The notes beneath the pieces were generated by a model. That model saw only the letters and a list, made by a program, of their open reading frames with translations. It was not told the DNA's origin and made no database searches. From Ancylobacter aquaticus (lineage in GTDB: Bacteria > Pseudomonadota > Alphaproteobacteria > Rhizobiales > Xanthobacteraceae), in NCBI RefSeq assembly GCF_004339465.1, contig NZ_SMFY01000002.1, positions 1,178,001-1,242,000 of the forward strand: a stretch of 64,000 nt of DNA, written 5' to 3'. Positions 1 to 64,000 of the stretch are shown here, piece by piece (positions within the stretch are counted from its first letter, which is position 1; every line of letters starts with the position of its first letter). The translations under genes were made by a program, and so were the position numbers.

Positions 1-1035
1 CTTAAACTGACGATCTCCGCCGTGGCCCTCACCACCGTGATGGCGATGGGCGCCGCCCACGCCCAGCAGCCCGTGGTCGGCGTGAGCTGGTCGAACTTCC
101 AGGAAGAGCGCTGGAAGACCGACGAGGCCGCGATCAAGAAGGCGCTCGAAGCCGCCGGCGCCAAGTACATCTCGGCCGACGCCCAGTCCTCGGCTTCCAA
201 GCAGCTGTCCGATGTCGAGGCGCTGATCGCCCAGGGCGCCACCTCGCTCATCATCCTGGCGCAGGATTCCGACGCCATCGCCCCGGCCATCGCCAAGGCG
301 CAGAACGAAGGCATCCCGGTGGTCGGCTATGACCGGCTGATCGAGAACCCCTATGCCTACTACATCACCTTCGACAACAAGGAAGTCGGCCGCATCCAGG
401 CCACCGAAGTGATGAAGATCAAGCCGAAGGGCAACTACATCTTCATCAAGGGCTCGGCCGCCGATCCGAACGCCGACTTCCTGTTCTCCGGCCAGATGGA
501 AGCGCTCAAGGCCGCGATGGACAAGGGCGACATCAAGAATGTCGGCGAGGCCTATTCCGACAGCTGGCTGCCGGCCAACGCCCAGCGCAACGCCGAGCAG
601 TTCCTGACCGCCAACAACAACAAGGTCGACGCCGTCGTCGCCTCCAATGACGGCACCGCCGGCGGCGCCATCGCCGCGCTGTCCGCGCAGGGCCTTGCCG
701 GCTCCGTGCCTGTCTCCGGCCAGGACGCCGATTTCGCGGCTCTCAACCGCATCGCGCTCGGCACCCAGACCGTGTCGGTGTGGAAGGATTCCCGCGAACT
801 CGGCAAGCGCGCCGCCGAAATCGCCCTCGATCTCGCCAAGGGCACCGACCCCAAGGCGGTTACGGGCACCACCACCTTCACCGACGGTCCGAAGAAGGTC
901 CCGATGAACTCGACCTTCCTCACCCCGGTGCCGATCACCAAGGACAATCTCGACGTGATCATCGAAGCCGGCTGGGTGCCGAAGGCCACCGTCTGCCAAG
1001 GCGTGAAGCCGGGCACGGTGAAGGCGTGCGATTGA
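1..1035 (+). CDS. xylF: D-xylose ABC transporter, periplasmic binding protein (5' partial)
   Basis: Binds xylose in the periplasm and delivers it to XylH/XylG. The frame is open to base 1, so the true start lies just outside the window. The first visible codons ([21 protein letters not shown]) are the end of a Sec signal peptide with cleavage after AHA. The mature part has the periplasmic-binding-protein fold of the ribose/xylose class: [19 protein letters not shown] at the start, then [26 protein letters not shown], and the [11 protein letters not shown] and SGQDAD sugar-pocket segments. The protein ends with a Cys pair typical of XylF. It is first in a xylF-xylH-xylG operon, and a hairpin follows it. 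The family is clear; xylose rather than another sugar is by similarity. Confidence 0.93.
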
Positions 1036-1080
1036 TCGAGCTGCGATTGATCCGCCCGCGACAGATGCGGTAGCCATTGT

Positions 1081-1103
1081 GCGGCGGGGGCCACCCCCGC
1101 CGC
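1081..1103 (+). other. Perfect 10-bp hairpin between xylF and xylH
   Basis: GCGGCGGGGG (1081-1090) pairs with CCCCCGCCGC (1094-1103) across a 3-nt loop, 45 bases after the xylF stop. There is no T-tract. Hairpins here in sugar ABC operons often protect the upstream binding-protein mRNA, so that it is made in excess over the permease. That role is inferred. Confidence 0.6.
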
Positions 1104-1149
1104 CTGCCCACGCGACACCGCGCCCAGTCACGCGCGCGGCGGGGAGAGG

Positions 1150-2508
1150 ATGCTCATGACCGACACCACAACTACCCAGTCTCCCATCCCCGCCGCCCGC
1201 CCGCCGGGCTCTCCCGCACCAACCGCCGGCTCGGGATCGGCGCCCGCCTCCGCGCCCACCAGCTTCATCGGTGCGCTGGAGATCGACGTCCGCTTCCTCG
1301 GCATGCTCGGCGCGCTTGCCGTTATCTGGGTGGTGTTCGACGTCCTCGCCGGCGGCACCTTCCTCACTGCCCGCAATCTCTGGAACCTGTCGGTCCAGAG
1401 CTCGTCCATCGCCGTCATGTCCACCGGCATGGTGCTGGTGATCGTGATGCGCCACATCGACCTGTCGGTTGGCTCCATTCTCGGCGTCACCGGCATGATC
1501 ATGGCGGTGTTCCAGGTCAGCACCCTGCTCCCAACCTTCGGCTTCAACCATCCGGCGGTGATTGTCCTCACCCTCGCCATCGGAATCGCCGCCGGCGCCG
1601 CCATCGGCACCTTGCACGGCTTCGTCATCGCCTATCTCGGCGTGCCGGCCTTCATCGTCACGCTGGGCGGCCTGCTAGTGTGGCGCGGCGCCGCCTGGGC
1701 GGTGGCCGAGGGCAAGACGATCCCGCTCGTCGACGACAATTTCAAGCTGCTCGGCGGCGGTGCCAATGGGTCCGTCGGCGAGATGTGGAGCTGGGTGATC
1801 GCCGTCGTCGCCTGCCTCGCCATCGCCTTCGCCGCCATTCAGGCGCGCCGGCAGCGCCAGCGCTTCCATTTTCCGCAGAAGCCGATCTGGGCCGAGTTCG
1901 TCATCGTTTCCGCCGGCTGCCTGGCGGTTATCGCCGCCACGCTGGTGGTCAATGCGTACACCCTGCCCCCGGTGCTCGCCCGCCGCTATGCCGAGGCCGC
2001 CGGCCTCACCGTGCCACCGGAAGGCATCGCCATCAGCTTCGGCTTCGCCATTCCGGTGCTGGTGGCTCTGGCGGTCGGCATCGTGATGACTTTCGTCACC
2101 AACCGCACCCGCTTCGGCCGCTACGTCTTCGCCATCGGCGGCAACCCGGAAGCCGCCGAACTCGCCGGCATCAACACCAAGCGGGTGACGCTCGCGGTGT
2201 TCGCGCTTATGGGGGCGCTCGCGGCCATTGGCGCCGCCATCTCCACCGCCCGGCTCAATTCGGCGACCAATGCCCAGGGCACGCTGGACGAACTCTACGT
2301 CATTGCCGCCGCCGTCATCGGCGGCACCTCGCTCGCCGGCGGCGCCGGCACCATCGCCGGCGCCATGCTCGGCGCGCTGGTGATGCAGAGCCTGCAATCG
2401 GGCATGGTGCTGATGCGCGTCGACACGCCCTACCAGAACATCGTGGTCGGCATCGTGCTCGTCTTCGCCGTGTGGATCGACACGGTCTACCGCAAGCGGA
2501 TCAAGTGA
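1150..2508 (+). CDS. xylH: D-xylose ABC transporter, permease
   Basis: Inner-membrane permease of the xylose importer, family BPD_transp_2 (the RbsC/XylH class). At 452 residues it is longer than the roughly 390-residue E. coli protein. The extra length is a Pro/Ala-rich N-terminal tail of about 35 residues and a central hydrophobic insert around residues 210-290. The family motif region [24 protein letters not shown] is near residue 395, and about ten hydrophobic segments are visible. The start at 1150 sits behind GGGGAGAGG; a second ATG at 1156 is equally possible. The gene lies between xylF and xylG. Confidence 0.93.
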
Positions 2509-2518
2509 GGAGCGCGAC

Positions 2519-3337
2519 ATGAACGCCGTCACATCCCCCCTCGCCCCCGGCGCCTCGCACATCGAAGGCACGCCCGCCGTGCAGATGCGGGACATCTGCA
2601 TCTCCTTCGGCGGCATCCGTGCCGTCGACGACGTCACGGTCGACCTCTATGCCGGCGAGGTCGTCGCCCTGCTCGGCCATAACGGCGCCGGCAAGTCGAC
2701 CCTGATCAAGATCCTCGCGGGTGCGTACAAGCCGGATGCCGGCGAGATCCGCGTCAATGGCGACAAGGCGGACATCACCAACCCACGCGACGCCAAGCGC
2801 TACGGCATCGAGACGATCTACCAGACGCTCGCGCTCGCCGACAATGTCGACGCCGCCGCCAACCTGTTCCTCGGTCGCGAGTTGATGACCCCGTGGGGCA
2901 CGCTCGACGATGTCGCCATGGAAGCGGCCACGCGCGAGGTGATGGGCCGGCTCAACCCGAACTTCCGCAAGTTCAAGGAGCCGGTGCGCGGCCTCTCCGG
3001 CGGGCAGCGCCAGTCGGTCGCCATCGCCCGCGCCATCCATTTCAACGCCAAGATCCTGATCATGGACGAGCCGACCGCCGCGCTCGGCCCGCAGGAGACG
3101 GCGCAGGTGGCCGAACTGATCAAGCAGCTCAAGGCCGAAGGCATCGCCATCTTCCTCATCAGCCACGACATCCACGACGTGTTCGACCTCGCGGACCGGG
3201 TGAGCGTGATGAAGAACGGCAAGCTGGTCGGCACCGCGCGCACCTCCGACGTCACCAAGGACGAGGTGCTGGGCATGATCATTCTCGGCAAGAGCCCGCC
3301 CGGCGCGCTGGCCGGCCCGGGCGCTGCCGCCGACTGA
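2519..3337 (+). CDS. xylG: D-xylose ABC transporter, ATP-binding protein (single domain)
   Basis: ATPase of the xylose importer. It shows Walker [10 protein letters not shown] (near residue 58), signature [15 protein letters not shown] (near 160), Walker [13 protein letters not shown] and the H-loop [10 protein letters not shown]. At 272 residues it has one nucleotide-binding domain, whereas E. coli XylG has two in about 510 residues. One-domain versions paired with XylH are known in rhizobia, so this is probably a complete protein that works as a dimer. It begins 10 bases after xylH behind GAGGAGCG. Confidence 0.92.
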
Positions 3338-3349
3338 GCGAACGACGGA

Positions 3350-3379
3350 CCGGGCAGCGGCGGCGTGCCGCTGTTCCGG
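3350..3379 (+). terminator. Hairpin after xylG
   Basis: CAGCGGC (3355-3361) pairs with GCCGCTG (3367-3373), extended by outer CCGG/CCGG arms, just after the xylG stop. It lacks a clear T-tract, so it could be a weak terminator or an mRNA 3' end. Confidence 0.4.
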
Positions 3380-3421
3380 CTCCTCCCAGCCTGTGATATG
3401 ACGCAGGCGAGGGAGCACGCC

Positions 3422-3835
3422 GTGTCCACCATCGCCCTGACGACCGAACAAGCCCGACCGGCCGGCGCCCCGTTGCGCCGGTGGGCGCTGGTGCTTGCCG
3501 TCGCCTATGTGCTGGTGCTGCAGGCCCTTTTCGGCGGCATCGCCAGCGGTGCCCATGCGGCGGGCGGCGTCACCCTCGACGCCTTCGGCCAGGCGCTCTG
3601 CCTCAGCAGCCATAGCGACCCTGCCGCTCCCGGCGAGCCCGCCCGCCACACGCCCGACTGCTGCCTCACCGGCTGCCAGGCGGCCCCCGCCGCCGCCCTG
3701 CCGCCGCCCGTGGCGGCGACGGTCGCGCTGCCGACCGCCCCGCTTGAGGCCAGCCATCTGCCGCCGCCTCCGGCCCGCCTTGCCCGCACTCCCGAGCGCT
3801 CTCCCGGCCATATCCGGGCCCCTCCCCGCGCCTGA
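3422..3835 (+). CDS. DUF2946-like small Cys-rich membrane/periplasmic protein
   Basis: Function is not established. From a GTG start at 3422 (SD GGGAG six bases upstream) it encodes about 137 residues. One hydrophobic segment (WALVLAVAYVLVLQALFGGI) is followed by a signal-like AHA. Next come a Cys/His cluster (ALCLSSHSD, then HTPDCCLTGC) and a Pro/Ala-rich tail ending RAPPRA. This layout matches DUF2946-type proteins found next to copper genes, which fits the PCuAC and PepSY genes downstream. An ATG at 3398 is an alternative start. A similarly built protein lies at 50214-50585, also next to a copper-type gene. Confidence 0.7.
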   Translation: MSTIALTTEQARPAGAPLRRWALVLAVAYVLVLQALFGGIASGAHAAGGVTLDAFGQALCLSSHSDPAAPGEPARHTPDCCLTGCQAAPAAALPPPVAATVALPTAPLEASHLPPPPARLARTPERSPGHIRAPPRA

Positions 3836-3921
3836 CGCCTGCCGCTTTTCCGCAGAACGTCAGTCGCAACACCGGCCGCAGGCTCGCCTCGCGCGCCCCG
3901 CCGGCATCGAGGGAGACCATC

Positions 3922-4479
3922 ATGATCCGCACCATTCTGCACCGCGCGCTCCGCCACACCGAAGACCGCGTCGGCTTCGTCATCGTCGCGGCCGCGCTCG
4001 GCCTGTTCGCCATCCAGCCGGCCTTCGCCCACGAGTACAAGATCGGCAACCTCGAAATCGAGCACCCCTGGGCGCGCATGACGCCCGCCGGCGCCAAGGT
4101 CGGTGGCGGCTATCTCGCCATCGCGAACGAGGGCAAGGAAGCTGACCGCCTCGTCTCCGCCACCGCCGAAATCGCCGGCCATGTCGAGATCCACGAGATG
4201 TCGGTCAAGGACGGCATCATGACCATGCGGATGCTGCCCGACGGGATTGACATCCCCGCCGATGGCGAGGCAAAGCTGGCGCCGGGCGGCTTCCACCTGA
4301 TGCTGATGGACCTCAAGCAGCCGCTGAAGGAAGGCGAGAGCTTCAAGGGCACGCTCACCTTCGCCAAGGCCGGCACGGTGAACGTCTCCTTCAAGATCGA
4401 GGGCATGGGTGGTCCGAAGGGCTCGGAAGCTTCCGGCCATGACGGGCACAGCCACGACCACGGCACACCCGCCAACTAA
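3922..4479 (+). CDS. Periplasmic copper chaperone PCuAC
   Basis: A PCuAC (formerly DUF461) protein carries Cu(I) in the periplasm, classically to cytochrome c oxidase. A signal peptide ends at AFA (about residue 35). The copper-site pattern is visible: H in IEHPWARM, then M, and later HVEIHEM with TMRMLP. The C-terminus is a His-rich tail (GHDGHSHDHG) that probably binds more metal. The length of 185 is normal with such a tail. It follows the DUF2946-like gene and precedes the PepSY gene, probably as one transcript. Confidence 0.9.
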   Translation: MIRTILHRALRHTEDRVGFVIVAAALGLFAIQPAFAHEYKIGNLEIEHPWARMTPAGAKVGGGYLAIANEGKEADRLVSATAEIAGHVEIHEMSVKDGIMTMRMLPDGIDIPADGEAKLAPGGFHLMLMDLKQPLKEGESFKGTLTFAKAGTVNVSFKIEGMGGPKGSEASGHDGHSHDHGTPAN

Positions 4480-4515
4480 GCCCCGCCAACGGATCGCCCG
4501 CCGCGCGGCTTGAGG

Positions 4516-4539
4516 CCGGCCGTCCCGCGTGACGGCCGG
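4516..4539 (+). other. 9-bp inverted repeat between PCuAC and PepSY genes
   Basis: CCGGCCGTC (4516-4524) and GACGGCCGG (4531-4539) form a perfect 9-bp stem with a 6-nt loop and no T-tract. It may attenuate or protect the transcript between the two genes. Confidence 0.45.
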
Positions 4540-4583
4540 GGCTCGCCGCGTGCTGTCGCCCTCGCTTTTCCGGAACCTCTCCG

Positions 4584-5951
4584 ATGAACACCACGACTCT
4601 GTCCGATATCCAGGGCCGCGACGCCGAAGAGCGCTCGGCCAATCTCTACCGTGCCGTCTGGCGCTGGCATTTCTATGCCGGCCTGCTGGTGCTGCCCTTC
4701 CTGATCCTGCTGTCGGTGACGGGCGGCCTCTATCTCTTCCGCGACGGGATCGACAATCTCTGGCACCACCAGCTCAAGGTCGTGGAGGCCCGCGCCACCC
4801 CGGTCGAAGCGCCCAGCGCCTGGATCGACGCCGCGCTCGCCTCGCGCCCCGGCACGGCGCTGAAGTTCATCGCGCCGGTCGATCCCACCGCCTCGGCCGA
4901 GGTGGTGATCAAGACCAGCGAGGGCGAGCGCCGCTCGGTCTATGTCGACCCCTATGATTCGCGCGTCCTCGGCGAATTGCCGGATCGCGGGACCATCATG
5001 TGGTGGATGCGCCGGCTGCACAGCCTGGCGGAATTCGGCACCGTCGCCAACGGTATCATCGAGATCGTTGGCGGCTGGTCGATTTTGCTGGTCGCCACCG
5101 GCTTCTATCTCTGGTGGCCGCGCAAGCAGGCGGGAGGTATCGTGAGCGTGCGCGGCACGCCGCGCAAGCGCGTCTTCTGGCGCGACCTTCACGCCGTCAC
5201 CGGCGCCTTCGCCGGCGTGGTCATCGCCTTCATGTCGCTGTCCGGCATGCCGTGGTCGCTGGTGTGGGGCAACACGGTCAATGAGTGGGCCAACAGCTCC
5301 AATTACGGCTACCCCTCCGGCCTCTATGAGAACGTGCCGATGTCGGACGAGCACCTCGCCCACGTCAACGGCCCAACCACATGGTCGCTGGAACAGGCGA
5401 AGATGCCGGAATCGACCCCCGCCGCCGGGGCGCCCATCGGCGTCGACCAGGCGGCGTCGATCGTCGACAAGCTCGGCGTGTCGCCCGGCTATACGCTCAG
5501 CCTGCCAAGCGGGGCGAGCGGGGTCTATTCCGCCACCGTCTACCCCGACGACCTGTCGCTGCAGCGCGTCGTGCATCTCGACCAGTACACTGGCGCGCCG
5601 CTGATCGACTTCTCCTATGCCGATTACGGGCCCGCGGCGAAGGCGATGGAATGGGGCATCAATTTCCACATGGGGCAGGAATTCGGGCTGGCCAACCAAC
5701 TGTTCCTGCTGGTGGTCTGCCTCGCCATCATCCTTATGGCGGTCTCCGCCGGGGTGATGTGGTGGAAGCGCCGTCCGGCCGGCTCGCTCGGCATTCCGCC
5801 CGCCCCGACCAGTGCGGGCGTGATGTGGGGCCTGATTGCGATCATGGCGGTGGTCGGCATCATCTTCCCGCTGGTCGGAGCGTCTCTGGTGGTGATGGTG
5901 CTGCTCGACCTCGCCTTCGCCCGGCGCCGGCCAAAGCTGCGCGCGGCTTAA
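4584..5951 (+). CDS. PepSY-associated TM helix protein
   Basis: Inner-membrane protein of the PepSY_TM family, 455 residues. TM helix 1 is near residues 28-50 (FYAGLLVLPFLILLSVTGGLYLF). Two more helices lie around residues 165-225, and three are near the C-terminus. The motif HFYAGL, the loop MRRLHSLAEFG and the conserved NFHMGQEFG are typical of the family. Members often accompany siderophore or metal receptors, where they may reduce metal or its carrier. The neighbouring PCuAC gene points to copper. No TonB receptor is in view. The exact activity is unknown. Confidence 0.85.
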   Translation: MNTTTLSDIQGRDAEERSANLYRAVWRWHFYAGLLVLPFLILLSVTGGLYLFRDGIDNLWHHQLKVVEARATPVEAPSAWIDAALASRPGTALKFIAPVDPTASAEVVIKTSEGERRSVYVDPYDSRVLGELPDRGTIMWWMRRLHSLAEFGTVANGIIEIVGGWSILLVATGFYLWWPRKQAGGIVSVRGTPRKRVFWRDLHAVTGAFAGVVIAFMSLSGMPWSLVWGNTVNEWANSSNYGYPSGLYENVPMSDEHLAHVNGPTTWSLEQAKMPESTPAAGAPIGVDQAASIVDKLGVSPGYTLSLPSGASGVYSATVYPDDLSLQRVVHLDQYTGAPLIDFSYADYGPAAKAMEWGINFHMGQEFGLANQLFLLVVCLAIILMAVSAGVMWWKRRPAGSLGIPPAPTSAGVMWGLIAIMAVVGIIFPLVGASLVVMVLLDLAFARRRPKLRAA

Positions 5952-5976
5952 AGCTCCACGCAGGCTGGTTCCAGCC

Positions 5977-6020
5977 GCGCGCCTCTTCCCCTAACATCGT
6001 GCGGGAGGGAAGAGGCGCGC
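5977..6020 (+). promoter_or_regulatory. Perfect 14-bp inverted repeat covering the modE-like RBS
   Basis: GCGCGCCTCTTCCC (5977-5990) is the exact reverse complement of GGGAAGAGGCGCGC (6007-6020), separated by 16 nt, and the ATG follows at 6021. The Shine-Dalgarno stretch GGAGGGAAGAG overlaps the right arm, so the folded mRNA would hide it. It also follows the PepSY stop by 25 nt and could end that transcript, but it has no T-tract. Confidence 0.7.
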
Positions 6021-6431
6021 ATGGCACACACGAAAACCACGGACGCGGACGAGCTCACGGCCCGCCGCCCGCGCGACGGGCTGTTCATCCGCGTCTATTT
6101 CGGCGACGGACGCCATATCGGGCCGGGCATGATCGAATTGCTGGAAACCATCCGCAGCGAGCGTTCCATCCTGTCCGCCGCCCGCGCGCTCGGCATGAGC
6201 TATCGCCGCGCCTGGCTGCTGGTGGACGAAATCGGCCGCAGCTTCCGCCAGCCGGTGGTCGAAACCCATCCCGGCCGGCGCGGCCACGGCACCGATCTCA
6301 CCCCTTTCGGCGAAAGGCTGATCGCGCTCTATCGCGAGATCGAGCAGGCGAGCGCCGCCGCCAGCCGGACCGCCGTCGACGAGCTGCGCGCCGCGCTGGC
6401 GCCGCTTGAGGCGGGGGTGGAAATCCTCTGA
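6021..6431 (+). CDS. ModE-type winged-helix regulator, DNA-binding domain only
   Basis: A winged-helix regulator of the ModE N-terminal type, which controls molybdate transport and molybdoenzyme genes. The body shows IELLETIRSERSILSAARALGMSYRRAWLLVDEIGRSF (residues about 35-72), a classic ModE helix-turn-helix. At 136 residues it has no Mop/TOBE molybdate-binding domains, unlike E. coli ModE (262 residues). Such short forms are common in alphaproteobacteria. Its likely target is modABC, which ends about 1.4 kb away on the opposite strand. An RBS-masking hairpin lies directly before the start. Confidence 0.85.
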   Translation: MAHTKTTDADELTARRPRDGLFIRVYFGDGRHIGPGMIELLETIRSERSILSAARALGMSYRRAWLLVDEIGRSFRQPVVETHPGRRGHGTDLTPFGERLIALYREIEQASAAASRTAVDELRAALAPLEAGVEIL

Positions 6432-6463
6432 GGCGCCCAACGCCCGACGGATTGAAGCCCTTC

Positions 6464-7468
6464 TCAGTTCTTCAAACTGAAGGCCATATCCTTCGCGAAT
6501 GACCGCCAGCGGATCGTGTCGTTCTGGGCGTTTCGGTAGAGGCCGGCGAGGAGCGTGCGAAGGCACAGCACTGCGGATGTCATGGCCGTGCCGTGGTAAA
6601 TCCTGTCTCGTGCCTCCAGTTGGCGGAGCGCGTGGAGATACACCGCCTCCGCCTGCTGCCGGTCGAAGGCGGGAAAATCCTTCTCCACCGAGTGCGGCAG
6701 CCCTTGGACGATCTCGACCATGCGCCGCGTGGCGGCGATATAGCCCGCATTTTTCTCGATCACAGACTGTCGCGTCTCGGCCGCCTCCGGTGGCCGGCCC
6801 GTCGCACCGAACAGATTGGCAGAATGCTGCCGATAGTCGACGAGCGGCTCGGCGATCTCGACCGTGCGGCCCAAGGTCTGGGCGAGGAAAAACGCCCAGC
6901 GGTCATGCGAGATGCGAAAGCGCGGGTCGACATAGTCGACAAAGCGCGGGTCGATCGGCGCCGCGCCCAGCACGTCGCGGCGCACCACCAGGGAGAACCC
7001 CCAGAATGTACCCCAGACATCGTAGAAAAGCGGCCGTCTGACGCCTGACGTGACGATGCCCTGATCGAAAAGGCCCAGAAATGCCCCGTCTTGCGCAATG
7101 AGACGGGCCTGATGGGAAATCTGCGTCACCTCCGGCTGCGCCATATGGTCCGCGCAGCGCGCCAGTTTGTCCTCGCGCCAGACGTCGTCCTGGTCGCAGA
7201 AAGCGATCCAGTCTCCGCTCGCCCGCTCCGCTGCGCGCAGGAAATTATCCCGGAAGCCCAGTCCCGGCCTGTTCTTGCCGATGCTGACCGGGAACGGCGC
7301 CCGTTTGGCGAACTGCGCGATGATGTCGTCGGTACCGTCGGACGAGTCGTCGTCGCTGATGACAAGCTCGGCAGGCGGCAGGCTCTGCCGCTCAAGGCTG
7401 GAAAGCTGCTCCTCCAGGAATGCCGCGCCATTATAGGTGGCCATGACGATGGAAATTCGGGGGGCCAT
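6464..7468 (-). CDS. Family 2 glycosyltransferase
   Basis: A GT-A fold glycosyltransferase, probably rhamnosyltransferase-like, acting on surface polysaccharide. The start at 7468 gives MAPRISIVMATYNGAAFLEEQL, the normal family N-terminus; the frame continues upstream without similarity. Nucleotide-sugar motifs are ISDDDSSDGT (near residue 37) and FCDQDDVW (near 90). The C-terminal third is less conserved. The length is 334 residues. It stands alone between two molybdate loci, converges with the modE-like gene, and has no other polysaccharide gene nearby. The donor and acceptor cannot be read from the sequence. Confidence 0.87.
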   Translation of the reverse strand: MAPRISIVMATYNGAAFLEEQLSSLERQSLPPAELVISDDDSSDGTDDIIAQFAKRAPFPVSIGKNRPGLGFRDNFLRAAERASGDWIAFCDQDDVWREDKLARCADHMAQPEVTQISHQARLIAQDGAFLGLFDQGIVTSGVRRPLFYDVWGTFWGFSLVVRRDVLGAAPIDPRFVDYVDPRFRISHDRWAFFLAQTLGRTVEIAEPLVDYRQHSANLFGATGRPPEAAETRQSVIEKNAGYIAATRRMVEIVQGLPHSVEKDFPAFDRQQAEAVYLHALRQLEARDRIYHGTAMTSAVLCLRTLLAGLYRNAQNDTIRWRSFAKDMAFSLKN

Positions 7469-7675
7469 CAAGGAAATCCAGAAGGGGGCCGGCGCAGATT
7501 CAAGTCTCTCACCAACGGATTGGCCGGGCAACGGCGTGTGAAGCGGCAATAAACGGCCGATGGTTGAAAAGGCCACGCCCATCGCGCTTCGCTATCGGGG
7601 CGGCCGGGGTTGCCGCACCCTGTGGATCGTGTTCACTCTGTCCCGGCGACTTCCGCCACCGCGTTCGGGTTCATC

Positions 7676-7870
7676 ATGCAGACCATCATCCTCGTCATTC
7701 TCATTCTTCTGCTGCTGATCGCCATCGGGGTGATCGGGCGGCGCTCGACGCCGGTGCGGCTGGTGCTGATCGCGCTGGTGCTCGCGCTGGTCGTTCTCGC
7801 CGCCATCGGCTTCGTGCGCGACGAACAGGCGGTCGGGCCCGGCGTGGCGCCGATCATCGAGGTGCCGTAG
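7676..7870 (+). CDS. Small two-helix membrane protein (hypothetical)
   Basis: A 64-residue frame starting MQTIILVILILLLLIAIGVIG with a second helix LVLIALVLALVVLAAIGFV and a short polar tail. I do not recognise the family. The SD is weak, and the 3' end overlaps the convergent modC by 17 bases. It is reasonably likely to be real because of the clean two-helix pattern. Confidence 0.5.
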   Translation: MQTIILVILILLLLIAIGVIGRRSTPVRLVLIALVLALVVLAAIGFVRDEQAVGPGVAPIIEVP

Positions 7871-8978
7871 GGCCGGCATCGCGAAACTCCGGACGGCTTC
7901 CTTCCACCGCCACCGACTTGACCATCGCCCAAACAGTGAGCCCCGGCCGCAAACCGAGCCGCTCCGCGCTCTCGCGAGTCACCATGGCGGCAAGCCGCCC
8001 CTCGCCGACACGCAACGCGATGTCGGCATAGGGGCCCTCCTGCGCCCGCACGTCCTCCACCATTGCGGGCAGCAGGTTGGAAACCGACACGCTCTCGGGC
8101 TTCGCCAGCGCGATGGCCACGTCGCGCGCACGCACCCGCGCCCGCACCGTCGCGCCGACGGCACGTTCCACCTGCGGCACGCGCAATTCCCCGCCGGCGA
8201 AAGCGAGGGTGGAAAGCGCGTAGTCCGCATCGTGCCGGACGACCTCGCAGTCGAGCAGCGTGCCAAGGTCGAAGCGCCCGAGCACCGGCAGCATGTCCGG
8301 TTGCGACATCACCTGTGCCAACGGACCCGCCGCCACCTGCCGCCCCTCGCGCAGCGCGACCAGCGTGTCGGCGAGGCGCAGCACCTCGTCGAGGGAATGG
8401 CTGACATAAAGGATGGGCAGGCCCATCGTGTCGCGCAGCCGCTCCAGATAGGGCAGGATTTCCGTCCGGCGCGCCTCGTCCAGCGCCGCCAGCGGCTCGT
8501 CCATCAGCAACAGGCGCGGCTGCGCCAGCAGCGCCCGGCCAATGGCGACGCGCTGGCGCTCGCCACCCGAAAGCGTATGCGGCCGGCGCGCCAAAAGGTG
8601 ACCGATGCCGAGCAGTGCCACCACCGCCTCGAAGCCGATCGGCCGCTCGACAGCCCGGCTTCGGCGCTCGCCATAGCGCAGATTGCGCTCTACCGGGAGA
8701 TGCGGGAACAACCGCGCGTCCTGGAACACATAGCCCACACGCCGCGCCTCGATCGGCACGTCGATGCGACGGGCGGAATCGAAGAACACCTCGCCGGCCA
8801 CCACGATGCGCCCGGCATCGGGCCGCACCACCCCCGCTACTGCCTGGATGATGGTGGTCTTGCCGGCGCCGGAGCGGCCGAACAGCGCGGTGACGCCACG
8901 GGCCGGCACGGTGAAATCGCAGTCCAGCGCGAAGCCGCCGGGCCGGGCAAGACGGATGGCGACCTCGATCATGCTCAC
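7854..8978 (-). CDS. modC: Molybdate ABC transporter, ATP-binding protein
   Basis: ATPase of the molybdate importer, 374 residues. Walker A is FGRSGAGKTT (near residue 33), the signature is LSGGERQRVAIGRALL, Walker B is LLLMDEPLAALD, and the H-loop is LYVSHSLDEV. The C-terminal third (after about residue 290) is a TOBE/Mop molybdate-binding domain (VSVSNLLPAMVEDV, LAAMVTRESAERLGL). The GTG start at 8978 overlaps the modB stop (GTGA); an in-frame ATG at 8972 is an alternative. It is last in modA-modB-modC. Confidence 0.95.
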   Translation of the reverse strand: MSMIEVAIRLARPGGFALDCDFTVPARGVTALFGRSGAGKTTIIQAVAGVVRPDAGRIVVAGEVFFDSARRIDVPIEARRVGYVFQDARLFPHLPVERNLRYGERRSRAVERPIGFEAVVALLGIGHLLARRPHTLSGGERQRVAIGRALLAQPRLLLMDEPLAALDEARRTEILPYLERLRDTMGLPILYVSHSLDEVLRLADTLVALREGRQVAAGPLAQVMSQPDMLPVLGRFDLGTLLDCEVVRHDADYALSTLAFAGGELRVPQVERAVGATVRARVRARDVAIALAKPESVSVSNLLPAMVEDVRAQEGPYADIALRVGEGRLAAMVTRESAERLGLRPGLTVWAMVKSVAVEGSRPEFRDAGPTAPR

Positions 8979-9670
8979 GCCCGCCCGATCATCACGCGGA
9001 TGCGCCGGTCAACGACGCTCGCCAGCAGCAGCGACCCGAGCGCGAGCACCACGGAGACGAGCGTCAGCCGCAACGCCATGGCGTCGCCATCGGGCATGTG
9101 GGTGGCGCTGTAGATGGCGAGCGGGATGGTGCGGGTCTGGCCCTCGACATTGGAAACGAAGGTGATGGTGGCGCCGAACTCGCCCAATGCCGAGGCGATG
9201 GCCAGCAGCGCGCCGGACAGTATGCCCGGCAGCATCAGCGGCAGCGTCACCGAGAAAAACACGTCGAGCCTTGAGGCCCCGAGTGTGCGCGCCGCCGTCT
9301 CCAGCCCCCGGTCCACCGCCTCCAGCGCCAGGCGGATGGCGTTGACGGTGAGCGGAAAGCTCACCACGGCAGCGGCCACCGTCGCCCCCGCCGTGGTGAA
9401 AATCAGCTTGATGCCGAACCAGGCGTCGAGATACTGGCCGATGAAGCCGCGCCCACCGAGACTGAGCAGCAGCAGATAGCCCACCACCACCTTGGGCAGC
9501 ACGAGCGGAAGATAGACCAACCCGTCGAGCAGGCTTCGTCCGGGAAACCGCCCCCGCGCCAGCACCCACGCGGTCAGCACGGCGAACGGCAGGCTCCAGA
9601 ACGTCGCCCAGAACGCCACGCGCAGGCTGAGGGCGACGGCGGTCCATTCCTCGGGGGTGAGCATGTCCAT
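8975..9670 (-). CDS. modB: Molybdate ABC transporter, permease
   Basis: Inner-membrane permease of the molybdate importer, 231 residues with five or six hydrophobic segments. The EAA loop AARTLGASRLDVFFSVTLPL (near residues 130-150) contacts ModC. LAFALGEFG-type conservation appears as AIASALGEFGATITF. A palindromic repeat (9679-9777) separates it from modA and ends eight bases before its start, so its RBS region borders the repeat. Confidence 0.95.
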   Translation of the reverse strand: MDMLTPEEWTAVALSLRVAFWATFWSLPFAVLTAWVLARGRFPGRSLLDGLVYLPLVLPKVVVGYLLLLSLGGRGFIGQYLDAWFGIKLIFTTAGATVAAAVVSFPLTVNAIRLALEAVDRGLETAARTLGASRLDVFFSVTLPLMLPGILSGALLAIASALGEFGATITFVSNVEGQTRTIPLAIYSATHMPDGDAMALRLTLVSVVLALGSLLLASVVDRRIRVMIGRA

Positions 9671-9678
9671 CGAAAGAT

Positions 9679-9777
9679 CGTCATCCCGGCCGCAGGCGAA
9701 GCCGGAAAGCCGGGATCGCTCGACGATGATTGTGAACGCGATCCCGGATATGGCCCAGCGGCCGTTCCGGGATGACG
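9679..9777 (-). repeat. Dispersed palindrome family A, copy between modA and modB
   Basis: Begins CGTCATCCCGGCC and ends GGCCGTTCCGGGATGACG, with inner arms CCGGGATCGC and GCGATCCCGG. Other copies lie at 34162-34275, 35695-35790, 44268-44353 and (half) 49690-49727. The strand is arbitrary. Confidence 0.85.
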
Positions 9778-9802
9778 TATCGGCTGCCGTGGCAGGCGGC
9801 GC

Positions 9803-10609
9803 TCACTTCACCACGAAACCATATTTGGCATAAACCGCCTTCGCTTCCGGCCCGGTGAGGAAGTTGAAAAAGGCCCGCGTCGCCGTGTTGTCCTGGCCTT
9901 TGACGATCTCGAACGGGTATTCCACCGACGGGTGGCTGCCGGCCGGGAAGGTGGCGACGACCGTGACGTTCTTCGCAATCGCCGCATCGGTGGAATAGAC
10001 GATCCCCGCGAACGCCTCGCCGCGCTCCACCAGCGCCAGCGCGGCCCGTGCGCTCTCCGCGCCGACAATGCGGGGCCGCACCTTCTCCCACGCGCCAAGG
10101 CTGGTCAGCGCCGCCTTGGCATAGATGCCGGCCGGCACGCTGTCGGTAAGGCCGGTGGCGATGCGCCCGTCCGCGCCGAGGAAGGCCAGCCAGTCGAAAT
10201 TGGGATCGAGCGTTACCGCCTTCGCCGTGTCCGCCGGCATGATCAGCACGAGGCTGTTGCCGATCGGGGTGACGCGGGTGGCCTTCAGCGTCAGGTCCTT
10301 AGCTTCCGTGTAGTCCATCCATTTGGCGTCGGCCGAGGCGAAGATTGCCGCCGGCGCGCCGGCTTCCAACTGCCGGGCGAGCGCCGAGGAGGCGGCGAAG
10401 GAGAAGGCCACGTCGTTGCCGGTCTTCTCCTTGTAGAGCCTGCCGATGTCCTGGAAGGCGTTGGTCAGGCTTGCGGCCGCGAAGACGGTGGGGGTCTCCT
10501 GCGCCTGCACCGCGCCGGTGGCGAGCGGCCCGCCGGCAAGGGCGGCAAGGACGACCGCCGCCGGGAACGGGCGAAGAAACGAACGGAGGAACGAGCGGCG
10601 AGACGGCAT
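9803..10609 (-). CDS. modA: Molybdate ABC transporter, periplasmic binding protein
   Basis: Binds molybdate in the periplasm. The start at 10609 (MPSRRSFLRSFLR) gives an RR-containing signal peptide, cleaved near AVQAQE. The mature protein begins VFAAASLTNAFQDI and has FSFAASSALARQLEAGAPA, the oxyanion-binding segment of ModA, then SVPAGIYAKAAL and GIVYSTDA. The length of 268 is normal. The frame extends upstream through an AT-rich operator region that is unlikely to be coding. It is first gene of modABC. Confidence 0.94.
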   Translation of the reverse strand: MPSRRSFLRSFLRPFPAAVVLAALAGGPLATGAVQAQETPTVFAAASLTNAFQDIGRLYKEKTGNDVAFSFAASSALARQLEAGAPAAIFASADAKWMDYTEAKDLTLKATRVTPIGNSLVLIMPADTAKAVTLDPNFDWLAFLGADGRIATGLTDSVPAGIYAKAALTSLGAWEKVRPRIVGAESARAALALVERGEAFAGIVYSTDAAIAKNVTVVATFPAGSHPSVEYPFEIVKGQDNTATRAFFNFLTGPEAKAVYAKYGFVVK

Positions 10610-10636
10610 GAGGAGACCTGCGAACCTATATCCGAA

Positions 10637-10664
10637 CATATACATGTATCTCACCATATACATG
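10637..10664 (-). promoter_or_regulatory. Candidate ModE operator upstream of modA
   Basis: CATATACATG occurs twice on the plus strand (10637-10646 and 10655-10664), 18 bp apart. A perfect CATGTA/TACATG inverted pair with a 10-nt spacer (10643-10648 and 10659-10664) lies inside. The AT-rich patch in GC-rich DNA, 28-55 bases before modA, resembles TATATA-type Mo-boxes. Assignment to ModE is inferred from its place. Confidence 0.5.
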
Positions 10665-10783
10665 ATCGAACGCAGGTTTCCAGCGCCAATGCGCGCGAGC
10701 GCACGAACTCCGCCACGGCGGAGCGCGACATCGTCTGGAAAAGGAAAGCACCGGAACGGGCGGCGTCCACGCGCCGCGCCGTA

Positions 10784-11023
10784 TCAGTCGATCATGCCGG
10801 TATGGCGGGCCGTGGCGGCAGCCACCAACTCGGCGGCACTCAGAAGTTCGAGGGCCGGAACATCACCGTCGCGCCCGAAGGTAATCTGCGGACCGCGACG
10901 CACAATGCGGCGGCCGCTGCCGTCCTCAACCAGGGCGAATTCGTAGATGTGGTGGGCGAAGCGGTGCATCACCCGCACCGTGGATGGCGAAAGAGTGACG
11001 ACGTCGAAATCGGCTTGCGGCAT
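10784..11023 (-). CDS. Hypothetical 79-residue protein
   Basis: Starts MPQADFDVVTLSPSTVRVMHRF behind a strong SD (AGGGAGGGG about seven bases upstream). It is soluble and mixed alpha/beta by eye, with no Cys pair, TM segment or known motif. I do not recognise it. The frame remains open upstream, but that part looks non-coding. It is divergent from the Pro-rich membrane gene at 11265. Confidence 0.6.
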   Translation of the reverse strand: MPQADFDVVTLSPSTVRVMHRFAHHIYEFALVEDGSGRRIVRRGPQITFGRDGDVPALELLSAAELVAAATARHTGMID

Positions 11024-11119
11024 GGTCTTCCCCTCCCTTCGCGCCGTCTTTGCGACGGACATGGCGACCGTGTGGACGCAATGCGCTTGCTGGCACCGCG
11101 CCTGCGACGGAATGGCCCC

Positions 11120-11144
11120 GGAACTTTCGTCTAATCGCGACGTT
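11120..11144 (+). promoter_or_regulatory. Candidate EcfG general-stress promoter
   Basis: GGAAC (11120-11124), 16 nt, CGTT (11141-11144) exactly matches the alphaproteobacterial EcfG consensus. It points at the gene starting at 11265, giving a leader of roughly 115 nt. Confidence 0.55.
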
Positions 11145-11264
11145 GCCACAACGGTAAATCCGCAGGGCGCGCCATTTTGCTGCGTCCACACCAACGGGCC
11201 GGCGGCCTCCTGTGGATTCCCCCAACGGACTTGCCCGCGGGCACCAAGCCGGAGACGCGCTTCA

Positions 11265-11564
11265 ATGAGCCGCACTATGATGCTGATCGTGGCAGCGATC
11301 GTTCTTGTGATCGCCGCCTATGCCGCCGTCCAGTACTCGGGACGGACGACCCCGCAGCCGACGGAAAATCCCACCCCGCCCGCCGCGAGCCCGACGGTTC
11401 CCCCAGCGGCCGATCCCATTACCCCGCCCCCGCCGGCACCTGAAGTGACGATGCCGCCGGCCAATGACCCGGCCGTCCAGCCGAGCACCCCGGCCGAGCC
11501 CGCGCCTGTTACCCCGGCACCTGCCGATCCGGCGCCCGCGACTCCGGCGCCGACCACGCCGTAA
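11265..11564 (+). CDS. Membrane-anchored Pro-rich protein (hypothetical)
   Basis: A 99-residue protein with an N-terminal helix (MMLIVAAIVLVIAAYAAVQY), then about 75 residues made almost only of Pro, Ala, Thr, Val and Glu. The long PAP/PTP-type tail probably spans the periplasm as an unfolded linker. No domain is recognisable. The start at 11265 has GGAGA nine bases upstream. The candidate EcfG promoter at 11120 suggests stress control. It converges with glgX-malQ with only four bases between the stops. Confidence 0.65.
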   Translation: MSRTMMLIVAAIVLVIAAYAAVQYSGRTTPQPTENPTPPAASPTVPPAADPITPPPPAPEVTMPPANDPAVQPSTPAEPAPVTPAPADPAPATPAPTTP

Positions 11565-11568
11565 GCCG

Positions 11569-14500
11569 TTACGGCTCCCCGCCGCGCTCGCCCGCCATGG
11601 CGGCGAGCGCGGTCTTGGCGCGCGGGCTATCCATCACCGCATCGAGCGGAAGCGATAGCCGGCGCCGCCAGTTCGGCCGCTCCTTGTCCGTGCCGGGAAG
11701 GTTCACCGCCACCGTCTCGCCGGCCAGATCGTCGAGCTGCGCCAGCGCCAGCCCGGCATGGGTGCGGGCAACGAAGGCATGGATTGCCCCCAGCAGAGCA
11801 TCGTCCAGCGGCGCATCGACCGCCGGCAGCGCGGTGATCAGTTCTTCCTTCAGCAGCGCCGTGCAGATATGCCCGCGCTCGGCCGCGCGCTCCACCAGCC
11901 CTGCCGCATAGGCGTCCGCGTCCAACAGTCCGAGCGCATGGCGTTCATCGAGGTCCGCGCCCTCCCACCACCCCGCCAGCGTGGGCAGGTCATGGGTGGA
12001 GACGCAGGCCGCCGCCAGTGCCGGGTAGTCCTGCGGTGGCGTGAACACCCCGGCCTTCTGCTCGAACCACAGCACGCGATAGGACAGCATGCGCTCGGCG
12101 TTGAGCTGGTCGCGCATGCCGAAGGGCACGGTGCCGAGATCCTCGCCGACGACGAGGCACTTCGCCCGCGTGCTTTCCAGCGCCACCTGCGCGGCCAGCG
12201 CCTCGAAAGGCATGGCGAGATAAGCGCCTTCCGACCCGCGCGCGCCATCGGGGATGAGGAACAGCCGGCGCAGCCCCATCACATGGTCGATCCTCAGCGC
12301 GCCGGCATGGCGCATATTGGCCTCGACCAGCCCGGCATAACGGCCATAGCCGTCGCGCTGCAGCGCCAGCGGGTCGAAAGGCGGCAGGCACCAGTTCTGC
12401 CCTTCCGGCCCCAGCGGGTCGGGCGGCGCGCCGATGGTGACGCCCGCCATCAGCATGTCCGCATCGGCCCAGGCCTCGGCCCCATCAGGCGCGGTGCCCA
12501 CGGCGAGGTCGCGGTAGAGGCCGAGTGACAAACCCGCCGCTCGCGACCGCTCCGCCGCGCTGGCCAGTTGGCGGTCGGCGATCCATTGCTGCCAGAGCGC
12601 GAAGCGGAACGCCTGCGAATGGGCGCTGCCGAACGCCTCGACCGCCGCACTACCGGCGAGGCTCAGGCCGTCCGGCCAGTCGCGCCAGGACGTACCCGGG
12701 TAGGCGCCGGCAATGGCCTGAAACAAGGCGAAGCGTCGCAGCGCCGCGCCGCCCTCGGCGACGAAGCGGTCGAAATCCGCGTCGGGCTGTCGCTCGAAGG
12801 CGGCGAAAGCGATCCTGAGTGCCGCCTGCTTGGCCGCCCAGACGCCCTGATAGTCCACCGCGTGCCTGGCGGCGACGCCCGCAAATCCGGCGAGGTCGGC
12901 GCCCAACACGGCGACGTCGATATAGATCGGGTCGAGAAATCGCCGGTCGGACGGCGAATAGGGGCTGGCCCGCTCCCGGTCGTCGGGGAACAGCGCGTGC
13001 AGCGGGTTGAGACCGACCGTGCGCACGCCCGCCTGCGCCGCCCGCACCGCAAGCTCGCCCAGCGCGGTGAAATCGCCGATGCCCTGGTCGGCCTCGCCCC
13101 GCCGGAGCGTGTAGAGATGCGTGCCGATGCCGGACAGGCGCCGCCCGCCCTCCAGTTCCGGCGGCAGGTAGCAGGCTGGCGGGGCGACAGTGAGCCGGCA
13201 TTCGGCCGCGCCGAGCCGCAGCACATGCCGCCCCAGCGGCAGTTCCGGCAGGGTGATCGCGCGCACCAGCGCCAGCCGGCCGTCCGGTCGCTCGACGCTC
13301 CGGCGCGTACCATCCTCCGGTCGCACGGGGAAGTCGATCTCCTGCCCATCCTCCAGCCGAAGATGGAGGTCGAGCCGGCGCGGCGCCTGCGCCGCCTCGC
13401 CCGCCAGCATCAGCAGCGGCGCCACGCCTTCGCGCAGAACGGCGGCAAAGGGAATGTCGCGGTCGAAATGCTGTGCGGAAAGTAGGGCGAGGCTGTCGCA
13501 CGCCTCGCCATGGGTACCGGCCGGCAGCCGCAGCGCGGCGAGCAGCGCCCGCTTGGTATCGTCACCCACCTTCTGCGGCGTGCCGTCCGCCGCGAACCAC
13601 TTGGCGTCAATACCGGCCGCGGTGGAGAGCTTTGCCAGCAGATCGGAATCGGCCACGCGGCGCGGCGCCGTCGGCAGTGCGTCTTCCGTGAGGATCAGCA
13701 CCGCGCGCGGCGCCACCTCGCACCCCTCCTCCGCCGTCTCTTCCGCCTGCCTGTCGGGCTGTGCCGTATCGGCCGCCACCCGCCACACAAAGCCGTCGCG
13801 CGGCACCGGCAAGGCAATCGCCTGCACGCTGTCGGACGCGTTGAGCGCAACCGCGACTCGGTCGGCGGCCTCGCCACCGGCCTCCGGCGCATAAAACACC
13901 GCCACCAATGCGCGCGTGCTGCCGTCGTTCCAGCGCACCGTGCCCCCAGTGGGGTCGCGCCAGTCGACATCGGCGATGCCGCTGCCATCGACCGGCCGCC
14001 CGGTCAGCGGTGCCTCGCCGCGCAGGGCGCGATGAGCGAGCCGCAGCTTGACGAGGCGCGCGGTGAAGTCGGCCAGCGCGGCATCGGTCTTCGACCAGTC
14101 GAGCCAGGTCAGTTCGTTGTCCTGCGCATAGGCGTTGTTATTGCCGGCCTGCGAGCGCCCGCACTCGTCGCCCATGGTCAGCATCGGCGTGCCGCGCGCC
14201 ACCAGCAGCGTCGCCAGCAGGGCCCGCACATCGCCGCGCCGGGCGGCGTTGACGGCGGCATCGTCGGTCCAGCCCTCGACGCCGTGGTTCCAGCTCACAT
14301 TGTTGTCGGTGCCGTCGCGGTTGTGCTCACTATTGGCCTCGTTGCGCTTGTCGGCGAAGGCGACGAGGTCGGCCAGGGTGAAGCCGTCATGGGCGGTGAC
14401 GAAATTGATGCCACGCGAGAGCGGGCGGTGGCGCCCGGCGAAGATGTCGGAGGAACCCGCCAGCCGCGTCGCCAGCTCGCCCGCCACGCCTTGATCGCCG

Positions 14501-15744
14501 CGCCAGAAATGCCGAGCCGTGTCGCGGAAACGGTCGTTCCACTCGCCCCAGCCGGGCGGAAAATGCCCGACCTGATAGCCGCCCGGCCCGATGTCCCAGG
14601 GCTCGGCGATCAGCGCGAGGTCGCGCAGCTGCGGGTCCTGCTGCATGGCGGCGAGAAACGGCGCCTCGGGGTCGAAACCCTCCGGCCGTCGTCCCAGCGT
14701 GGCAGCGAGGTCAAAGCGGAAGCCATCCAGCCCGCAGGCCGCCCAGCGCCGCAGCGCGTCCATGCCCAGCCGCAGCACCGGCGCCCGCTCAAGTGCCAGC
14801 GTGTTGCCGGTGCCGGCATCATTGATGAGACGCGAGGGGTCGTCGCTCGCGTGGCGGTAATAGGTGGCGTTGTCGAGCCCGCGCAGGCTCAGCGTCGGAC
14901 CCAGCGCGTCGCTCTCGCCGGAATGGTTCAGCACCACATCGAGCACGACGGAAATCCCCGCCGCGTGAAGCGTGGCGATGGTGCGGGAAATCTCCTCGAA
15001 GCCGCCCGGGGCAAGGCGCGGATCGGGGGCACCGAACAGCACGGGGTTATAGCCCCAGTAATTGGTGAGCCCCAGCGGCGGCAGATGGCGCTCGTCGATC
15101 CACGCCATGCACGGCATGAGTTCGACGGTGGTGACGCCGAGCCGCACCAGATGGTCCAGCGCTGCCGGCTGCGCCAACGCTGCGAAAGTGCCGCGCATCG
15201 CGGCAGGAATGGCGTCATGGCGCATGGTAAAGCCGCGCACATGCAGTTCGTACAGCACCTGCCGGTCCCAGCGGAAGGGCGGCCGCGACACTGCCACAGC
15301 GCCCGCTTCCGGCATCACGATCGCGGGCGGCACAACAGCTTTGGGCATGGCAAAGGCGCTGTCGGTCTCGTCCCGCTCCGCCCCGCTGGCGCGGGTGTCG
15401 AACATTGCGGCATCGAGCCGGAACGGCCGGTCGAGCCGGCTCGCATAGGGGTCGACCAGCAGCTTGGCAGGGTTGAACCGATGCCCTTCCTGCGGCGCCC
15501 ACGGCCCGGCCGCCCGCAGGCCGTAGCGGGCGCCGGCCGGCACGCCGGCGATATGGCCGTGAAACACATCCCCCGTGCGCTCCGGCAGCACGAGGCGGGC
15601 GATCTCCGCTTCGCCCGCCGGGTCGAACAGGCAGAATTCGATGCGGGTGGCATTGGCTGAAAACACCGCCACATTGACGCCGCGCGCATCGGCGGCGACG
15701 CCGAGCGGTTCCGGGCTTCCGGCCGAGACGGTGACGTCGCTCAC
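11569..15744 (-). CDS. glgX-malQ: Fused glycogen debranching enzyme GlgX and 4-alpha-glucanotransferase MalQ
   Basis: One frame of 1391 codons holds two enzymes. The first half (to about residue 690) is GlgX of GH13: an N-terminal CBM48-like domain, then [12 protein letters not shown] (nucleophile Asp), IAEPWDIG (acid Glu) and FVTAHDGF (His-Asp). The second half is MalQ of GH77: [10 protein letters not shown] (nucleophile), [10 protein letters not shown] (acid Glu) and [14 protein letters not shown]. All catalytic residues are present, so both halves should work: debranching of glycogen, then disproportionation of the released maltodextrin. The GTG start at 15744 overlaps the glgA stop (GTGA); an upstream extension would lie inside glgA. 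Confidence 0.92.
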
Positions 15745-17198
15745 CCCGCCCGCTCCGCCGCCAGCGCCCGGAACAGCGTGTCGTACTGGCGCGCCGCGCG
15801 TTTCCAGGAAACGTCGGTCGCCATGGCGTTGCGCTGCAGCTTCTGCCACAGCGCCGGGTCGCCCCACAGGCCTGCGGCTCGCTTGAGCGCCATCTGCAAG
15901 GCCGGCGTGGTGACGGGCGCGAACTGGATGCCGGTGCCGACCCCCGCCGAGCGCGCCATCTCATTGACATCGATCACCGTATCGGCGAGCCCGCCGACCC
16001 GCGCCACCAGCGGCAGCGCGCCATAGCGCAGCGCGGAGAGCTGGGTGAGGCCGCAGGGCTCGAAGCGCGAGGGTACGATCAGCATGTCCGCCCCGGCCTG
16101 AATGCGGTGGGCGACGCCCTCGTCATAGCCGAGTTGCACGCCGATGCGGCCGGGATGGACATGCGCCGCACCGGCGAAACGCCCGGCCAGATCCGCGTCG
16201 CCCGCCCCGAGCAGCACGAGCTGCGCACCGAGGCCGAGCAGCGTGTCGAGGCTCTCCGCCAGCAGGTCCAGCCCCTTCTGCCAGGACAGGCGGCTGACCA
16301 CGCCGAACAGCAGCGCGCCGGGGTCCGGGTCGAGCCCGAACGCCTCCTTCAGCGCCACCTTGTTGGCCGCGCGCGCCTTCAGCGACTTCGCATCGAAGGG
16401 TTTGGCGATCAGCGTATCGGTGGCTGGGTTCCACCCCGAATCGTCAAGGCCGTTGAGGATGCCGGTGAGCAGATGGCTTCGCGCGTTGAGCAGCCCATCA
16501 AGCCCCATGCCGGCCTCTGGCAGCAGGATTTCGCCGGCATAGCCCGGGGAAACCGTGGTGATGCGGTCGGCCAGCTGGAGCCCGGCCTTGAGGTAGCCGA
16601 CCATGCCGTAATACTCGACCCCGTGCAGGCCGAAGGCGTGGGGCGGCAGGCCGAGCATGCCGAACTCGTGGGCGGGGAACTGCCCCTGAAAGGCGATGTT
16701 GTGGATCGTCATGACTGTGCCGGGCCGCCGTGTGCCGGCATAGTAGAGATAGGCCGGGGCGAGGCCTGCCTGCCAGTCATGGGCGTGCACGATATCGGGC
16801 ACGAAGCCCGGCACCAGCCCGAGCCCGATGCCGGACGCCACCGCGCCCAATGCCGCGAAGCGCCGCGCATTGTCGTCCCAGTCGAGCCCGTCGGGGCCCA
16901 TATAGGGTCCGCCGGGCCGGTCATAGAGATGGGGTGCGTCGATCACGAACAGGTCGAGGCCGCCGGCGCGCCCGTCGATCAGTGTCGCCGGCCCGCCGAA
17001 CAGGTCGTCGAAGCGATGCACCGCCTCGCGCGTGCCGAGCGACGCCAGCACCATGGGATAGCCGGGAATGAGGGTGCGCGTTTCCACCCCATGGTGCCCC
17101 AGCGCGGCCGGCAGGGCGCCGGCCACATCGGCGAGGCCGCCGGTCTTCACCAGCGGAAAGACTTCCGAGACGACGGAAAGAACCTTGAACGATGCCAC
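15741..17198 (-). CDS. glgA: Glycogen synthase (ADP-glucose type)
   Basis: GT5 glycogen synthase, which adds glucose from ADP-glucose to glycogen. The 485-residue length is standard. The N-terminus has [22 protein letters not shown], the ADP-glucose-binding KTGGL motif. Near residue 375, [17 protein letters not shown] is the family signature, and VGGLADTV follows. The start is GTG at 17198. It follows glgC by 51 bases and is translationally coupled to glgX-malQ. Confidence 0.96.
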
Positions 17199-17249
17199 GC
17201 CCGATCCCGAATCCTGAAATGAAATGAGCGGACGACGACCGTCCGCGCC

Positions 17250-18518
17250 TTACAGCGCCAGCTTGTCGATCATCGTCTGGGTGATGAGGCAGATGCCCTT
17301 TTCCGTCCGCCGGAAGCGCTTGGCGTCCAGCTCCGGGTCCTCGCCGACGACGAGCCCATCGGGGATGCGGACATGCGAATCGATCACCACGTTCTTCAAC
17401 CGGGCCGAGCGGCCGATCTCGACGTAAGGCAGAATCACGCCGTTCTCGATAGCCCCGTAGGAGTTGATCCGCACGCCGGTGAACAGCAGCGCCCGGCGCA
17501 GCGAGGAGCCGGAGATGATGCAGCCGCCCGAAACCAGCGAGGAGGTCGCCAGACCACGCCGCCCCTCGTCATCATGCACAAACTTGGCCGGCGGTGTGAT
17601 CTCGGCATAGGTCCAGATCGGCCAGTCGCGATCGTAGAGGTCGAGCTCGGGAACCACGCCGGTGAGGTCGATATTGGCCTCCCAATAGGCGTCCACCGTT
17701 CCCACATCCCGCCAATAGGGCGCCGTCTCCTGGTCGGAGCGCACGCAGGAGCGCGAGAAATGATGCGCCGAGGCGGTGCCGTTCTTGACGATGTAGGGAA
17801 TGATGTCCTTGCCGAAATCATGCGTCGACAGCGGGTCGGCGGCATCGCGGCGCAGCTGGTCGATCAGGAACTTGGTCTCGAAGACATAGATGCCCATCGA
17901 GGCCAGCGCCTTGTCCGGCCGGCCGGGCATCGCCGGCGGGTCCTTCGGCTTTTCCAGGAAGGAGATGATGCGGTCCTTCTCGTCGACATGCATGACGCCG
18001 AAGGCGCTCGCCTCCTCCCGCGCCACTTCCAGGCAGCCCACCGTCACGTCGGCGCCCGTGTCGACATGCTGCTGGAGCATGATCTCGTAATCCTGCTTGT
18101 ACACATGGTCGCCGGCCAGGATGATGATGTGGCGGGTGTCATAGGCCTCGATGATGTCGAGGTTCTGATACACCGCGTCAGCCGTCCCCAGATACCACAT
18201 GGTTTCCGAGACGCGCTGGCTGGCCGGCAGCACGTCGAAGCTCTCATTGCGCTCGTGGCGTAGGAAGTTCCACCCGCGCTGCATGTGCCGGATCAGGCTG
18301 TGCGCCTGATACTGGGTGGCGACGCCGATGCGGCGGATGCCGGAATTGATGGCGTTGGAAAGCGTGAAGTCGATGATCCGCGACTTGCCGCCGAAATAGA
18401 CCGCCGGCTTGGCGCGCCGGTCGGTCAACTCCATCAGGCGGCTGCCACGGCCACCGGCGAGAACATACGCCATCGCGGAGCGGGCCAGTGGTGCGTTCGG
18501 TAGGGTCGGCCGTGCCAT
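17250..18518 (-). CDS. glgC: Glucose-1-phosphate adenylyltransferase
   Basis: Makes ADP-glucose from glucose-1-phosphate and ATP, the committed step of glycogen synthesis. [35 protein letters not shown]-type N-terminal substrate motifs lie at residues 13-50, [13 protein letters not shown] near 155, and FLEKPKDPP near 200. A left-handed beta-helix C-terminus ([15 protein letters not shown]) follows. The length of 422 is normal. It is third in the operon, 15 bases after glgB. Confidence 0.96.
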
Positions 18519-18533
18519 GTCGCGTCGTCTCCC

Positions 18534-20774
18534 TCAGTTCTGGTTCTGCTTTGGTCCATCGGCCGTGTCGGTGCGGCTTTCCGGTTCCCATTTGAAATAG
18601 AGCGTGGCGAGCGGCGGCAGCACAAGCGACGCGCTGGCTGCAAGCCCGTGCGCCGGCGCGTCGACCGCCGTCACCTCGCCGAGATTGCCCATGCCCGAAC
18701 CGCCATAGAGCGCGGCATCAGTGTTCAGAATCTCGCGCCAGCGCCCGGTGCGCGGGAAGCCGACGCGGTAGTCGGTGCGCGGAACGGGGGTAAGGTTCGC
18801 CACCATCACCACAGGGGCGTCGTCCCCGTCGCCATAGCGGGCCCAGGCGAACACTGACTGGCTGGCATCGTCGACGACGATCCAGCTGAATCCCTCCGGC
18901 TCGCAGTCCCGGGTGTGCAAAGCCGGCATCTCGCGGTAGACGAGGTTGAGGTCGCGCACCAGAAGCTGCATGCCGCGATGGTGCGGACCCATGCCGACCA
19001 GGTGCCAGTCGAGCGAGCGCTCCTCGCTCCATTCGCCGCGCTGGGCGAATTCCTGGCCCATGAACAGCAGCTTCTTGCCGGGATAGGCCCACATCATGCC
19101 GTAGCCGGCGCGCATATTGGCGAAGCGCTGCCAGTCGTCGCCCGGCATGCGGGTGAGCACGGTGCCCTTTCCGTGCACGACCTCGTCATGCGAGATCGGC
19201 AGCACGAAATTTTCCGAGTAGAGATAGGTGAAGCCAAACGTCAGCTTGTTGTGGTGCCAGGGGCGGTAGATCGGCTCGGTCGACAGATAGTCGAGCGTGT
19301 CGTGCATCCAGCCCATGTTCCACTTGAAGCCGAAGCCCAGCCCGCCGGCGAACACCGGCTGGGAAACGCCGGCCCAGGACGTGGATTCCTCGGCGATCAC
19401 CACCGTGCCGGGATGCTCGGCATAGATGATCTCGTTGGCCCGGCGCAGGAACGACACCGCGTCCTTGTTGTCGTTGGAGCCATCGGGGTTGGGCGACCAT
19501 TCCCCGTGCTTGCGCGAATAATCGAGATAGAGCATCGAGGCCACCGCATCGACGCGCAGCCCGTCGACATGGAAACGGTCGAGCCAATACAGCGCGTTGG
19601 CGATCAGCATATTGGCCACTTCGCGCCGGCCGAAATCGTAGATCGCCGTATTCCAGTCCGGGTGGAAGCCGCGCTGCGGGTCGGAATGCTCGTAGAGCGG
19701 CCCGCCGTCGAAATGCGACAGCCCGTGAATGTCGGTAGGGAAATGCGCGGGCACCCAGTCGAGGATCACCGAAAGTCCCGCCTGATGCGCCTTGTCGACA
19801 AAGCGCGCGAAGCCGGCCGGTTCGCCAAAACGGCTGGTCGGCGCGAACAGGCCGATTGGCTGGTAGCCCCAGGAGGCGTCCAGCGGGTGTTCGGAAATCG
19901 GCAGCAACTCGATATGGGTGAAGCCCATCCACTGCACATAGGGAATCAGCTGGTCGGCCAGCTCGTCATAGGTAAGGAAGCGGTTTTCCTCGCCGCGCCG
20001 CCACGAGCCCAGATGCACCTCATAGGTGCTCATCGGCTTGCGGCGCGCCTCGCCCTCGGCGCGGGAGGCGATGTGGTCGGCATCGCTCCACGCGAAATTA
20101 TCGGTGCGCGCCACAATCGAGCCGGTCGCCGGCCGGTACTCGCCGGCGAAGCCGAACGGATCGGCCTTCAGCGGCAGCAGCCTTCCGTCGGCGGCGACGA
20201 TCTCATATTTGTAGATCGTGCCCTCGCCGACGCCGGGCGCGAACATTTCCCACAGCCCGCTGTCGACGCGCTTGCGCATCTGGTGGCGGCGCCCGTCCCA
20301 CTGGTTGAAATCCCCGACCACCGAGACCCGCGCGGCGTTCGGCGCCCAGACGGCGAAGCGCACCCCGTCGATGCCCTCATGGGAATCGGGATGGGCACCA
20401 AGTCGCTCATAGAGCGTGCGGTGGGTACCCTCGACCAGCAGATGGTCGTCGAGCGGGCCGAGTACGGGCGCGAAGGAATAGGGGTCGTCGATCAGCCACT
20501 CGCCACCCTCGTTGCGGGCGCGAAGCCGGTAGCGGGCCCAGGCCGGGCGGCCGGGCACCAGCCCCTCGAAGAAACCGGCGCCGTGGCGAAGTTGCAGCAC
20601 GGCGATCGCCGTGCCGTCCGGCTCCATGGCCTCCAGCGTCCGCGCATCAGGAACGAAGGCGCGCAGGACCAGACCTTGCGGCGTCACATGCGGGCCGAGC
20701 AGCGAGAACGGGTCGTGATGACGGCCTGCGACGAGAGCGTCGACCTCGCCTTCGGGCGCCTGCCACGGATGCAT
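18534..20774 (-). CDS. glgB: 1,4-alpha-glucan branching enzyme
   Basis: GH13 branching enzyme that forms alpha-1,6 branch points. The ATG at 20774 ([27 protein letters not shown] region) has AGGAAGG upstream; a TTG 13 codons earlier is a poorer start. It has an N-terminal beta-domain, a CBM48 domain ([26 protein letters not shown]) and catalytic segments [18 protein letters not shown] (nucleophile), VIAEESTSW (acid) and [13 protein letters not shown]. It has 746 residues. Confidence 0.95.
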
Positions 20775-20999
20775 CACTGCCAACCCTTCCTGAGCCTTAA
20801 ACACCGGGGACAAGCCCCGTGCACAGTGAAGGTTCCTCTACCGCCAGCACAAAGTCCACACGTCGCAGCCACATAACGCGGCATCAGGTAAATGCCGCCC
20901 TACCAGCAAGGCGCGGGCGAACGGGAACAGCCCGTGCCTCGGCAAAATGCCGCTCGCGACGGGCTGAGGCCATTGGAGAAAAGCCGGCAAATGGAACGA

Positions 21000-21025
21000 G
21001 GCCGCCGGCAATCAAGCCGGCGGCC
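21000..21025 (-). terminator. Hairpin after glgP
   Basis: GCCGCCGGC (21001-21009) pairs with GCCGGCGGC (21016-21024), with one further pair outside and a 6-nt loop, starting 10 bases after the glgP stop. The downstream tract is only mildly T-rich. It may partly end or trim the transcript between glgP and glgB. I see no other feature in the 260-bp gap at 20775-21034. Confidence 0.5.
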
Positions 21026-21034
21026 CGCCTCCCG

Positions 21035-23536
<2,502 letters not shown>

Positions 23537-23556
23537 GTGCAGTGTGTGCTCCCGTT

Positions 23557-23589
23557 GCGGCTTGCCTTCCCTGTGGAACGGGAAGCCGC
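23557..23589 (-). other. Inverted repeat upstream of glgP
   Basis: GCGGCTT (23557-23563) pairs with AAGCCGC (23583-23589), with an inner TTCCC/GGGAA pairing, between the DUF423 stop and the glgP start. It could end the cob transcript or lie in the glgP leader. Confidence 0.35.
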
Positions 23590-23626
23590 TGATCTCACCG
23601 TTGCCGGATGCAACCTTTTGGCCAAC

Positions 23627-24004
23627 TCAACCGGCGCGAGGTTCCCGCTCAATGGCGGCCAGGGCGAGCACAAGCCATCCGAGGATGAGCATAGTCCCGC
23701 CGATGGGTGCGGCCATAGGAAATACCACGATGTCCCAGAGCGCCCGAAGCGCCAGCGTACCGCTGAACAGCACCGTGCCCAGCGCGATGACACCGGCCCC
23801 GACGCTGGCGAAGGACCAGCCCGGCCCGCGCACCACGGCCAGCGCGCAGCCTCCCACCACGGCGCTCGCCCCCAGCATGAGGAAGGTGGCGGCCGTGGTC
23901 AAATTCGGCGCGGCAGTCATATGCGCGCCCGCTGCCGCCGCCGCCACGCCCGCCGCGCCCATCAGGCCGGCGAGAAACACCAGAAGTCTGCGAAAGGCGT
24001 TCAT
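23627..24004 (-). CDS. DUF423 membrane protein
   Basis: Small integral membrane protein of the DUF423 (YgdD-like) family, 125 residues with four hydrophobic helices. Typical features are an N-terminal GLMGAAGVAAAAAGAH segment and the late IGGTMLILGWLVLA segment. Function is unknown. Its ATG overlaps the cobB stop (ATGA), so it is translated from the end of the cob operon. That makes a link to cobalamin or cobalt handling possible but unproven. Confidence 0.87.
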   Translation of the reverse strand: MNAFRRLLVFLAGLMGAAGVAAAAAGAHMTAAPNLTTAATFLMLGASAVVGGCALAVVRGPGWSFASVGAGVIALGTVLFSGTLALRALWDIVVFPMAAPIGGTMLILGWLVLALAAIEREPRAG

Positions 24005-25335
24005 GGCTCTGCTCCGCTTGCGTGGCCGTCCGTGGCGATGACGTGGAAGAAGGTTCCCGAGACCAGCCCCCGGCGTCTGCCCGAAGGTCCCATCCCCTTA
24101 CCCTGACCATCGCTCAGTTCGACCAGCGGCGCATCGTCGCCGGCTTGTGTGACGCTGGCATAATGGAATTCATGGCCGCGCAGCCTTGTCCCCGCCGGCC
24201 CCAGCGGCGAGGCATGAAGCGTCACCGCCTGGCGGTAGCCGAGATTGAGCCGGCGTTTGGCGAAGCTGGTGGCATGGCCGAGCAGCCCGAGCATCGGATG
24301 CACCCGCCCTTCCGCATCCTCGATCGACTGGCCCAGCACCATGAAGCCCCCGCATTCGCCATGCACCGGCCGGGTCTGGGCGAATTCCCGCAGCCCGTCG
24401 AGGAAGCGGGAGGCGTGCGCGAGCGTTTCCCCGTGCAGCTCGGGGTAGCCGCCGGGCAGCCAGCAAATATCGGCATCGGCGTCAGGCGCCTCATTCGCCA
24501 GCGGCGAGAAGGGCAGGATTTCCGCCCCCGCCCGCCGCCAGCCGGCGACGACATGCTCATAGGCGAAGGAAAACGCCACATCCTGCGCCAGCGCGATACG
24601 CTGGCCGGGCGGCACCAGCGCCACCGGCGCCGGGCCGGACGCGGGCAGCGGCGCCCCCAGCGCGAGGAGTGCGTCGAGGTCGATATGCTTTTCCGCCCGC
24701 TCCGCGAGCGCGGCGAGCTGCGCCGCGAGCGCGGGATGCTCGCCCGCCTGCACGAGGCCGAGATGCCGCTCCGGCAGGCGCACCGCCCCATCGCGCGGCA
24801 GACTGCCCAATATCTGGATGCCCAGGCCCGCAATGGCGGCGCTCGCCTGCGCCCGGTGCCGCTCGCTGGCCACCTGGTTGAGGATGACACCGGCGATCCG
24901 CACGCGCGGGTCGTGCGTGGCGAATCCCCGCACCACGGCGGCGGCGGATTGCGACTGGCCGGAAATGTCGAGCACCAACACCACCGGCAGGCCCAGCCGG
25001 GCGGCGAGGTCGGCCGCCGCGCCGCTGCGCCCGGCCTCGCCCTCGATGCCGTCGAAGAGGCCCATCGACGCCTCGATGAGCACGATGTCGGCCTGCGCCC
25101 CCGCCTGCGCCGCCAGCGCGTCGATGAGAACGGGCGGCATGGCGAAACTATCGAGGTTCAGCCCCGGCTCGCCGGTGGCGGCGGCATGGAAGGCGGGGTC
25201 GATATAGTCGGGCCCGGATTTCACCGCCCGCACCCGCACTCCGCGCGCGTGCAGCGCCGCCGCCACGCCGAGCGTCACCGTGGTCTTGCCCGAGCCCGAG
25301 CGAGGGGCGGCGATGATGAACGCGCGGGCGGTCAT
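24001..25335 (-). CDS. cobB: Hydrogenobyrinate a,c-diamide synthase
   Basis: Amidates the a and c carboxyls of hydrogenobyrinate with glutamine and ATP. The N-terminus FIIAAPRSGSGKTTVTLGVAAAL is the nucleotide-binding P-loop. The C-terminal glutaminase domain has VHGECGGFMVLGQSI with the catalytic Cys, and HEFHYAS with the His. The length of 444 is normal. It is separated from cobM by a 103-bp palindrome. Confidence 0.95.
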   Translation of the reverse strand: MTARAFIIAAPRSGSGKTTVTLGVAAALHARGVRVRAVKSGPDYIDPAFHAAATGEPGLNLDSFAMPPVLIDALAAQAGAQADIVLIEASMGLFDGIEGEAGRSGAAADLAARLGLPVVLVLDISGQSQSAAAVVRGFATHDPRVRIAGVILNQVASERHRAQASAAIAGLGIQILGSLPRDGAVRLPERHLGLVQAGEHPALAAQLAALAERAEKHIDLDALLALGAPLPASGPAPVALVPPGQRIALAQDVAFSFAYEHVVAGWRRAGAEILPFSPLANEAPDADADICWLPGGYPELHGETLAHASRFLDGLREFAQTRPVHGECGGFMVLGQSIEDAEGRVHPMLGLLGHATSFAKRRLNLGYRQAVTLHASPLGPAGTRLRGHEFHYASVTQAGDDAPLVELSDGQGKGMGPSGRRRGLVSGTFFHVIATDGHASGAEP

Positions 25336-25353
25336 GGGCAGCGCTCGGCGTTA

Positions 25354-25456
25354 GCATCCTTCGAGGCCCGGGCCGTGCCCGGGCACCTCAGGATGACGGA
25401 GTTCTTGAAGAGCAACGTCATCCTCAAGTGCGCGCGCAGCGAGCCTCGAAGGATGC
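25354..25456 (-). repeat. Dispersed palindrome family C between cobM and cobB
   Basis: Outer arms GCATCCTTCGAGGC (25354-25367) and GCCTCGAAGGATGC (25443-25456) are perfect complements. Inner arms are CCTCAGGATGACG and CGTCATCCTCAAG. This sequence type is widespread between genes in Rhizobiales. Confidence 0.85.
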
Positions 25457-25471
25457 CCGGTAGGTGCCCCC

Positions 25472-26230
25472 TCATTCCCGCCCCCTGAACCGTCGCTGAT
25501 AGCTCGCGTCATAAAGCGCGCTTTCGCGAAAATGCTCCGGCGCCAGCGTCCGCCCGACCAGAATAAGCGCGGTGCGCTCTACAGGCTCGGCCGCGACCTT
25601 CGCGACGATGTCGCCCAGCGTGCCTGAGATCACCCGCTCATCCGGGCGCGACGCCTCCACTACCACCGCCACCGGGCAGTCGCTGCCATAGAGCGGCGAA
25701 AGCTCCGCCACCACCTGTTCCAGCGCGTGAATGGCGAGGTGGATGGCGAGCGTCGCCCCCGTGGCGCCGAAGGCGGCCAGCGTCTCCCCCGCCGGCATGG
25801 CCGAGGCGCGGCCGGAAACCCGGGTGATGACGAGGCTCTGCGCCAGCCCGGGCACGGTGAATTCGCGCCCCAGCACGGCGCTGGCGGCCGCAAAGGCCGG
25901 CACACCGGGGGTGAGCGTATAGGCGATGCCGTGCTTTTCCAGCCGCCGAATTTGCTCGGCCACCGCCGAATAAATCGACAGGTCACCCGAGTGCAGCCGC
26001 GCCACGTCGAGCCTGGCCGCGTGCGCCGCGACGAACTCCGCCTCGATCTCGTCGAGCGAGAGCGGCGCGGTATCAACGAGGCGCGCGCCCGGCGGGCACC
26101 ACGCCAGCACATCCGGCGGCACCAGCGAGCCGGCATAGAGGCACACCGGGCAGCGGGCGATGAGGTCGCGCCCGCGTAGCGTCATCAAATCCGCCGCGCC
26201 CGGCCCGGCGCCGATGAAATGCACCGTCAC
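25472..26230 (-). CDS. cobM: Precorrin-4 C11-methyltransferase
   Basis: SAM-dependent methylation at C-11 of the corrin ring. It is a tetrapyrrole methylase: [18 protein letters not shown] at the start, [13 protein letters not shown] near residue 80 and [16 protein letters not shown] near 105, where Gly-rich loops hold SAM. It has 252 residues. The start is GTG at 26230, overlapping the cobE stop (GTGA). Confidence 0.95.
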
Positions 26231-26625
26231 GATGTCTGCGCCTCCTTCTCTGCCTCCCGCGCGAAGGCGCAGGTCACGGGCCCCAGAACGAAGCGCGGCC
26301 CGATCAGCGCCGAGCGCCGGCCCGCCACCGCCAGCGCCGAGGCCTCGGCGACCGAGGGCACGCCCATCAGAGCAACCACGCGCTCGGAATGGGTCATCGC
26401 CCGCGTGCCCGCTGCTTCAAGCTGGCGCTGCGGCACCATCACCAGCAGCAGCCCGAGATCGAGCGCCGCCTTGATTATGCCGGCCTCGCTGCCCTTGGCC
26501 GCCGGGGTCGCCATCAGCGAAATGTCGCACAGCTTCACGCCATGGCGCTCCATCGCCCCGCGCATGGCGGCGCACACCTCTTCGGAGGTGACGCCGCGTC
26601 GGCTGCCGATGCCGGCGACAATCAT
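26227..26625 (-). CDS. cobE: Cobalamin biosynthesis protein CobE (CbiG C-terminal type)
   Basis: A 132-residue protein, [17 protein letters not shown] at the start, matching the CobE/CbiG C-terminal domain. In aerobic producers CobE is needed for cobalamin synthesis, but its reaction is unclear. The ATG at 26625 overlaps the cobL stop (ATGA), and its own stop overlaps the cobM GTG, so it is translationally coupled at both ends. Confidence 0.88.
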
Positions 26626-27893
26626 GCGCCGCCCCCCGGCTTGGTCCATGTCCACTGCGTCACCGGCATCGCCGGCCGCCAGCCGGTGAGCCCGCCGACC
26701 GGCACCGCCCGCGCGATGGAAAGGCGCACGAGATCGCCGCCCTGCGCGCCATGGCGGGCGATCAGCAGCGCCTCTGTCTCCAGCGTCACCGCGTTGGCGA
26801 CCAGCCGGCCGCCGGGCCTGAGCGCGGCCACCGCCGCCTCCAGCACGCCGGGCTCGCTCGCCCCGCCCCCGATGAAAATGGCATCGGGGGCGGGAAGGCC
26901 GGCTAGCGCGCCGGGCGCCTGACCTTCGATAATCTCCAGCCCCGGCACGCCGAGCGCACAGGCATTGAGCCGCGCCCGCACTGCCCGTTCGGGCCGTTCC
27001 TCGATGCCGATGGCGGTGAGCGAGGGATCGGCCAGCATCCATTCGATACCGACCGAGCCTGCCCCGGCGCCGATGTCCCACAAGAGTTCGCCCCGGCGCG
27101 GCGCCAGAGCGGAGAGCGTCACCGCGCGGATTTCGCGCTTGGTGAGTTGTCCGTCATGCTCGAACAATTCGTCGGGCAGACCCGGCGCGCGGGGAATGAT
27201 CCACGCGCCGGGCCCCGCCGCCACCTCGATGGCAAGGAGGTTCAGCGGGTCGATATCCGTCAGGGCGAAGCCTTCCGCCCGCGTCGCCCGCACCCGCTCG
27301 CACGGGCCGCCCAGCGCTTCCAGCACGGTCAGCACCGAGCTGCCGAAGCCGCTTGCCGCCAGCAGCCGGGCGATCCCGCTCGGCCCGGCGCCGTCGGAGG
27401 TCAGCACCAGCAGCCGCCGGCCGGGGTGCAGATGCGCCCGCACGAGGTCCAGCGAACGGCCGTGGACGGTCAGGCACGTCACCTCCGCCAGCGGCCAGCC
27501 GAGGCGGGCGCAGGCGAGACTGAAGGCTGAAGGGGCGGGAAAGGCGCGCATCTCACCCGCCGGCACCTGCCGCGCCAGCGTGGCGCCGACGCCATGCAGG
27601 AACGGGTCGCCGGAGGCCAGCACGCAGACCCGCCGACCACGCAGGGCAAGCACCTGCTCGATCCCGCGCGCGAACGGGCTCGGCCATGCGTGCGCCTCGC
27701 CCCTCACCGCCGCGCCGGCCAACGCCAGATGCCGGGCGCCGCCGAACACGATCTCCGCCGCCTCCACCGCCCCGCGCGCGACCGGGGCAAGGCCGTCGAG
27801 CCCGTCCTCACCGATGCCGACGAGGGTGAGCCAGCACGCCTCGGCCCGCGCGGTAGTTGACGGCTTTGGCGCGATGGTTTCACTGCCGGGCAT
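26622..27893 (-). CDS. cobL: Precorrin-6Y C5,15-methyltransferase (decarboxylating)
   Basis: Bifunctional enzyme of 423 residues. The N-terminal CbiE-like methylase (LTLVGIGEDGLDGLAPVAR, CVLASGDPFLHGVG) methylates C-5/C-15. The C-terminal CbiT-like domain (LLWDIGAGAGSVGIEWM, APDAIFIGGGASEPGVL) removes a carboxyl. Gly-rich SAM loops are intact in both halves. The ATG at 27893 overlaps the ATG of cobK on the other strand (CATG), so any local promoter must lie inside cobK. Confidence 0.95.
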   Translation of the reverse strand: MPGSETIAPKPSTTARAEACWLTLVGIGEDGLDGLAPVARGAVEAAEIVFGGARHLALAGAAVRGEAHAWPSPFARGIEQVLALRGRRVCVLASGDPFLHGVGATLARQVPAGEMRAFPAPSAFSLACARLGWPLAEVTCLTVHGRSLDLVRAHLHPGRRLLVLTSDGAGPSGIARLLAASGFGSSVLTVLEALGGPCERVRATRAEGFALTDIDPLNLLAIEVAAGPGAWIIPRAPGLPDELFEHDGQLTKREIRAVTLSALAPRRGELLWDIGAGAGSVGIEWMLADPSLTAIGIEERPERAVRARLNACALGVPGLEIIEGQAPGALAGLPAPDAIFIGGGASEPGVLEAAVAALRPGGRLVANAVTLETEALLIARHGAQGGDLVRLSIARAVPVGGLTGWRPAMPVTQWTWTKPGGGA

Positions 27894-28674
27894 GACCACA
27901 CCCTTCTCGATCCGGGAAACCGGCGCCCCGCGCCTGCTCATCCTCGGCGGCACGGCCGAGGCACGCGAACTCGCGGCGGCCCTCGCCGCGCGTAGGGGAT
28001 TCGACGTCAGCCTGTCGCTTGCCGGGCGCACGCGCAACCCGCTGCCCTCGCCCGCCCCCACCCGCTCCGGTGGCTTCGGCGGCGCGGCCGGCCTCGCGGC
28101 GCATCTCAAGGCGGAGCGCATCGACGCGCTGGTCGACGCCACCCATCCCTTCGCCGCGATCATCTCGCGCAACGCGGCGCAGGCCGCGCAGAGCGCCGGC
28201 GTGCCGTTGCTCGCTCTGCTGCGCCCGCAATGGCAATGCGAGCCCGGCGACCTCTGGACGCAGGCCGCCACTCTTCCCGAGGCCGTGGAAAAACTCGGCC
28301 CCGCCCCGCGCCGGGTGCTGGTGGCGCTCGGCCGCAATGAGGTCCGGGCGCTGGAGGCAGCACCGCAGCACCACTATCTCGTGCGCAGCATCGACCCTGT
28401 CGAGCCGCCGCTCGATGTGCCGCAGGCGAGCTATATCGAAGCGCGCGGCCCGTTCGCGGAAGAAGACGAGCGGGCCCTGCTCGCCGCCCACCGCATCGAC
28501 GCCATCCTTTCCAAGAACAGCGGCGGTGCGGCGACCTATGGCAAGATCACCGCCGCCCGCGTGCTCGGCATCGAGGTCGTGATGGTCGCCCGCCCGGTCC
28601 GGCCCGAGGTCGAGACCGTGGCAAGCGTCGGCGAGGTGCTGGACTGGCTGGAAACGCTCCGCCCCGCCCTTTAG
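27892..28674 (+). CDS. cobK: Precorrin-6A reductase
   Basis: NADPH-dependent reduction of precorrin-6A, 260 residues. APRLLILGGTAEARELAAAL at the start, ALVDATHPFAAIISRNAA near residue 80 and AILSKNSGGAATYGKITAA near 210 are diagnostic. It is the only gene on the plus strand inside the minus-strand cob run: it diverges from cobL with overlapping start codons and converges on cobJ. No ATG or GTG lies between 27892 and the conserved region, so the start cannot move inward. Confidence 0.95.
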   Translation: MTTPFSIRETGAPRLLILGGTAEARELAAALAARRGFDVSLSLAGRTRNPLPSPAPTRSGGFGGAAGLAAHLKAERIDALVDATHPFAAIISRNAAQAAQSAGVPLLALLRPQWQCEPGDLWTQAATLPEAVEKLGPAPRRVLVALGRNEVRALEAAPQHHYLVRSIDPVEPPLDVPQASYIEARGPFAEEDERALLAAHRIDAILSKNSGGAATYGKITAARVLGIEVVMVARPVRPEVETVASVGEVLDWLETLRPAL

Positions 28675-28710
28675 CCGTCCGGTCCTCGCCAGCCCCGCCC
28701 GCCCGCTCGC

Positions 28711-28799
28711 CGTCATTCCCGGGTTCGACCCAGGGCGCCACGACTTTGGCGGCGGAAGGGCCAACGGCGCAGAAGACCGGGCCAAGCCCGGACCTGACG
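28711..28799 (-). repeat. Dispersed palindrome family B between cobK and cobJ
   Basis: CGTCATTCCCGGGTTCGACC at the left and GACCGGGCCAAGCCCGGAC at the right are family B ends. Other copies are at 35020-35106 (inside cobN) and 38851-39004. Lying between convergent genes, it may act as a bidirectional 3' end. Confidence 0.75.
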
Positions 28800-28829
28800 C
28801 GGCATTAGCGGGCGCACACCCACCCGGCA

Positions 28830-29591
28830 TCACTCGTCCCCGGCGCGGCGCGGGGTGTAGACCAGCGCCGGCAGGCCGGGGCGCTCGACCAGCCGCGTCT
28901 CCGGCGAGCCGACGATGATGCAGGTCGCCATGTCAGCCATGTGCCCACGCGCATGGCCGAGCGGCACCACCCGCATGCGTTCGTCCGGCCGGCCCACCGC
29001 GCGCCCGAAGATGACAGGCACCCCGACCGGCAGCTCGGCGCGCAATATGTCGAAGGCGGTGTCGAGCTGGTGCGGGCGAGCTTTCGACACCGGGTTGTAG
29101 AAGGCCATGGCGAAGCCCGCCTGCGCCGCCAGCCGCAGCCGCTTCTCGATCACCTCCCAGGGCTTGAGATTGTCGGAGAGCGAGATGGCGCAGAAATCAT
29201 GCCCCAGCGGGGCGCCGCATTTGGCCGCCACGGCCAGCATGGCGGTGATACCCGGCACGATGACAAGATCGAGCGCGCGCCATTCCGCCGGCCCGGCCTC
29301 GATCGCCTCGATCACCGCCGCCGCCATGGCGAACACGCCGGGATCGCCGCCCGAGACCATCGCCACCCGGGCGCCGCCAGCCGCATGGGCCAGCGCCGCG
29401 CCAGCGCGCACCAGTTCCTCGCGGTTGTCGGAGGGGTGTCGCGCCTGCCCCTCGCGCGCGGGAATGCGCTCCAGATAGGGCTGGTAGCCATAAAGCGCTT
29501 CGGCCTCGCTGAGCGCGTCGCTAGCCTCCGGAATGAGGTAGCGCGCCTCGCCCGGCCCGAGGCCAACGATGAACAGTTTGCCCTTGGCCAT
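28830..29591 (-). CDS. cobJ: Precorrin-3B C17-methyltransferase
   Basis: SAM-dependent C-17 methylation with ring contraction, 253 residues. KLFIVGLGPGEARYLIPEAS at the start, VAMVSGGDPGVFAMA near residue 80, VIVPGITAMLAVAAKCGAPL near 115 and AFYNPVSKARP near 170 are family motifs. The ATG at 29591 shares one base with the cobI stop (TGATG). Confidence 0.95.
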   Translation of the reverse strand: MAKGKLFIVGLGPGEARYLIPEASDALSEAEALYGYQPYLERIPAREGQARHPSDNREELVRAGAALAHAAGGARVAMVSGGDPGVFAMAAAVIEAIEAGPAEWRALDLVIVPGITAMLAVAAKCGAPLGHDFCAISLSDNLKPWEVIEKRLRLAAQAGFAMAFYNPVSKARPHQLDTAFDILRAELPVGVPVIFGRAVGRPDERMRVVPLGHARGHMADMATCIIVGSPETRLVERPGLPALVYTPRRAGDE

Positions 29592-30325
29592 CAGCGCGTC
29601 TCCCAGCCCGGCACTAGCACGATGGCGAAATAGGGCGCGGGGCCGTCCCCCCGCGTCGCCAGCCGCTCGCATAGGCTGCCACTCATCGTGCCACGCTCGA
29701 CATAGAGCGCCCGCTCCAGCCGTCCGGCAACCGCCAGCGCCCGGCGTATCTTCGGCAAATTGCGCCCGACCTTCATGATGACAGCAGCATCCGCCCCGGT
29801 GAGCCGCCGCGCCAGTTCCTCCTCCGGCAGCGTGCCCGGCAGCACGCACAGCACGTCGTCGCCTTGCGCTATCGGGGTGCCGGCCTGCGACCAGCAGCCG
29901 GACATGCCGGTGACGCCGGCGATGACCTCGGTGGGGTAGCGATGGGCAAGGCGGACATGCAAATGCATGTAGGAGCCATAGAACAGCGGGTCGCCCTCGG
30001 AGAGCACAGCAACTGTGCGCCCGGCGTCGAGATGGGCCGCCACCGCCTGCGCCGCCGCCTCATAAAAGCCCGTGATCGCCGTGCGATAGGGCGCCTCGTC
30101 CTTCGGCATTTCGGTTGTGACGGGGTAGCCGAGCGGCAGTTCTTCCGCCCCGATGCGAAAATGGGCGTGGGCGATGGCGCGGGCATGGCTGCCATTGCCG
30201 AGCTTGGCGAAATAGGCGACCACATCCGCTTGCCCCAGCGCCCGCACCGCCTTCAGCGTGATCAGTTCCGGGTCGCCCGGCCCGACGCCGACGCCGATCA
30301 GCCGCCCACACGAGGTCACGCTCAT
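29591..30325 (-). CDS. cobI: Precorrin-2 C20-methyltransferase
   Basis: SAM-dependent methylation of precorrin-2 at C-20, 244 residues. LIGVGVGPGDPELITLKAVR at the start, VAVLSEGDPLFYGSYMHL near residue 90 and VIAGVTGMSGCWSQAGTPI near 120 identify it. The ATG at 30325 overlaps the cobH stop (ATGA). Confidence 0.95.
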   Translation of the reverse strand: MSVTSCGRLIGVGVGPGDPELITLKAVRALGQADVVAYFAKLGNGSHARAIAHAHFRIGAEELPLGYPVTTEMPKDEAPYRTAITGFYEAAAQAVAAHLDAGRTVAVLSEGDPLFYGSYMHLHVRLAHRYPTEVIAGVTGMSGCWSQAGTPIAQGDDVLCVLPGTLPEEELARRLTGADAAVIMKVGRNLPKIRRALAVAGRLERALYVERGTMSGSLCERLATRGDGPAPYFAIVLVPGWETR

Positions 30326-30957
30326 AGACCCGGTCTCGCCAGCGCGTTCACCGCCGCCGCCGTCATGGCGCTGCCGCCCAGCCTGCCACGCACCACCAGC
30401 CAGGGCACGCCATGCTCGCCGAGCGCCAGCGCGTCCTTGGATTCCGCCGCACCGACAAAGCCCACGGGGATACCCAGAATCGCCGCCGGCTTCGGCGCGC
30501 CGGCGTCCAGCATTTCCAACAGGCGAAAAAGGGCGGTCGGCGCATTGCCGATGGCGATGACGGCGCCTTCCATATGATCGCGCCACAGTTCCAGCGCGGC
30601 GGCCGAGCGGGTGGTGCCGAGCCGCTCGGCGAGTTCAGGAACGGCGGGCTCGCGCAGGGTGCAGATCACCTCATTGTTCGCCGGCAGGCGGGCGCGGGTG
30701 ACGCCATGCGCCACCATCTGCGCGTCGCACAATATCGGCGCACCCGCTTGCAAGGCGTTGCGGGCGGCACGCACGAGACCGGGGTCGAAATCAATGGCGA
30801 AGGCGGCTTCCACCAGCCCGCAGGCATGGATCATCCGCACCGCGACATCCGCCTCGTCGGGCGTGAAGCGGCCGAGTTCGGCCTCTTCGTGGATGATGGC
30901 GAAGGAGCGCTCATAGATCGCATTGCCGTCGCGCTCATAGTCGAACGGGGTGGACAC
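30322..30957 (-). CDS. cobH: Precorrin-8X methylmutase
   Basis: Moves a methyl from C-11 to C-12 to give hydrogenobyrinate. It has 211 residues, starting at GTG 30957 directly after the cobG stop. YERDGNAIYERSFAIIHEEA is the N-terminal motif, and MIHACGLVEAAFAIDF carries the catalytic His. ALLAIGNAPTALF-type conservation appears as AVIAIGNAPTALFRLLEML, and GVPWLVVRGRLGGSAMTAAA is at the C-terminus. Confidence 0.95.
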   Translation of the reverse strand: MSTPFDYERDGNAIYERSFAIIHEEAELGRFTPDEADVAVRMIHACGLVEAAFAIDFDPGLVRAARNALQAGAPILCDAQMVAHGVTRARLPANNEVICTLREPAVPELAERLGTTRSAAALELWRDHMEGAVIAIGNAPTALFRLLEMLDAGAPKPAAILGIPVGFVGAAESKDALALGEHGVPWLVVRGRLGGSAMTAAAVNALARPGL

Positions 30958-32166
30958 TCAGGCCAGATCCTTCTGCATCAGCGCGTGCACGTGGCGCGCG
31001 AGTCCGTCGAACGGCAGCACCGCCCGTGGAACATCGCGCGGCGTGCCTTCGACCACGAGACCCGCCCCCTCGTCCAGCCCCACAATGGTCAGCGCTGCCT
31101 TTGAGGGGTGCGCGCAGCCTTTTGAACAGCCGGAAACGTGGAGATCGCGCCCATCCAGCAGCGGCGCCAGTTCCGCGGCCAGCTCATGCGTCGCAATCCG
31201 CCCCGAGCCGCAGGCGGGCCGCCCGGCGCAGGCATAGACGCGCCGGCGCGGGTCTGTGGCGTCGGTGAGGAAACCGAGCCCGGCTGCCACCTCCCGCAGC
31301 CCCCGCGCCGCCTCGGTGGTGAGCCCGACCAGCAGCAGCGCCCGGCCGGCGGCGGGTTCGGCGTGGCGCACCCCGGCCTGCGCCGCCGCCTCTGCCAAAG
31401 CCGCCAGCGCCTTCGCCTCGACCTGCCCGAAGGCAAGGCCGACGCCCAAGGCAAAGCGGCCATCGCCCAGCGCATGCCGCCCCACCGGGTCGATGCCTTC
31501 ATCCGGCGTGGCGGCGGGCGGGGCAAGGCCGAAGACGGTGCGAAGATTCTCGATTTCTTCCCCGGCCACCAGTTCCGCCATCCGCGCCGAGGTGCCTCGC
31601 GCGGCGAGTTGCTCCAGCAGCGCGATCACCAGTTCCGCCGCCCGCGCCGGTTCCACCTCTCCCAGCGGCACGCCCGCCAGCGCGACCGAATGCCACCCGG
31701 CACCGGCACTCACCGCGATATCCGCCTTCAGCCCGCCGAGCCGGAAGAGCCCCCCGCCATCCACAACCACGGATGCTTTCGGCGCGAGGCGCGGCACGAG
31801 GTGGGCGGCACCATCAGAGATCGCCCGCGCCAGCGGACGCGGGTCAACACGGCCCATCGGGTCGAGCCCGGCCAGCGCGCTCACCTCCACCGGAAACCCC
31901 TGCGGCACCTCGATGCCGAGCGCCGCCACCGCCTCAGGAAGGCCCGGCACTGTCTCCGCCCGCAGCCCGCGCAATTGCAGCTTGCCGCGCGCCGTCACCT
32001 CGATGATTCCATTGCCGAGTTCGGCGGCGAGCCGCGCCAGCCCGGCGAGTTGGTCGAGGTTCAGCGGCGCCAGAGGCTGAAGCCGCGCCAGCAACCCGTC
32101 GCCGGTTTGCATCGGTTCGGGAAGGCTCGGGCAGGCGCCGCGCCTCGGGGTCTCGACAGCACTCAT
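30958..32166 (-). CDS. cobG: Precorrin-3B synthase (oxygen-dependent)
   Basis: Monooxygenase of the aerobic pathway; it uses O2 and an Fe-S centre to make precorrin-3B. The 402-residue protein belongs to the nitrite/sulfite reductase family. The cluster ligands are visible as CAGRPAC (near residue 315) and GCSKGCAHPSKAA (near 345). Many alphaproteobacteria use CobZ instead, so CobG marks the classical aerobic route. The ATG overlaps the cobN stop (ATGA). Confidence 0.94.
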   Translation of the reverse strand: MSAVETPRRGACPSLPEPMQTGDGLLARLQPLAPLNLDQLAGLARLAAELGNGIIEVTARGKLQLRGLRAETVPGLPEAVAALGIEVPQGFPVEVSALAGLDPMGRVDPRPLARAISDGAAHLVPRLAPKASVVVDGGGLFRLGGLKADIAVSAGAGWHSVALAGVPLGEVEPARAAELVIALLEQLAARGTSARMAELVAGEEIENLRTVFGLAPPAATPDEGIDPVGRHALGDGRFALGVGLAFGQVEAKALAALAEAAAQAGVRHAEPAAGRALLLVGLTTEAARGLREVAAGLGFLTDATDPRRRVYACAGRPACGSGRIATHELAAELAPLLDGRDLHVSGCSKGCAHPSKAALTIVGLDEGAGLVVEGTPRDVPRAVLPFDGLARHVHALMQKDLA

Positions 32167-35100
32167 TCCGCCGCCTCCCCTGCGAGGTGGGCGAGATCGG
32201 CCGCGACATCGTTGCGGCGCGGGTGCCAGAGCCCGTTTTCCCGCGCGCCCTTGAGCCGGCCGGCGACGAACTGCGCCGCCTCGGGCGAGGCTTCGATAAG
32301 GAAATCACGCATCTGAACATCGCCGACATAGGCGGCATGAAGCGCGTCGATCAGATGGCCTGGCACGGCGCGGGTCGCCTGCGCAAAGCCGATCAGCCGG
32401 TCCACAGTCTCGGCGATTTCCGCTGCCCCGCGCGGCCCGTGGCGCTTGAGCCCGTCAATATAGCGCGGGCTGGTGCGGCCCCTCACAAGGCGGGCGAGCG
32501 CCGTCTCCAGCGGCCGCGCCACCGGCCGGGCGGGGTCGGAAGTGTCGAGCACCACGATATCCGGCGTACGGCCCAGCATTTCCGCCGCCGCCGCGAAGCC
32601 GCCGAGGAAAGCGAGGTCGGCATCGCCCTCCAGCAGGTCGCGGCCGGGATCGTCGGCGCCATGGACCAGCAAATCCGCCGTCGCCACCCGGGCCGCGAAC
32701 CCCTCCGCCTGCCGCGCAATGCCCTCCGGGCCGCCATAGGCGTGCGAGGCACTGGCGAGATAGGCGGCGCCCAGCGCCTCCCGCTCGATGCCGCCCTTGG
32801 CCCTCTCCAGCCCGGCCCCATAGGCCCCGGGCGCCGTGCCGAAGATGCGGGCCGCGCCCTCGCCCGCCGCCCGCAGCGGGTTCTCGTCCTCGGTTTCCTC
32901 GCGCCGCGCCACCGCGCGCAAAGCGGCGTCAATGAGCGCGATCTGCGCCGGAAACAGGTCGCGGAACAGCCCCGAAATGCGGAACGTGACATCGACGCGC
33001 GGACGCCCCAGCGCGGCCGGCGGCAGCACCTCGATGCCGGTGACGCGGCCCGAACCGGGGTCCCACACCGGCCGCGCGCCGATCAGCGCCAGCCCCTGCG
33101 CGATTTCCTCGCCGCCGGTGCGCAGCGTGGCGCTGCCCCAGAGATCGAGCACCAGCGCGCGCGGCCAGTCGCCATGTGCTTGCGCATAGGCGCGCAGCAC
33201 TTCCTCCGCCGCCAGCCGGCCGAGGTCCATGGCGGTGGGGGTCGGCAGGGCGCGGGGGTCGCTGGTGAAGAGGTTGCGCCCGGTCGGCACCACGTCCGTG
33301 CGCCCGCGCCCCGGCGCGCCGGCAGGCCCGGCGGCCACGCGCCGCCCGTCCAGTGCCGCCAGCAGCCCGTCGCGCTCGGCCTCCCCGCAGGCGCCCCGGC
33401 CATAGACATGGAAACCGTCCTTAAGCCGCATCTCCTTGATGTCGCAAAGAAAGGCGTCGATCTGCTTGAGCGCCTCGTCGGCATCCGCCCCGGCGTCGAG
33501 CCCGGCATCGCGGGCGAGCCCGGTGCGGGTCGCCTCCTCGACGATCAACCGGGCAAGGCGCTCGCGGCGGCGGCGGTCGAGCCCGTCGGCCTGCGCATAC
33601 TCGTCCACCAGACGCTCCAGCGCGCCCAGTTCATCGGCAAGCCCGGCCTCGACGGTCGGGGGCGGGAGATGACCAAGCGTCACCGCTGCGATCCGCCGCT
33701 TCGCCTGCGCCGCCTCGCCGGGATTGGAGACGATGAAGGGATAAGCCACCGGCAGGGCGCCGAGCACAAGCTCGGGGAAGCAGCCACGGGTGAGCGCCAC
33801 ATGCTTGCCCGGCAGCCATTCCAGCGTGCCGTGCGCGCCCATATGGACCAGAGAATCCGCTCCACCTTGCAGCCACAGGCCGAAGGCCAGCAGCCCATGA
33901 CGCGGCGGAAGCGCGGGGTCGTGATACTGCGCCCGCCGCTCGGCAACCGAACCACGCTCCGGCGCCAGCGCCACGGCAACATTGCCGAAGCGGGCGGCGC
34001 GGAAACGGAAGGCGCCGTCGATCACATCCGGGTCGTCCTCCGCCGGGCCCCACGCCGCCTCAACCGCCGCCACCGCCTCGGGCGGAAGGGCGGAGAGGTG
34101 CGCGCGGTAGGCGGCGAGGGCGAGAGAAGCAGGCGCTGCGCCATGGCCGGCCTCAAAATATGTCATTCCGGCCGAAGGCGAAGCCGCAGAGCCGGGATCG
34201 TGCGCAAGGCCAGGATCGCCTGACGCCTCGGCGCTGGCCGCGATCCCGGAGCGGCCGCTGGCCGTCCGGGATGACGGTGGCGTCCGATTCCCGCCCTGCA
34301 CCACCTCCACCAGCCCCCGCGCATCCGCTGGTATCCCCTCCACCCGGTAGCCGGCCGCGCTCAAATCCTCCAGTAGCGCGAGAACGCTCGCCGGCACGTC
34401 GAGCCCTACCGCCCAGCCGGTGCGGCCGGGGGCACCGGCATAATCGGGCATCAGCACGGTGAGGCGCCGCTGCGCGCGCGGCAGGCGTTGCAGCCGCGCC
34501 AGCGCAGCGACCCGGTTGGCGATCTGCTCCACCCGGTCCAGCTCGGGCCGGTTCGCCAGCGCCGCGAAGCCCGGCACGGCGGGTGTTTCCTCCGGCGCCT
34601 TGAAAGAGAGCGCGCCGGCCATTACCCGCCCATCCAGTTCCGGCAGCACCACATGCATGGCGAGGTCGGCGCTGGTGAGCCCACGCGCGCCCTCCGCCCA
34701 TGCCTCGCGCCTTGTCGTGGCGACCACCGCCTGCAGCACCGGCACGTCAGGCCCGTCGAGCACGGTCGCCTCCCCGGGATCGGCGGCAGCGAAGGCGGTG
34801 AGGGTGAGGATGACGGCCGGCTCCATGCCTGCCAGCGCCCCTTTCAGGAAGGCGATGGAGCTCGGCTCCTTGAGGCTGGCGACGAAGATCGGCCGGGGGT
34901 CGAGCCCCCGCGCGACCAGCGCGGCGCACAGTGCGTCGACCGGCGCCGTATCGCCCGCCAGCGCCATGGAGCGGTAGAAGATAAGGGGGATGGCGGGACG
35001 GGCCCGCTCAGCGCCCCCCTCGTCCCCGGGCTTGACCCGGGGCCCCAGTTTTTCCGCGAGGACCGGTCGGGACGGCTGGGTGGCCGGGTCAAGCCCGGTC

Positions 35101-35672
35101 GTGAGGAGGGAAGCACCGCCCCCTTCATAAAATCCCGCCAGCGGCAACGCTGCGGGCGGAGCGGCATCCATCTCCCGGCCTGCATGTCCGGCGAGAACCC
35201 GCAGCAGCGCGCCCATATTCGCCGGCCCGCCGGCCCGGAAATAACCTAGCAGCGCCGCCAACTCGGCCGCTTCCAGGGTCGAGGCCTCGGCAAGGCGAGG
35301 GTCGTCGCGGTCCTCGCCCGGCAGCACCGCGAGCGCGAAGCCGCGCGCCCGCGCCTCGGCCGCCAGCCGGTCGACGCCATAGCGCCACCAGTCGAGCCCG
35401 CCGAGCAGCCGCACCACCACGATGCGGGCTCGGGACCCCACCTTGTCGACCCACAGATCGACCGACATCGGGTGCCGGAGGTCGCGCAGATTGGCCAGCC
35501 GCAGGCTCGGCAGCCCGGCCCCTCCCTGCGGCGCCTGCGCCATCGCGGCGGCGAGCGCGCCGAGGTCGCTGTCGGCGAAGGACACCACCACCATCTCGCC
35601 CGGCGTCTGGCCGAGATCGACCGGCTCGACCAGATCGTCGAGGCTGGAGGAGGTGGTGGTGAGGATATGCAT
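32163..35672 (-). CDS. cobN: Cobaltochelatase large subunit CobN
   Basis: Large subunit of the ATP-dependent cobaltochelatase, working with CobS and CobT (not in this window). The 1169 residues include VHMGAHGTLEWLPGKHVALTR (near 610, with the conserved HG), PYPFI-type sequence AYPFIVSNPGEAAQAKRR and GCFPELVLGALP. Two stretches are not CobN sequence. Residues about 189-220 are a translated family B palindrome, and residues about 466-504 a translated family A palindrome. Both lie in variable linkers, keep the frame and contain no stop codon. The gene is therefore probably functional but carries two insertions. Confidence 0.95.
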   Translation of the reverse strand: MHILTTTSSSLDDLVEPVDLGQTPGEMVVVSFADSDLGALAAAMAQAPQGGAGLPSLRLANLRDLRHPMSVDLWVDKVGSRARIVVVRLLGGLDWWRYGVDRLAAEARARGFALAVLPGEDRDDPRLAEASTLEAAELAALLGYFRAGGPANMGALLRVLAGHAGREMDAAPPAALPLAGFYEGGGASLLTTGLDPATQPSRPVLAEKLGPRVKPGDEGGAERARPAIPLIFYRSMALAGDTAPVDALCAALVARGLDPRPIFVASLKEPSSIAFLKGALAGMEPAVILTLTAFAAADPGEATVLDGPDVPVLQAVVATTRREAWAEGARGLTSADLAMHVVLPELDGRVMAGALSFKAPEETPAVPGFAALANRPELDRVEQIANRVAALARLQRLPRAQRRLTVLMPDYAGAPGRTGWAVGLDVPASVLALLEDLSAAGYRVEGIPADARGLVEVVQGGNRTPPSSRTASGRSGIAASAEASGDPGLAHDPGSAASPSAGMTYFEAGHGAAPASLALAAYRAHLSALPPEAVAAVEAAWGPAEDDPDVIDGAFRFRAARFGNVAVALAPERGSVAERRAQYHDPALPPRHGLLAFGLWLQGGADSLVHMGAHGTLEWLPGKHVALTRGCFPELVLGALPVAYPFIVSNPGEAAQAKRRIAAVTLGHLPPPTVEAGLADELGALERLVDEYAQADGLDRRRRERLARLIVEEATRTGLARDAGLDAGADADEALKQIDAFLCDIKEMRLKDGFHVYGRGACGEAERDGLLAALDGRRVAAGPAGAPGRGRTDVVPTGRNLFTSDPRALPTPTAMDLGRLAAEEVLRAYAQAHGDWPRALVLDLWGSATLRTGGEEIAQGLALIGARPVWDPGSGRVTGIEVLPPAALGRPRVDVTFRISGLFRDLFPAQIALIDAALRAVARREETEDENPLRAAGEGAARIFGTAPGAYGAGLERAKGGIEREALGAAYLASASHAYGGPEGIARQAEGFAARVATADLLVHGADDPGRDLLEGDADLAFLGGFAAAAEMLGRTPDIVVLDTSDPARPVARPLETALARLVRGRTSPRYIDGLKRHGPRGAAEIAETVDRLIGFAQATRAVPGHLIDALHAAYVGDVQMRDFLIEASPEAAQFVAGRLKGARENGLWHPRRNDVAADLAHLAGEAAE
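34162..34275 (-). repeat. Family A palindrome inside cobN, in frame
   Basis: Ends GTCATTCCGGCC and GGCCGTCCGGGATGAC, with inner arms GCCGGGATCG and CGATCCCGG, as in the intergenic copies. It encodes about 38 residues rich in Ser, Ala and Gly in cobN. Confidence 0.85.
35020..35106 (-). repeat. Family B palindrome inside cobN, in frame
   Basis: CGTCCCCGGGCTTGACCCGG at the left and GGCCGGGTCAAGCCCGGTC at the right match the family B copies at 28711-28799 and 38922-39004. On the cobN strand it encodes LGPRVKPGDEGG and adjacent residues. Confidence 0.85.
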
Positions 35673-35694
35673 GGGGTGGCGGCTCTCCTGAAAT

Positions 35695-35790
35695 CGTCAT
35701 CCCGGCCGAAGCGCAGCGCAGAGCCGGGATCGGTTGCCGTTCATGCCGGCTGGCGATCCCGGATCGGCCTCGCGGCCGTCCGGGATGACG
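35695..35790 (-). repeat. Family A palindrome between cobW and cobN
   Basis: Starts CGTCATCCCGGCCGAAGC and ends CGGCCGTCCGGGATGACG with inner GCCGGGATCGG/GCGATCCCGG arms. It fills most of the gap between cobW and cobN and lies 1.4 kb from the copy inside cobN. Confidence 0.85.
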
Positions 35791-35796
35791 GGAGGC

Positions 35797-36864
35797 TCAC
35801 GCCGCCACGCTCTCCCCGGCGAGGATCGCCTCCACCTTCGCCCGGTCCAGCCCCTTCAGGCCGATGGCGACGAGGCGGCCGGTGCGGGCGCCCGTGCCCC
35901 AGGGCCGGTCGAAATGATGCGCCACGCGCGGGCCCACCGCCTGCACCAGCAGCCGCATCTTCTTGCCGGCGACGGGCAAAAACCCCTTCACCCGCAGCAC
36001 GTCGGCCTCGTCCGCCGCCCGCGCCACCCGGGCGGCGAACTCGGCAGGGTCGGTGATCTCCGGGACATCGACGACGAAGCTGTCGAAATCGTCATGGTCG
36101 TGGTCGAGCTCGTCATCGTGATGGGTCTTGCGGTTCTCGATGTCGTTCTCGGTGCCGACGCCGAGGCCCATCAGGATTGCCGGGTCGATCCGCCCGTCGG
36201 TCACGCTCACCACCCGCACCCCCTTGGGCAGCTCGGCGTCGAGCGCGGCGCGAGCCTTCGCCTGCGCGGCGGCGTCGATCAGGTCAGCCTTGGTAAGGAG
36301 GACGAGATCGGCGCAGGCGATCTGGTCGTCGAACACTTCCTCGATCGGGTCGTCATGGTCGAGGCTGTCATCGGCCGCGCGTTGCGCCGCCAGCGCGTCA
36401 TGGTCGTGGGCGACGCGGCCGGAGGCCAGCGCCTCGCCATCCACCACCGCGACCACCCCGTCCACCGTCACCCGGCTCTTGATCGCTGGCCAGTGGAACG
36501 CCTGCACCAAAGGCTTGGGCAGTGCGAGGCCGGAGGTCTCGATCAGGATGTGGTCGACCTTCGGCTCCAGCGCGAGGATGGCGTCGAGCGCGGGCACGAA
36601 ATCATCCGCCACGGTGCAGCAGATGCAGCCATTGGCCAGCTCGACGATGTTCTCCTCCGGGCAGGATTCGACGCCGCAGCCCTTCAGGATCTCGCCATCG
36701 ATGCCGACATCGCCGAACTCGTTGACGATCACCGCGAGGCGCCGTCCCCCGGCATTCTCCAGCACATGGCGGATGAGGGTGGTCTTTCCCGAGCCGAGAA
36801 AGCCGGTGACGATGGTGCAGGGCACACGGTCGAGCGCGGCGGGATGGGAATCGGCGACGGACAT
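35797..36864 (-). CDS. cobW: CobW GTPase, cobalt/zinc-type metallochaperone
   Basis: G3E-family P-loop GTPase, 355 residues, thought to deliver cobalt to the CobNST chelatase. Walker A is IVTGFLGSGKTTLIRH (near residue 22), the metal site is ANGCICCTV (near 88), and the guanine motif is LLTKADL. An Asp/His-rich loop (THHDDELDHDHDD, near 245) probably binds metal. The C-terminal CobW_C domain is complete. The ATG at 36864 has GGAGATG upstream. The open frame continues upstream through the riboswitch, and that part is not coding. Confidence 0.95.
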   Translation of the reverse strand: MSVADSHPAALDRVPCTIVTGFLGSGKTTLIRHVLENAGGRRLAVIVNEFGDVGIDGEILKGCGVESCPEENIVELANGCICCTVADDFVPALDAILALEPKVDHILIETSGLALPKPLVQAFHWPAIKSRVTVDGVVAVVDGEALASGRVAHDHDALAAQRAADDSLDHDDPIEEVFDDQIACADLVLLTKADLIDAAAQAKARAALDAELPKGVRVVSVTDGRIDPAILMGLGVGTENDIENRKTHHDDELDHDHDDFDSFVVDVPEITDPAEFAARVARAADEADVLRVKGFLPVAGKKMRLLVQAVGPRVAHHFDRPWGTGARTGRLVAIGLKGLDRAKVEAILAGESVAA

Positions 36865-36989
36865 AGGGCATCTCCACGAGCAACGGATTCGCGGGATGCG
36901 TCGGTCGCGGAAAGGAATTCCCGCGCGAAGCCGCGCGCCTGAGCACGGCTCTGCCTGTCTGCCGGGCACCCCGCCGGCACGTACGACCG

Positions 36990-37177
36990 GACCACCGGCA
37001 GGTCTCCTGGCTCGCGGGTCGCTGCCTCGTCGCCGCCTTCCCGGAGAGAATCTCCAGTGGCTTCCGGCTGAGGCTCGCCGCTCACAGTTGCGGGGGCAGC
37101 CGCGGAATTGGGGCCCTAAGCATGCCCCGCACCGCATTCCCTCTTCGTCCCTCCCTGGCGGGAGGAAACCGACGGTC
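36990..37177 (-). promoter_or_regulatory. Cobalamin riboswitch
   Basis: On the minus strand, the B12 box GCCAGGAGACCTGCC (36997-37011) is perfect. Upstream are the conserved GAAGCCACTGG, CCCGCAACTGTGA and GGAATGCGGTGCGGG segments in the right order. It lies between a consensus promoter and cobW and should shut off the cobW-cobN-G-H-I-J run when adenosylcobalamin is plentiful. A CGCGCG/CGCGCG hairpin near 36925-36945 may be part of the expression platform. Nothing else is seen in the 493-bp gap at 36865-37357 apart from the two promoters listed separately. Confidence 0.96.
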
Positions 37178-37183
37178 GCGGCC

Positions 37184-37212
37184 ACTTAAGGAGGCTTGGC
37201 CGGCAATGTCAA
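37184..37212 (-). promoter_or_regulatory. Sigma-70 promoter for the riboswitch-controlled cob operon
   Basis: On the minus strand: TTGACA (37212-37207), 17 nt, TTAAGT (37189-37184). The predicted transcript start near 37177 falls at the 5' edge of the riboswitch. Confidence 0.7.
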
Positions 37213-37235
37213 ACCGAGCTGACCCTGGCGGGCGG

Positions 37236-37263
37236 TTGCCCGGCTGTCCTCCCCGGCTATAGT
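37236..37263 (+). promoter_or_regulatory. Candidate sigma-70 promoter for cobU-cobO
   Basis: TTGCCC (37236-37241), 16 nt, TATAGT (37258-37263), pointing at cobU with a leader of about 88 nt. No second B12 box is seen on this strand. Confidence 0.45.
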
Positions 37264-37357
37264 CCGCCGCTCGCCGGATCGGCGCCGGTAGCGCTTGGGC
37301 AGATATTGGGGAGCCTCTTGGGATGACGACGCATCGCCCGGCCTTTGCCGGTGCCCC

Positions 37358-37873
37358 ATGGCACTGACGCTTGTGCTTGGCGGCGCCCGCTCCGGCAAGA
37401 GCCTGCACGCCGAAACCCTTCTCGCGCAACGCCCCTCGCCCTGGAGCTACATTGCCACCGCGCAGGCGTGGGATAGCGAGATGGAAGAGCGCATCGCTCA
37501 GCATCGTGCCCGTCGCGCCGCCGGCTGGCAGACGCTGGACGCCCCTCATGACCTTGCCGCCACGCTGAAGGCGCTGCCCCCCGGCCGGCCGGTGCTGGTG
37601 GATTGCCTGACCCTCTGGCTTTCCAACCGCCTGCTGGCGGAGGCCGATCTGGCAACGGAGAGCGCCGCCATGGTGGAGGCGCTGGCAAGCCATGACGGGC
37701 CGGTGATTGCCGTTTCCAATGAGGTCGGGCTGTCCATCGTGCCGGACAACGCGCTGGCCCGCCGCTTCCGCGACGCGCAGGGCCGGCTCAACCAGCAGGT
37801 CGCGGCCCGCGCCGACAGCGTGGTCTTCATGGTGGCCGGCCTGCCGCTGTTCGTGAAAGGAAGCGCCCTATGA
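37358..37873 (+). CDS. cobU: Adenosylcobinamide kinase / guanylyltransferase
   Basis: Bifunctional CobU (CobP in the Pseudomonas scheme) phosphorylates adenosylcobinamide and adds GMP. The ATG at 37358 gives MALTLVLGGARSGKSLHAETL, the P-loop at the usual N-terminus. VLVDCLTLWLSNRL (near residue 78) and AVSNEVGLSIVPDNALARRFRD (near 115) are diagnostic. It has 171 residues. Its stop overlaps the cobO ATG (ATGA). Confidence 0.95.
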   Translation: MALTLVLGGARSGKSLHAETLLAQRPSPWSYIATAQAWDSEMEERIAQHRARRAAGWQTLDAPHDLAATLKALPPGRPVLVDCLTLWLSNRLLAEADLATESAAMVEALASHDGPVIAVSNEVGLSIVPDNALARRFRDAQGRLNQQVAARADSVVFMVAGLPLFVKGSAL

Positions 37874-38490
37874 GCGATATTTCCCCCGAAGAAGCCGCCC
37901 GCCACCGCGCCAAGATGGAAAAGCGCAAGGCGGTGCAGGACGCGGAAGTGGCGGCGAAATCCGTCGAGAAGGGCCTGCTCATCGTCCACACCGGCCCCGG
38001 CAAGGGCAAGTCGACCGCCGCCTTCGGCCTCGCCTTGCGCACGCTCGGCCAGCCGGACGGGGCCAAGGTCGGCGTGGTGCAGTTCATCAAGGGCGCCTGG
38101 CAATCGGGCGAGCGCACCGCGCTGGAGAGTTTCGGGCCGCGCGTGGAATGGCATTCCATGGGCGAGGGCTTCACCTGGGAGACGCAGGACCTCGCCCGCG
38201 ACATCGCGGCCGCCCGCCGCGCCTGGGATAAGGTGCGCGAGATGATGGACGACCCGCATATCGGCCTGCTCATCCTCGACGAGCTGAACATCGCCCTGCG
38301 CTATGAGTATCTCCCGCTCACCGAGGTGGTGGCGGCGCTCAGCGCCCGCCGCGAGGGGTTGCACATCGTCGTCACCGGCCGCAACGCCAAGGCGGAACTG
38401 ATCGAGGCCGCCGACCTCGTCACCGAGATGGGCCTCGTCAAGCACCATTTCAAAGCCGGGGTGAAGGCGCAGAAGGGCATCGAGTTCTGA
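37870..38490 (+). CDS. cobO: Cob(I)yrinic acid a,c-diamide adenosyltransferase
   Basis: Adds the 5'-deoxyadenosyl ligand to cobalt. This is the CobA/CobO/BtuR family, 206 residues. LLIVHTGPGKGKSTAAFGLALRTLG (near residue 38) is the P-loop. VGVVQFIKGAW, HSMGEGFTWETQD and LLILDELNIALRYEYL follow in order. The N-terminal 30 residues are charged and partly helical. It is translationally coupled to cobU. Confidence 0.95.
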   Translation: MSDISPEEAARHRAKMEKRKAVQDAEVAAKSVEKGLLIVHTGPGKGKSTAAFGLALRTLGQPDGAKVGVVQFIKGAWQSGERTALESFGPRVEWHSMGEGFTWETQDLARDIAAARRAWDKVREMMDDPHIGLLILDELNIALRYEYLPLTEVVAALSARREGLHIVVTGRNAKAELIEAADLVTEMGLVKHHFKAGVKAQKGIEF

Positions 38491-38613
38491 TGCGCGGCCA
38501 GCAAGAAACTGCAAGAAATTGCAGCGGGCGATCTCGCAATTCCGCTTCGACATTCTTATGTGATGTTGGACGCCGAGTGTTGCGGCGTGGTGCTTTCATG
38601 GAGAAACGCTTCG

Positions 38614-38838
38614 ATGCGTTCCACCCCCATCGCCTATCTTTTCTGGTGCTTTGGCCTGATTGGCGTTTGCGGCATCCAGCGTTTCTATACCGGCCGCTAC
38701 TGGACGGGTGCGCTCTGGCTGCTGACCGTCGGCCTGCTCGGCATCGGGCAGATCATCGACCTGTTCCTCATTCCCGGCATGGTGCGCGAGGTCAATCTGG
38801 AGCGCCGCGTGGATTATCTGGAAGCACGGCGCGGCTAG
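38614..38838 (+). CDS. TM2 domain membrane protein
   Basis: A 74-residue two-helix TM2-type protein. AYLFWCFGLIGVCGIQRFYTGRYWTGALWLLTVGLLGIGQIIDLFLIPGMV has the family's G-x-HRFY-like turn, here GIQRFYTG. The start at 38614 has GGAGA at a good distance; the frame extends upstream without similarity. Function is unknown. It lies between cobO and cobQ. Confidence 0.8.
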   Translation: MRSTPIAYLFWCFGLIGVCGIQRFYTGRYWTGALWLLTVGLLGIGQIIDLFLIPGMVREVNLERRVDYLEARRG

Positions 38839-38850
38839 GCGCCGGCACGC

Positions 38851-39004
38851 CGTCATCCCCGGGCTCGACCCGGGGATCCACGACTTTCCGGAATCTCCCA
38901 CGCGCCTTCCCATTTACCATCGTCATCCCCGGGCTTGACCCGGGGATCCGCGCCGTCTTCGCGCCGATCAAAGGCGTGGATGGCCGGGCCAAGCCCGGCC
39001 ATGA
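38851..39004 (+). repeat. Family B palindromes upstream of cobQ (one truncated, one full)
   Basis: A truncated copy (38851-38882, GTCATCCCCGGGCTCGACCC) is followed by a full one (38922-39004). The full copy runs from CGTCATCCCCGGGCTTGACC to GGCCGGGCCAAGCCCGGCC and ATGAC. The shared left end suggests a partial duplication. The full copy ends 30 bases before cobQ. Confidence 0.8.
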
Positions 39005-39034
39005 CCGCTGTGATGGGTCGTCAGGGAGGAGCCT

Positions 39035-40507
39035 ATGAGCCCTCCCCGTCGCGCGCCCCTCGGCCTGATGTTCCAGGGCACCGGCTCGGATGTCGGCAAG
39101 TCGCTGATCGTCGCCGGCCTCGCCCGCGCCTTCACGCTGCGCGGGCTGAGCGTCCGCCCCTTCAAGCCGCAGAACATGTCGAACAACGCCGCCGTCACGT
39201 CAGACGGCGGCGAGATCGGCCGCGCGCAGGCGCTGCAGGCCCGCGCCGCCCGGGTGGCCCCTTCGGTCCACATGAACCCGGTGCTGCTGAAACCGCAAAG
39301 CGATATCGGTTCGCAGGTGGTGGTGCAGGGTCGCGCGCAGGGCACTGCGAAGGCGGCCGACTATCAGAAACTCAAGCCCGGCCTCATGGCCGCTGTGCTG
39401 GAAAGCTACGGCATCCTCCGCGGCGAGGCCGACCTCGTGCTGGTGGAAGGCGCGGGCTCTGCCTCCGAAATCAATCTGCGCGCCAACGACATCGCCAATA
39501 TGGGTTTTGCCCGCGTGGCGAATATGCCGGTTATCCTCATCGGCGATATCGACCGGGGCGGCGTCATCGCCAGCCTGGTCGGCACCAGGACCGTGCTGCC
39601 GGTGGACGACGCGGCGATGATCGTCGGCTTCCTGGTCAACCGCTTTCGCGGCGACCCGGCGCTGTTCGCCGACGGCATGAGCGCGATCGCCTCCCGTACC
39701 GGCTGGGAGGCGCTCGGCCTCATCCCCTTCTTTCCCGAGGCCCGTCGCCTGCCGGCGGAAGACGCGCTGGCGCTTGACGCCGCCGCCCTGCCAAAGCCCG
39801 GCGCGAGAATCCGCATTGCCGTGCCGCTGCTTCCGCGCATCGCCAATTTCGACGATCTCGACCCGCTGGAGGCCGAGCCCGGCGTGGAGGTGGTGCGCGT
39901 GCGCCCCGGCACGCCGCTCCCGGCCGATGCGGCGCTGGTGCTGCTGCCCGGCTCGAAATCCACCATTGCCGACCTCGCCGATTTCAGGCGCGAGGGCTGG
40001 GACATCGACCTTCTCGCCCATATCAGGCGCGGCGGACGGGTGCTCGGCCTGTGCGGCGGCTACCAGATGCTGGGGCGCACGCTGGCCGACCCGGAAGGGG
40101 TGGAAGGCCCGCCCTCGACCGTGCCCGGCCTCGGCCTGCTCGCTGTCGACACGGTGCTCTCGGGCGAAAAGCGGCTGGTGGCCGTCACCGGCACCGCCGG
40201 CGGCGTGCCGTTTTCCGGCTATGAGATGCATATGGGCGTGACCGAAGGCCCCGGCCGCGCCCGGCCCTTCTGTGCGATCGACGGCGCAGGCGAAGAGGGC
40301 GCGATATCGCCGGACGGACGCGTGATGGGCACCTATGCGCACGGCCTGTTCGCCGACGACCGCCAGCGCGCGCACTGGCTCACGACGCTCGGCGCGCCGC
40401 CCAGCGGGCTCGACTACGACGCCGGCGTGGAATCAACTCTCGACGCCCTCGCCGCGCATCTGGAGCGGCATGTCGACCTGGATCGGCTGCTCAAACTGGC
40501 GCGCTAG
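39035..40507 (+). CDS. cobQ: Cobyric acid synthase
   Basis: Amidates the b, d, e and g carboxyls with glutamine and [26 protein letters not shown] is the N-terminal nucleotide loop, and [27 protein letters not shown] follows. The glutaminase domain has [13 protein letters not shown] (catalytic Cys, near residue 340) and [10 protein letters not shown] (His). The length of 490 is normal. The SD GGGAGGAG precedes the ATG. Confidence 0.96.
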
Positions 40508-40510
40508 CCC

Positions 40511-41491
40511 TCACCACCCCCACACGACCAGCGCGAGCACCGCCACCAGCCCCACCATTACCGCATCCGCCGCGCGGTAGAGCGCCAGCGCCCGGCGGAT
40601 ATCCTTGGCCGTGCACTCATAGCGCCCGCCCTCGCCCATCAGCCCGTCCACCGAGAGCGTGCCGCCATAATGGCGCGGCCCGGCAATGGCGATGCCGAGC
40701 GCCCCGGCCATCGCCGCCTCCGGCCAGCCGGCATTGGGCGAGCGGTGGCGCGCCGCGTCGCGCCGTATCGCGGTGATGGCCCGCCACGGCGAGGCCCCGC
40801 GCACGAACAGCGCCCCGATCACGATCAGCGCGCCGGAAAGGCGCGAGGCCGGCAGGTTAATCAGGTCGTCGAAGCGCGCCGCCGCCCAACCGAAATAGAG
40901 GTGCCGCGCATCGCGATGGCCGATCATGCTGTCGGCGGTGTTCACGCCTTTGTAGATCGCCGCCCCCGGCAGCCCGGCAACCGCCATCCACAAAGCGGGC
41001 GCCACCACGCCGTCCGAATAGTTCTCGGCGAGGCTCTCGATCGCCGCCCGCGCCACCCCGGCCTCGTCGAGCTTGTCCGGGTCGCGCCCGACGATGTGGG
41101 AAACCGCCCGCCGTCCCTCCTCAAGGCTGGTCTCCAACCCCTCCGCCACGGCGCCGACGAACTGGTACAGGCTGCGCTGGGCCAGCAGGCTGGAACCCGC
41201 CAGCGCGGCGAGCAGCAGGCCGACGAACGGCACTCTCATCGCGAGGCCCTGCACCAGCAGCCCCGCCCCGCCACTCACTGCTATGATGAGGATCAGCGCC
41301 CCCATCCCGGCGAGGCGCCGCTCGCGGGGGGCGGCAGCGTCGCGGTTGACATGGCGGTCGAGCCAGCCGATCAGGCGACCGATCCACGTCACCGGATGGC
41401 CGATCCGGGCGAGCAAAAACGAGGGATAGCCGAAGGCGGCCTCGAACAGCAGCGCCGCGAGGGTTAAACCAAGAGTAAGTTCGAGGCTCAT
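40511..41491 (-). CDS. cobD: Adenosylcobinamide-phosphate synthase
   Basis: Membrane enzyme (CbiB type) that attaches the aminopropanol arm to cobyric acid. The ATG at 41491 gives MSLELTLGLTLAALLFEAAFGYP, and about five hydrophobic segments are visible. HPVTWIGRLIGWLDRH (near 32), AAIESLAENYSDGVVAPALWMAVAGLPGAAIYKGVNTADSMIGH (near 155-200) and RSPNAGWPEAAMAGALGI (near 255) are diagnostic. It has 326 residues and converges with cobQ with three bases between the stops. Confidence 0.94.
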   Translation of the reverse strand: MSLELTLGLTLAALLFEAAFGYPSFLLARIGHPVTWIGRLIGWLDRHVNRDAAAPRERRLAGMGALILIIAVSGGAGLLVQGLAMRVPFVGLLLAALAGSSLLAQRSLYQFVGAVAEGLETSLEEGRRAVSHIVGRDPDKLDEAGVARAAIESLAENYSDGVVAPALWMAVAGLPGAAIYKGVNTADSMIGHRDARHLYFGWAAARFDDLINLPASRLSGALIVIGALFVRGASPWRAITAIRRDAARHRSPNAGWPEAAMAGALGIAIAGPRHYGGTLSVDGLMGEGGRYECTAKDIRRALALYRAADAVMVGLVAVLALVVWGW

Positions 41492-41496
41492 CGCAA

Positions 41497-41523
41497 GTGA
41501 TTCTCTCGGACGTGATTCTCTCG
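41497..41523. repeat. 12-bp direct repeat upstream of cobD
   Basis: GTGATTCTCTCG occurs at 41497-41508 and 41512-41523, three bases apart, directly before the cobD start. Each copy contains a GANTC site. It could be a slippage duplication or a small binding site. The rest of the cobD-recQ gap shows nothing clear. Confidence 0.5.
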
Positions 41524-41642
41524 TCACCGCTTCCGGGACAAACGAATCCGCCGGCCGCGCGGCACCACCATTTCCGCCCGCGCGACCGCTATCAAGACCT
41601 GCGGCGCCGCCATGCCCGCCTAACCGGACGAATACGCGCGGA

Positions 41643-43481
41643 ATGAACATTCCCGTCACCTCATCGCACGGCATCCTGCCGCCTCACATCGAGGAGGCGA
41701 AGCGGGCGCGGCTGGCCGAGGTGTTCGGCTTCGACCGTTTCCGGCCGGGCCAGCAGGAAGTTGTGGATTCGATCCTCGCCGGTGTGCCGACGCTTGCCGT
41801 AATGCCCACAGGCGCCGGCAAGTCGCTGTGCTACCAACTGCCCGCGCTGGTGAAGGGCGGGCTCTCCATCGTCGTCTCGCCGCTCATCGCGCTGATGGAC
41901 GATCAGGTGAACGCGCTGAAGCTGCAGGGGGTGGCCGCCGAGGCGATCCATTCCGGCAAGCCGCGCGAGGAAAATGTCGCGATCTGGCGGCGGGTGGCGG
42001 CGGGCGAGGTACGCCTGCTCTATCTCGCCCCCGAGCGGCTGCTGACCGAGCGCATGCTCGCCGCCCTCTCCCGCTTCAGCCTCGGGCTGGTGGCGGTGGA
42101 CGAGGCGCATTGCATCTCGCAATGGGGCCATTCCTTCCGCAACGAATATCTCGGCCTCGGCCGGCTGCGCGAGATGTTCCCCGGGCTGCCGCTGGTGGCG
42201 ATGACCGCCACCGCCGACAAGGCGACCCGCGACGACATTGTCGAGCGGCTGTTCGGCGGGCAGGCGCGCGTCTTCGTCTCCGGCTTCGACCGGCCCAACA
42301 TCTTCATCGCCGTCGAGGACAAGAAGGACCCGGCGCGGCAGATCGAAAGCTATGTGCGCGCCCGCCCCGGCATGGCCGGCATCATCTACCGCATCTCGCG
42401 CAAGAAGGTGGACGAGACCGCCGAGCGGCTCTCCGCTGCGGGCATCCGCGCCCTGCCCTACCATGCCGGCATGAGCCCGGAGGCGCGCGCCGCCAATCAG
42501 GAAACCTTTCTGGCCGAGGACGGGGTGGTAATGGTTGCCACCGTCGCCTTCGGCATGGGCATCGACAAGTCGGATGTGCGCTATGTGCTGCACGCCGATG
42601 CGCCGGGCACGCTGGAATCCTACTATCAGGAGATCGGCCGCGCCGGCCGCGACGGCCAGCCGGCGGAAGCGCTGCTGCTCTATTCCGCCGGCGACATCGC
42701 CACCCGCCGCCGCTTCCTCGACGAGGAGCCCTCGCCGCCCGAGCGCAAGATGGTGGAGGCCCGCCGGCTCGACGCCATGGTCGGCTTCTGCGAGGCCGTC
42801 ACCTGCCGGCGCGCCGTGCTGCTCGGCTATTTCGGCGAGCGGGCCAAGGCCTGCGGCGCCTGCGATGTCTGTCGCGACCCGCCCAAGGTGATCGACGCCA
42901 GCGCCGACGCCCAGCTGGTGCTGCGGCTCGTGCGCGCCACCGGCGAGCGCTTCGGCGCCGCCTATCTCGCCAGCGTCGTCACCGGCCAGCGCACCGACCA
43001 GATCTGCGGGCGCGGCCATGACAAGCTCGCCGATTTCGGCGCCGGTGGCGACAAGCCGGCCACCGAATGGCGGGCGCTGCTGCGCCAGCTCGTCGCAACC
43101 GGCGCGCTGCACGCGGACCCGACGCGCTTCGGCGCGCTCACCCTCACCGAGATCGGCCTCGCCGTGCTCGGCGGCACCCGCACCTTCACCCTGCGCGCCC
43201 CGGTGAAGCGTTCGCGCGAGCGTTTCGCCCGCTCCGACAGCGGGGCTGAACTGGCTCCGGCCGAGGCGGCGCTGCTCGGCAAGCTCAAGGCGCTGCGCCG
43301 TGATCTCGCCAAGGAGCGCAACGTGCCGGCCTATGTCGTCTTCGCCGACAAGACGCTGGAGGAGATGGCGGTGGAGCACCCACGCAGCCGCACCGAGCTG
43401 GCCGGCGTCAAGGGCGTCGGCGCCGCCAAGCTCGAAGCCTTCGGCGCGGCGTTTCTTAAGATTCTCAAAGAATTCTCGTAA
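41643..43481 (+). CDS. recQ: ATP-dependent DNA helicase RecQ
   Basis: 3'-5' DNA helicase of recombination and repair, 612 residues. Walker A is MPTGAGKSLCYQLPALV (near residue 55), then DEAH in VAVDEAHCISQWGHSFRNEY, MTATADKATRDDI and YYQEIGRAGRDGQPAEALL. The RecQ zinc-binding Cys set (CEAVTC, then CGACDVC) is near 385-410, followed by a winged-helix domain. A C-terminal HRDC domain starts near 530. It is divergent from cobD and has no visible link to it. Confidence 0.95.
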   Translation: MNIPVTSSHGILPPHIEEAKRARLAEVFGFDRFRPGQQEVVDSILAGVPTLAVMPTGAGKSLCYQLPALVKGGLSIVVSPLIALMDDQVNALKLQGVAAEAIHSGKPREENVAIWRRVAAGEVRLLYLAPERLLTERMLAALSRFSLGLVAVDEAHCISQWGHSFRNEYLGLGRLREMFPGLPLVAMTATADKATRDDIVERLFGGQARVFVSGFDRPNIFIAVEDKKDPARQIESYVRARPGMAGIIYRISRKKVDETAERLSAAGIRALPYHAGMSPEARAANQETFLAEDGVVMVATVAFGMGIDKSDVRYVLHADAPGTLESYYQEIGRAGRDGQPAEALLLYSAGDIATRRRFLDEEPSPPERKMVEARRLDAMVGFCEAVTCRRAVLLGYFGERAKACGACDVCRDPPKVIDASADAQLVLRLVRATGERFGAAYLASVVTGQRTDQICGRGHDKLADFGAGGDKPATEWRALLRQLVATGALHADPTRFGALTLTEIGLAVLGGTRTFTLRAPVKRSRERFARSDSGAELAPAEAALLGKLKALRRDLAKERNVPAYVVFADKTLEEMAVEHPRSRTELAGVKGVGAAKLEAFGAAFLKILKEFS

Positions 43482-43609
43482 CAGCCCAAAAGAATTCGAC
43501 CCGGGAAATTTTCCACACGCAAGAGAGTTCACGAACGCCGAATCCCTCCCTAGACTGCGGGGCAACGGACGCAAAAGTCCGGAATGAACCCTGTTCCGGG
43601 ATGGAAACG

Positions 43610-44155
43610 ATGAAGCTTGAACTGTTGACTGCGGCGCTGGCCGCAACCTCCATGCTGGCCACCCTCGGTGTGGCGGGCGCCCACGGCCCGACCCGCCAGA
43701 AGATTTCCGAAAAAATCGAGATCAACGCCCCGCCGGACAAGGTGTGGGCCGTAGTGTCCAATTTCCAGGATGGTGGCTGGATTCCGGTGGTCGCCAAGAC
43801 CGAGGGCACCGGCGGCAACGCCCCGGGCGCCAAGCGCACCCTCACCCTGAAGAACGGCGCCACCGTCGAGGAAGAGGTCGCCAAGTTCGAGCCGGAAAAG
43901 ATGACCCTGATGTACCGGATCGAGAAGGTCGACGTCGCGGTGCTGCCGGTGACGAACTACTCGTCCTGGCTCATCGTCACCCCGGCCGATGGCGGGGCAA
44001 AGTCCGAGGTAGAGTGGCGCGGCGCCTTCTATCGCGGCTACCCCAACAACGACCCGCCGCCGGAGCTGAACGACGAAGCCGCCGTCAACGCGGTCACGGG
44101 CCTCTACAAGGCCGGGCTCGGCGAGCTGAAGAAGCAGATCGAGGGCGGCAGCTGA
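43610..44155 (+). CDS. Periplasmic SRPBCC protein, MxaD-like
   Basis: A 181-residue exported protein with a signal peptide ending GVAGAHG. The body is an SRPBCC (START-like) fold: EKIEINAPPDKVWAVVSNFQDGGWIPVV at the start, then ATVEEEVAKFEPEKMTLMYRI and a long C-terminal helix TGLYKAGLGELKKQIEG. This arrangement resembles MxaD, which in methylotrophs aids methanol dehydrogenase and cytochrome cL contact. No dehydrogenase gene is here, so the name is only by likeness. The ATG at 43601 is an alternative start. Confidence 0.75.
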   Translation: MKLELLTAALAATSMLATLGVAGAHGPTRQKISEKIEINAPPDKVWAVVSNFQDGGWIPVVAKTEGTGGNAPGAKRTLTLKNGATVEEEVAKFEPEKMTLMYRIEKVDVAVLPVTNYSSWLIVTPADGGAKSEVEWRGAFYRGYPNNDPPPELNDEAAVNAVTGLYKAGLGELKKQIEGGS

Positions 44156-44194
44156 GCCGTGACGGCGTCGGCACCGATGCGAACGCGCCTCGCG

Positions 44195-44217
44195 CCCTCT
44201 CCCCGACGGGGAGAGGG
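44195..44217. repeat. CCCTCTCCCC/GGGGAGAGGG hairpin
   Basis: A 10-bp perfect stem with GAC loop, followed by CTGGGGTGAGGGG, a very common dispersed bacterial repeat. It lies 40 bases after the MxaD-like stop and may act as its transcript end. Confidence 0.75.
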
Positions 44218-44267
44218 CTGGGGTGAGGGGACCTGGCGCCCCGCAGGGCCTTCCCTCCCGCCCGGCA

Positions 44268-44353
44268 TCATCCCGGCCGCGCACCAGCGTGCGCCAGGAT
44301 CGCCCGAGGCCTCAACGCGATTCCGGATCGACCTTCGGTCGTCCGGGGTGACG
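44268..44353 (+). repeat. Family A palindrome overlapping the beta-propeller start
   Basis: CATCATCCCGGCC at the left, inner GGATCGCC and GCGATTCCGGATCG, and CGGTCGTCCGGGGTGACGGCC at the right. The final GTGAC lies at 44348-44352; its GTG is the best start codon of the downstream gene. The copy is diverged from the others. Confidence 0.7.
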
Positions 44354-45313
44354 GCCGCATGGCGGCGGTTTCTGCCCGTACTCGCGGCCAGCGTCCTCTT
44401 CTTCCTCGCCCCGCCCACCCATGCGGATGAGGCCTTCGTCACCTCGCAGCCGGCGGAAACCCTCTCCATCGTCGATCTCGCCACCCGCAAGGTCGTCGCC
44501 ACCCTGCCGATCCCCGGCAAGCCGGCCGGCATCGCGGTGAGCCCGGATGGCGCCCGCGCCTTCGTCACCTCGCCCGACGGCAAGGCGCTGAGCATTGTCG
44601 ACGCCACGACCCGCACCGTGACCCACCGCGTCAACCTCGGCGACGGGCCGCTCGGCGTCGCCGTCCACCCTTCCGGCAGCCCGGCCTATGTCGCCGACTG
44701 GTACCAGCACCGCATCCTCGCGGTTGATGCCGCAACCGGCGCCGTCACCGGCGAGGTGAAGGTGGGCCAGTCCCCCTCCGGCCTCGCGGTGACGCCGGAT
44801 GGCGCGCTGCTTCTCTCCGCCGACCGCGATTCCGACGCGGTGAGCCTGATCGACACCGCCACCCTCACCCGCCTCGCCTCCATCCCCGTCGGGGCCCGCC
44901 CCTTCGGCATCACCGTCGACGCGGCGGGCACCCGTGCCTACACCGCCAATGTTGCCTCGAACGACGTCAGCATCATCGATCTTGCCGCGCGCAAGGTGGT
45001 GGCGACGGTAAAGGTCGGCGAACGCCCCTATGCGGTGGCGCTGGCTCAGGGCCGCGCCTTCGTCACCGACCAGTATGATTCCACCGTCACCGTGTTCGAC
45101 ACGCAGACGCTGGAAAAACTCGCGGCCATTCCGGTCGGAGACTATCCCGAGGGCATCGCGGCCAGCGGCGACGGCGCCTTCGTCACCGTCGCCTGCTGGG
45201 AGGCCAACACGCTGGAGATCATCGACAGCGCGACGCTGAAAGTGGTGGAGACGATCCCTGTCGCCGACGGCCCGCGCGCCTTCGGCGCCTTCATCCGCCG
45301 GACACAGCAGTGA
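44348..45313 (+). CDS. Exported YVTN-type beta-propeller protein
   Basis: A 321-residue protein with a signal peptide (AAWRRFLPVLAASVLFFLAPPTHA) and about seven beta-propeller blades. Each blade has the pattern of SIVDLATRKVVATLPIPGKPAGIAVSPDGARAFV, spaced by 40-43 residues. Such proteins bind or scaffold partners in the periplasm and often sit near PQQ dehydrogenases or metal uptake genes. No substrate can be read. The only sensible start before the signal peptide is GTG at 44348, inside the palindrome; an upstream open frame is repeat sequence. Confidence 0.85.
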   Translation: MTAAWRRFLPVLAASVLFFLAPPTHADEAFVTSQPAETLSIVDLATRKVVATLPIPGKPAGIAVSPDGARAFVTSPDGKALSIVDATTRTVTHRVNLGDGPLGVAVHPSGSPAYVADWYQHRILAVDAATGAVTGEVKVGQSPSGLAVTPDGALLLSADRDSDAVSLIDTATLTRLASIPVGARPFGITVDAAGTRAYTANVASNDVSIIDLAARKVVATVKVGERPYAVALAQGRAFVTDQYDSTVTVFDTQTLEKLAAIPVGDYPEGIAASGDGAFVTVACWEANTLEIIDSATLKVVETIPVADGPRAFGAFIRRTQQ

Positions 45314-45373
45314 CATAAATGGGCGTCTGCCCGGCTCCCTATGACGCCACCGGCACAAGAGGAAGCTACCGCC

Positions 45374-46012
45374 ATGGACCCCGATTTCTGGCACAAGCAA
45401 TGGGAAGCGAACGAGATCGCCTTTCACGAGGGCGCGGCCAACCCCTTGCTGGTCCGCCATTTTTCGGCACTCGGCGTCCACCCCGGCGCGCGGGTGTTCG
45501 TGCCGCTCTGTGGCAAGAGCCATGATCTGCACTGGCTTCTGGCCCACGGCTTCACAGTCGCCGGGGCGGAGCTGAGCCGCCTCGCCGTCGAGCAGTTGTT
45601 CACCGAACTCGGCGTCGCGCCCGAGATTTCCGAGATCGGCCCGCTGGAGCGCTTCGCGGCGGAGGGAATCACCGTCTTCGTCGGCGACATCTTCGACCTC
45701 ACGCGCGACGTGCTGGGGCCTGTCGACGCCATTTATGACCGCGCCGCGCTGGTCGCCCTGCCGGAGGCCATGCGCGAACGCTATGCCGGCCATCTCGTGC
45801 ATCTCACGCACAGCGCCCGGCAGTTGCTGATCACCTTCGACTACGACCAGAGCCTCACCGTCGGCCCGCCCTTCGCCGTCGATGAGCACGAGGTGCGCCG
45901 GCTCTATGGCGCGCCCTACCATCCCTCGCTGCTGGAAAAGCACCCTCTCAAGGGCGGCATTCGCGGCAAGGAGCCGGTGGTGGAGGACGTGTGGAAGCTG
46001 GAGCGGCGCTGA
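45374..46012 (+). CDS. tpm: Thiopurine S-methyltransferase
   Basis: SAM-dependent methyltransferase of the TPMT family, 212 residues. In bacteria these can methylate thiols, selenium or tellurium compounds. DPDFWHKQWEANEIAFHEGAANPLLVRHF is the classic N-terminus. RVFVPLCGKSHDLHWLLAHGFTVAGAELS is the SAM-binding region, and IYDRAALVALPEAMRERY follows. The start at 45374 has GAGGAAG upstream. It converges with the cysA-like gene with a tiny hairpin over both stops. Confidence 0.93.
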   Translation: MDPDFWHKQWEANEIAFHEGAANPLLVRHFSALGVHPGARVFVPLCGKSHDLHWLLAHGFTVAGAELSRLAVEQLFTELGVAPEISEIGPLERFAAEGITVFVGDIFDLTRDVLGPVDAIYDRAALVALPEAMRERYAGHLVHLTHSARQLLITFDYDQSLTVGPPFAVDEHEVRRLYGAPYHPSLLEKHPLKGGIRGKEPVVEDVWKLERR

Positions 46013-46018
46013 AGTTCT

Positions 46019-47119
46019 TCAGATCGCGTAATCGCCCGGCTGGTGGGCCGGCGGAGCCTTGGTGTCGACGCCCGGGCCATCGGAGGCGAAGAGGCGGGCG
46101 CGGTCGAGCCGCACCGCAACCTTCTCGCCGATTGGCACCCGCACGGTGGGGGCGATGTCGGCCTCCAGGACGGCGGTGCCGACCGCGATCTCGACGCGGC
46201 GGATAGCGCCGTGGCGGCGGAAGGCGCGCACCTGCCCCTTCAGCCCCGCCGTGCCGTGCAGGCCCAGCGTCACGTCGTGCGGACGCACATAGAGCAGGCC
46301 CGGCCCGTCCGGCACCGCCAGGGTCGCCGCCGCGATGGCGGTGGAACCGGCAAGCGCGACGCCGTTCTTCACGTCGACCTCGATGCGGCTTGATTCGCCC
46401 ATGAAGCCGAACACGGCGGCGGTTTCCGGCCGGTCATACACATCGTCCGGCGTGCCGATCTGCTCGATCTTGCCCTTGCCCATGACCACCACCCGGTCGG
46501 CGAGTTCCAGCGCCTCTTCCTGGTCGTGGGTGACGAACAGCGTGGTGTGGCCGGTCCGGTCGTGCAGTTCGCGCAGCCAGCGGCGCAGTTCCTTGCGCAC
46601 CAGCGCATCGAGCGCCCCGAAGGGCTCGTCCAGCAGGAGCACCTTGGGCTCGATGGCGAGCGCACGGGCGAGCGCCACGCGCTGGCGCTGGCCGCCGGAA
46701 AGCTGCGCCGGGAAACGCCCGCCAAAGCTCTCCAGTTGCACCAGCGCGAGAAGATCGGCCACGCGCGAGCGGATCTCGGCTTCGGAGGGCCGCTCGGCGC
46801 GCGGGCGCGAGCGCAGGCCGAAGGCGACATTCTCGGCCACCGTCATATGGCGGAACAGCGCATAGTTCTGGAAAACGAAGCCGATGCCGCGCCGTCGCAC
46901 AGGCACCGAGAGCGCGTCATGCCCGTCGAACAGCACCCGGCCATGGCTCGGCTGCTCCAGCCCGGCGACGATGCGCAGCAGCGTGGTCTTGCCGGAGCCG
47001 GAAGGCCCCAGAAGCGCCACCAGCTCGCTGGGTTTCACATCCAGCGACACGTTGGAAAGCGCCGGCGCACCGTTGCCGAAGCTCTTGCCGACCTGATCGA
47101 TGGTGACGGCGACCGTCAT
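46019..47119 (-). CDS. cysA: Sulfate/thiosulfate-type ABC transporter ATPase (isolated)
   Basis: ABC ATPase of the CysA class, 366 residues. Walker A is [20 protein letters not shown] (near residue 38), the Q-loop is [14 protein letters not shown], the signature is [16 protein letters not shown], and Walker B is [16 protein letters not shown]. The C-terminal TOBE domain contains RPHDVTLGL. The CysA assignment rests on the FRHMTV and [36 protein letters not shown] pattern. No cysT or cysW permease is adjacent, so it may serve a transporter elsewhere. The start at 47119 is preceded by an AT-rich promoter patch. Confidence 0.85.
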
Positions 47120-47131
47120 GAATTCACTCTC

Positions 47132-47161
47132 ATTAGATGTACTAAATGGAATTATCCGCAA
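47132..47161 (-). promoter_or_regulatory. Candidate promoter of the cysA-like gene
   Basis: On the minus strand: TTGCGG (47161-47156), 18 nt, TCTAAT (47137-47132), about 13 bases before the ATG. The region is distinctly AT-rich. The short leader makes this uncertain. Confidence 0.3.
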
Positions 47162-47285
47162 GATATCCGAAAATTCGCCGCTGTGAACCCCGCCCGACGC
47201 CGAACGGGGTCGCGCGGCCTCCCCATGGCGGCGAACGGGGGATTGGCGCTAGAACGGGGGCACGCCTCACCGGATACCCCCTGGA

Positions 47286-47912
47286 ATGACCGACCCCGCT
47301 GCCCCGCTTGTCCTCAATCTCGATGGCTATACGCCGCTGCCGCCCGGCAAGATCGCGGCCGTGGTGACGATGCTGGAAATGACCGGCCCGCCACCGCCTT
47401 TGCCGGAGCGGGCCAGCGAGGGCCTGACGCTGGAGCGGCAGCACGCACCCGCGCCGGGCTGGTACCGCGCCCTGTTTCGCCGCGTCGGCGAGGACTGGCT
47501 GTGGTTCTCGCGACTGGCGATGGTCGACGCGGGACTCGCCGCCATCCTCGATGACCCGGAGGTGGATGTGCTGGTGCTGCGCAAGGACGGCGTGGAGGTC
47601 GGCTATATCGAGCTCGATTGCCGCGTGCCGGGCGAGATCGAGCTCGCCTTTGTCGGGCTGGTGCCTGACATGGTGGGCAGCGGCGCCGGGCGTTTCATGA
47701 TGAACCGGGCGCTGGCTCTGGCGTGGGCGCGCCAGCCGCGACGTGTGCATGTCCACACCTGCACCCATGACAAGCAGGGGGCGCTGAATTTCTACCTCAA
47801 GGCGGGTTTCCGCCCCTATGCGAGCGCGGTGGAGATCGTCGACGATCCCCGGCTCACGGGGCTGCTGGCGCGCGCGGCGGCGCCGCATGTGCCTGTCATA
47901 GAGGCCGACTGA
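47286..47912 (+). CDS. GNAT family N-acetyltransferase
   Basis: Acetyl-CoA-dependent acetyltransferase, 208 residues. The GNAT core is in the second half: VGYIELDCRVPGEIELAFVGLVPDMVGSGAGRFMMNRAL (strands 4-5 with the V-G-x-G-x-G/A-type acetyl-CoA loop near 130), then LNFYLKAGFRPY near 175. The first 70 residues are poorly conserved. The substrate is unknown. It converges with fliJ. Confidence 0.87.
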   Translation: MTDPAAPLVLNLDGYTPLPPGKIAAVVTMLEMTGPPPPLPERASEGLTLERQHAPAPGWYRALFRRVGEDWLWFSRLAMVDAGLAAILDDPEVDVLVLRKDGVEVGYIELDCRVPGEIELAFVGLVPDMVGSGAGRFMMNRALALAWARQPRRVHVHTCTHDKQGALNFYLKAGFRPYASAVEIVDDPRLTGLLARAAAPHVPVIEAD

Positions 47913-47918
47913 TCCGTC

Positions 47919-48317
47919 TCAGGCGCCAAGCACGGCGCGGGCGCGGCCGGCGATATTGCGCGGCGCCATCTCGACCGGCGCCTCGACGCGCTCGCGCTCG
48001 CCGAGCGCCTCCATCTTCTTCAACTCGTCCAGCGCCTCGTCATGGGCAAGGCGCGCCTCGCTGAGCTGGCCTTTCAGCTCGTCGGCGGAGCGGCGCATAT
48101 TGTCGCGACGGGTCGCGGCGGCGCGGGCATAGGTCGAGTAGGCGAAATGCTGGGTGTCGGTAATGCCCGAGCGCTGCTCCTCGGCGTCGATCTCGCGTTC
48201 GAGATCGCGCGACATGCGGCCGAACTCCGCGATCATGGTCTCGATCTGCGCCAGATGGCGGCGCTTTTCTTCCGCCTGGAACCGCTTGAGGCGGATGAGG
48301 GTGTCGAGCGACTTCAT
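47919..48317 (-). CDS. fliJ: Flagellar export protein FliJ
   Basis: A 132-residue, largely coiled-coil protein (MKSLDTLIRLKRFQAEEKRRHLAQIETMIAEF at the start). It matches alphaproteobacterial FliJ, the stalk of the flagellar export ATPase FliI. FliJ is commonly next to ctrA in Rhizobiales, as here, where the two genes are divergent. The usual partner fliI is not beside it; a GNAT gene follows instead. The assignment rests on length, coiled coil and context. Confidence 0.78.
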   Translation of the reverse strand: MKSLDTLIRLKRFQAEEKRRHLAQIETMIAEFGRMSRDLEREIDAEEQRSGITDTQHFAYSTYARAAATRRDNMRRSADELKGQLSEARLAHDEALDELKKMEALGERERVEAPVEMAPRNIAGRARAVLGA

Positions 48318-48568
48318 GGTCGGCTTACTCCGTTCCGTCGTCCGCCCGCTTCCCCGATGGGCGCGACAAGGCGGTCGTCACGTGCCGCCATCACGCCGCG
48401 GCAGGGGCATTTTCGCCAACAGATGTTGCCGCTTCCTTACTCTTTTTGCTGAAAAGGTAGCGGGGGCCGGGGAAAGCGTCACAAGCCCTCCGGATCGAAA
48501 CGATTTGTTTACCGGGCTCATTAATGATCGCGATGTCGTCCGGTGGGGTCGCGGCGCCCGTGAAAGCG

Positions 48569-48790
48569 GAGTCGAGGGACTCACTTAGGCACACTTGTTA
48601 AGATTCAACTTCAGAGATCGGGATGAGAAATTCCGATTTTCGGACAAACTCTTGCGGGAAGACTCGAAGATAATTCGTGTCGCCGCTTGTGCTCGGGAAT
48701 CGGTTTTTGTTACCCCTTGTTTCACGAAGTAACGAATCGGTGTGTGTCGAGCCGGGCGCGGGGTGGGGTCACGCTCGGCTTGGAAGAGTC
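48569..48790 (+). promoter_or_regulatory. GANTC cluster in the ctrA upstream region
   Basis: Seven GANTC sites lie at 48569, 48578, 48602, 48661, 48697, 48734 and 48786. These are the CcrM methylation sequence. TTAA half-sites of the CtrA recognition sequence occur at 48521 and 48598. This is the 522-bp gap between fliJ and ctrA (48318-48839); I find no gene in it and no certain -35/-10 pair. Confidence 0.6.
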
Positions 48791-48839
48791 CGGTTGAGCG
48801 CTGAACCCCCCGGGGCCATGGCGAGGGAAGGGGATTGGC

Positions 48840-49541
48840 ATGCGCGTCTTGCTCATCGAGGACGACCGCGCGACCGCGCAAAGCATCGAGTTGATGCTTA
48901 AGTCCGAGAACTTCAACGTCTACACGACCGATCTCGGGGAAGAGGGCGTCGATCTCGGCAAACTCTACGATTACGACATCATCCTGCTGGACCTCAATCT
49001 GCCCGACATGTCGGGCTATGACGTCCTCAAGGGACTGCGCGTCGCCAAGGTGAAGACGCCGATCCTCATCCTCTCCGGCCTCGCCGGCATCGAGGACAAG
49101 GTGAAGGGCCTCGGCTTCGGCGCCGACGACTACCTTACCAAGCCGTTCCACAAGGACGAGCTGGTGGCCCGCATCCACGCCATTGTGCGCCGGTCCAAGG
49201 GCCATGCCCAGTCGGTCATCACCACGGGCGATCTGGTGGTCAATCTCGACACCAAGACGGTCGAGGTCGCCACCAACCGGGTTCACCTGACCGGCAAGGA
49301 GTACCAGATGCTGGAGCTCCTCTCGCTGCGCAAGGGCACCACCCTGACCAAGGAGATGTTCCTCAATCATCTCTATGGCGGCATGGATGAGCCGGAGCTG
49401 AAGATCATCGACGTGTTCATCTGCAAGCTGCGCAAGAAGCTCGCCAACGCGTCGCAGGGGCACAATTTCATCGAGACCGTCTGGGGCCGCGGCTATGTGC
49501 TGCGCGACGCCGGCAACGAGTCGGACCGCATGTCCGCCTGA
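48840..49541 (+). CDS. ctrA: Cell cycle response regulator CtrA
   Basis: OmpR/PhoB-type response regulator that controls cell-cycle, division and motility genes in alphaproteobacteria. The 233 residues start [36 protein letters not shown]. The acidic pair is DD at 9-10, the phosphorylated Asp is in [18 protein letters not shown] (near 51), and the Lys in [11 protein letters not shown]. The DNA-binding domain ends [14 protein letters not shown]. Its kinase relay includes ChpT, encoded 3 kb away. The GANTC-rich upstream region fits known methylation control. Confidence 0.97.
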
Positions 49542-49575
49542 TTTCTCGCGTTTGTCGAACCCTCCCAAACTTGAG

Positions 49576-49600
49576 CCCCGCCGCAAGGCGGGGTTTTTGT
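49576..49600 (+). terminator. Rho-independent terminator of ctrA
   Basis: CCCCGCC (49576-49582), GCAA loop, GGCGGGG (49587-49593), then TTTTTGTTT. Strong stem, tetraloop and T-tract 34 bases after the stop. Confidence 0.92.
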
Positions 49601-49689
49601 TTGGCGGGTCCGGTTGGCGTGGTGGCGCGCCCTCGCCGGCCGTCCTACCGGCCGCACACGGCGAGAGTCGCGATTGCCCCCTCGTGCGA

Positions 49690-49727
49690 GCGATCCCGGA
49701 TCGGCCGTTCGGCCGTCCGGGATGACG
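49690..49727. repeat. Half copy of palindrome family A
   Basis: GCGATCCCGGATCGGCCG and CGGCCGTCCGGGATGACG form only the right half of the element, between the ctrA terminator and the DUF305 stop. Confidence 0.75.
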
Positions 49728-49753
49728 TCTCTTTTAAAAGCCCCTGCCGTCGC

Positions 49754-50161
49754 CTATTTGGCGTTTCGGGCCAGCCAGGCCTTGAGGAAGGCGATCTCGC
49801 CCTCCTGCGCCTTGATGATCTCCTCCGCCAGTGCCCGCAACTCCGGGTCCTTGCCGTGTTCGAGTTCGACCCGCGCCATGGCGATGGCCCCTTCATGATG
49901 GGGGATCATGCCACGGGCAAAGTCGATGTCGGTGTTGCCGGTGAAGGGGATCGCCATGTCCTTGTGCATGCGGGCATTGGCAGCCTCGAATGCCTGCGTC
50001 GAGGGGCTGGCGGCGGCACCCGTGTGAGTGCTGTGATCCATCGCGCCATGGTCCATGCCGTGGGCGGAAGACGGCGGTGACGCCGCGTCCTGCGCCAAAG
50101 ACGGTGTCGCGAAGACGGCAAGGCCGGTGGCCAGAAGCCCGGCGCGAATAAGACGGTTCAT
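49754..50161 (-). CDS. Exported DUF305 protein, metal-associated
   Basis: A 135-residue exported protein with a signal peptide ending SLAQ. A His/Met-rich linker ([15 protein letters not shown]) precedes a DUF305 four-helix domain with [28 protein letters not shown]305 members such as CopM bind copper in the periplasm; the His and Met residues fit that. It is first of a two-gene set or divergent unit with the Cys-rich protein upstream at 50214. Confidence 0.88.
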
Positions 50162-50213
50162 GTTGAAAATCCTCTGAGGGTGGGAGAGCGGCCGGTCCGG
50201 CCGCGCGGGACGC

Positions 50214-50585
50214 TCAGAGGACGCGGGGCGGCCGCACCGGGATTGGCGGGGCGAGGCCCGCCAACGGCACTCCCGCCGGCGGCGCCAGTGTCACCCGGGC
50301 GGCCACTGGGATGGGCAGCACCGGCGCGGACAACGGTGTCGCCACGTTCTGGCTCAGCACGCAGCACAGGTGCAAGGGCGTCGGCACGCCGTGGAGCGAG
50401 GGCGGAGCCTGATCGAGCATCGCCTCGTGGCAGGGCATGGCGGACGAAGGCACGGCTGAGGAAGATATTGCGGAGGAAGATATGGCGGGCGCGGCCATCG
50501 CCCGGGTCGCCGCCGCCGGGCTCGCCAGAGCGGCGCCCAGCGCGAGCAGCGCCAGCATCAGTCGAAGCCATCTCCGCGCGTGCAT
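50214..50585 (-). CDS. Small Cys-containing exported protein (hypothetical)
   Basis: A 123-residue protein with a signal peptide ([25 protein letters not shown]). A Ser-rich stretch follows, then PCHEAM and LHLCCVLSQ, and it ends RPPRVL. I recognise no named family, but the layout resembles the DUF2946-like protein at 3422-3835. It lies just upstream of the DUF305 gene on the same strand, 52 bases apart, which suggests a copper role. Confidence 0.6.
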
Positions 50586-50715
50586 CCAGTCATCCCGCAG
50601 GCCGCCCCCACTTTGCGCGCAGGAGCCAGCGAAGCCGTCATGTTAGCGGGTAGGCATCGGGCGAGACAGATGGGTATCGCGCGGATGGCGCAGCTGTGAT
50701 GAGCGCACCGCAGCC

Positions 50716-52002
50716 TCACCGCGTCGGTTCGCCCTCCAGAAGCGCCAGCACCAGCGCCACCGGCTCGTGCGCCGGCACCACGGCCTGGAAGCCGGGCGGC
50801 GGCGGCAGCGGGGTTGCGGAAAGTCCGATGCGCCGGCCCGGGTCCTGGGCGGCGACGCCGTCCTCCCGCACGGCGCCATAGGCGTCGAGATCGAACAGGA
50901 TGACGTCGAAGCGCCCGCCCATGAGCCGCGCCGCGCGCGGGTCGTCGGCCAGCCTCACCTCATGGCCCATCGATCGGACGAGGTCGCGCAGGGCAGCACG
51001 GGCCGCGCCATGCGGCGCCGTCACCAGCACGCGCAGCGGCGCGGCACACGGTGTGGAATGTGTTGCCTGCGTACCCGCCGGCTCCAGCAGCCGGTAGCGA
51101 CCGCTGGTGGTGGCGAGAAAGCGCATGCCGCCCACCCGCTCGATCCGTCCCTGCGGCGCCAAGCCGACAATCTCGTCGACGACGATCACTTCACCTTCGC
51201 CGCCAAAGGCCAGCAGCATGCGCCGTGACGGGCGGCCGGCGGTGGGCAGCAGCGCGATGCCCGGCACCTTCTCAAGCGCCGTCACGCTCTGCAGCGTGGC
51301 GATGCGAACCGCCTCCATCTGCGCGCGGCCGGCGCGCACCAACAGATGCGCCGTATCGGCTTCGGGCGTCGGGCGCTTTGCCGCCACGCCGAGCGGCAGG
51401 TCGACCATCGCCACGCGTGCGCCGTCGGCGAGCAGCGCCACGCCCTCCAGCATGTGGGCGCCGGGGCCGAATCGCTCGCGCCAGCTCGGCGGCAGAGTTT
51501 CCACCACCGCCGTCTGGCGCTGCAATTCGCCTTCCACCAGCACGGCGGCGCGCACCTTGCCTCCGGTGCCGACCAGCAGCAGCGTGCCTTTGGTGGCGCG
51601 TGGCGTGGCAACGCCCATGCGGGCGGCAAGTTCGATCAGCGGCAGGCCGCTCGACGCCAATGTCCCCGTGTCGGCCATGGCCAGCAGCCGCGCCCAGCGC
51701 TCGCCGCTCACGGTCATGGAGTCCATCACCTGGGTAGCGGAAAAGGCGAGACGCAGGCCGCCCTGCGCGAAGGACAGAATGTCCACGCGCGGCGCCGGGG
51801 CGCGGGTCCGCTCCCTCTGCGGCGCATCGGCGCGGGAAGATTCGGCACGGGAAATTTCCTCGCGCGGAAATTCGGTACGTTGCGAGGGCGCGCGCAGGCT
51901 CGCCGCGATGCGGGCGGCTTCGCGGGAGACAGGGCCGCGCGGGGCGGCAGGCAGGGAATCGACGGGGAACATGGGCGACCGGCAATACGGGACACGACAC
52001 AC
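50716..52002 (-). CDS. CheW-like protein with degenerate receiver domain
   Basis: About 428 residues. After a low-complexity, Arg/Ser-rich N-terminus come two degenerate CheW-like domains. The first has ILSFAQGGLRLAFSATQVMD and LPLIELAARMG with LLLVGTGGKVRAAVLVEGEL. The second has AHLLVRAGRAQMEAVRIATLQSV and MLLAFGGEGEVIVVDEIVGL. The C-terminus (from about residue 318, LRVLVTAPHGAARAALRDLVRSMGHEV) resembles a receiver but lacks the acidic pair and the Lys. It is probably a scaffold near ChpT rather than a phosphorylated regulator. The start is GTG 52002 (SD GAAAGG) or ATG 51972. Confidence 0.65.
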   Translation of the reverse strand: MCRVPYCRSPMFPVDSLPAAPRGPVSREAARIAASLRAPSQRTEFPREEISRAESSRADAPQRERTRAPAPRVDILSFAQGGLRLAFSATQVMDSMTVSGERWARLLAMADTGTLASSGLPLIELAARMGVATPRATKGTLLLVGTGGKVRAAVLVEGELQRQTAVVETLPPSWRERFGPGAHMLEGVALLADGARVAMVDLPLGVAAKRPTPEADTAHLLVRAGRAQMEAVRIATLQSVTALEKVPGIALLPTAGRPSRRMLLAFGGEGEVIVVDEIVGLAPQGRIERVGGMRFLATTSGRYRLLEPAGTQATHSTPCAAPLRVLVTAPHGAARAALRDLVRSMGHEVRLADDPRAARLMGGRFDVILFDLDAYGAVREDGVAAQDPGRRIGLSATPLPPPPGFQAVVPAHEPVALVLALLEGEPTR

Positions 52003-52127
52003 CGACCTTTCGGCCTGCGAGCGTCAGTTTCCACCGATACCGTTAATGTCGTCTGAACCTCCCGCACGCCCTCCCGGGAAGCTGCCGAAAAGCGTCCCCG
52101 TCGCCAGCGGCGCAAACGGCGCGGGAA

Positions 52128-52775
52128 TCAGCCGCGCGCAACCAGGATCGTCACCGCGTCGCCCTCATGCGCGAGGCTGATGCCATAGCCGGTCGCCCGC
52201 GCCAGCAGCCCGGTATAGTGCGGCTGGATGGCGTGGGCATCGACCGAGCCGCCTTCCTGCGCCTCGCCGGCCAGCAGCGACACGAGGTGCGGGGGAATCC
52301 GGGAATGGCTGCCCTGCGTGGTCAGGCGAAAACCGCCCTCCTCGCCCGTGCCGTTCTCTTCCACGCCGATGCGTCCGCCACGCGGAATGGTGGAAGTGGC
52401 GACGACCAGAAGGTTCAGCAGCAGCTTCACCTTGTTCTTTGGCGCCAGCACGCGCGGCAGTTGCCAGGTCAGGCTGGTGCGGTCGTCCTCGATAAAGCCG
52501 CGCGCCACCTTCTCAGCCTCGCCGGTGTCAATCTGCGCCCCGGCCGAGCCGGCGGCGCCGAAGGCGAGTCGGGCGAATTGCAGCCGGGCGGAGGCCTGCC
52601 GGGCGCTCTTTGCGATGAGGTCGAGCGCAAAACTTTTCATCGCCGGGTCGTCCTCGTCCTCCAGCACTTCGAGCCCGTTGACGATGGCGCCGACCGGGCT
52701 GATCACGTCGTGGCACACGCGCGAGCACAGGAGGGCGGCGAGGTCGAGCTTGTCGAGGTCGATGGCGGTCGTCAT
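52128..52775 (-). CDS. chpT: Histidine phosphotransferase ChpT
   Basis: Passes phosphate from CckA to CtrA and CpdR. The 215-residue protein has the ChpT dimerisation helix with CSRVCHDVISPVGAIVNGLEVLEDEDDP; the phosphorylated His is in VCHD (near residue 22). A degenerate Bergerat-type C-terminal domain follows (LAPKNKVKLLLNLLVVATSTIPRGG). The ATG at 52775 has GGGA upstream; the frame extends upstream without similarity. Its partner CtrA is encoded 3 kb away. Confidence 0.94.
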   Translation of the reverse strand: MTTAIDLDKLDLAALLCSRVCHDVISPVGAIVNGLEVLEDEDDPAMKSFALDLIAKSARQASARLQFARLAFGAAGSAGAQIDTGEAEKVARGFIEDDRTSLTWQLPRVLAPKNKVKLLLNLLVVATSTIPRGGRIGVEENGTGEEGGFRLTTQGSHSRIPPHLVSLLAGEAQEGGSVDAHAIQPHYTGLLARATGYGISLAHEGDAVTILVARG

Positions 52776-52931
52776 CGCGTCCCTTGCGGAGAGTGTGCGG
52801 CGAATCGGCCGCCCCAGAATGCAGCCGGCCCGTGTGGCCGACATCGCTGGGTGTGATACACCGCGCTCCCATTGAGGCCAACCGTTTCTCCCTCCCGCCC
52901 CCTCTCCTTCCAAGCCGGAAACGCTAGCGCC

Positions 52932-53759
52932 ATGTCTTCCCTGCCCCCGCATCTGCCGCCCCATCTCAGCCTGCTTTCCGCCCTTGCAGGCGCGGCCCTG
53001 AAGGCGGGCGAGGTCATCCTGCGCATCCGCGCCGAAAGTCTGGCCGGCGGCGGGATGGCGAGCGCGCAAAAAAGCGACGAGAGCCCCGTCACCGCCGCCG
53101 ATCTCGCCGCGGAGGAGCTGCTGCGGGCCGAGCTCGCCCGCCTGCTGCCGGGCGTGCCCGTCATTGCCGAGGAGGCGGTTGCACAGGGGCGGGGCGAGGC
53201 GCCGGCCGAGACCTTCCTACTGGTCGACCCGCTCGACGGCACCCGCGAATTCATCGGCGCCAGCGGCGAGTTCACGGTGAATATCGGCCTGGTGGAAGCC
53301 GGCGTGCCGAGCTTCGGCATCGTGCTCGCCCCGGCGGTAAACAAGCTCTATGCCGGCGCCACCACGGCGGCCGGGGCGGGCGCCTTCCTTGGCGGGCGCG
53401 ACGCCGATCCCGGTTCCTGGACGCCGATTCGCTGCCGGCCGATGCCGCACACGGGGCTGATCGCGGTCGCCAGCCGCTCGCATCTCGACCCTGAGACGAC
53501 GGCTTTTCTCGCTGGCCTCGACATCGCCGAATCGATCAGTTGCGGTTCGGCGCTGAAATTCGGCCTGGTGGCGGAAGGGCGGGCCGATCTTTATCCGCGC
53601 TTCGGCACGGTGTGCGAATGGGATGTCGCCGCCGGCCATGCGGTGGTGCGGGCCGCCGGCGGCAGCGTGTGCCGGACCGATGGCGGCGCCCTGCCCTATG
53701 CCCGCACGGAAGCCGACTATCGGGTCCATGGTTTCATCACCCGCGGTGCCGGGACGTGA
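52932..53759 (+). CDS. cysQ: 3'(2'),5'-bisphosphate nucleotidase CysQ
   Basis: Removes the 3'-phosphate of PAP/PAPS in sulfate assimilation. It is a member of the inositol monophosphatase family, 275 residues from the ATG at 52932. Metal-site motifs are VIAEEAV (near 82), LLVDPLDGTREFIGASGEFTVNIGLV (near 105) and CEWDVAAGHAVVRAAGG (near 225). It is divergent from chpT and independent of it. Confidence 0.95.
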   Translation: MSSLPPHLPPHLSLLSALAGAALKAGEVILRIRAESLAGGGMASAQKSDESPVTAADLAAEELLRAELARLLPGVPVIAEEAVAQGRGEAPAETFLLVDPLDGTREFIGASGEFTVNIGLVEAGVPSFGIVLAPAVNKLYAGATTAAGAGAFLGGRDADPGSWTPIRCRPMPHTGLIAVASRSHLDPETTAFLAGLDIAESISCGSALKFGLVAEGRADLYPRFGTVCEWDVAAGHAVVRAAGGSVCRTDGGALPYARTEADYRVHGFITRGAGT

Positions 53760-53929
53760 GCGACCCAACTGTGGCGCATGTGCCGCGAGCTGCGCTTTTG
53801 GAGGCATGTCGCCTTTCTCTGGTCGCACTCCATGCTATTGATAGCCTTCGGGGAGTTGGATGCCCGGGTCCGGTTCGGGGCCTGCGATGGGCTCTCTTCC
53901 GCTTGTTGAGATCAAACGCGAGACCGCCA

Positions 53930-54505
53930 ATGCCGACCTTGCGCGCCCTTTTTGCCTCCTTCGCCCTTCTCTGCGCCCTGCCCTTCCTCGCCGCGCCCGC
54001 TCAGGCGCAGGCGCAGCAGGCCGGTACCTATTCGAGCGACGAACTGGTGCAGCAGGGCCACGGCTTTTTCGGCGAGGTCTCGCGCGGCCTCGCTCTGTCC
54101 ATCGAGAAGGCGGTCAACCAGTGGGGCCAGCCCAATGGTTACATCCTCGGCCAGGAAGGTTCCGGCGCCTTTGTCGGCGGCCTGCGCTATGGCGACGGCA
54201 CGCTCTACACCCGCAATGCCGGCGACCTGAAGGTCTACTGGCAGGGCCCCTCGCTCGGCTGGGACTTCGGCGGCGACGGCGCCCGCACCATGATTCTGGT
54301 GTACAACCTCAACGGTATCAACGACATTTTCCGGCGCTTCGGCGGCATTTCCGGCTCGGCCTATTTCGTCGCCGGCTTCGGCATGACGGCGCTGGCCTCG
54401 GACAATATCGTCGTGGTGCCAATCCGCTCGGGTGTCGGCGTGCGCCTCGGCGCCAATATCGGCTATCTCAAATTCACCCCCGCCGCGACGTGGAACCCCT
54501 TCTGA
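53930..54505 (+). CDS. Exported DUF1134 protein
   Basis: A 191-residue alphaproteobacterial protein of unknown function with a signal peptide ending AQAQAQ. The mature part is the DUF1134 domain: YSSDELVQQGHGFFGEVSRGLALSIEKAV at the start, then GSGAFVGGLRYGDGTLYTRNAG and WQGPSLGWDFGGDGARTMILVYNL, ending GVRLGANIGYLKFTP. The SD is weak, and the ATG at 53930 is chosen for the signal peptide. A strong terminator follows. Confidence 0.9.
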   Translation: MPTLRALFASFALLCALPFLAAPAQAQAQQAGTYSSDELVQQGHGFFGEVSRGLALSIEKAVNQWGQPNGYILGQEGSGAFVGGLRYGDGTLYTRNAGDLKVYWQGPSLGWDFGGDGARTMILVYNLNGINDIFRRFGGISGSAYFVAGFGMTALASDNIVVVPIRSGVGVRLGANIGYLKFTPAATWNPF

Positions 54506-54527
54506 ACGGCCCCGCCTGACGCCGTGG

Positions 54528-54551
54528 GGCCGGGCTAGCCCGGCCGTTTTG
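54528..54551 (+). terminator. Terminator after the DUF1134 gene
   Basis: GGCCGGGC (54528-54535) and GCCCGGCC (54538-54545) form an 8-bp palindromic stem, followed by GTTTTGG, 22 bases after the stop. Confidence 0.7.
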
Positions 54552-54629
54552 GTATCTGTAACCTGTTAGCTCCCTGGCTGGCTGTCCTTCCCGGACCGCC
54601 CCGCCACCCTTTGAGGTGAGAAACGCCGC

Positions 54630-55679
54630 ATGATCGAAGCGATCATGTATTCCGCTATCGGCTTCCTGACCGCGACCTTGCTGGCATTGCTCACGCTGCC
54701 GGCGGTGTGGCGGCGGGCGGTGCGGCTCACCCGCAAGCGGATCGAGGGCGCGATTCCGGTCTCCATTGCCGAGGTGCAGGCCGACAAGGACGAGCAGCGT
54801 GCCCTGTTCGCCGTCGGCATTCGCCACCTCGAAATGGAGGTGGAGCGCCAGCAGGCCCGCACCGCCGCGCAATATGGCGAGATCGTCCGGCAGGCAGAGG
54901 CGCTGCGCACGCGGCAGGAGGCCGTCGAGCGGCTGTCGACCGACCTCGACGCGCTGCAGACCGAACATGCCACTGTCGCCACCCATCGCGACCATCTGCG
55001 CGGCGAACTGGAAACCACCACGCGGCATCTCGAAGAGACCCGCGCCGCCTTGCTTCACGCCCGCAGCGAGCTTGCCCGCACCCGCGACGCCTTCGAGGAC
55101 ACACGCACGCGGGAAGACGAGCTGAAGATCGAGCATGTGGCGCTGACCACGTTGCGCGACACGCTCAAGGACCGCATCGGCGAACTCGGCCGACAGCTCA
55201 CTTCTGCCAACGCACTTCTGGCGAGCGAGCGCGAGACGGTGCGGGCCACGGGCGAAAGCCTCGCCATCGAGCGGCGCCGCAACCAAGAGATCAACGACGA
55301 GCTGGCCAAGGCGCTTGAGGCGCAGGCTCTCGCGCAGGAGGGCCACGCCGCCCTGCAGGCGCGCATCGAGCACCTCACCGTGCTGGCCGCCGCACCCCAA
55401 TCCGCCACACCACCATCCGCCGAGGCGCCGGACGGCGCGGCCGACACGGCGATGCTGCGCGAGCACATCAGCGACATCGCCGCCGGAGTCGCTCATCTCA
55501 CGGCCCGGCTGGAGGGCCCCGGTTCGCCAATCGACGCACTGCTCGCCGGCCATTCCCGCGTGCCCGGCGCCCCGCCGACCCTGGCCGACCGCATTCTCGA
55601 CCTCAAGGCCGCGCACACCGCCGCCGAGGCGCTGACGGCGGAAGAAGCCCGCCCCCAGGGCCGCGCCGTCGCCGGCTGA
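54630..55679 (+). CDS. Membrane-anchored coiled-coil protein
   Basis: A 349-residue protein with one N-terminal helix (MYSAIGFLTATLLALLTLPAVW) and a basic stretch RRAVRLTRKRIEGAIPVSIAEVQADKDEQRALFAVGIRHLEMEVE. A heptad-rich coiled coil then covers about residues 55-260. The C-terminal 90 residues are Pro/Ala-rich with a short helix. The ADKDEQRA segment is shared by conserved Rhizobiales hypotheticals. I know no function; a structural or envelope role is likely. Confidence 0.8.
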   Translation: MIEAIMYSAIGFLTATLLALLTLPAVWRRAVRLTRKRIEGAIPVSIAEVQADKDEQRALFAVGIRHLEMEVERQQARTAAQYGEIVRQAEALRTRQEAVERLSTDLDALQTEHATVATHRDHLRGELETTTRHLEETRAALLHARSELARTRDAFEDTRTREDELKIEHVALTTLRDTLKDRIGELGRQLTSANALLASERETVRATGESLAIERRRNQEINDELAKALEAQALAQEGHAALQARIEHLTVLAAAPQSATPPSAEAPDGAADTAMLREHISDIAAGVAHLTARLEGPGSPIDALLAGHSRVPGAPPTLADRILDLKAAHTAAEALTAEEARPQGRAVAG

Positions 55680-55761
55680 CATCGCGCCGCCGGCCCCGGC
55701 TGGCAGGCGAAGAACCGGACCGGGCGCCAAGCCCGGCCGCACCCTGGGAAGGAAACGCCTG

Positions 55762-57132
55762 ATGAATCTTGCCCGCCTGCTCAAGGCCCGCGCCGATGCC
55801 GGCCGCCCCGTTCGCGTCGGCCTCATCGGTGCCGGCAAGTTCGGCTCCATGTTCCTGTCGCAGCTGCGCACCACGCCCGGCCTGCACCTGCTCGGCATCG
55901 CCGATCTCTCGGTGCCGCGCGCCCGCGCCGCGCTGGAGGCCACCGGCTGGGATACGGAAGCGGTCCTCGCCCCCTCCTTCGCGGAAGCCCTGCGCACCGG
56001 CCGCACCATGCTGACCGAGGACGCCTCGGCGCTGATCGCCGCCGACGGGCTCGATGTCGTGGTGGAAGTCACCGGCAGCCCCGCCGCCGGCGCGGCCCAT
56101 GCGCTGATGGCCATCGAGCAGGGCCGCCACATCGTCATGGTCACGGTGGAGGCCGACGTTCTGGTCGGCCCGCTGCTGGCCGAACGTGCCCGCAAGGCCG
56201 GCGTCGTCTATTCCATGGCCTATGGCGACCAGCCGGCGCTGGTGTGCGAGATGGTCGACTGGGCCCGCACCTGCGGCTTCAACGTGGTCTGCGCCGGCAA
56301 GGGCACCAAATACCTCCCCAGCTTCCACCGCTCCACCCCGGACACCATCTGGAGCCTTTACGGCCTCACGCCTGAGCAGGCGGCGGAAGGCGGCATGAAC
56401 GCGCAGATGTTCAATTCCTTCGCCGACGGCACCAAATCGTCCATCGAGATGGCGGCGATCGCCAATGCGGCGGGGCTCACCGCCCCCTCCGACGGGCTGC
56501 TGTTCCCGCCCTGCGGCGTCGACGACCTCGCCACTATTCTCCGCCCCCGCGCGGCCGGCGGTCTGCTGGAGCATTCCGGCACGGTGGAAACCGTCTCCTC
56601 GCTGGAGCGCGACGGCCGCCCGGTTTTCCGCGACCTGCGCTGGGGCGTCTATGTGGTCTTCGAGGCCGACCCGAGCGCGCGCGGCGACTATGCCCGGCGC
56701 TGCTTCAAGGAATATGGCGTGGTGACGGATGCCTCCGCCCGCTATACCGCGCTCTACCGCCCCTATCACCTGATCGGGCTGGAACTCGGCGTCAGCGTCG
56801 CCTCGGCGGCGCTACGAAATGAGCCCACCGGCGTCACCGAAGCCTTCAACGCCGACGTGGTGGCGGTGGCCAAGCGCCCGCTCAAACGCGGCGAGACATT
56901 GGACGGCGAAGGCGGCTTCACCGTCTGGGGCAAGCTGTTCCCGGCCACCACGTCGCTTGCCAAGGGCGGTCTCCCCATCGGCCTCGCCCACCACGTGACG
57001 CTCACCCGCGACATTGCTGAGGGCGAGATCGTCGGCTGGGCCGATGTCGAGGTGAAGGACAGTCCCGCCGTGCGCCTGCGCCGCGAGATGGAGCGTTCTT
57101 TCGCGGGTGTCGAGGCGGCGGGGGCGGAGTAA
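55762..57132 (+). CDS. NAD(P)-dependent oxidoreductase with SAF domain (homoserine dehydrogenase-like)
   Basis: A 456-residue protein of the COG4091-type group. The N-terminal Rossmann fold has VRVGLIGAGKFGSMFLSQL (near residue 18), and a central catalytic region resembles homoserine dehydrogenase (VVVEVTGSPAAGAAHALMAIEQGRHIVMVTVEADVLVG near 95). A C-terminal SAF domain follows (VAKRPLKRGETLDGEGGFTVWGKL, THDIAEGE-like TRDIAEGEIVGW). Related enzymes act in catabolism of unusual sugar acids or polyols, but no pathway genes are adjacent. The substrate is unknown. Confidence 0.85.
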   Translation: MNLARLLKARADAGRPVRVGLIGAGKFGSMFLSQLRTTPGLHLLGIADLSVPRARAALEATGWDTEAVLAPSFAEALRTGRTMLTEDASALIAADGLDVVVEVTGSPAAGAAHALMAIEQGRHIVMVTVEADVLVGPLLAERARKAGVVYSMAYGDQPALVCEMVDWARTCGFNVVCAGKGTKYLPSFHRSTPDTIWSLYGLTPEQAAEGGMNAQMFNSFADGTKSSIEMAAIANAAGLTAPSDGLLFPPCGVDDLATILRPRAAGGLLEHSGTVETVSSLERDGRPVFRDLRWGVYVVFEADPSARGDYARRCFKEYGVVTDASARYTALYRPYHLIGLELGVSVASAALRNEPTGVTEAFNADVVAVAKRPLKRGETLDGEGGFTVWGKLFPATTSLAKGGLPIGLAHHVTLTRDIAEGEIVGWADVEVKDSPAVRLRREMERSFAGVEAAGAE

Positions 57133-57165
57133 AGGGGACCTCGCACCCAGCCTCCGCCGCTTCGG

Positions 57166-57609
57166 CTATTCCTCGTAGGCGATGTATCGGATGATACGCC
57201 ATCGGCCGTCGTCTTCCCGGCGGAAAACGTCCATCCCCGGCTCGACGCTCTTTATGTCGCCCGGCGAAATGGTCAGCGTCCAAGTCAGGCGGACAACGGC
57301 GAGGTCGCCCTCAACGATCACTTCCTTGATGTCGGCGGAATAGTGGAAGCGGCGCTCGCGATCGCCGAGCGCCTTCTCGATCAAGGCGCAGCGCGTCGCG
57401 TAGCCCGCCTCGCCCTGGCCGCGATAATCCGAGATGAGAGATTGAGAAAACAGCTCGCAGGCGGTGGTCGCGTCACCGTTGTTGAACGCCTCCGTCCATT
57501 GGCCGAGCCGGGCGCGGATTTCGGCTTCGGCCCCCTGCCCGGCCCACGCCGAACTGGCCAGCAATACCAGTCCGGCAAGGCCGGACGCCAGTCGTGCGAG
57601 ACGTTCCAT
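57166..57609 (-). CDS. Exported NTF2-like (SnoaL/DUF4440-type) protein
   Basis: A 147-residue protein with a signal peptide ending SAWAG, then an NTF2-like cone: IRARLGQWTEAFNNGDATTACELFSQSLIS, ERRFHYSADIKEVIVEGDLAVVRLTWTLTI and a final VFRREDDGRWRIIRYIAYEE. Small-molecule binding or lyase/isomerase activity is possible; no catalytic set is clear. It is convergent with the SAF oxidoreductase. The ATG at 57627 is an alternative start. Confidence 0.83.
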   Translation of the reverse strand: MERLARLASGLAGLVLLASSAWAGQGAEAEIRARLGQWTEAFNNGDATTACELFSQSLISDYRGQGEAGYATRCALIEKALGDRERRFHYSADIKEVIVEGDLAVVRLTWTLTISPGDIKSVEPGMDVFRREDDGRWRIIRYIAYEE

Positions 57610-57671
57610 GCGGCACCCCGTTTCCACAGGTCTACCAGAAAGTCACGGCCCGGCGCGAGCGCTCGCGCCCT

Positions 57672-58268
57672 CTACCGCGTGGCCAGCACCCATTCGCGCG
57701 CGCGGGCCTCGGGATTGTCGTTCAGCAGCACGTCGGTGACGACGGCGAGGCTGTCCGCCCCGGCCTGGCGCACCCCCGCCGCGCGGTCGAGATTGAGCCC
57801 GCCAATGCCGACCAGCGGCAGGTCGCCGATCCGCGCCTTCCACTGGCGCACCCGCTCCACCCCTTGCGGCGCCCAGCGCATCTTCTTGAGGATGGTCGGG
57901 TACACCGGCCCGAGCGCGATATAGTCCGGCCCGGCAAGCAGCGCGGCCTCAAGCTCGGCCTCGTCATGCGTGCTGATGCCAAGCTTGAGCCCGGCCCGCC
58001 GCATCGCCGGCACGTCGGCTTCGGCAAGGTCTTCCTGGCCCAGATGGACGAAATCGCAGCCGAGCTCGATGGCCAGCTTCCAGTAGTCGTTGACGATGAG
58101 CTGGGCGCCGAAGCGGGCGCAGACCTCGCGCGCCGTGGCGATCTCGCGGCGCAGCTCGGCCTCGTTCATCTCCTTGGCGCGCAGTTGCACCAGCTTCACC
58201 CCCTGCGGCAGCAGGCGCGGCAGCCATGAGGCACGGTCGACGATGAGGTAGAACGGATCGAGCTTCAT
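57672..58268 (-). CDS. thiE: Thiamine phosphate synthase
   Basis: Joins the thiazole and pyrimidine halves of thiamine. TIM-barrel, 198 residues: FYLIVDRASWLPRLLPQGVKLVQLRAKEM at the start, QLIVNDYWKLAIELGCDFVHLGQEDL near 70 and ALGPVYPTILKKM near 125. The ATG at 58268 is used; a GTG one codon upstream is equivalent. It is last of thiO-thiS-thiG-thiE. Confidence 0.94.
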   Translation of the reverse strand: MKLDPFYLIVDRASWLPRLLPQGVKLVQLRAKEMNEAELRREIATAREVCARFGAQLIVNDYWKLAIELGCDFVHLGQEDLAEADVPAMRRAGLKLGISTHDEAELEAALLAGPDYIALGPVYPTILKKMRWAPQGVERVRQWKARIGDLPLVGIGGLNLDRAAGVRQAGADSLAVVTDVLLNDNPEARAREWVLATR

Positions 58269-58286
58269 CACGCACTCACTGAGAGA

Positions 58287-59105
58287 TCAGGAACCAAGAA
58301 GGGCCCGGCCCATGACCGGGGTCGAAGGCGCGGCCATGTCGCGCACCTCCATCGGATCGGCGATCACTGCCTCGCGCCCGGCGGCGATGGCGGCGGCGAA
58401 GGCGCGGGCCATGCGGACGGGATCGCCCGCCTTCGCTACCGCCGTGTTCAGGAGCACCGCGTCATAGCCCAGTTCCATGGCCGCCGCCGCATGCGACGGC
58501 AGGCCGACGCCTGCATCCACCACGAGCGGAATGCCGGGGAAATGCGCCCGCATCGAGCGCAGCCCATAGGGGTTGTTCAGCCCACGCCCGGAGCCGATCG
58601 GCGCCCCCCATGGCATCAGCACCTCGCAGCCGGCGGAAACCAGCTTCTCCGCCACCACTAGGTCCTCCGTGGTGTAGGGAAACACCTGGAAGCCGTCACG
58701 GGTGAGGATGCGCGCCGCCTCCACCAGACCAAAAACATCCGGCTGCAGCGTGTCGTCCTCGCCGATCACCTCGAGCTTCACCCAGGGGGTGCCGAAAAGC
58801 TCGCGCGCCATCTCCGCCGTGGTCACGGCTTCCTTCACTGTCCGGCATCCGGCGGTGTTGGGCAGCACCTTCACCCCGAGGTCGCGGATCAGCTGCCAGA
58901 AGCTTTGCCCGGCCTTGGCCGCCCCCGATTCCCGGCGCAGCGAGACGGTGACGATTTCCGTGCCCGAGGCGCGGATCGCCTCCGCGAGGATCGCCGGCGA
59001 GGGGTATTGCGCCGTGCCGAGCAGCAGGCGCGAGGTCACTTCGGTGCCGTAGAACGTCACCGGATCGGCCGCCGCAGCCGGCAGGTTGTGGGTCATCGCA
59101 TCCAT
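58287..59105 (-). CDS. thiG: Thiazole synthase
   Basis: Forms the thiazole ring from deoxyxylulose phosphate, dehydroglycine and ThiS thiocarboxylate, 272 residues. [21 protein letters not shown] is near the start. The Schiff-base Lys is in [13 protein letters not shown]-like [19 protein letters not shown] (near residue 110). [21 protein letters not shown] (near 165) and [28 protein letters not shown] (near 198) are diagnostic. The SD AGGAGG precedes the ATG. Confidence 0.96.
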
Positions 59106-59117
59106 GATGGCCTCCTC

Positions 59118-59315
59118 TCATCCGCCCTGCATAGGGGCGAGAATTTCCACCCTGTCGCCCTCGGCGATAGGGGTTGCCTCGCGCCGGGCGGCGCGGACCA
59201 TGTCACCATTCAGCGCCGTCGCCACGATGGCGCCGGCCAGTTCCAGCTCGGCCAGCAGGCCCGCCAGAGTGCCGGCGACCGTGTCGGCCGGCTCACCATT
59301 GACGATGATCTTCAT
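59118..59315 (-). CDS. thiS: Sulfur carrier protein ThiS
   Basis: A 65-residue ubiquitin-like sulfur carrier, MKIIVNGEPADTVAGTLAGLL at the start and the essential Gly-Gly at the C-terminus (APMQGG). The ATG at 59315 lies 23 bases inside the end of thiO, with the SD GGAGGTGATGG in the thiO coding region. Confidence 0.95.
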   Translation of the reverse strand: MKIIVNGEPADTVAGTLAGLLAELELAGAIVATALNGDMVRAARREATPIAEGDRVEILAPMQGG

Positions 59316-60375
59316 CCATCACCTCCGGGAAATACGCCCCGTCAAACGCGACCTCCGCCGCCCGGCGCGCCAGCGCCGGTGCCGCGAGGAAGCCGTGCCG
59401 GTAGAGACCGTTGATATAGAGCGTACCGCCGCGCTTGCGCAGGCGCGGCAGATTGTCGGGAAAGGCCGGGCGCACATCAGCCCCGATCTCGACGATTTCC
59501 GCCTCGCCAAAGGCGGGGTGCAGCGCATAGGCCGCGCCCAGCAGCTCCAGCATGGAACGCCCGGTGACACGGCCGCGCTCGTCATTCTCGATCGAGGTGG
59601 CGCCGATCATGAAATGTCCGTCGCCGCGCGGCACGATATAGACCGGGATGCGCGGGTGCAGCATGCGGACCGGCCGTTTGAGGCTGACCTCGGTGGAATA
59701 GAGCACCAGCATCTCGCCCTTCACGCCGCGCAGATCGGCGAGGGTGTCGCGCGCCGCCAGCCCACGGCAGTCGACCACGAGGTCGGCCCCGTCGGCCCCC
59801 TCGGGCTGACGCTGCTCCTCATCCAACCCATCGGCCTCGAAGCGGAAGGCGACGCGATACTCCTGAACCAGCCGGCGGGTCAGGGCGGCAAGCGCCTTGC
59901 GCGGCTCCAGATGCGCTTCGGTGGGAAAGAACAGCCCCTGGTCGAAGCGCCCGTCGAGATCGGGTTCAAGTTCGCCGATACGGGAGCCATCAACCCATTG
60001 AAAGCCATCGGTCCGACGCGCGAAACGGCGCAGATCCGGCACATCGCGCGGCGGCGCCAGCACCAGCGAGCCCTCATTGGGCACATCCGGCACCGCCTCG
60101 CGCCAATAGGCCAACGATTCATGGCCCAGTTCGGCAATGATAGGCTCCGCGCTCTCCCGCTCGCACCAAGGCGCCAGCATGCCGCCGGCATACCAGGAAC
60201 ACCCCTGCCCCGAACCGGATTTTCTGTCGATTACAGTGACCTGGGCGCCGCGTTCGGCAAAAGCGTGGGCGCAGGTGAGCCCGGCGACGCCAGCGCCGAC
60301 AATTCGCACGCGCATCGCATTGGCCCCATGCCAAGCCGTTGCGTTGCCAGTCGATTCAGTTTGCGTGGAAGCCAT
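59293..60375 (-). CDS. thiO: Glycine oxidase
   Basis: FAD enzyme that oxidises glycine to dehydroglycine for the thiazole ring, 360 residues. MRVRIVGAGVAGLTCAHAFAERGAQVTVID (near residue 21) is the FAD-binding loop. CSWYAGGMLAPWCERESAEP follows, and near the C-terminus NGLYRHGFLAAPALAR. The ATG at 60375 lies behind GGAGGGAGGGAG at the riboswitch edge, giving a 20-residue extension before the FAD loop. An internal ATG at 60315 is an alternative. Confidence 0.95.
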   Translation of the reverse strand: MASTQTESTGNATAWHGANAMRVRIVGAGVAGLTCAHAFAERGAQVTVIDRKSGSGQGCSWYAGGMLAPWCERESAEPIIAELGHESLAYWREAVPDVPNEGSLVLAPPRDVPDLRRFARRTDGFQWVDGSRIGELEPDLDGRFDQGLFFPTEAHLEPRKALAALTRRLVQEYRVAFRFEADGLDEEQRQPEGADGADLVVDCRGLAARDTLADLRGVKGEMLVLYSTEVSLKRPVRMLHPRIPVYIVPRGDGHFMIGATSIENDERGRVTGRSMLELLGAAYALHPAFGEAEIVEIGADVRPAFPDNLPRLRKRGGTLYINGLYRHGFLAAPALARRAAEVAFDGAYFPEVMDEDHRQW

Positions 60376-60378
60376 GCA

Positions 60379-60478
60379 CTCCCTCCCTCCGCCAGTGTCA
60401 ACTGGATCAGGTTCAAAGGGTCGCCATGCCGCGCAAACGCGTTGATGGCCTCTCAGCCTCCTGACGAGGCTCCCCCGG
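60379..60478 (-). promoter_or_regulatory. TPP riboswitch
   Basis: On the minus strand the thi-box segments are in order: GGGGGAGCC, CTGAGAGG, then GACCCTTTGAACCTGATC and CAGTTGACACTGGCGGAGGGA. The 3' end contains the thiO SD, so TPP binding should block translation as well as any transcript extension. Confidence 0.95.
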
Positions 60479-60486
60479 ACTCTCTC

Positions 60487-60515
60487 GATATAGTCACTCG
60501 CCCGGCGGATGTCAC
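60487..60515 (-). promoter_or_regulatory. Sigma-70 promoter of the thi operon
   Basis: On the minus strand: GTGACA (60515-60510), 17 nt, TATATC (60492-60487). The predicted transcript start near 60480 falls at the 5' edge of the TPP riboswitch. Confidence 0.6.
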
Positions 60516-60561
60516 CGTCGCTCGCTCGACATTCCCGCCATGGGGCGTTGGGTACGGGAAC

Positions 60562-62886
60562 TCAGCCGCGACGCGGCAACGGCACCACATTGTCGGTCGC
60601 CTTGCGCGTCGCCAGCACGATGGCGCGGCGCAAGGCGTCTCGGCTGAAGGGTTTTCCCAAGCGGGTCATCCCGGCCTTGGCGTCGGCGGGAAGCTCGGCA
60701 TAGCCGGTGCCGAGGATTAGTGGCAGCCCCGGCCAGCGCTCGTCGATCACCGCCGCCATCTGCACGCCGGTCATCCCGGGCATGGCCTGATCGGTCAGCA
60801 CCACGTCGAAGGCCACGCCGGATTCCAGCAGGTCCAGCGCCTCGCGGGCGGAAGCTGCCTCCGTCACCGCGCAGCCGAGATCCTCCAGCATGGCGCCGGT
60901 GGCGGATAGCACGAGCGGATCGTCATCGACGACCAGCACCCGCTGCGCCCCGCCCTCGCCTTCCGGAACGCCCTCGTCGTCGTCAAGCGCGGCGGGAGAG
61001 GGCACCGCCCGCGCCACATGCGCCACCGGCAGATAGATTGTCGCCGTTGTGCCGCGTCCGGGCGTGCTCGCCAGCACCAGCCGCCCGTCCGACTGCGCGG
61101 CAAGACCGTGCACCATGGCGAGGCCGAGCCCGGTGCCTTTGCCCACCCCCTTGGTCGTGAAGAACGGTTCGGCGGCGCGCGCCAGCGTCTCCGCATCCAT
61201 GCCGCTGCCACTATCGCCGATGGACAGGCAGAAATAGTGACCCGCCTTCAGCCGGCCGGGTTCCGGAGCCTCGTCCGGCGCCGGGGCGGGAACGACGTCA
61301 TCGCGCGCGGCAATGGTGATCACACCACCCTCCGGCATGGCGTCGCGCGCATTCACCGCGAGATTCAACAGGGCGAGTTCAAGCTGGTTGGCGTCCACCC
61401 GCGCCAGAGGCAATCCCAGCGGAAATCGGGTTTCGATGCGGACGCTCGGGCCGATCGAACGGCGCATCATCTCAGCCATGCCGAGCACCAGTTCGGGGAC
61501 ATCGACCGCCGCAGGCTTGAGATCCTGCCGACGGGCGAAGGCCAGCATCCGCTGGGTCAGCGCGGCGCCGCGCTGGGCGGCCTGCGTCGCATTGCCCAGC
61601 AGCGACCGCAGCCGGGCATCGTCCGGCGCTCGCTTGGCGGCGAGTTCCAGATTGCCGAGGACCACGGCGAGGAGATTGTTGAAATCATGGGCGATGCCGC
61701 CGGTGAGTTGGCCGACGGCCTCCAGCTTCTGCGCCTGGCGCAGGGCGTCCTCGGTGGCGCGGCGCTCGGTGACATCGACGAGGCCGCAGAGCGTGTTCTT
61801 GAGATTGCCGTCGGCGTCCCGTTCGGCGACGGCGGAGAGCACGCAGTCGAGCACGCGCCCATCCTTGGCGATGAGCCTGTATTCGGCTTCCCGCAATTCG
61901 CCGGTGTCGAGCAGGCGGGGCCAGTGCTCCTCGGTACGGCGGCGCGCCGAATCGGCGGTCATGAAATCCGTCAGTGGCCGTCCAATTACCTCCTCGCGCG
62001 CATACCCGAGCAGGCTGAGCCAGCGATCGCTGACCTGCGCGATGTGGCCGTCCGGCCCGAGCGAGTGCAGCGGCAGCGGCGTGCGGCGATAAAGATTGCG
62101 ATAGCGTTCCTCGCTCTCGCGCCAGACGCCGGCCTCACGGTCGGCCAGCACCGCGACACGGCGATCATAGGCGGCGGCTAGCAGAAGGGCGATGAAGATG
62201 GCAAAGGTTGCAGCCGTCACCACGGCGACGAGCGAGCCATTGTCGATCCCGCCGAGCGTGGCGGCATGGGTCGCGTCGGTGGCATCACGGGCATCGGCAT
62301 AGCCAGTGAACGTCACCCCCATCATGGCGACATAGTGCATTCCCGCGATGCCAAGCCCAAGCGCAAGCGCGGCGACGGCCCGCTGGAAAACGGAGTGATT
62401 GCGGAAAGCCAGCCAGATGGCGACGGTCGAGGCGGAAATGGCGAGCACGATGGCGGCGCCCACATGGATCATGTCGAAAGTCATCGAACCGGGCATCCGC
62501 ATCGCCGCCATGCCGGTATAGTGCATGCCGACAATCCCCAGCCCCATGAAGATGCCGCTCAGCAGAATACCTTCGACACCCACGCCCGCACGGCCGGCGC
62601 CGAACAGCGCCACGCCAGTGGCCAGAACCGCCAGCAGCAGCGAGGCCAGCGTCAGCTCGATCCCGTAGGAAACCTCCATGCCGACGTGGAGCGCCAGCAT
62701 GGCAATGAAATGCATCGCCCAGATGCCGCCACCCAGCACGACGGCCGCAGCGGCGAGCCACGCCAGCCGTCCGGTGCCCGCGCGCGTCATGCGTCCCGCA
62801 AGGTCGAGCGCGGTGTAGGACGCCGCGACGGCGATCAGGATCGACAGCGCCACCAGCGCGCCATTGTGGCTCCCGACAATGTTCAT
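60562..62886 (-). CDS. MHYT-domain hybrid sensor histidine kinase
   Basis: A 774-residue membrane sensor. Residues 1 to about 240 form seven helices with MHYT repeats (MHFIAML, MHYTGMAAMRM, MHYVAMMGV), a proposed copper or gas-sensing membrane domain. Next come PAS (about 265-385) and a kinase core with H-box GGIAHDFNNLLAVVLGNLELA, N-box NLAVNARDAMPEGG and G-box GTGLGLAMVHG. The C-terminal receiver (about 655-765) has VLVVDDDPLVL, phospho-Asp in VVLTDQAMPGMTG and the Lys in LGKPFSRDAL. No response regulator gene is adjacent. Confidence 0.92.
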   Translation of the reverse strand: MNIVGSHNGALVALSILIAVAASYTALDLAGRMTRAGTGRLAWLAAAAVVLGGGIWAMHFIAMLALHVGMEVSYGIELTLASLLLAVLATGVALFGAGRAGVGVEGILLSGIFMGLGIVGMHYTGMAAMRMPGSMTFDMIHVGAAIVLAISASTVAIWLAFRNHSVFQRAVAALALGLGIAGMHYVAMMGVTFTGYADARDATDATHAATLGGIDNGSLVAVVTAATFAIFIALLLAAAYDRRVAVLADREAGVWRESEERYRNLYRRTPLPLHSLGPDGHIAQVSDRWLSLLGYAREEVIGRPLTDFMTADSARRRTEEHWPRLLDTGELREAEYRLIAKDGRVLDCVLSAVAERDADGNLKNTLCGLVDVTERRATEDALRQAQKLEAVGQLTGGIAHDFNNLLAVVLGNLELAAKRAPDDARLRSLLGNATQAAQRGAALTQRMLAFARRQDLKPAAVDVPELVLGMAEMMRRSIGPSVRIETRFPLGLPLARVDANQLELALLNLAVNARDAMPEGGVITIAARDDVVPAPAPDEAPEPGRLKAGHYFCLSIGDSGSGMDAETLARAAEPFFTTKGVGKGTGLGLAMVHGLAAQSDGRLVLASTPGRGTTATIYLPVAHVARAVPSPAALDDDEGVPEGEGGAQRVLVVDDDPLVLSATGAMLEDLGCAVTEAASAREALDLLESGVAFDVVLTDQAMPGMTGVQMAAVIDERWPGLPLILGTGYAELPADAKAGMTRLGKPFSRDALRRAIVLATRKATDNVVPLPRRG

Positions 62887-62909
62887 GACCGCCGAATGTG
62901 TTTCACCTT

Positions 62910-62977
62910 CCGCGCACAGCGCGCGGTACCGGGCCGCGTTATCGTCGCGTCAGCTTCCCGCAGAGTAACGCGGCCCG
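62910..62977 (-). other. Two inverted repeats upstream of the MHYT kinase
   Basis: CGGGCCGCGTTA (62930-62941) and TAACGCGGCCCG (62966-62977) are perfect 12-bp arms around a 24-nt spacer. A second pair, CCGCGC/GCGCGG (62910-62926), adjoins it. They lie between the 26-residue peptide stop and the kinase start. Either an operator or a transcript end is possible. Confidence 0.5.
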
Positions 62978-62989
62978 CATGCGCGATGG

Positions 62990-63070
62990 TCAGAGATAAC
63001 CCAAGAACCACAGAATAAGAATAATCGGCAATGGAATACCGAGCATCCAGAGAGCGCCACCCTTAAGCAT
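62990..63070 (-). CDS. 26-residue single-helix membrane peptide
   Basis: MLKGGALWMLGIPLPIILILWFLGYL: a basic residue, then one hydrophobic helix and no tail. The SD CAGGAGGT lies five bases before the ATG at 63070, the best RBS in the neighbourhood. A candidate EcfG-like promoter lies 30 bases further up. Similar tiny one-helix proteins occur in many proteobacteria, usually overlooked because of length; function is unknown. Confidence 0.75.
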   Translation of the reverse strand: MLKGGALWMLGIPLPIILILWFLGYL

Positions 63071-63099
63071 GAATACCTCCTGAGCTGTTGCAGCATGGG

Positions 63100-63125
63100 A
63101 ACACCGCAGGGCCTGGATCGGTTCC
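63100..63125 (-). promoter_or_regulatory. Candidate EcfG-type promoter for the 26-residue peptide
   Basis: On the minus strand: GGAAC (63125-63121), 17 nt, TGTT (63103-63100), close to GGAAC-N16/17-CGTT. The expected leader is about 23 nt. One -10 base departs from consensus. Confidence 0.42.
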
Positions 63126-63172
63126 ACCTTCTGCCGGCGCTTCCCGGTCCCATTTTTCATTGTCGGTGAACG

Positions 63173-63958
63173 ATGTCCTCCATGTCTCCACGCCGCCTCG
63201 CCCAACGCCTCCCGCTTCGCCTGCGCCAGCTTGCCGGCCTCCTGCCCGAGCTGGCCGTACTCCTGGCCCTGCTCGGCGCGACGCTGGGGCTGCTGGCCTT
63301 CGCCTTCATTGCCGACGAGGTGGTGGAAGGCGAGACCCACGCCTTCGACGAGGCGGTGTTACTGGCCTTCCGCGCACCCGGCGATCCAGCCGATCCTCTC
63401 GGCCCCCACTGGCTGGAAATCGTCATGCGCGATGTGACGGCGCTGGGTGGCACGACGGTGCTCACCCTCATCACCCTCATCGTCGCCGGCTTCCTCGTCA
63501 TGGACGGCAAGCGCGCGGCGGCGCTGTTCGTGCTGGTGGCGACATCCGGCGGCGGGCTGCTGAGCTACGCGCTGAAGCTTGGCTTCGAGCGCCCCCGGCC
63601 GGACCTCGTCGCCCATCTCGTCGATGTCAGCACGCTGAGCTTCCCGAGCGGGCACGCCATGGGTTCGGCCGTGACCTTCCTCACGCTCGGCGTCCTCATC
63701 GCCCGCACGGAGCGAAAGGCGCGCCTGCGGGCCTATGCCCTTGCCGTCGCGGTCGGCCTCACCTTGGTGGTGGGGTTCAGCCGCGTCTATCTCGGCGTGC
63801 ACTGGCCGACGGATGTCCTCGCCGGCTGGTGCGCCGGCAGCGCGTGGGCGCTTCTGTGCTGGATCGCCGTGCTGATGCTGCAACGCCGGGGCAAGGTTGA
63901 GAGCGCCGGCAGCGACGATTCCGACAGCCCGCAGGCCCCCAAGCCGCCCGCCTCGTGA
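63173..63958 (+). CDS. PAP2 family membrane phosphatase
   Basis: Integral membrane phosphatase of the PAP2 superfamily, 261 residues with about six helices. Catalytic motif 1 is KLGFERPRPD (near residue 138), motif 2 is PSGHAMGS (near 160), and motif 3 is SRVYLGVHWPTDVLAG (near 203). All key Lys, Arg, Ser, His and Asp residues are present, so it should dephosphorylate lipid phosphates or undecaprenyl pyrophosphate. The C-terminal 25 residues are polar. A second ATG three codons later (63182) is possible. The last 42 bases of the window hold nothing recognisable. Confidence 0.92.
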   Translation: MSSMSPRRLAQRLPLRLRQLAGLLPELAVLLALLGATLGLLAFAFIADEVVEGETHAFDEAVLLAFRAPGDPADPLGPHWLEIVMRDVTALGGTTVLTLITLIVAGFLVMDGKRAAALFVLVATSGGGLLSYALKLGFERPRPDLVAHLVDVSTLSFPSGHAMGSAVTFLTLGVLIARTERKARLRAYALAVAVGLTLVVGFSRVYLGVHWPTDVLAGWCAGSAWALLCWIAVLMLQRRGKVESAGSDDSDSPQAPKPPAS

Positions 63959-64000
63959 TCTCCGCAAGCCCCGATGGCTTTCGCCTCGCGCTCGGCTATC

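What the first reader, a model, noticed from the sequence alone, without database searches (positions are those of the whole stretch)
34162..35106. Two unrelated genome palindromes inserted in frame in cobN
The cobN coding region contains a family A palindrome (34162-34275) and a family B palindrome (35020-35106). Both are recognisable because intact copies lie between genes at 9679, 35695, 28711 and 38922. Both keep the frame, have no stop on the coding strand, and add about 38 and 30 residues in linkers (residues about 466-504 and 189-220). Conserved CobN sequence continues on each side. In-frame, translated palindromes are known as Rickettsia palindromic elements; I know of no description in this group. 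Two families in one gene suggest the elements tend to keep an open frame, and that they may create new protein segments.
Basis: partly seen in the sequence, partly recalled or inferred. Interest (0 to 1): 0.8.

Follow-up and report, generated by a model that had tools for sequence, protein, structure and literature searches.

The report
Repeat DNA hops into protein linkers
In one genus of bacteria, short mirror-image DNA repeats have landed again and again, in reading frame, in the same two flexible links of a vitamin B12 enzyme, with different repeat families in different species, so mobile repeats keep adding and removing stretches of a protein that appears to stay intact.

Summary
In detail: cobN (window 32163-35672, minus strand) carries a family A and a family B palindrome in frame, and both families are dispersed in the genome. 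Comparison of 30 genomes of the genus (Ancylobacter) shows more. The same two linkers hold four distinct palindrome families (A, B, C, D) in different species, or are empty: 19 of 28 filled at site 1, 16 of 26 at site 2. Parsimony needs at least 10 and 11 changes over 1000 bootstrap trees. The frame is unbroken in 29 of 30; the exception is an assembly gap. Linkers of a GlcE-like protein, LarC and DNA polymerase I are used too. Most likely these are nonautonomous REP-type elements, kept only where frame and linker tolerate them. Inserts evolve nearly freely (dN/dS 0.68 against 0.19 for the rest) and the palindromes are not unusually open (A equals shuffles, B is below), so a bias to open frames is not supported and useful new segments are not shown. 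Intragenic REPs are already described (Di Nocera 2013); family B fits its CGTC REPs. No Y1 transposase was found in 30 of 30 genomes; the mover is unknown.

The parts
32163..35672 (-). cobN, 1169 codons, intact
   Evidence: dN/dS 0.13-0.26 outside the two sites in nine genus pairs
34161..34277 (.). family A palindrome dimer inside cobN (site 2, residues about 466-504)
   Evidence: BLAST to copies at 35695 and 9679; R1 72.5 bits (copy was in the model); fold z -2.0; segment absent or different in other species
35017..35107 (.). family B palindrome dimer inside cobN (site 1, residues about 189-219)
   Evidence: R2 81.5 bits (copy was in the model); fold z -3.5; segment absent or different in other species
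9679..9777 (+). family A copy outside cobN
35695..35790 (+). family A copy just upstream of cobN
44266..44353 (+). family A copy
   Evidence: E 6.1e-9
49641..49727 (+). family A, one half well kept
28710..28800 (+). family B copy
   Evidence: E 3.6e-11 (copy was in the model), E 3.6e-4
38850..38893 (+). family B single half
38920..39007 (+). family B dimer
44195..44230 (.). family C half element (in this genome not in cobN)
25353..25459 (-). family D element, two halves (in this genome not in cobN)

Best explanation
Families A-D are nonautonomous, dispersed palindromic elements of the REP kind (B fits the CGTC-tagged REP head-to-head dimers; A and D carry the same tag; C does not). They insert at many places; insertions in genes are purged unless the length is a multiple of three, the frame read has no stop, and the position is a loose linker. 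In Ancylobacter the two cobN linkers (also linkers in a GlcE-like protein, LarC and DNA polymerase I) are such positions, so over the genus they are filled, emptied and refilled by different families. The elements are translated as unstructured spacer and the enzyme keeps working. Shown: dispersed repeats, in-frame position, presence/absence and family differences between species, weak pooled constraint on the inserts, purifying selection on the rest of cobN. Inferred: survival of tolerated insertions as the cause, translation of the peptides, intact enzyme activity. Unknown: what moves the elements.
For: All four families have further copies in this genome (C mostly as halves). The cobN linkers hold B, C or D (site 1) and A, B, C or D (site 2) in different species; 19 of 28 and 16 of 26 species are filled. 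Fewest changes on a CobN tree built without those segments: 11 and 12, at least 10 and 11 in 1000 bootstrap trees. Close relatives differ, e.g. G005 empty/empty against G017 C/C, G015 A against G014 and G019 B at site 2. Only these two places vary by more than 20 residues among 29 CobN (ranges 114 and 98; others 17 or less). B is read in three frames and C in at least two at these sites (by eye). Inserts pooled dN/dS 0.68, rest of cobN 0.19. Both inserts fall in stretches of pLDDT below 50 without secondary structure (185-222, 462-512). Other genes: GlcE-like, larC, polA.
Against: No mover: Y1_Tnp PF01797 has hits in 0 of 30 genus genomes. No target-site duplication was established, and some filled sites hold extra DNA beyond the element (by eye). 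Some insert pairs look constrained: dN/dS 0.16 and 0.24 in two of 11 cobN pairs and 0.36 for the one GlcE-like pair. The structure model is of medium quality (mean pLDDT 66, pTM 0.50) with other low-confidence stretches. Expression and activity were not tested.
Confidence: 0.8

Rival explanations
1. Targeted landing pads: the elements prefer these DNA sites (for example existing palindromes or hairpins), so turnover reflects site choice, with tolerance as a second filter. (Overlaps with the best explanation; the odds are not exclusive.)
For: Elements stack: B followed by D at site 2 of G021, half C followed by B at site 1 of G011 and G020; different families lie side by side elsewhere in the genome. 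Two of the three Pfam-supported intragenic copies found in this genome are in cobN.
Against: The empty linkers of genus members that were extracted gave no match to the A-D cores, so a resident palindrome is not needed; G016 site 2, with CGTCATGACG, may be an exception. The solved CobN has only short stretches at these places, so tolerance alone can explain them. No shared target motif or duplication was found; none was searched for systematically.
Confidence: 0.15
2. The inserts are useful: they tune length, flexibility or interactions of CobN, and turnover keeps a needed spacer.
For: Filled in 19 of 28 and 16 of 26 species; two cobN insert pairs show low dN/dS (0.16, 0.24) and the GlcE-like pair 0.36.
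Against: Pooled insert dN/dS 0.68 against 0.19 elsewhere in cobN; 9 of 28 and 10 of 26 species do without; peptides of different families and frames occupy the same place.
Confidence: 0.07
3. The inserts are not translated: removed from RNA, or skipped by the ribosome at the hairpin.
For: Both form hairpins more stable than most shuffles.
Against: The cobN frame runs unbroken through the sites in 29 of 30 genus genomes, although copies elsewhere have all three lengths modulo 3 and are open in only about half of the frames. Skipping would not need this.
Confidence: 0.03
4. cobN is decaying and the inserts are debris.
For: None found.
Against: Unbroken frames in 29 of 30 genus genomes, the exception being an assembly gap inside a family D palindrome; dN/dS 0.13-0.26 outside the sites in nine pairs.
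Confidence: 0.01

Closest known systems
CGTC-tagged REPs (Di Nocera, De Gregorio, Rocco 2013, PMC3733652)
   Same: Family B: CGTC/CCTC tag, AT-initiated 9-bp stem, 5-base loop CTTGA, CCA tail, head-to-head dimers of unlike stems, alphaproteobacterial host, no linked transposase. The paper also reports REPs inside genes (DNA polymerase I among them), suggests linkers as tolerated places, and says different REPs in two Xanthomonas recB genes lie at about the same site.
   Different: Here four families occupy the same two linkers across one genus. Families A and D carry the tag but have longer loops; family C has no CGTC tag.
Rickettsia palindromic elements (RPE)
   Same: Palindromes inserted in frame in conserved genes. 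The 2013 paper assigns RPE-4 and RPE-6 to the CGTC REPs.
   Different: Host differs; sequences were not compared here. In the passages read (PMC2229807) RPEs are 105-146 bp; same-site replacement by other families was not mentioned there.
GTAG REPs/REPINs with RAYT transposases
   Same: Short hairpin units, often in inverted pairs, dispersed between genes.
   Different: Different tag; no Y1_Tnp (RAYT family) match in 30 of 30 genus genomes.
MITEs with coding potential (enterobacterial RU/ERIC; PMC2229807 passages, PMC2759123 listing only)
   Same: Small mobile repeats fused in frame to genes.
   Different: A target duplication was not shown here.

Membership tests
CGTC-tagged REP (family B) | CGTC tag or TGTC/CCTC variant at one end | tested here: met
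   alignment of 21 copies, ends CCTCAT / CGTCAT in most; definition from PMC3733652
CGTC-tagged REP (family B) | stem 8-9 bp starting with AT, loop 4-5, tail CCA | tested here: met
   read from the copies and consensus, e.g. ATCCCCGGG-CTTGA-CCCGGGGAT-CCA
CGTC-tagged REP (family B) | mostly head-to-head dimers | tested here: met
   39 of 46 places are at least 75 nt long, dimer length (one search counts 38 plus the cobN copy); the 21 aligned copies are two unlike halves in inverted order; single halves also occur
CGTC-tagged REP (family B) | no association with a tyrosine transposase | tested here: met
   PF01797 in 0 of 30 genomes; 5 of 14 control genomes ring
CGTC-tagged REP (family A) | CGTC tag | tested here: met
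   alignment of 26 copies
CGTC-tagged REP (family A) | loop of 4-5 bases and CCA tail | tested here: not met
   loops of roughly 14-19 bases and CG end (read); the paper allows other loops in a few species. A is CGTC-tagged and REP-like but not filed in the four published families
CGTC-tagged REP (family D) | CGTC tag and loop of 4-5 bases | tested here: not met
   tag present (C[GC]TCATCCTGAGG), loop long (read)
CGTC-tagged REP (family C) | CGTC tag | tested here: not met
   ends CCCTCACCC / GGGTGAGGG
Rickettsia palindromic element | in-frame insertion in conserved genes | tested here: met
Rickettsia palindromic element | sequence homology to an RPE family | not tested
   no RPE sequence was compared
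GTAG REP / RAYT system | RAYT (Y1_Tnp) gene in the genome | tested here: not met
MITE | target-site duplication | tested here: inconclusive
   flanks of filled and empty sites compared by eye only

The most novel reading that the evidence does not exclude
A few protein linkers act as standing landing pads: different palindrome families compete for the same sites, replacing one another by insertion into, or exchange with, the resident palindrome and by near-exact deletion, without any REP transposase. Coding linkers would then be a normal stage in the life of these repeats and a continuing source of new disordered protein segments.
Probability: 0.15. Interest if true: 0.8.

Novelty: new variant of a known kind. 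Interest (0 to 1): 0.6.

Why it matters
How CGTC-type REPs move is unknown; the 2013 survey found no transposase gene associated with them (PMC3733652). Ancylobacter gives filled, part-deleted and empty states of the same site among close species, anchored by conserved coding sequence on both sides, so the gain and loss steps can be read and tested. It also shows that linkers of conserved enzymes can be rewritten many times within a genus by repeats, a route to protein length variation that is easily missed, and that coding palindromes can produce assembly gaps that look like broken genes.

Tried and rejected
Rejected: cobN as a broken gene; a bias of the palindromes to open frames (shuffles); RAYT as mover. 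Led nowhere: codon-score gene calling around the 108 A and B places. A rough caller put 13 of 108 inside and 17 across the end of a called gene, 78 between, but it also called frames antisense to likely genes. Of 106 open frames with at least 30 codons on each side I sent 10 to Pfam: one had a hit (FAD_binding_4, N-terminal to the element; genus orthologs align on both sides of it; the name GlcE-like is mine, from recall), one (lipoamide-dehydrogenase-like) has the element upstream of its likely start, eight had no hit. Elements in genes without a Pfam family, or that break genes, may be missed. The GlcE-like table read 18 of 30 genomes, polA 28 of 30 over two patterns, larC 9 of the 16 genomes with a match; the others did not fit my text patterns. 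The peptide search for further genes used one frame of family B only, and 20 of its many places were fetched. Whole-gene searches for the 30 genus members say nothing about genus members beyond those 30.

Literature searches. By the titles and abstracts listed none treats repeats inside cobN or in Ancylobacter genes; one search returned nothing because its terms were too strict, searches listed only part of their hits, and the library lacks most subscription journals. PMC3733652 read in parts 1-5 of 8 plus passages; PMC12306157 and PMC2229807 passages only; all other papers listings only.

Rows dropped or set by eye: among the places in this genome, reverse-strand duplicates and weak hits (A above E 0.045, B above E 0.009) were left out. 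In the 'automatic' parsimony G026 and G028 (site 1) and G013, G025, G026, G028 (site 2) were left out; three cells whose segment my pattern failed to extract (G013 and G022 at site 1, G012 at site 2) were set empty by eye. With all 30 assigned by eye, 21 and 19 are filled and 11 and 15 changes are needed. G021 site 2 (B and D) was coded D; G011 and G020 site 1 (half C and B) were coded B. Control: with labels shuffled over the tree, the by-eye counts are reached or undercut in 3.2% (site 1) and 15.6% (site 2) of 500 shuffles, so site 2 shows little tree signal.
Full report
WHAT WAS CLAIMED AND WHETHER IT IS THERE. The window is part of a 4.83 Mb genome. cobN is a single open frame of 1169 codons with a strong CobN match. 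I kept 62 places of family A and 46 of family B, lower bounds because of the scoring cap.

THE COMPARISON ACROSS THE GENUS. CobN was matched in 56 of 61 genomes searched, including all 30 genus genomes searched. Among 29 genus members aligned (G013 left out for its assembly gap), only two places vary by more than 20 residues: site 1 (range 114) and site 2 (range 98); all others vary by 17 or less. These are the two places of the finding. At site 1 species carry family B, C or D or nothing; at site 2 family A, B, C or D or nothing. Families A, B and D share the CGTCAT ends; family C reads CCCCTCACCCAACCCTCTCCCC and its mirror. C and D also occur in several copies in the window's own genome, just not in its cobN. 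Of the same-family genomes, G030, G031 and G035 match the query in pieces that leave out both segments, and G032 and G033 leave out site 2 and are some 20-27 residues shorter across site 1; their linkers were not examined further.

TURNOVER. On a CobN tree made from columns that leave the inserts out, close relatives differ: G005 empty at both sites, G017 C at both; G014 and G019 B at site 2, G015 A; G002 C/C, G009 B/empty, G016 empty/empty, G024 B/D, G020 B/C, G027 C/C, G000 B/A. By DNA core matching 19 of 28 species are filled at site 1 and 16 of 26 at site 2 (three empty cells set by eye); the fewest changes are 11 and 12 on the best tree and at least 10 and 11 in 1000 bootstrap trees. This is a gene tree, not a species tree. 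Against shuffled labels (by-eye states) site 1 has slightly fewer changes than chance (3.2% of 500 shuffles as low) and site 2 not clearly (15.6%), so site 2 occupancy hardly follows the tree. Family B is read in three frames (GLDPATQ...RVKPGDE; HGRAWPGHPRL...; IPGLVPGSH...KPGHD) and C in more than one (by eye), so the frame is not fixed by the element. In G016 the empty site 2 holds CGTCATGACG, which looks like a collapsed element; that is an inference. Site 2 of G009 resembles the flanks of family C in its relatives, which suggests a near-exact deletion (by eye).

NOT ONLY COBN. In this genome 10 of 106 candidate open frames were checked with Pfam; besides cobN one gene with an FAD_binding_4 domain carries half of a family B element, and its genus orthologs align on both sides. 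That linker is 32 residues and empty in 11 of 18 genomes read, holds B in G009 and G016, half B in G000, C in G002, G005 and G014 (by eye), and an unclear glycine-rich stretch in G017. A peptide search for one frame of B, with 20 places fetched, led to the His-rich linker of LarC (PF01969 in the five genomes tested; two B copies in G020) and to the linker of DNA polymerase I between PF01367 and PF01612 (G009, G016), with a further full B in G014.

WHAT THE INSERTS DO. Eleven insert comparisons between species sharing a family at a site give a pooled dN/dS of 0.68 (single values 0.16 to 1.48); nine comparisons of the rest of cobN give 0.19 (0.13 to 0.26); the one GlcE-like pair gives 0.36. The segments include some native linker, and the pairs are not all independent. 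The structure model (18 sequences, mean pLDDT 66, pTM 0.50) has no secondary structure and pLDDT below 50 at 185-222 and 462-512, but other stretches are also poor. A solved CobN aligns on both sides of both segments and has only short stretches between (9uk9).

IS THERE A BIAS TO OPEN FRAMES. No. Over six frames A copies are open as often as mononucleotide shuffles (0.585 against 0.575 +- 0.025, 57 copies) and B copies less often (0.469 against 0.605 +- 0.032, 38 copies). Length modulo 3 is mixed: 15, 12 and 30 copies with remainder 0, 1 and 2 for A, and 13, 18 and 7 for B. The frame record in cobN (unbroken in 29 of 30, the exception an assembly gap) is what selection would leave.

MECHANISM. 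The best-supported account is insertion at many places, loss of most insertions in genes, and survival in loose linkers. That most copies lie outside genes rests on a rough gene call (78 of 108 between genes, 17 across an end, 13 inside) and on the ten Pfam tests. What moves the elements is unknown: Y1_Tnp, the REP transposase family, is absent from 30 of 30 genomes, while 5 of 14 control genomes ring. Stacked elements (B then D in G021; half C then B in G011 and G020) leave open that resident palindromes attract others.

WHAT IS KNOWN. Di Nocera and colleagues (PMC3733652; parts 1-5 of 8 read, passages) defined CGTC-tagged REPs, mostly alphaproteobacterial, mostly head-to-head dimers, not associated with transposase genes; they list REPs inside genes, suggest linkers as tolerated places, and note that different REPs in two Xanthomonas recB genes lie at about the same site. 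They place two Rickettsia palindromic element families among CGTC REPs. Family B meets the tests for a CGTC REP; A and D have the tag but longer loops; C has no tag. What seems new is the extent: four families in two linkers of one gene across one genus, and similar linkers in other genes. The searches listed under Tried and rejected showed no paper on this, within their limits.

VERDICT. A real and well-supported case of intragenic palindromes; a new variant of a known kind, with an unusually clear turnover record.

Noticed in passing
L290-L319 (polA loci); linker between PF01367 and PF01612: 13 of 28 genomes read have AGLDPDT, AGLDPET or close forms in the DNA polymerase I linker without a full B element; in six the DNA is exactly GCCGGGCTCGACCCGG, the core of a family B half. 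It may be an old decayed element kept as protein, or chance.
   Followed up: partly
L096 and L095 (cobN site 1 of G004 and G025): A perfect 28-base palindrome, ACCAACATCGGATGCATCCGATGTTGGT, sits inside the family C insert: perhaps a fifth element nested in another.
   Followed up: no
L101 (G013, Ancylobacter dichloromethanicus cobN site 2): The assembly has a run of five N inside a family D palindrome, so the gene looks broken; assembly of coding palindromes can produce false pseudogenes.
   Followed up: partly
L078, cobN site 2 of G016: CGTCATGACG at an empty site looks like two element ends joined after deletion of the middle.
   Followed up: no
G000 C4:141092-141294 and C1:249900-250206: Different palindrome families lie side by side (B, A, C and A, D, A), so elements cluster outside cobN as well.
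   Followed up: no
L276, L277, L278, L283, L284 (larC): The His-rich linker of the nickel insertion protein LarC repeatedly holds family B, twice in G020; part copies in G013 and G016.
   Followed up: partly
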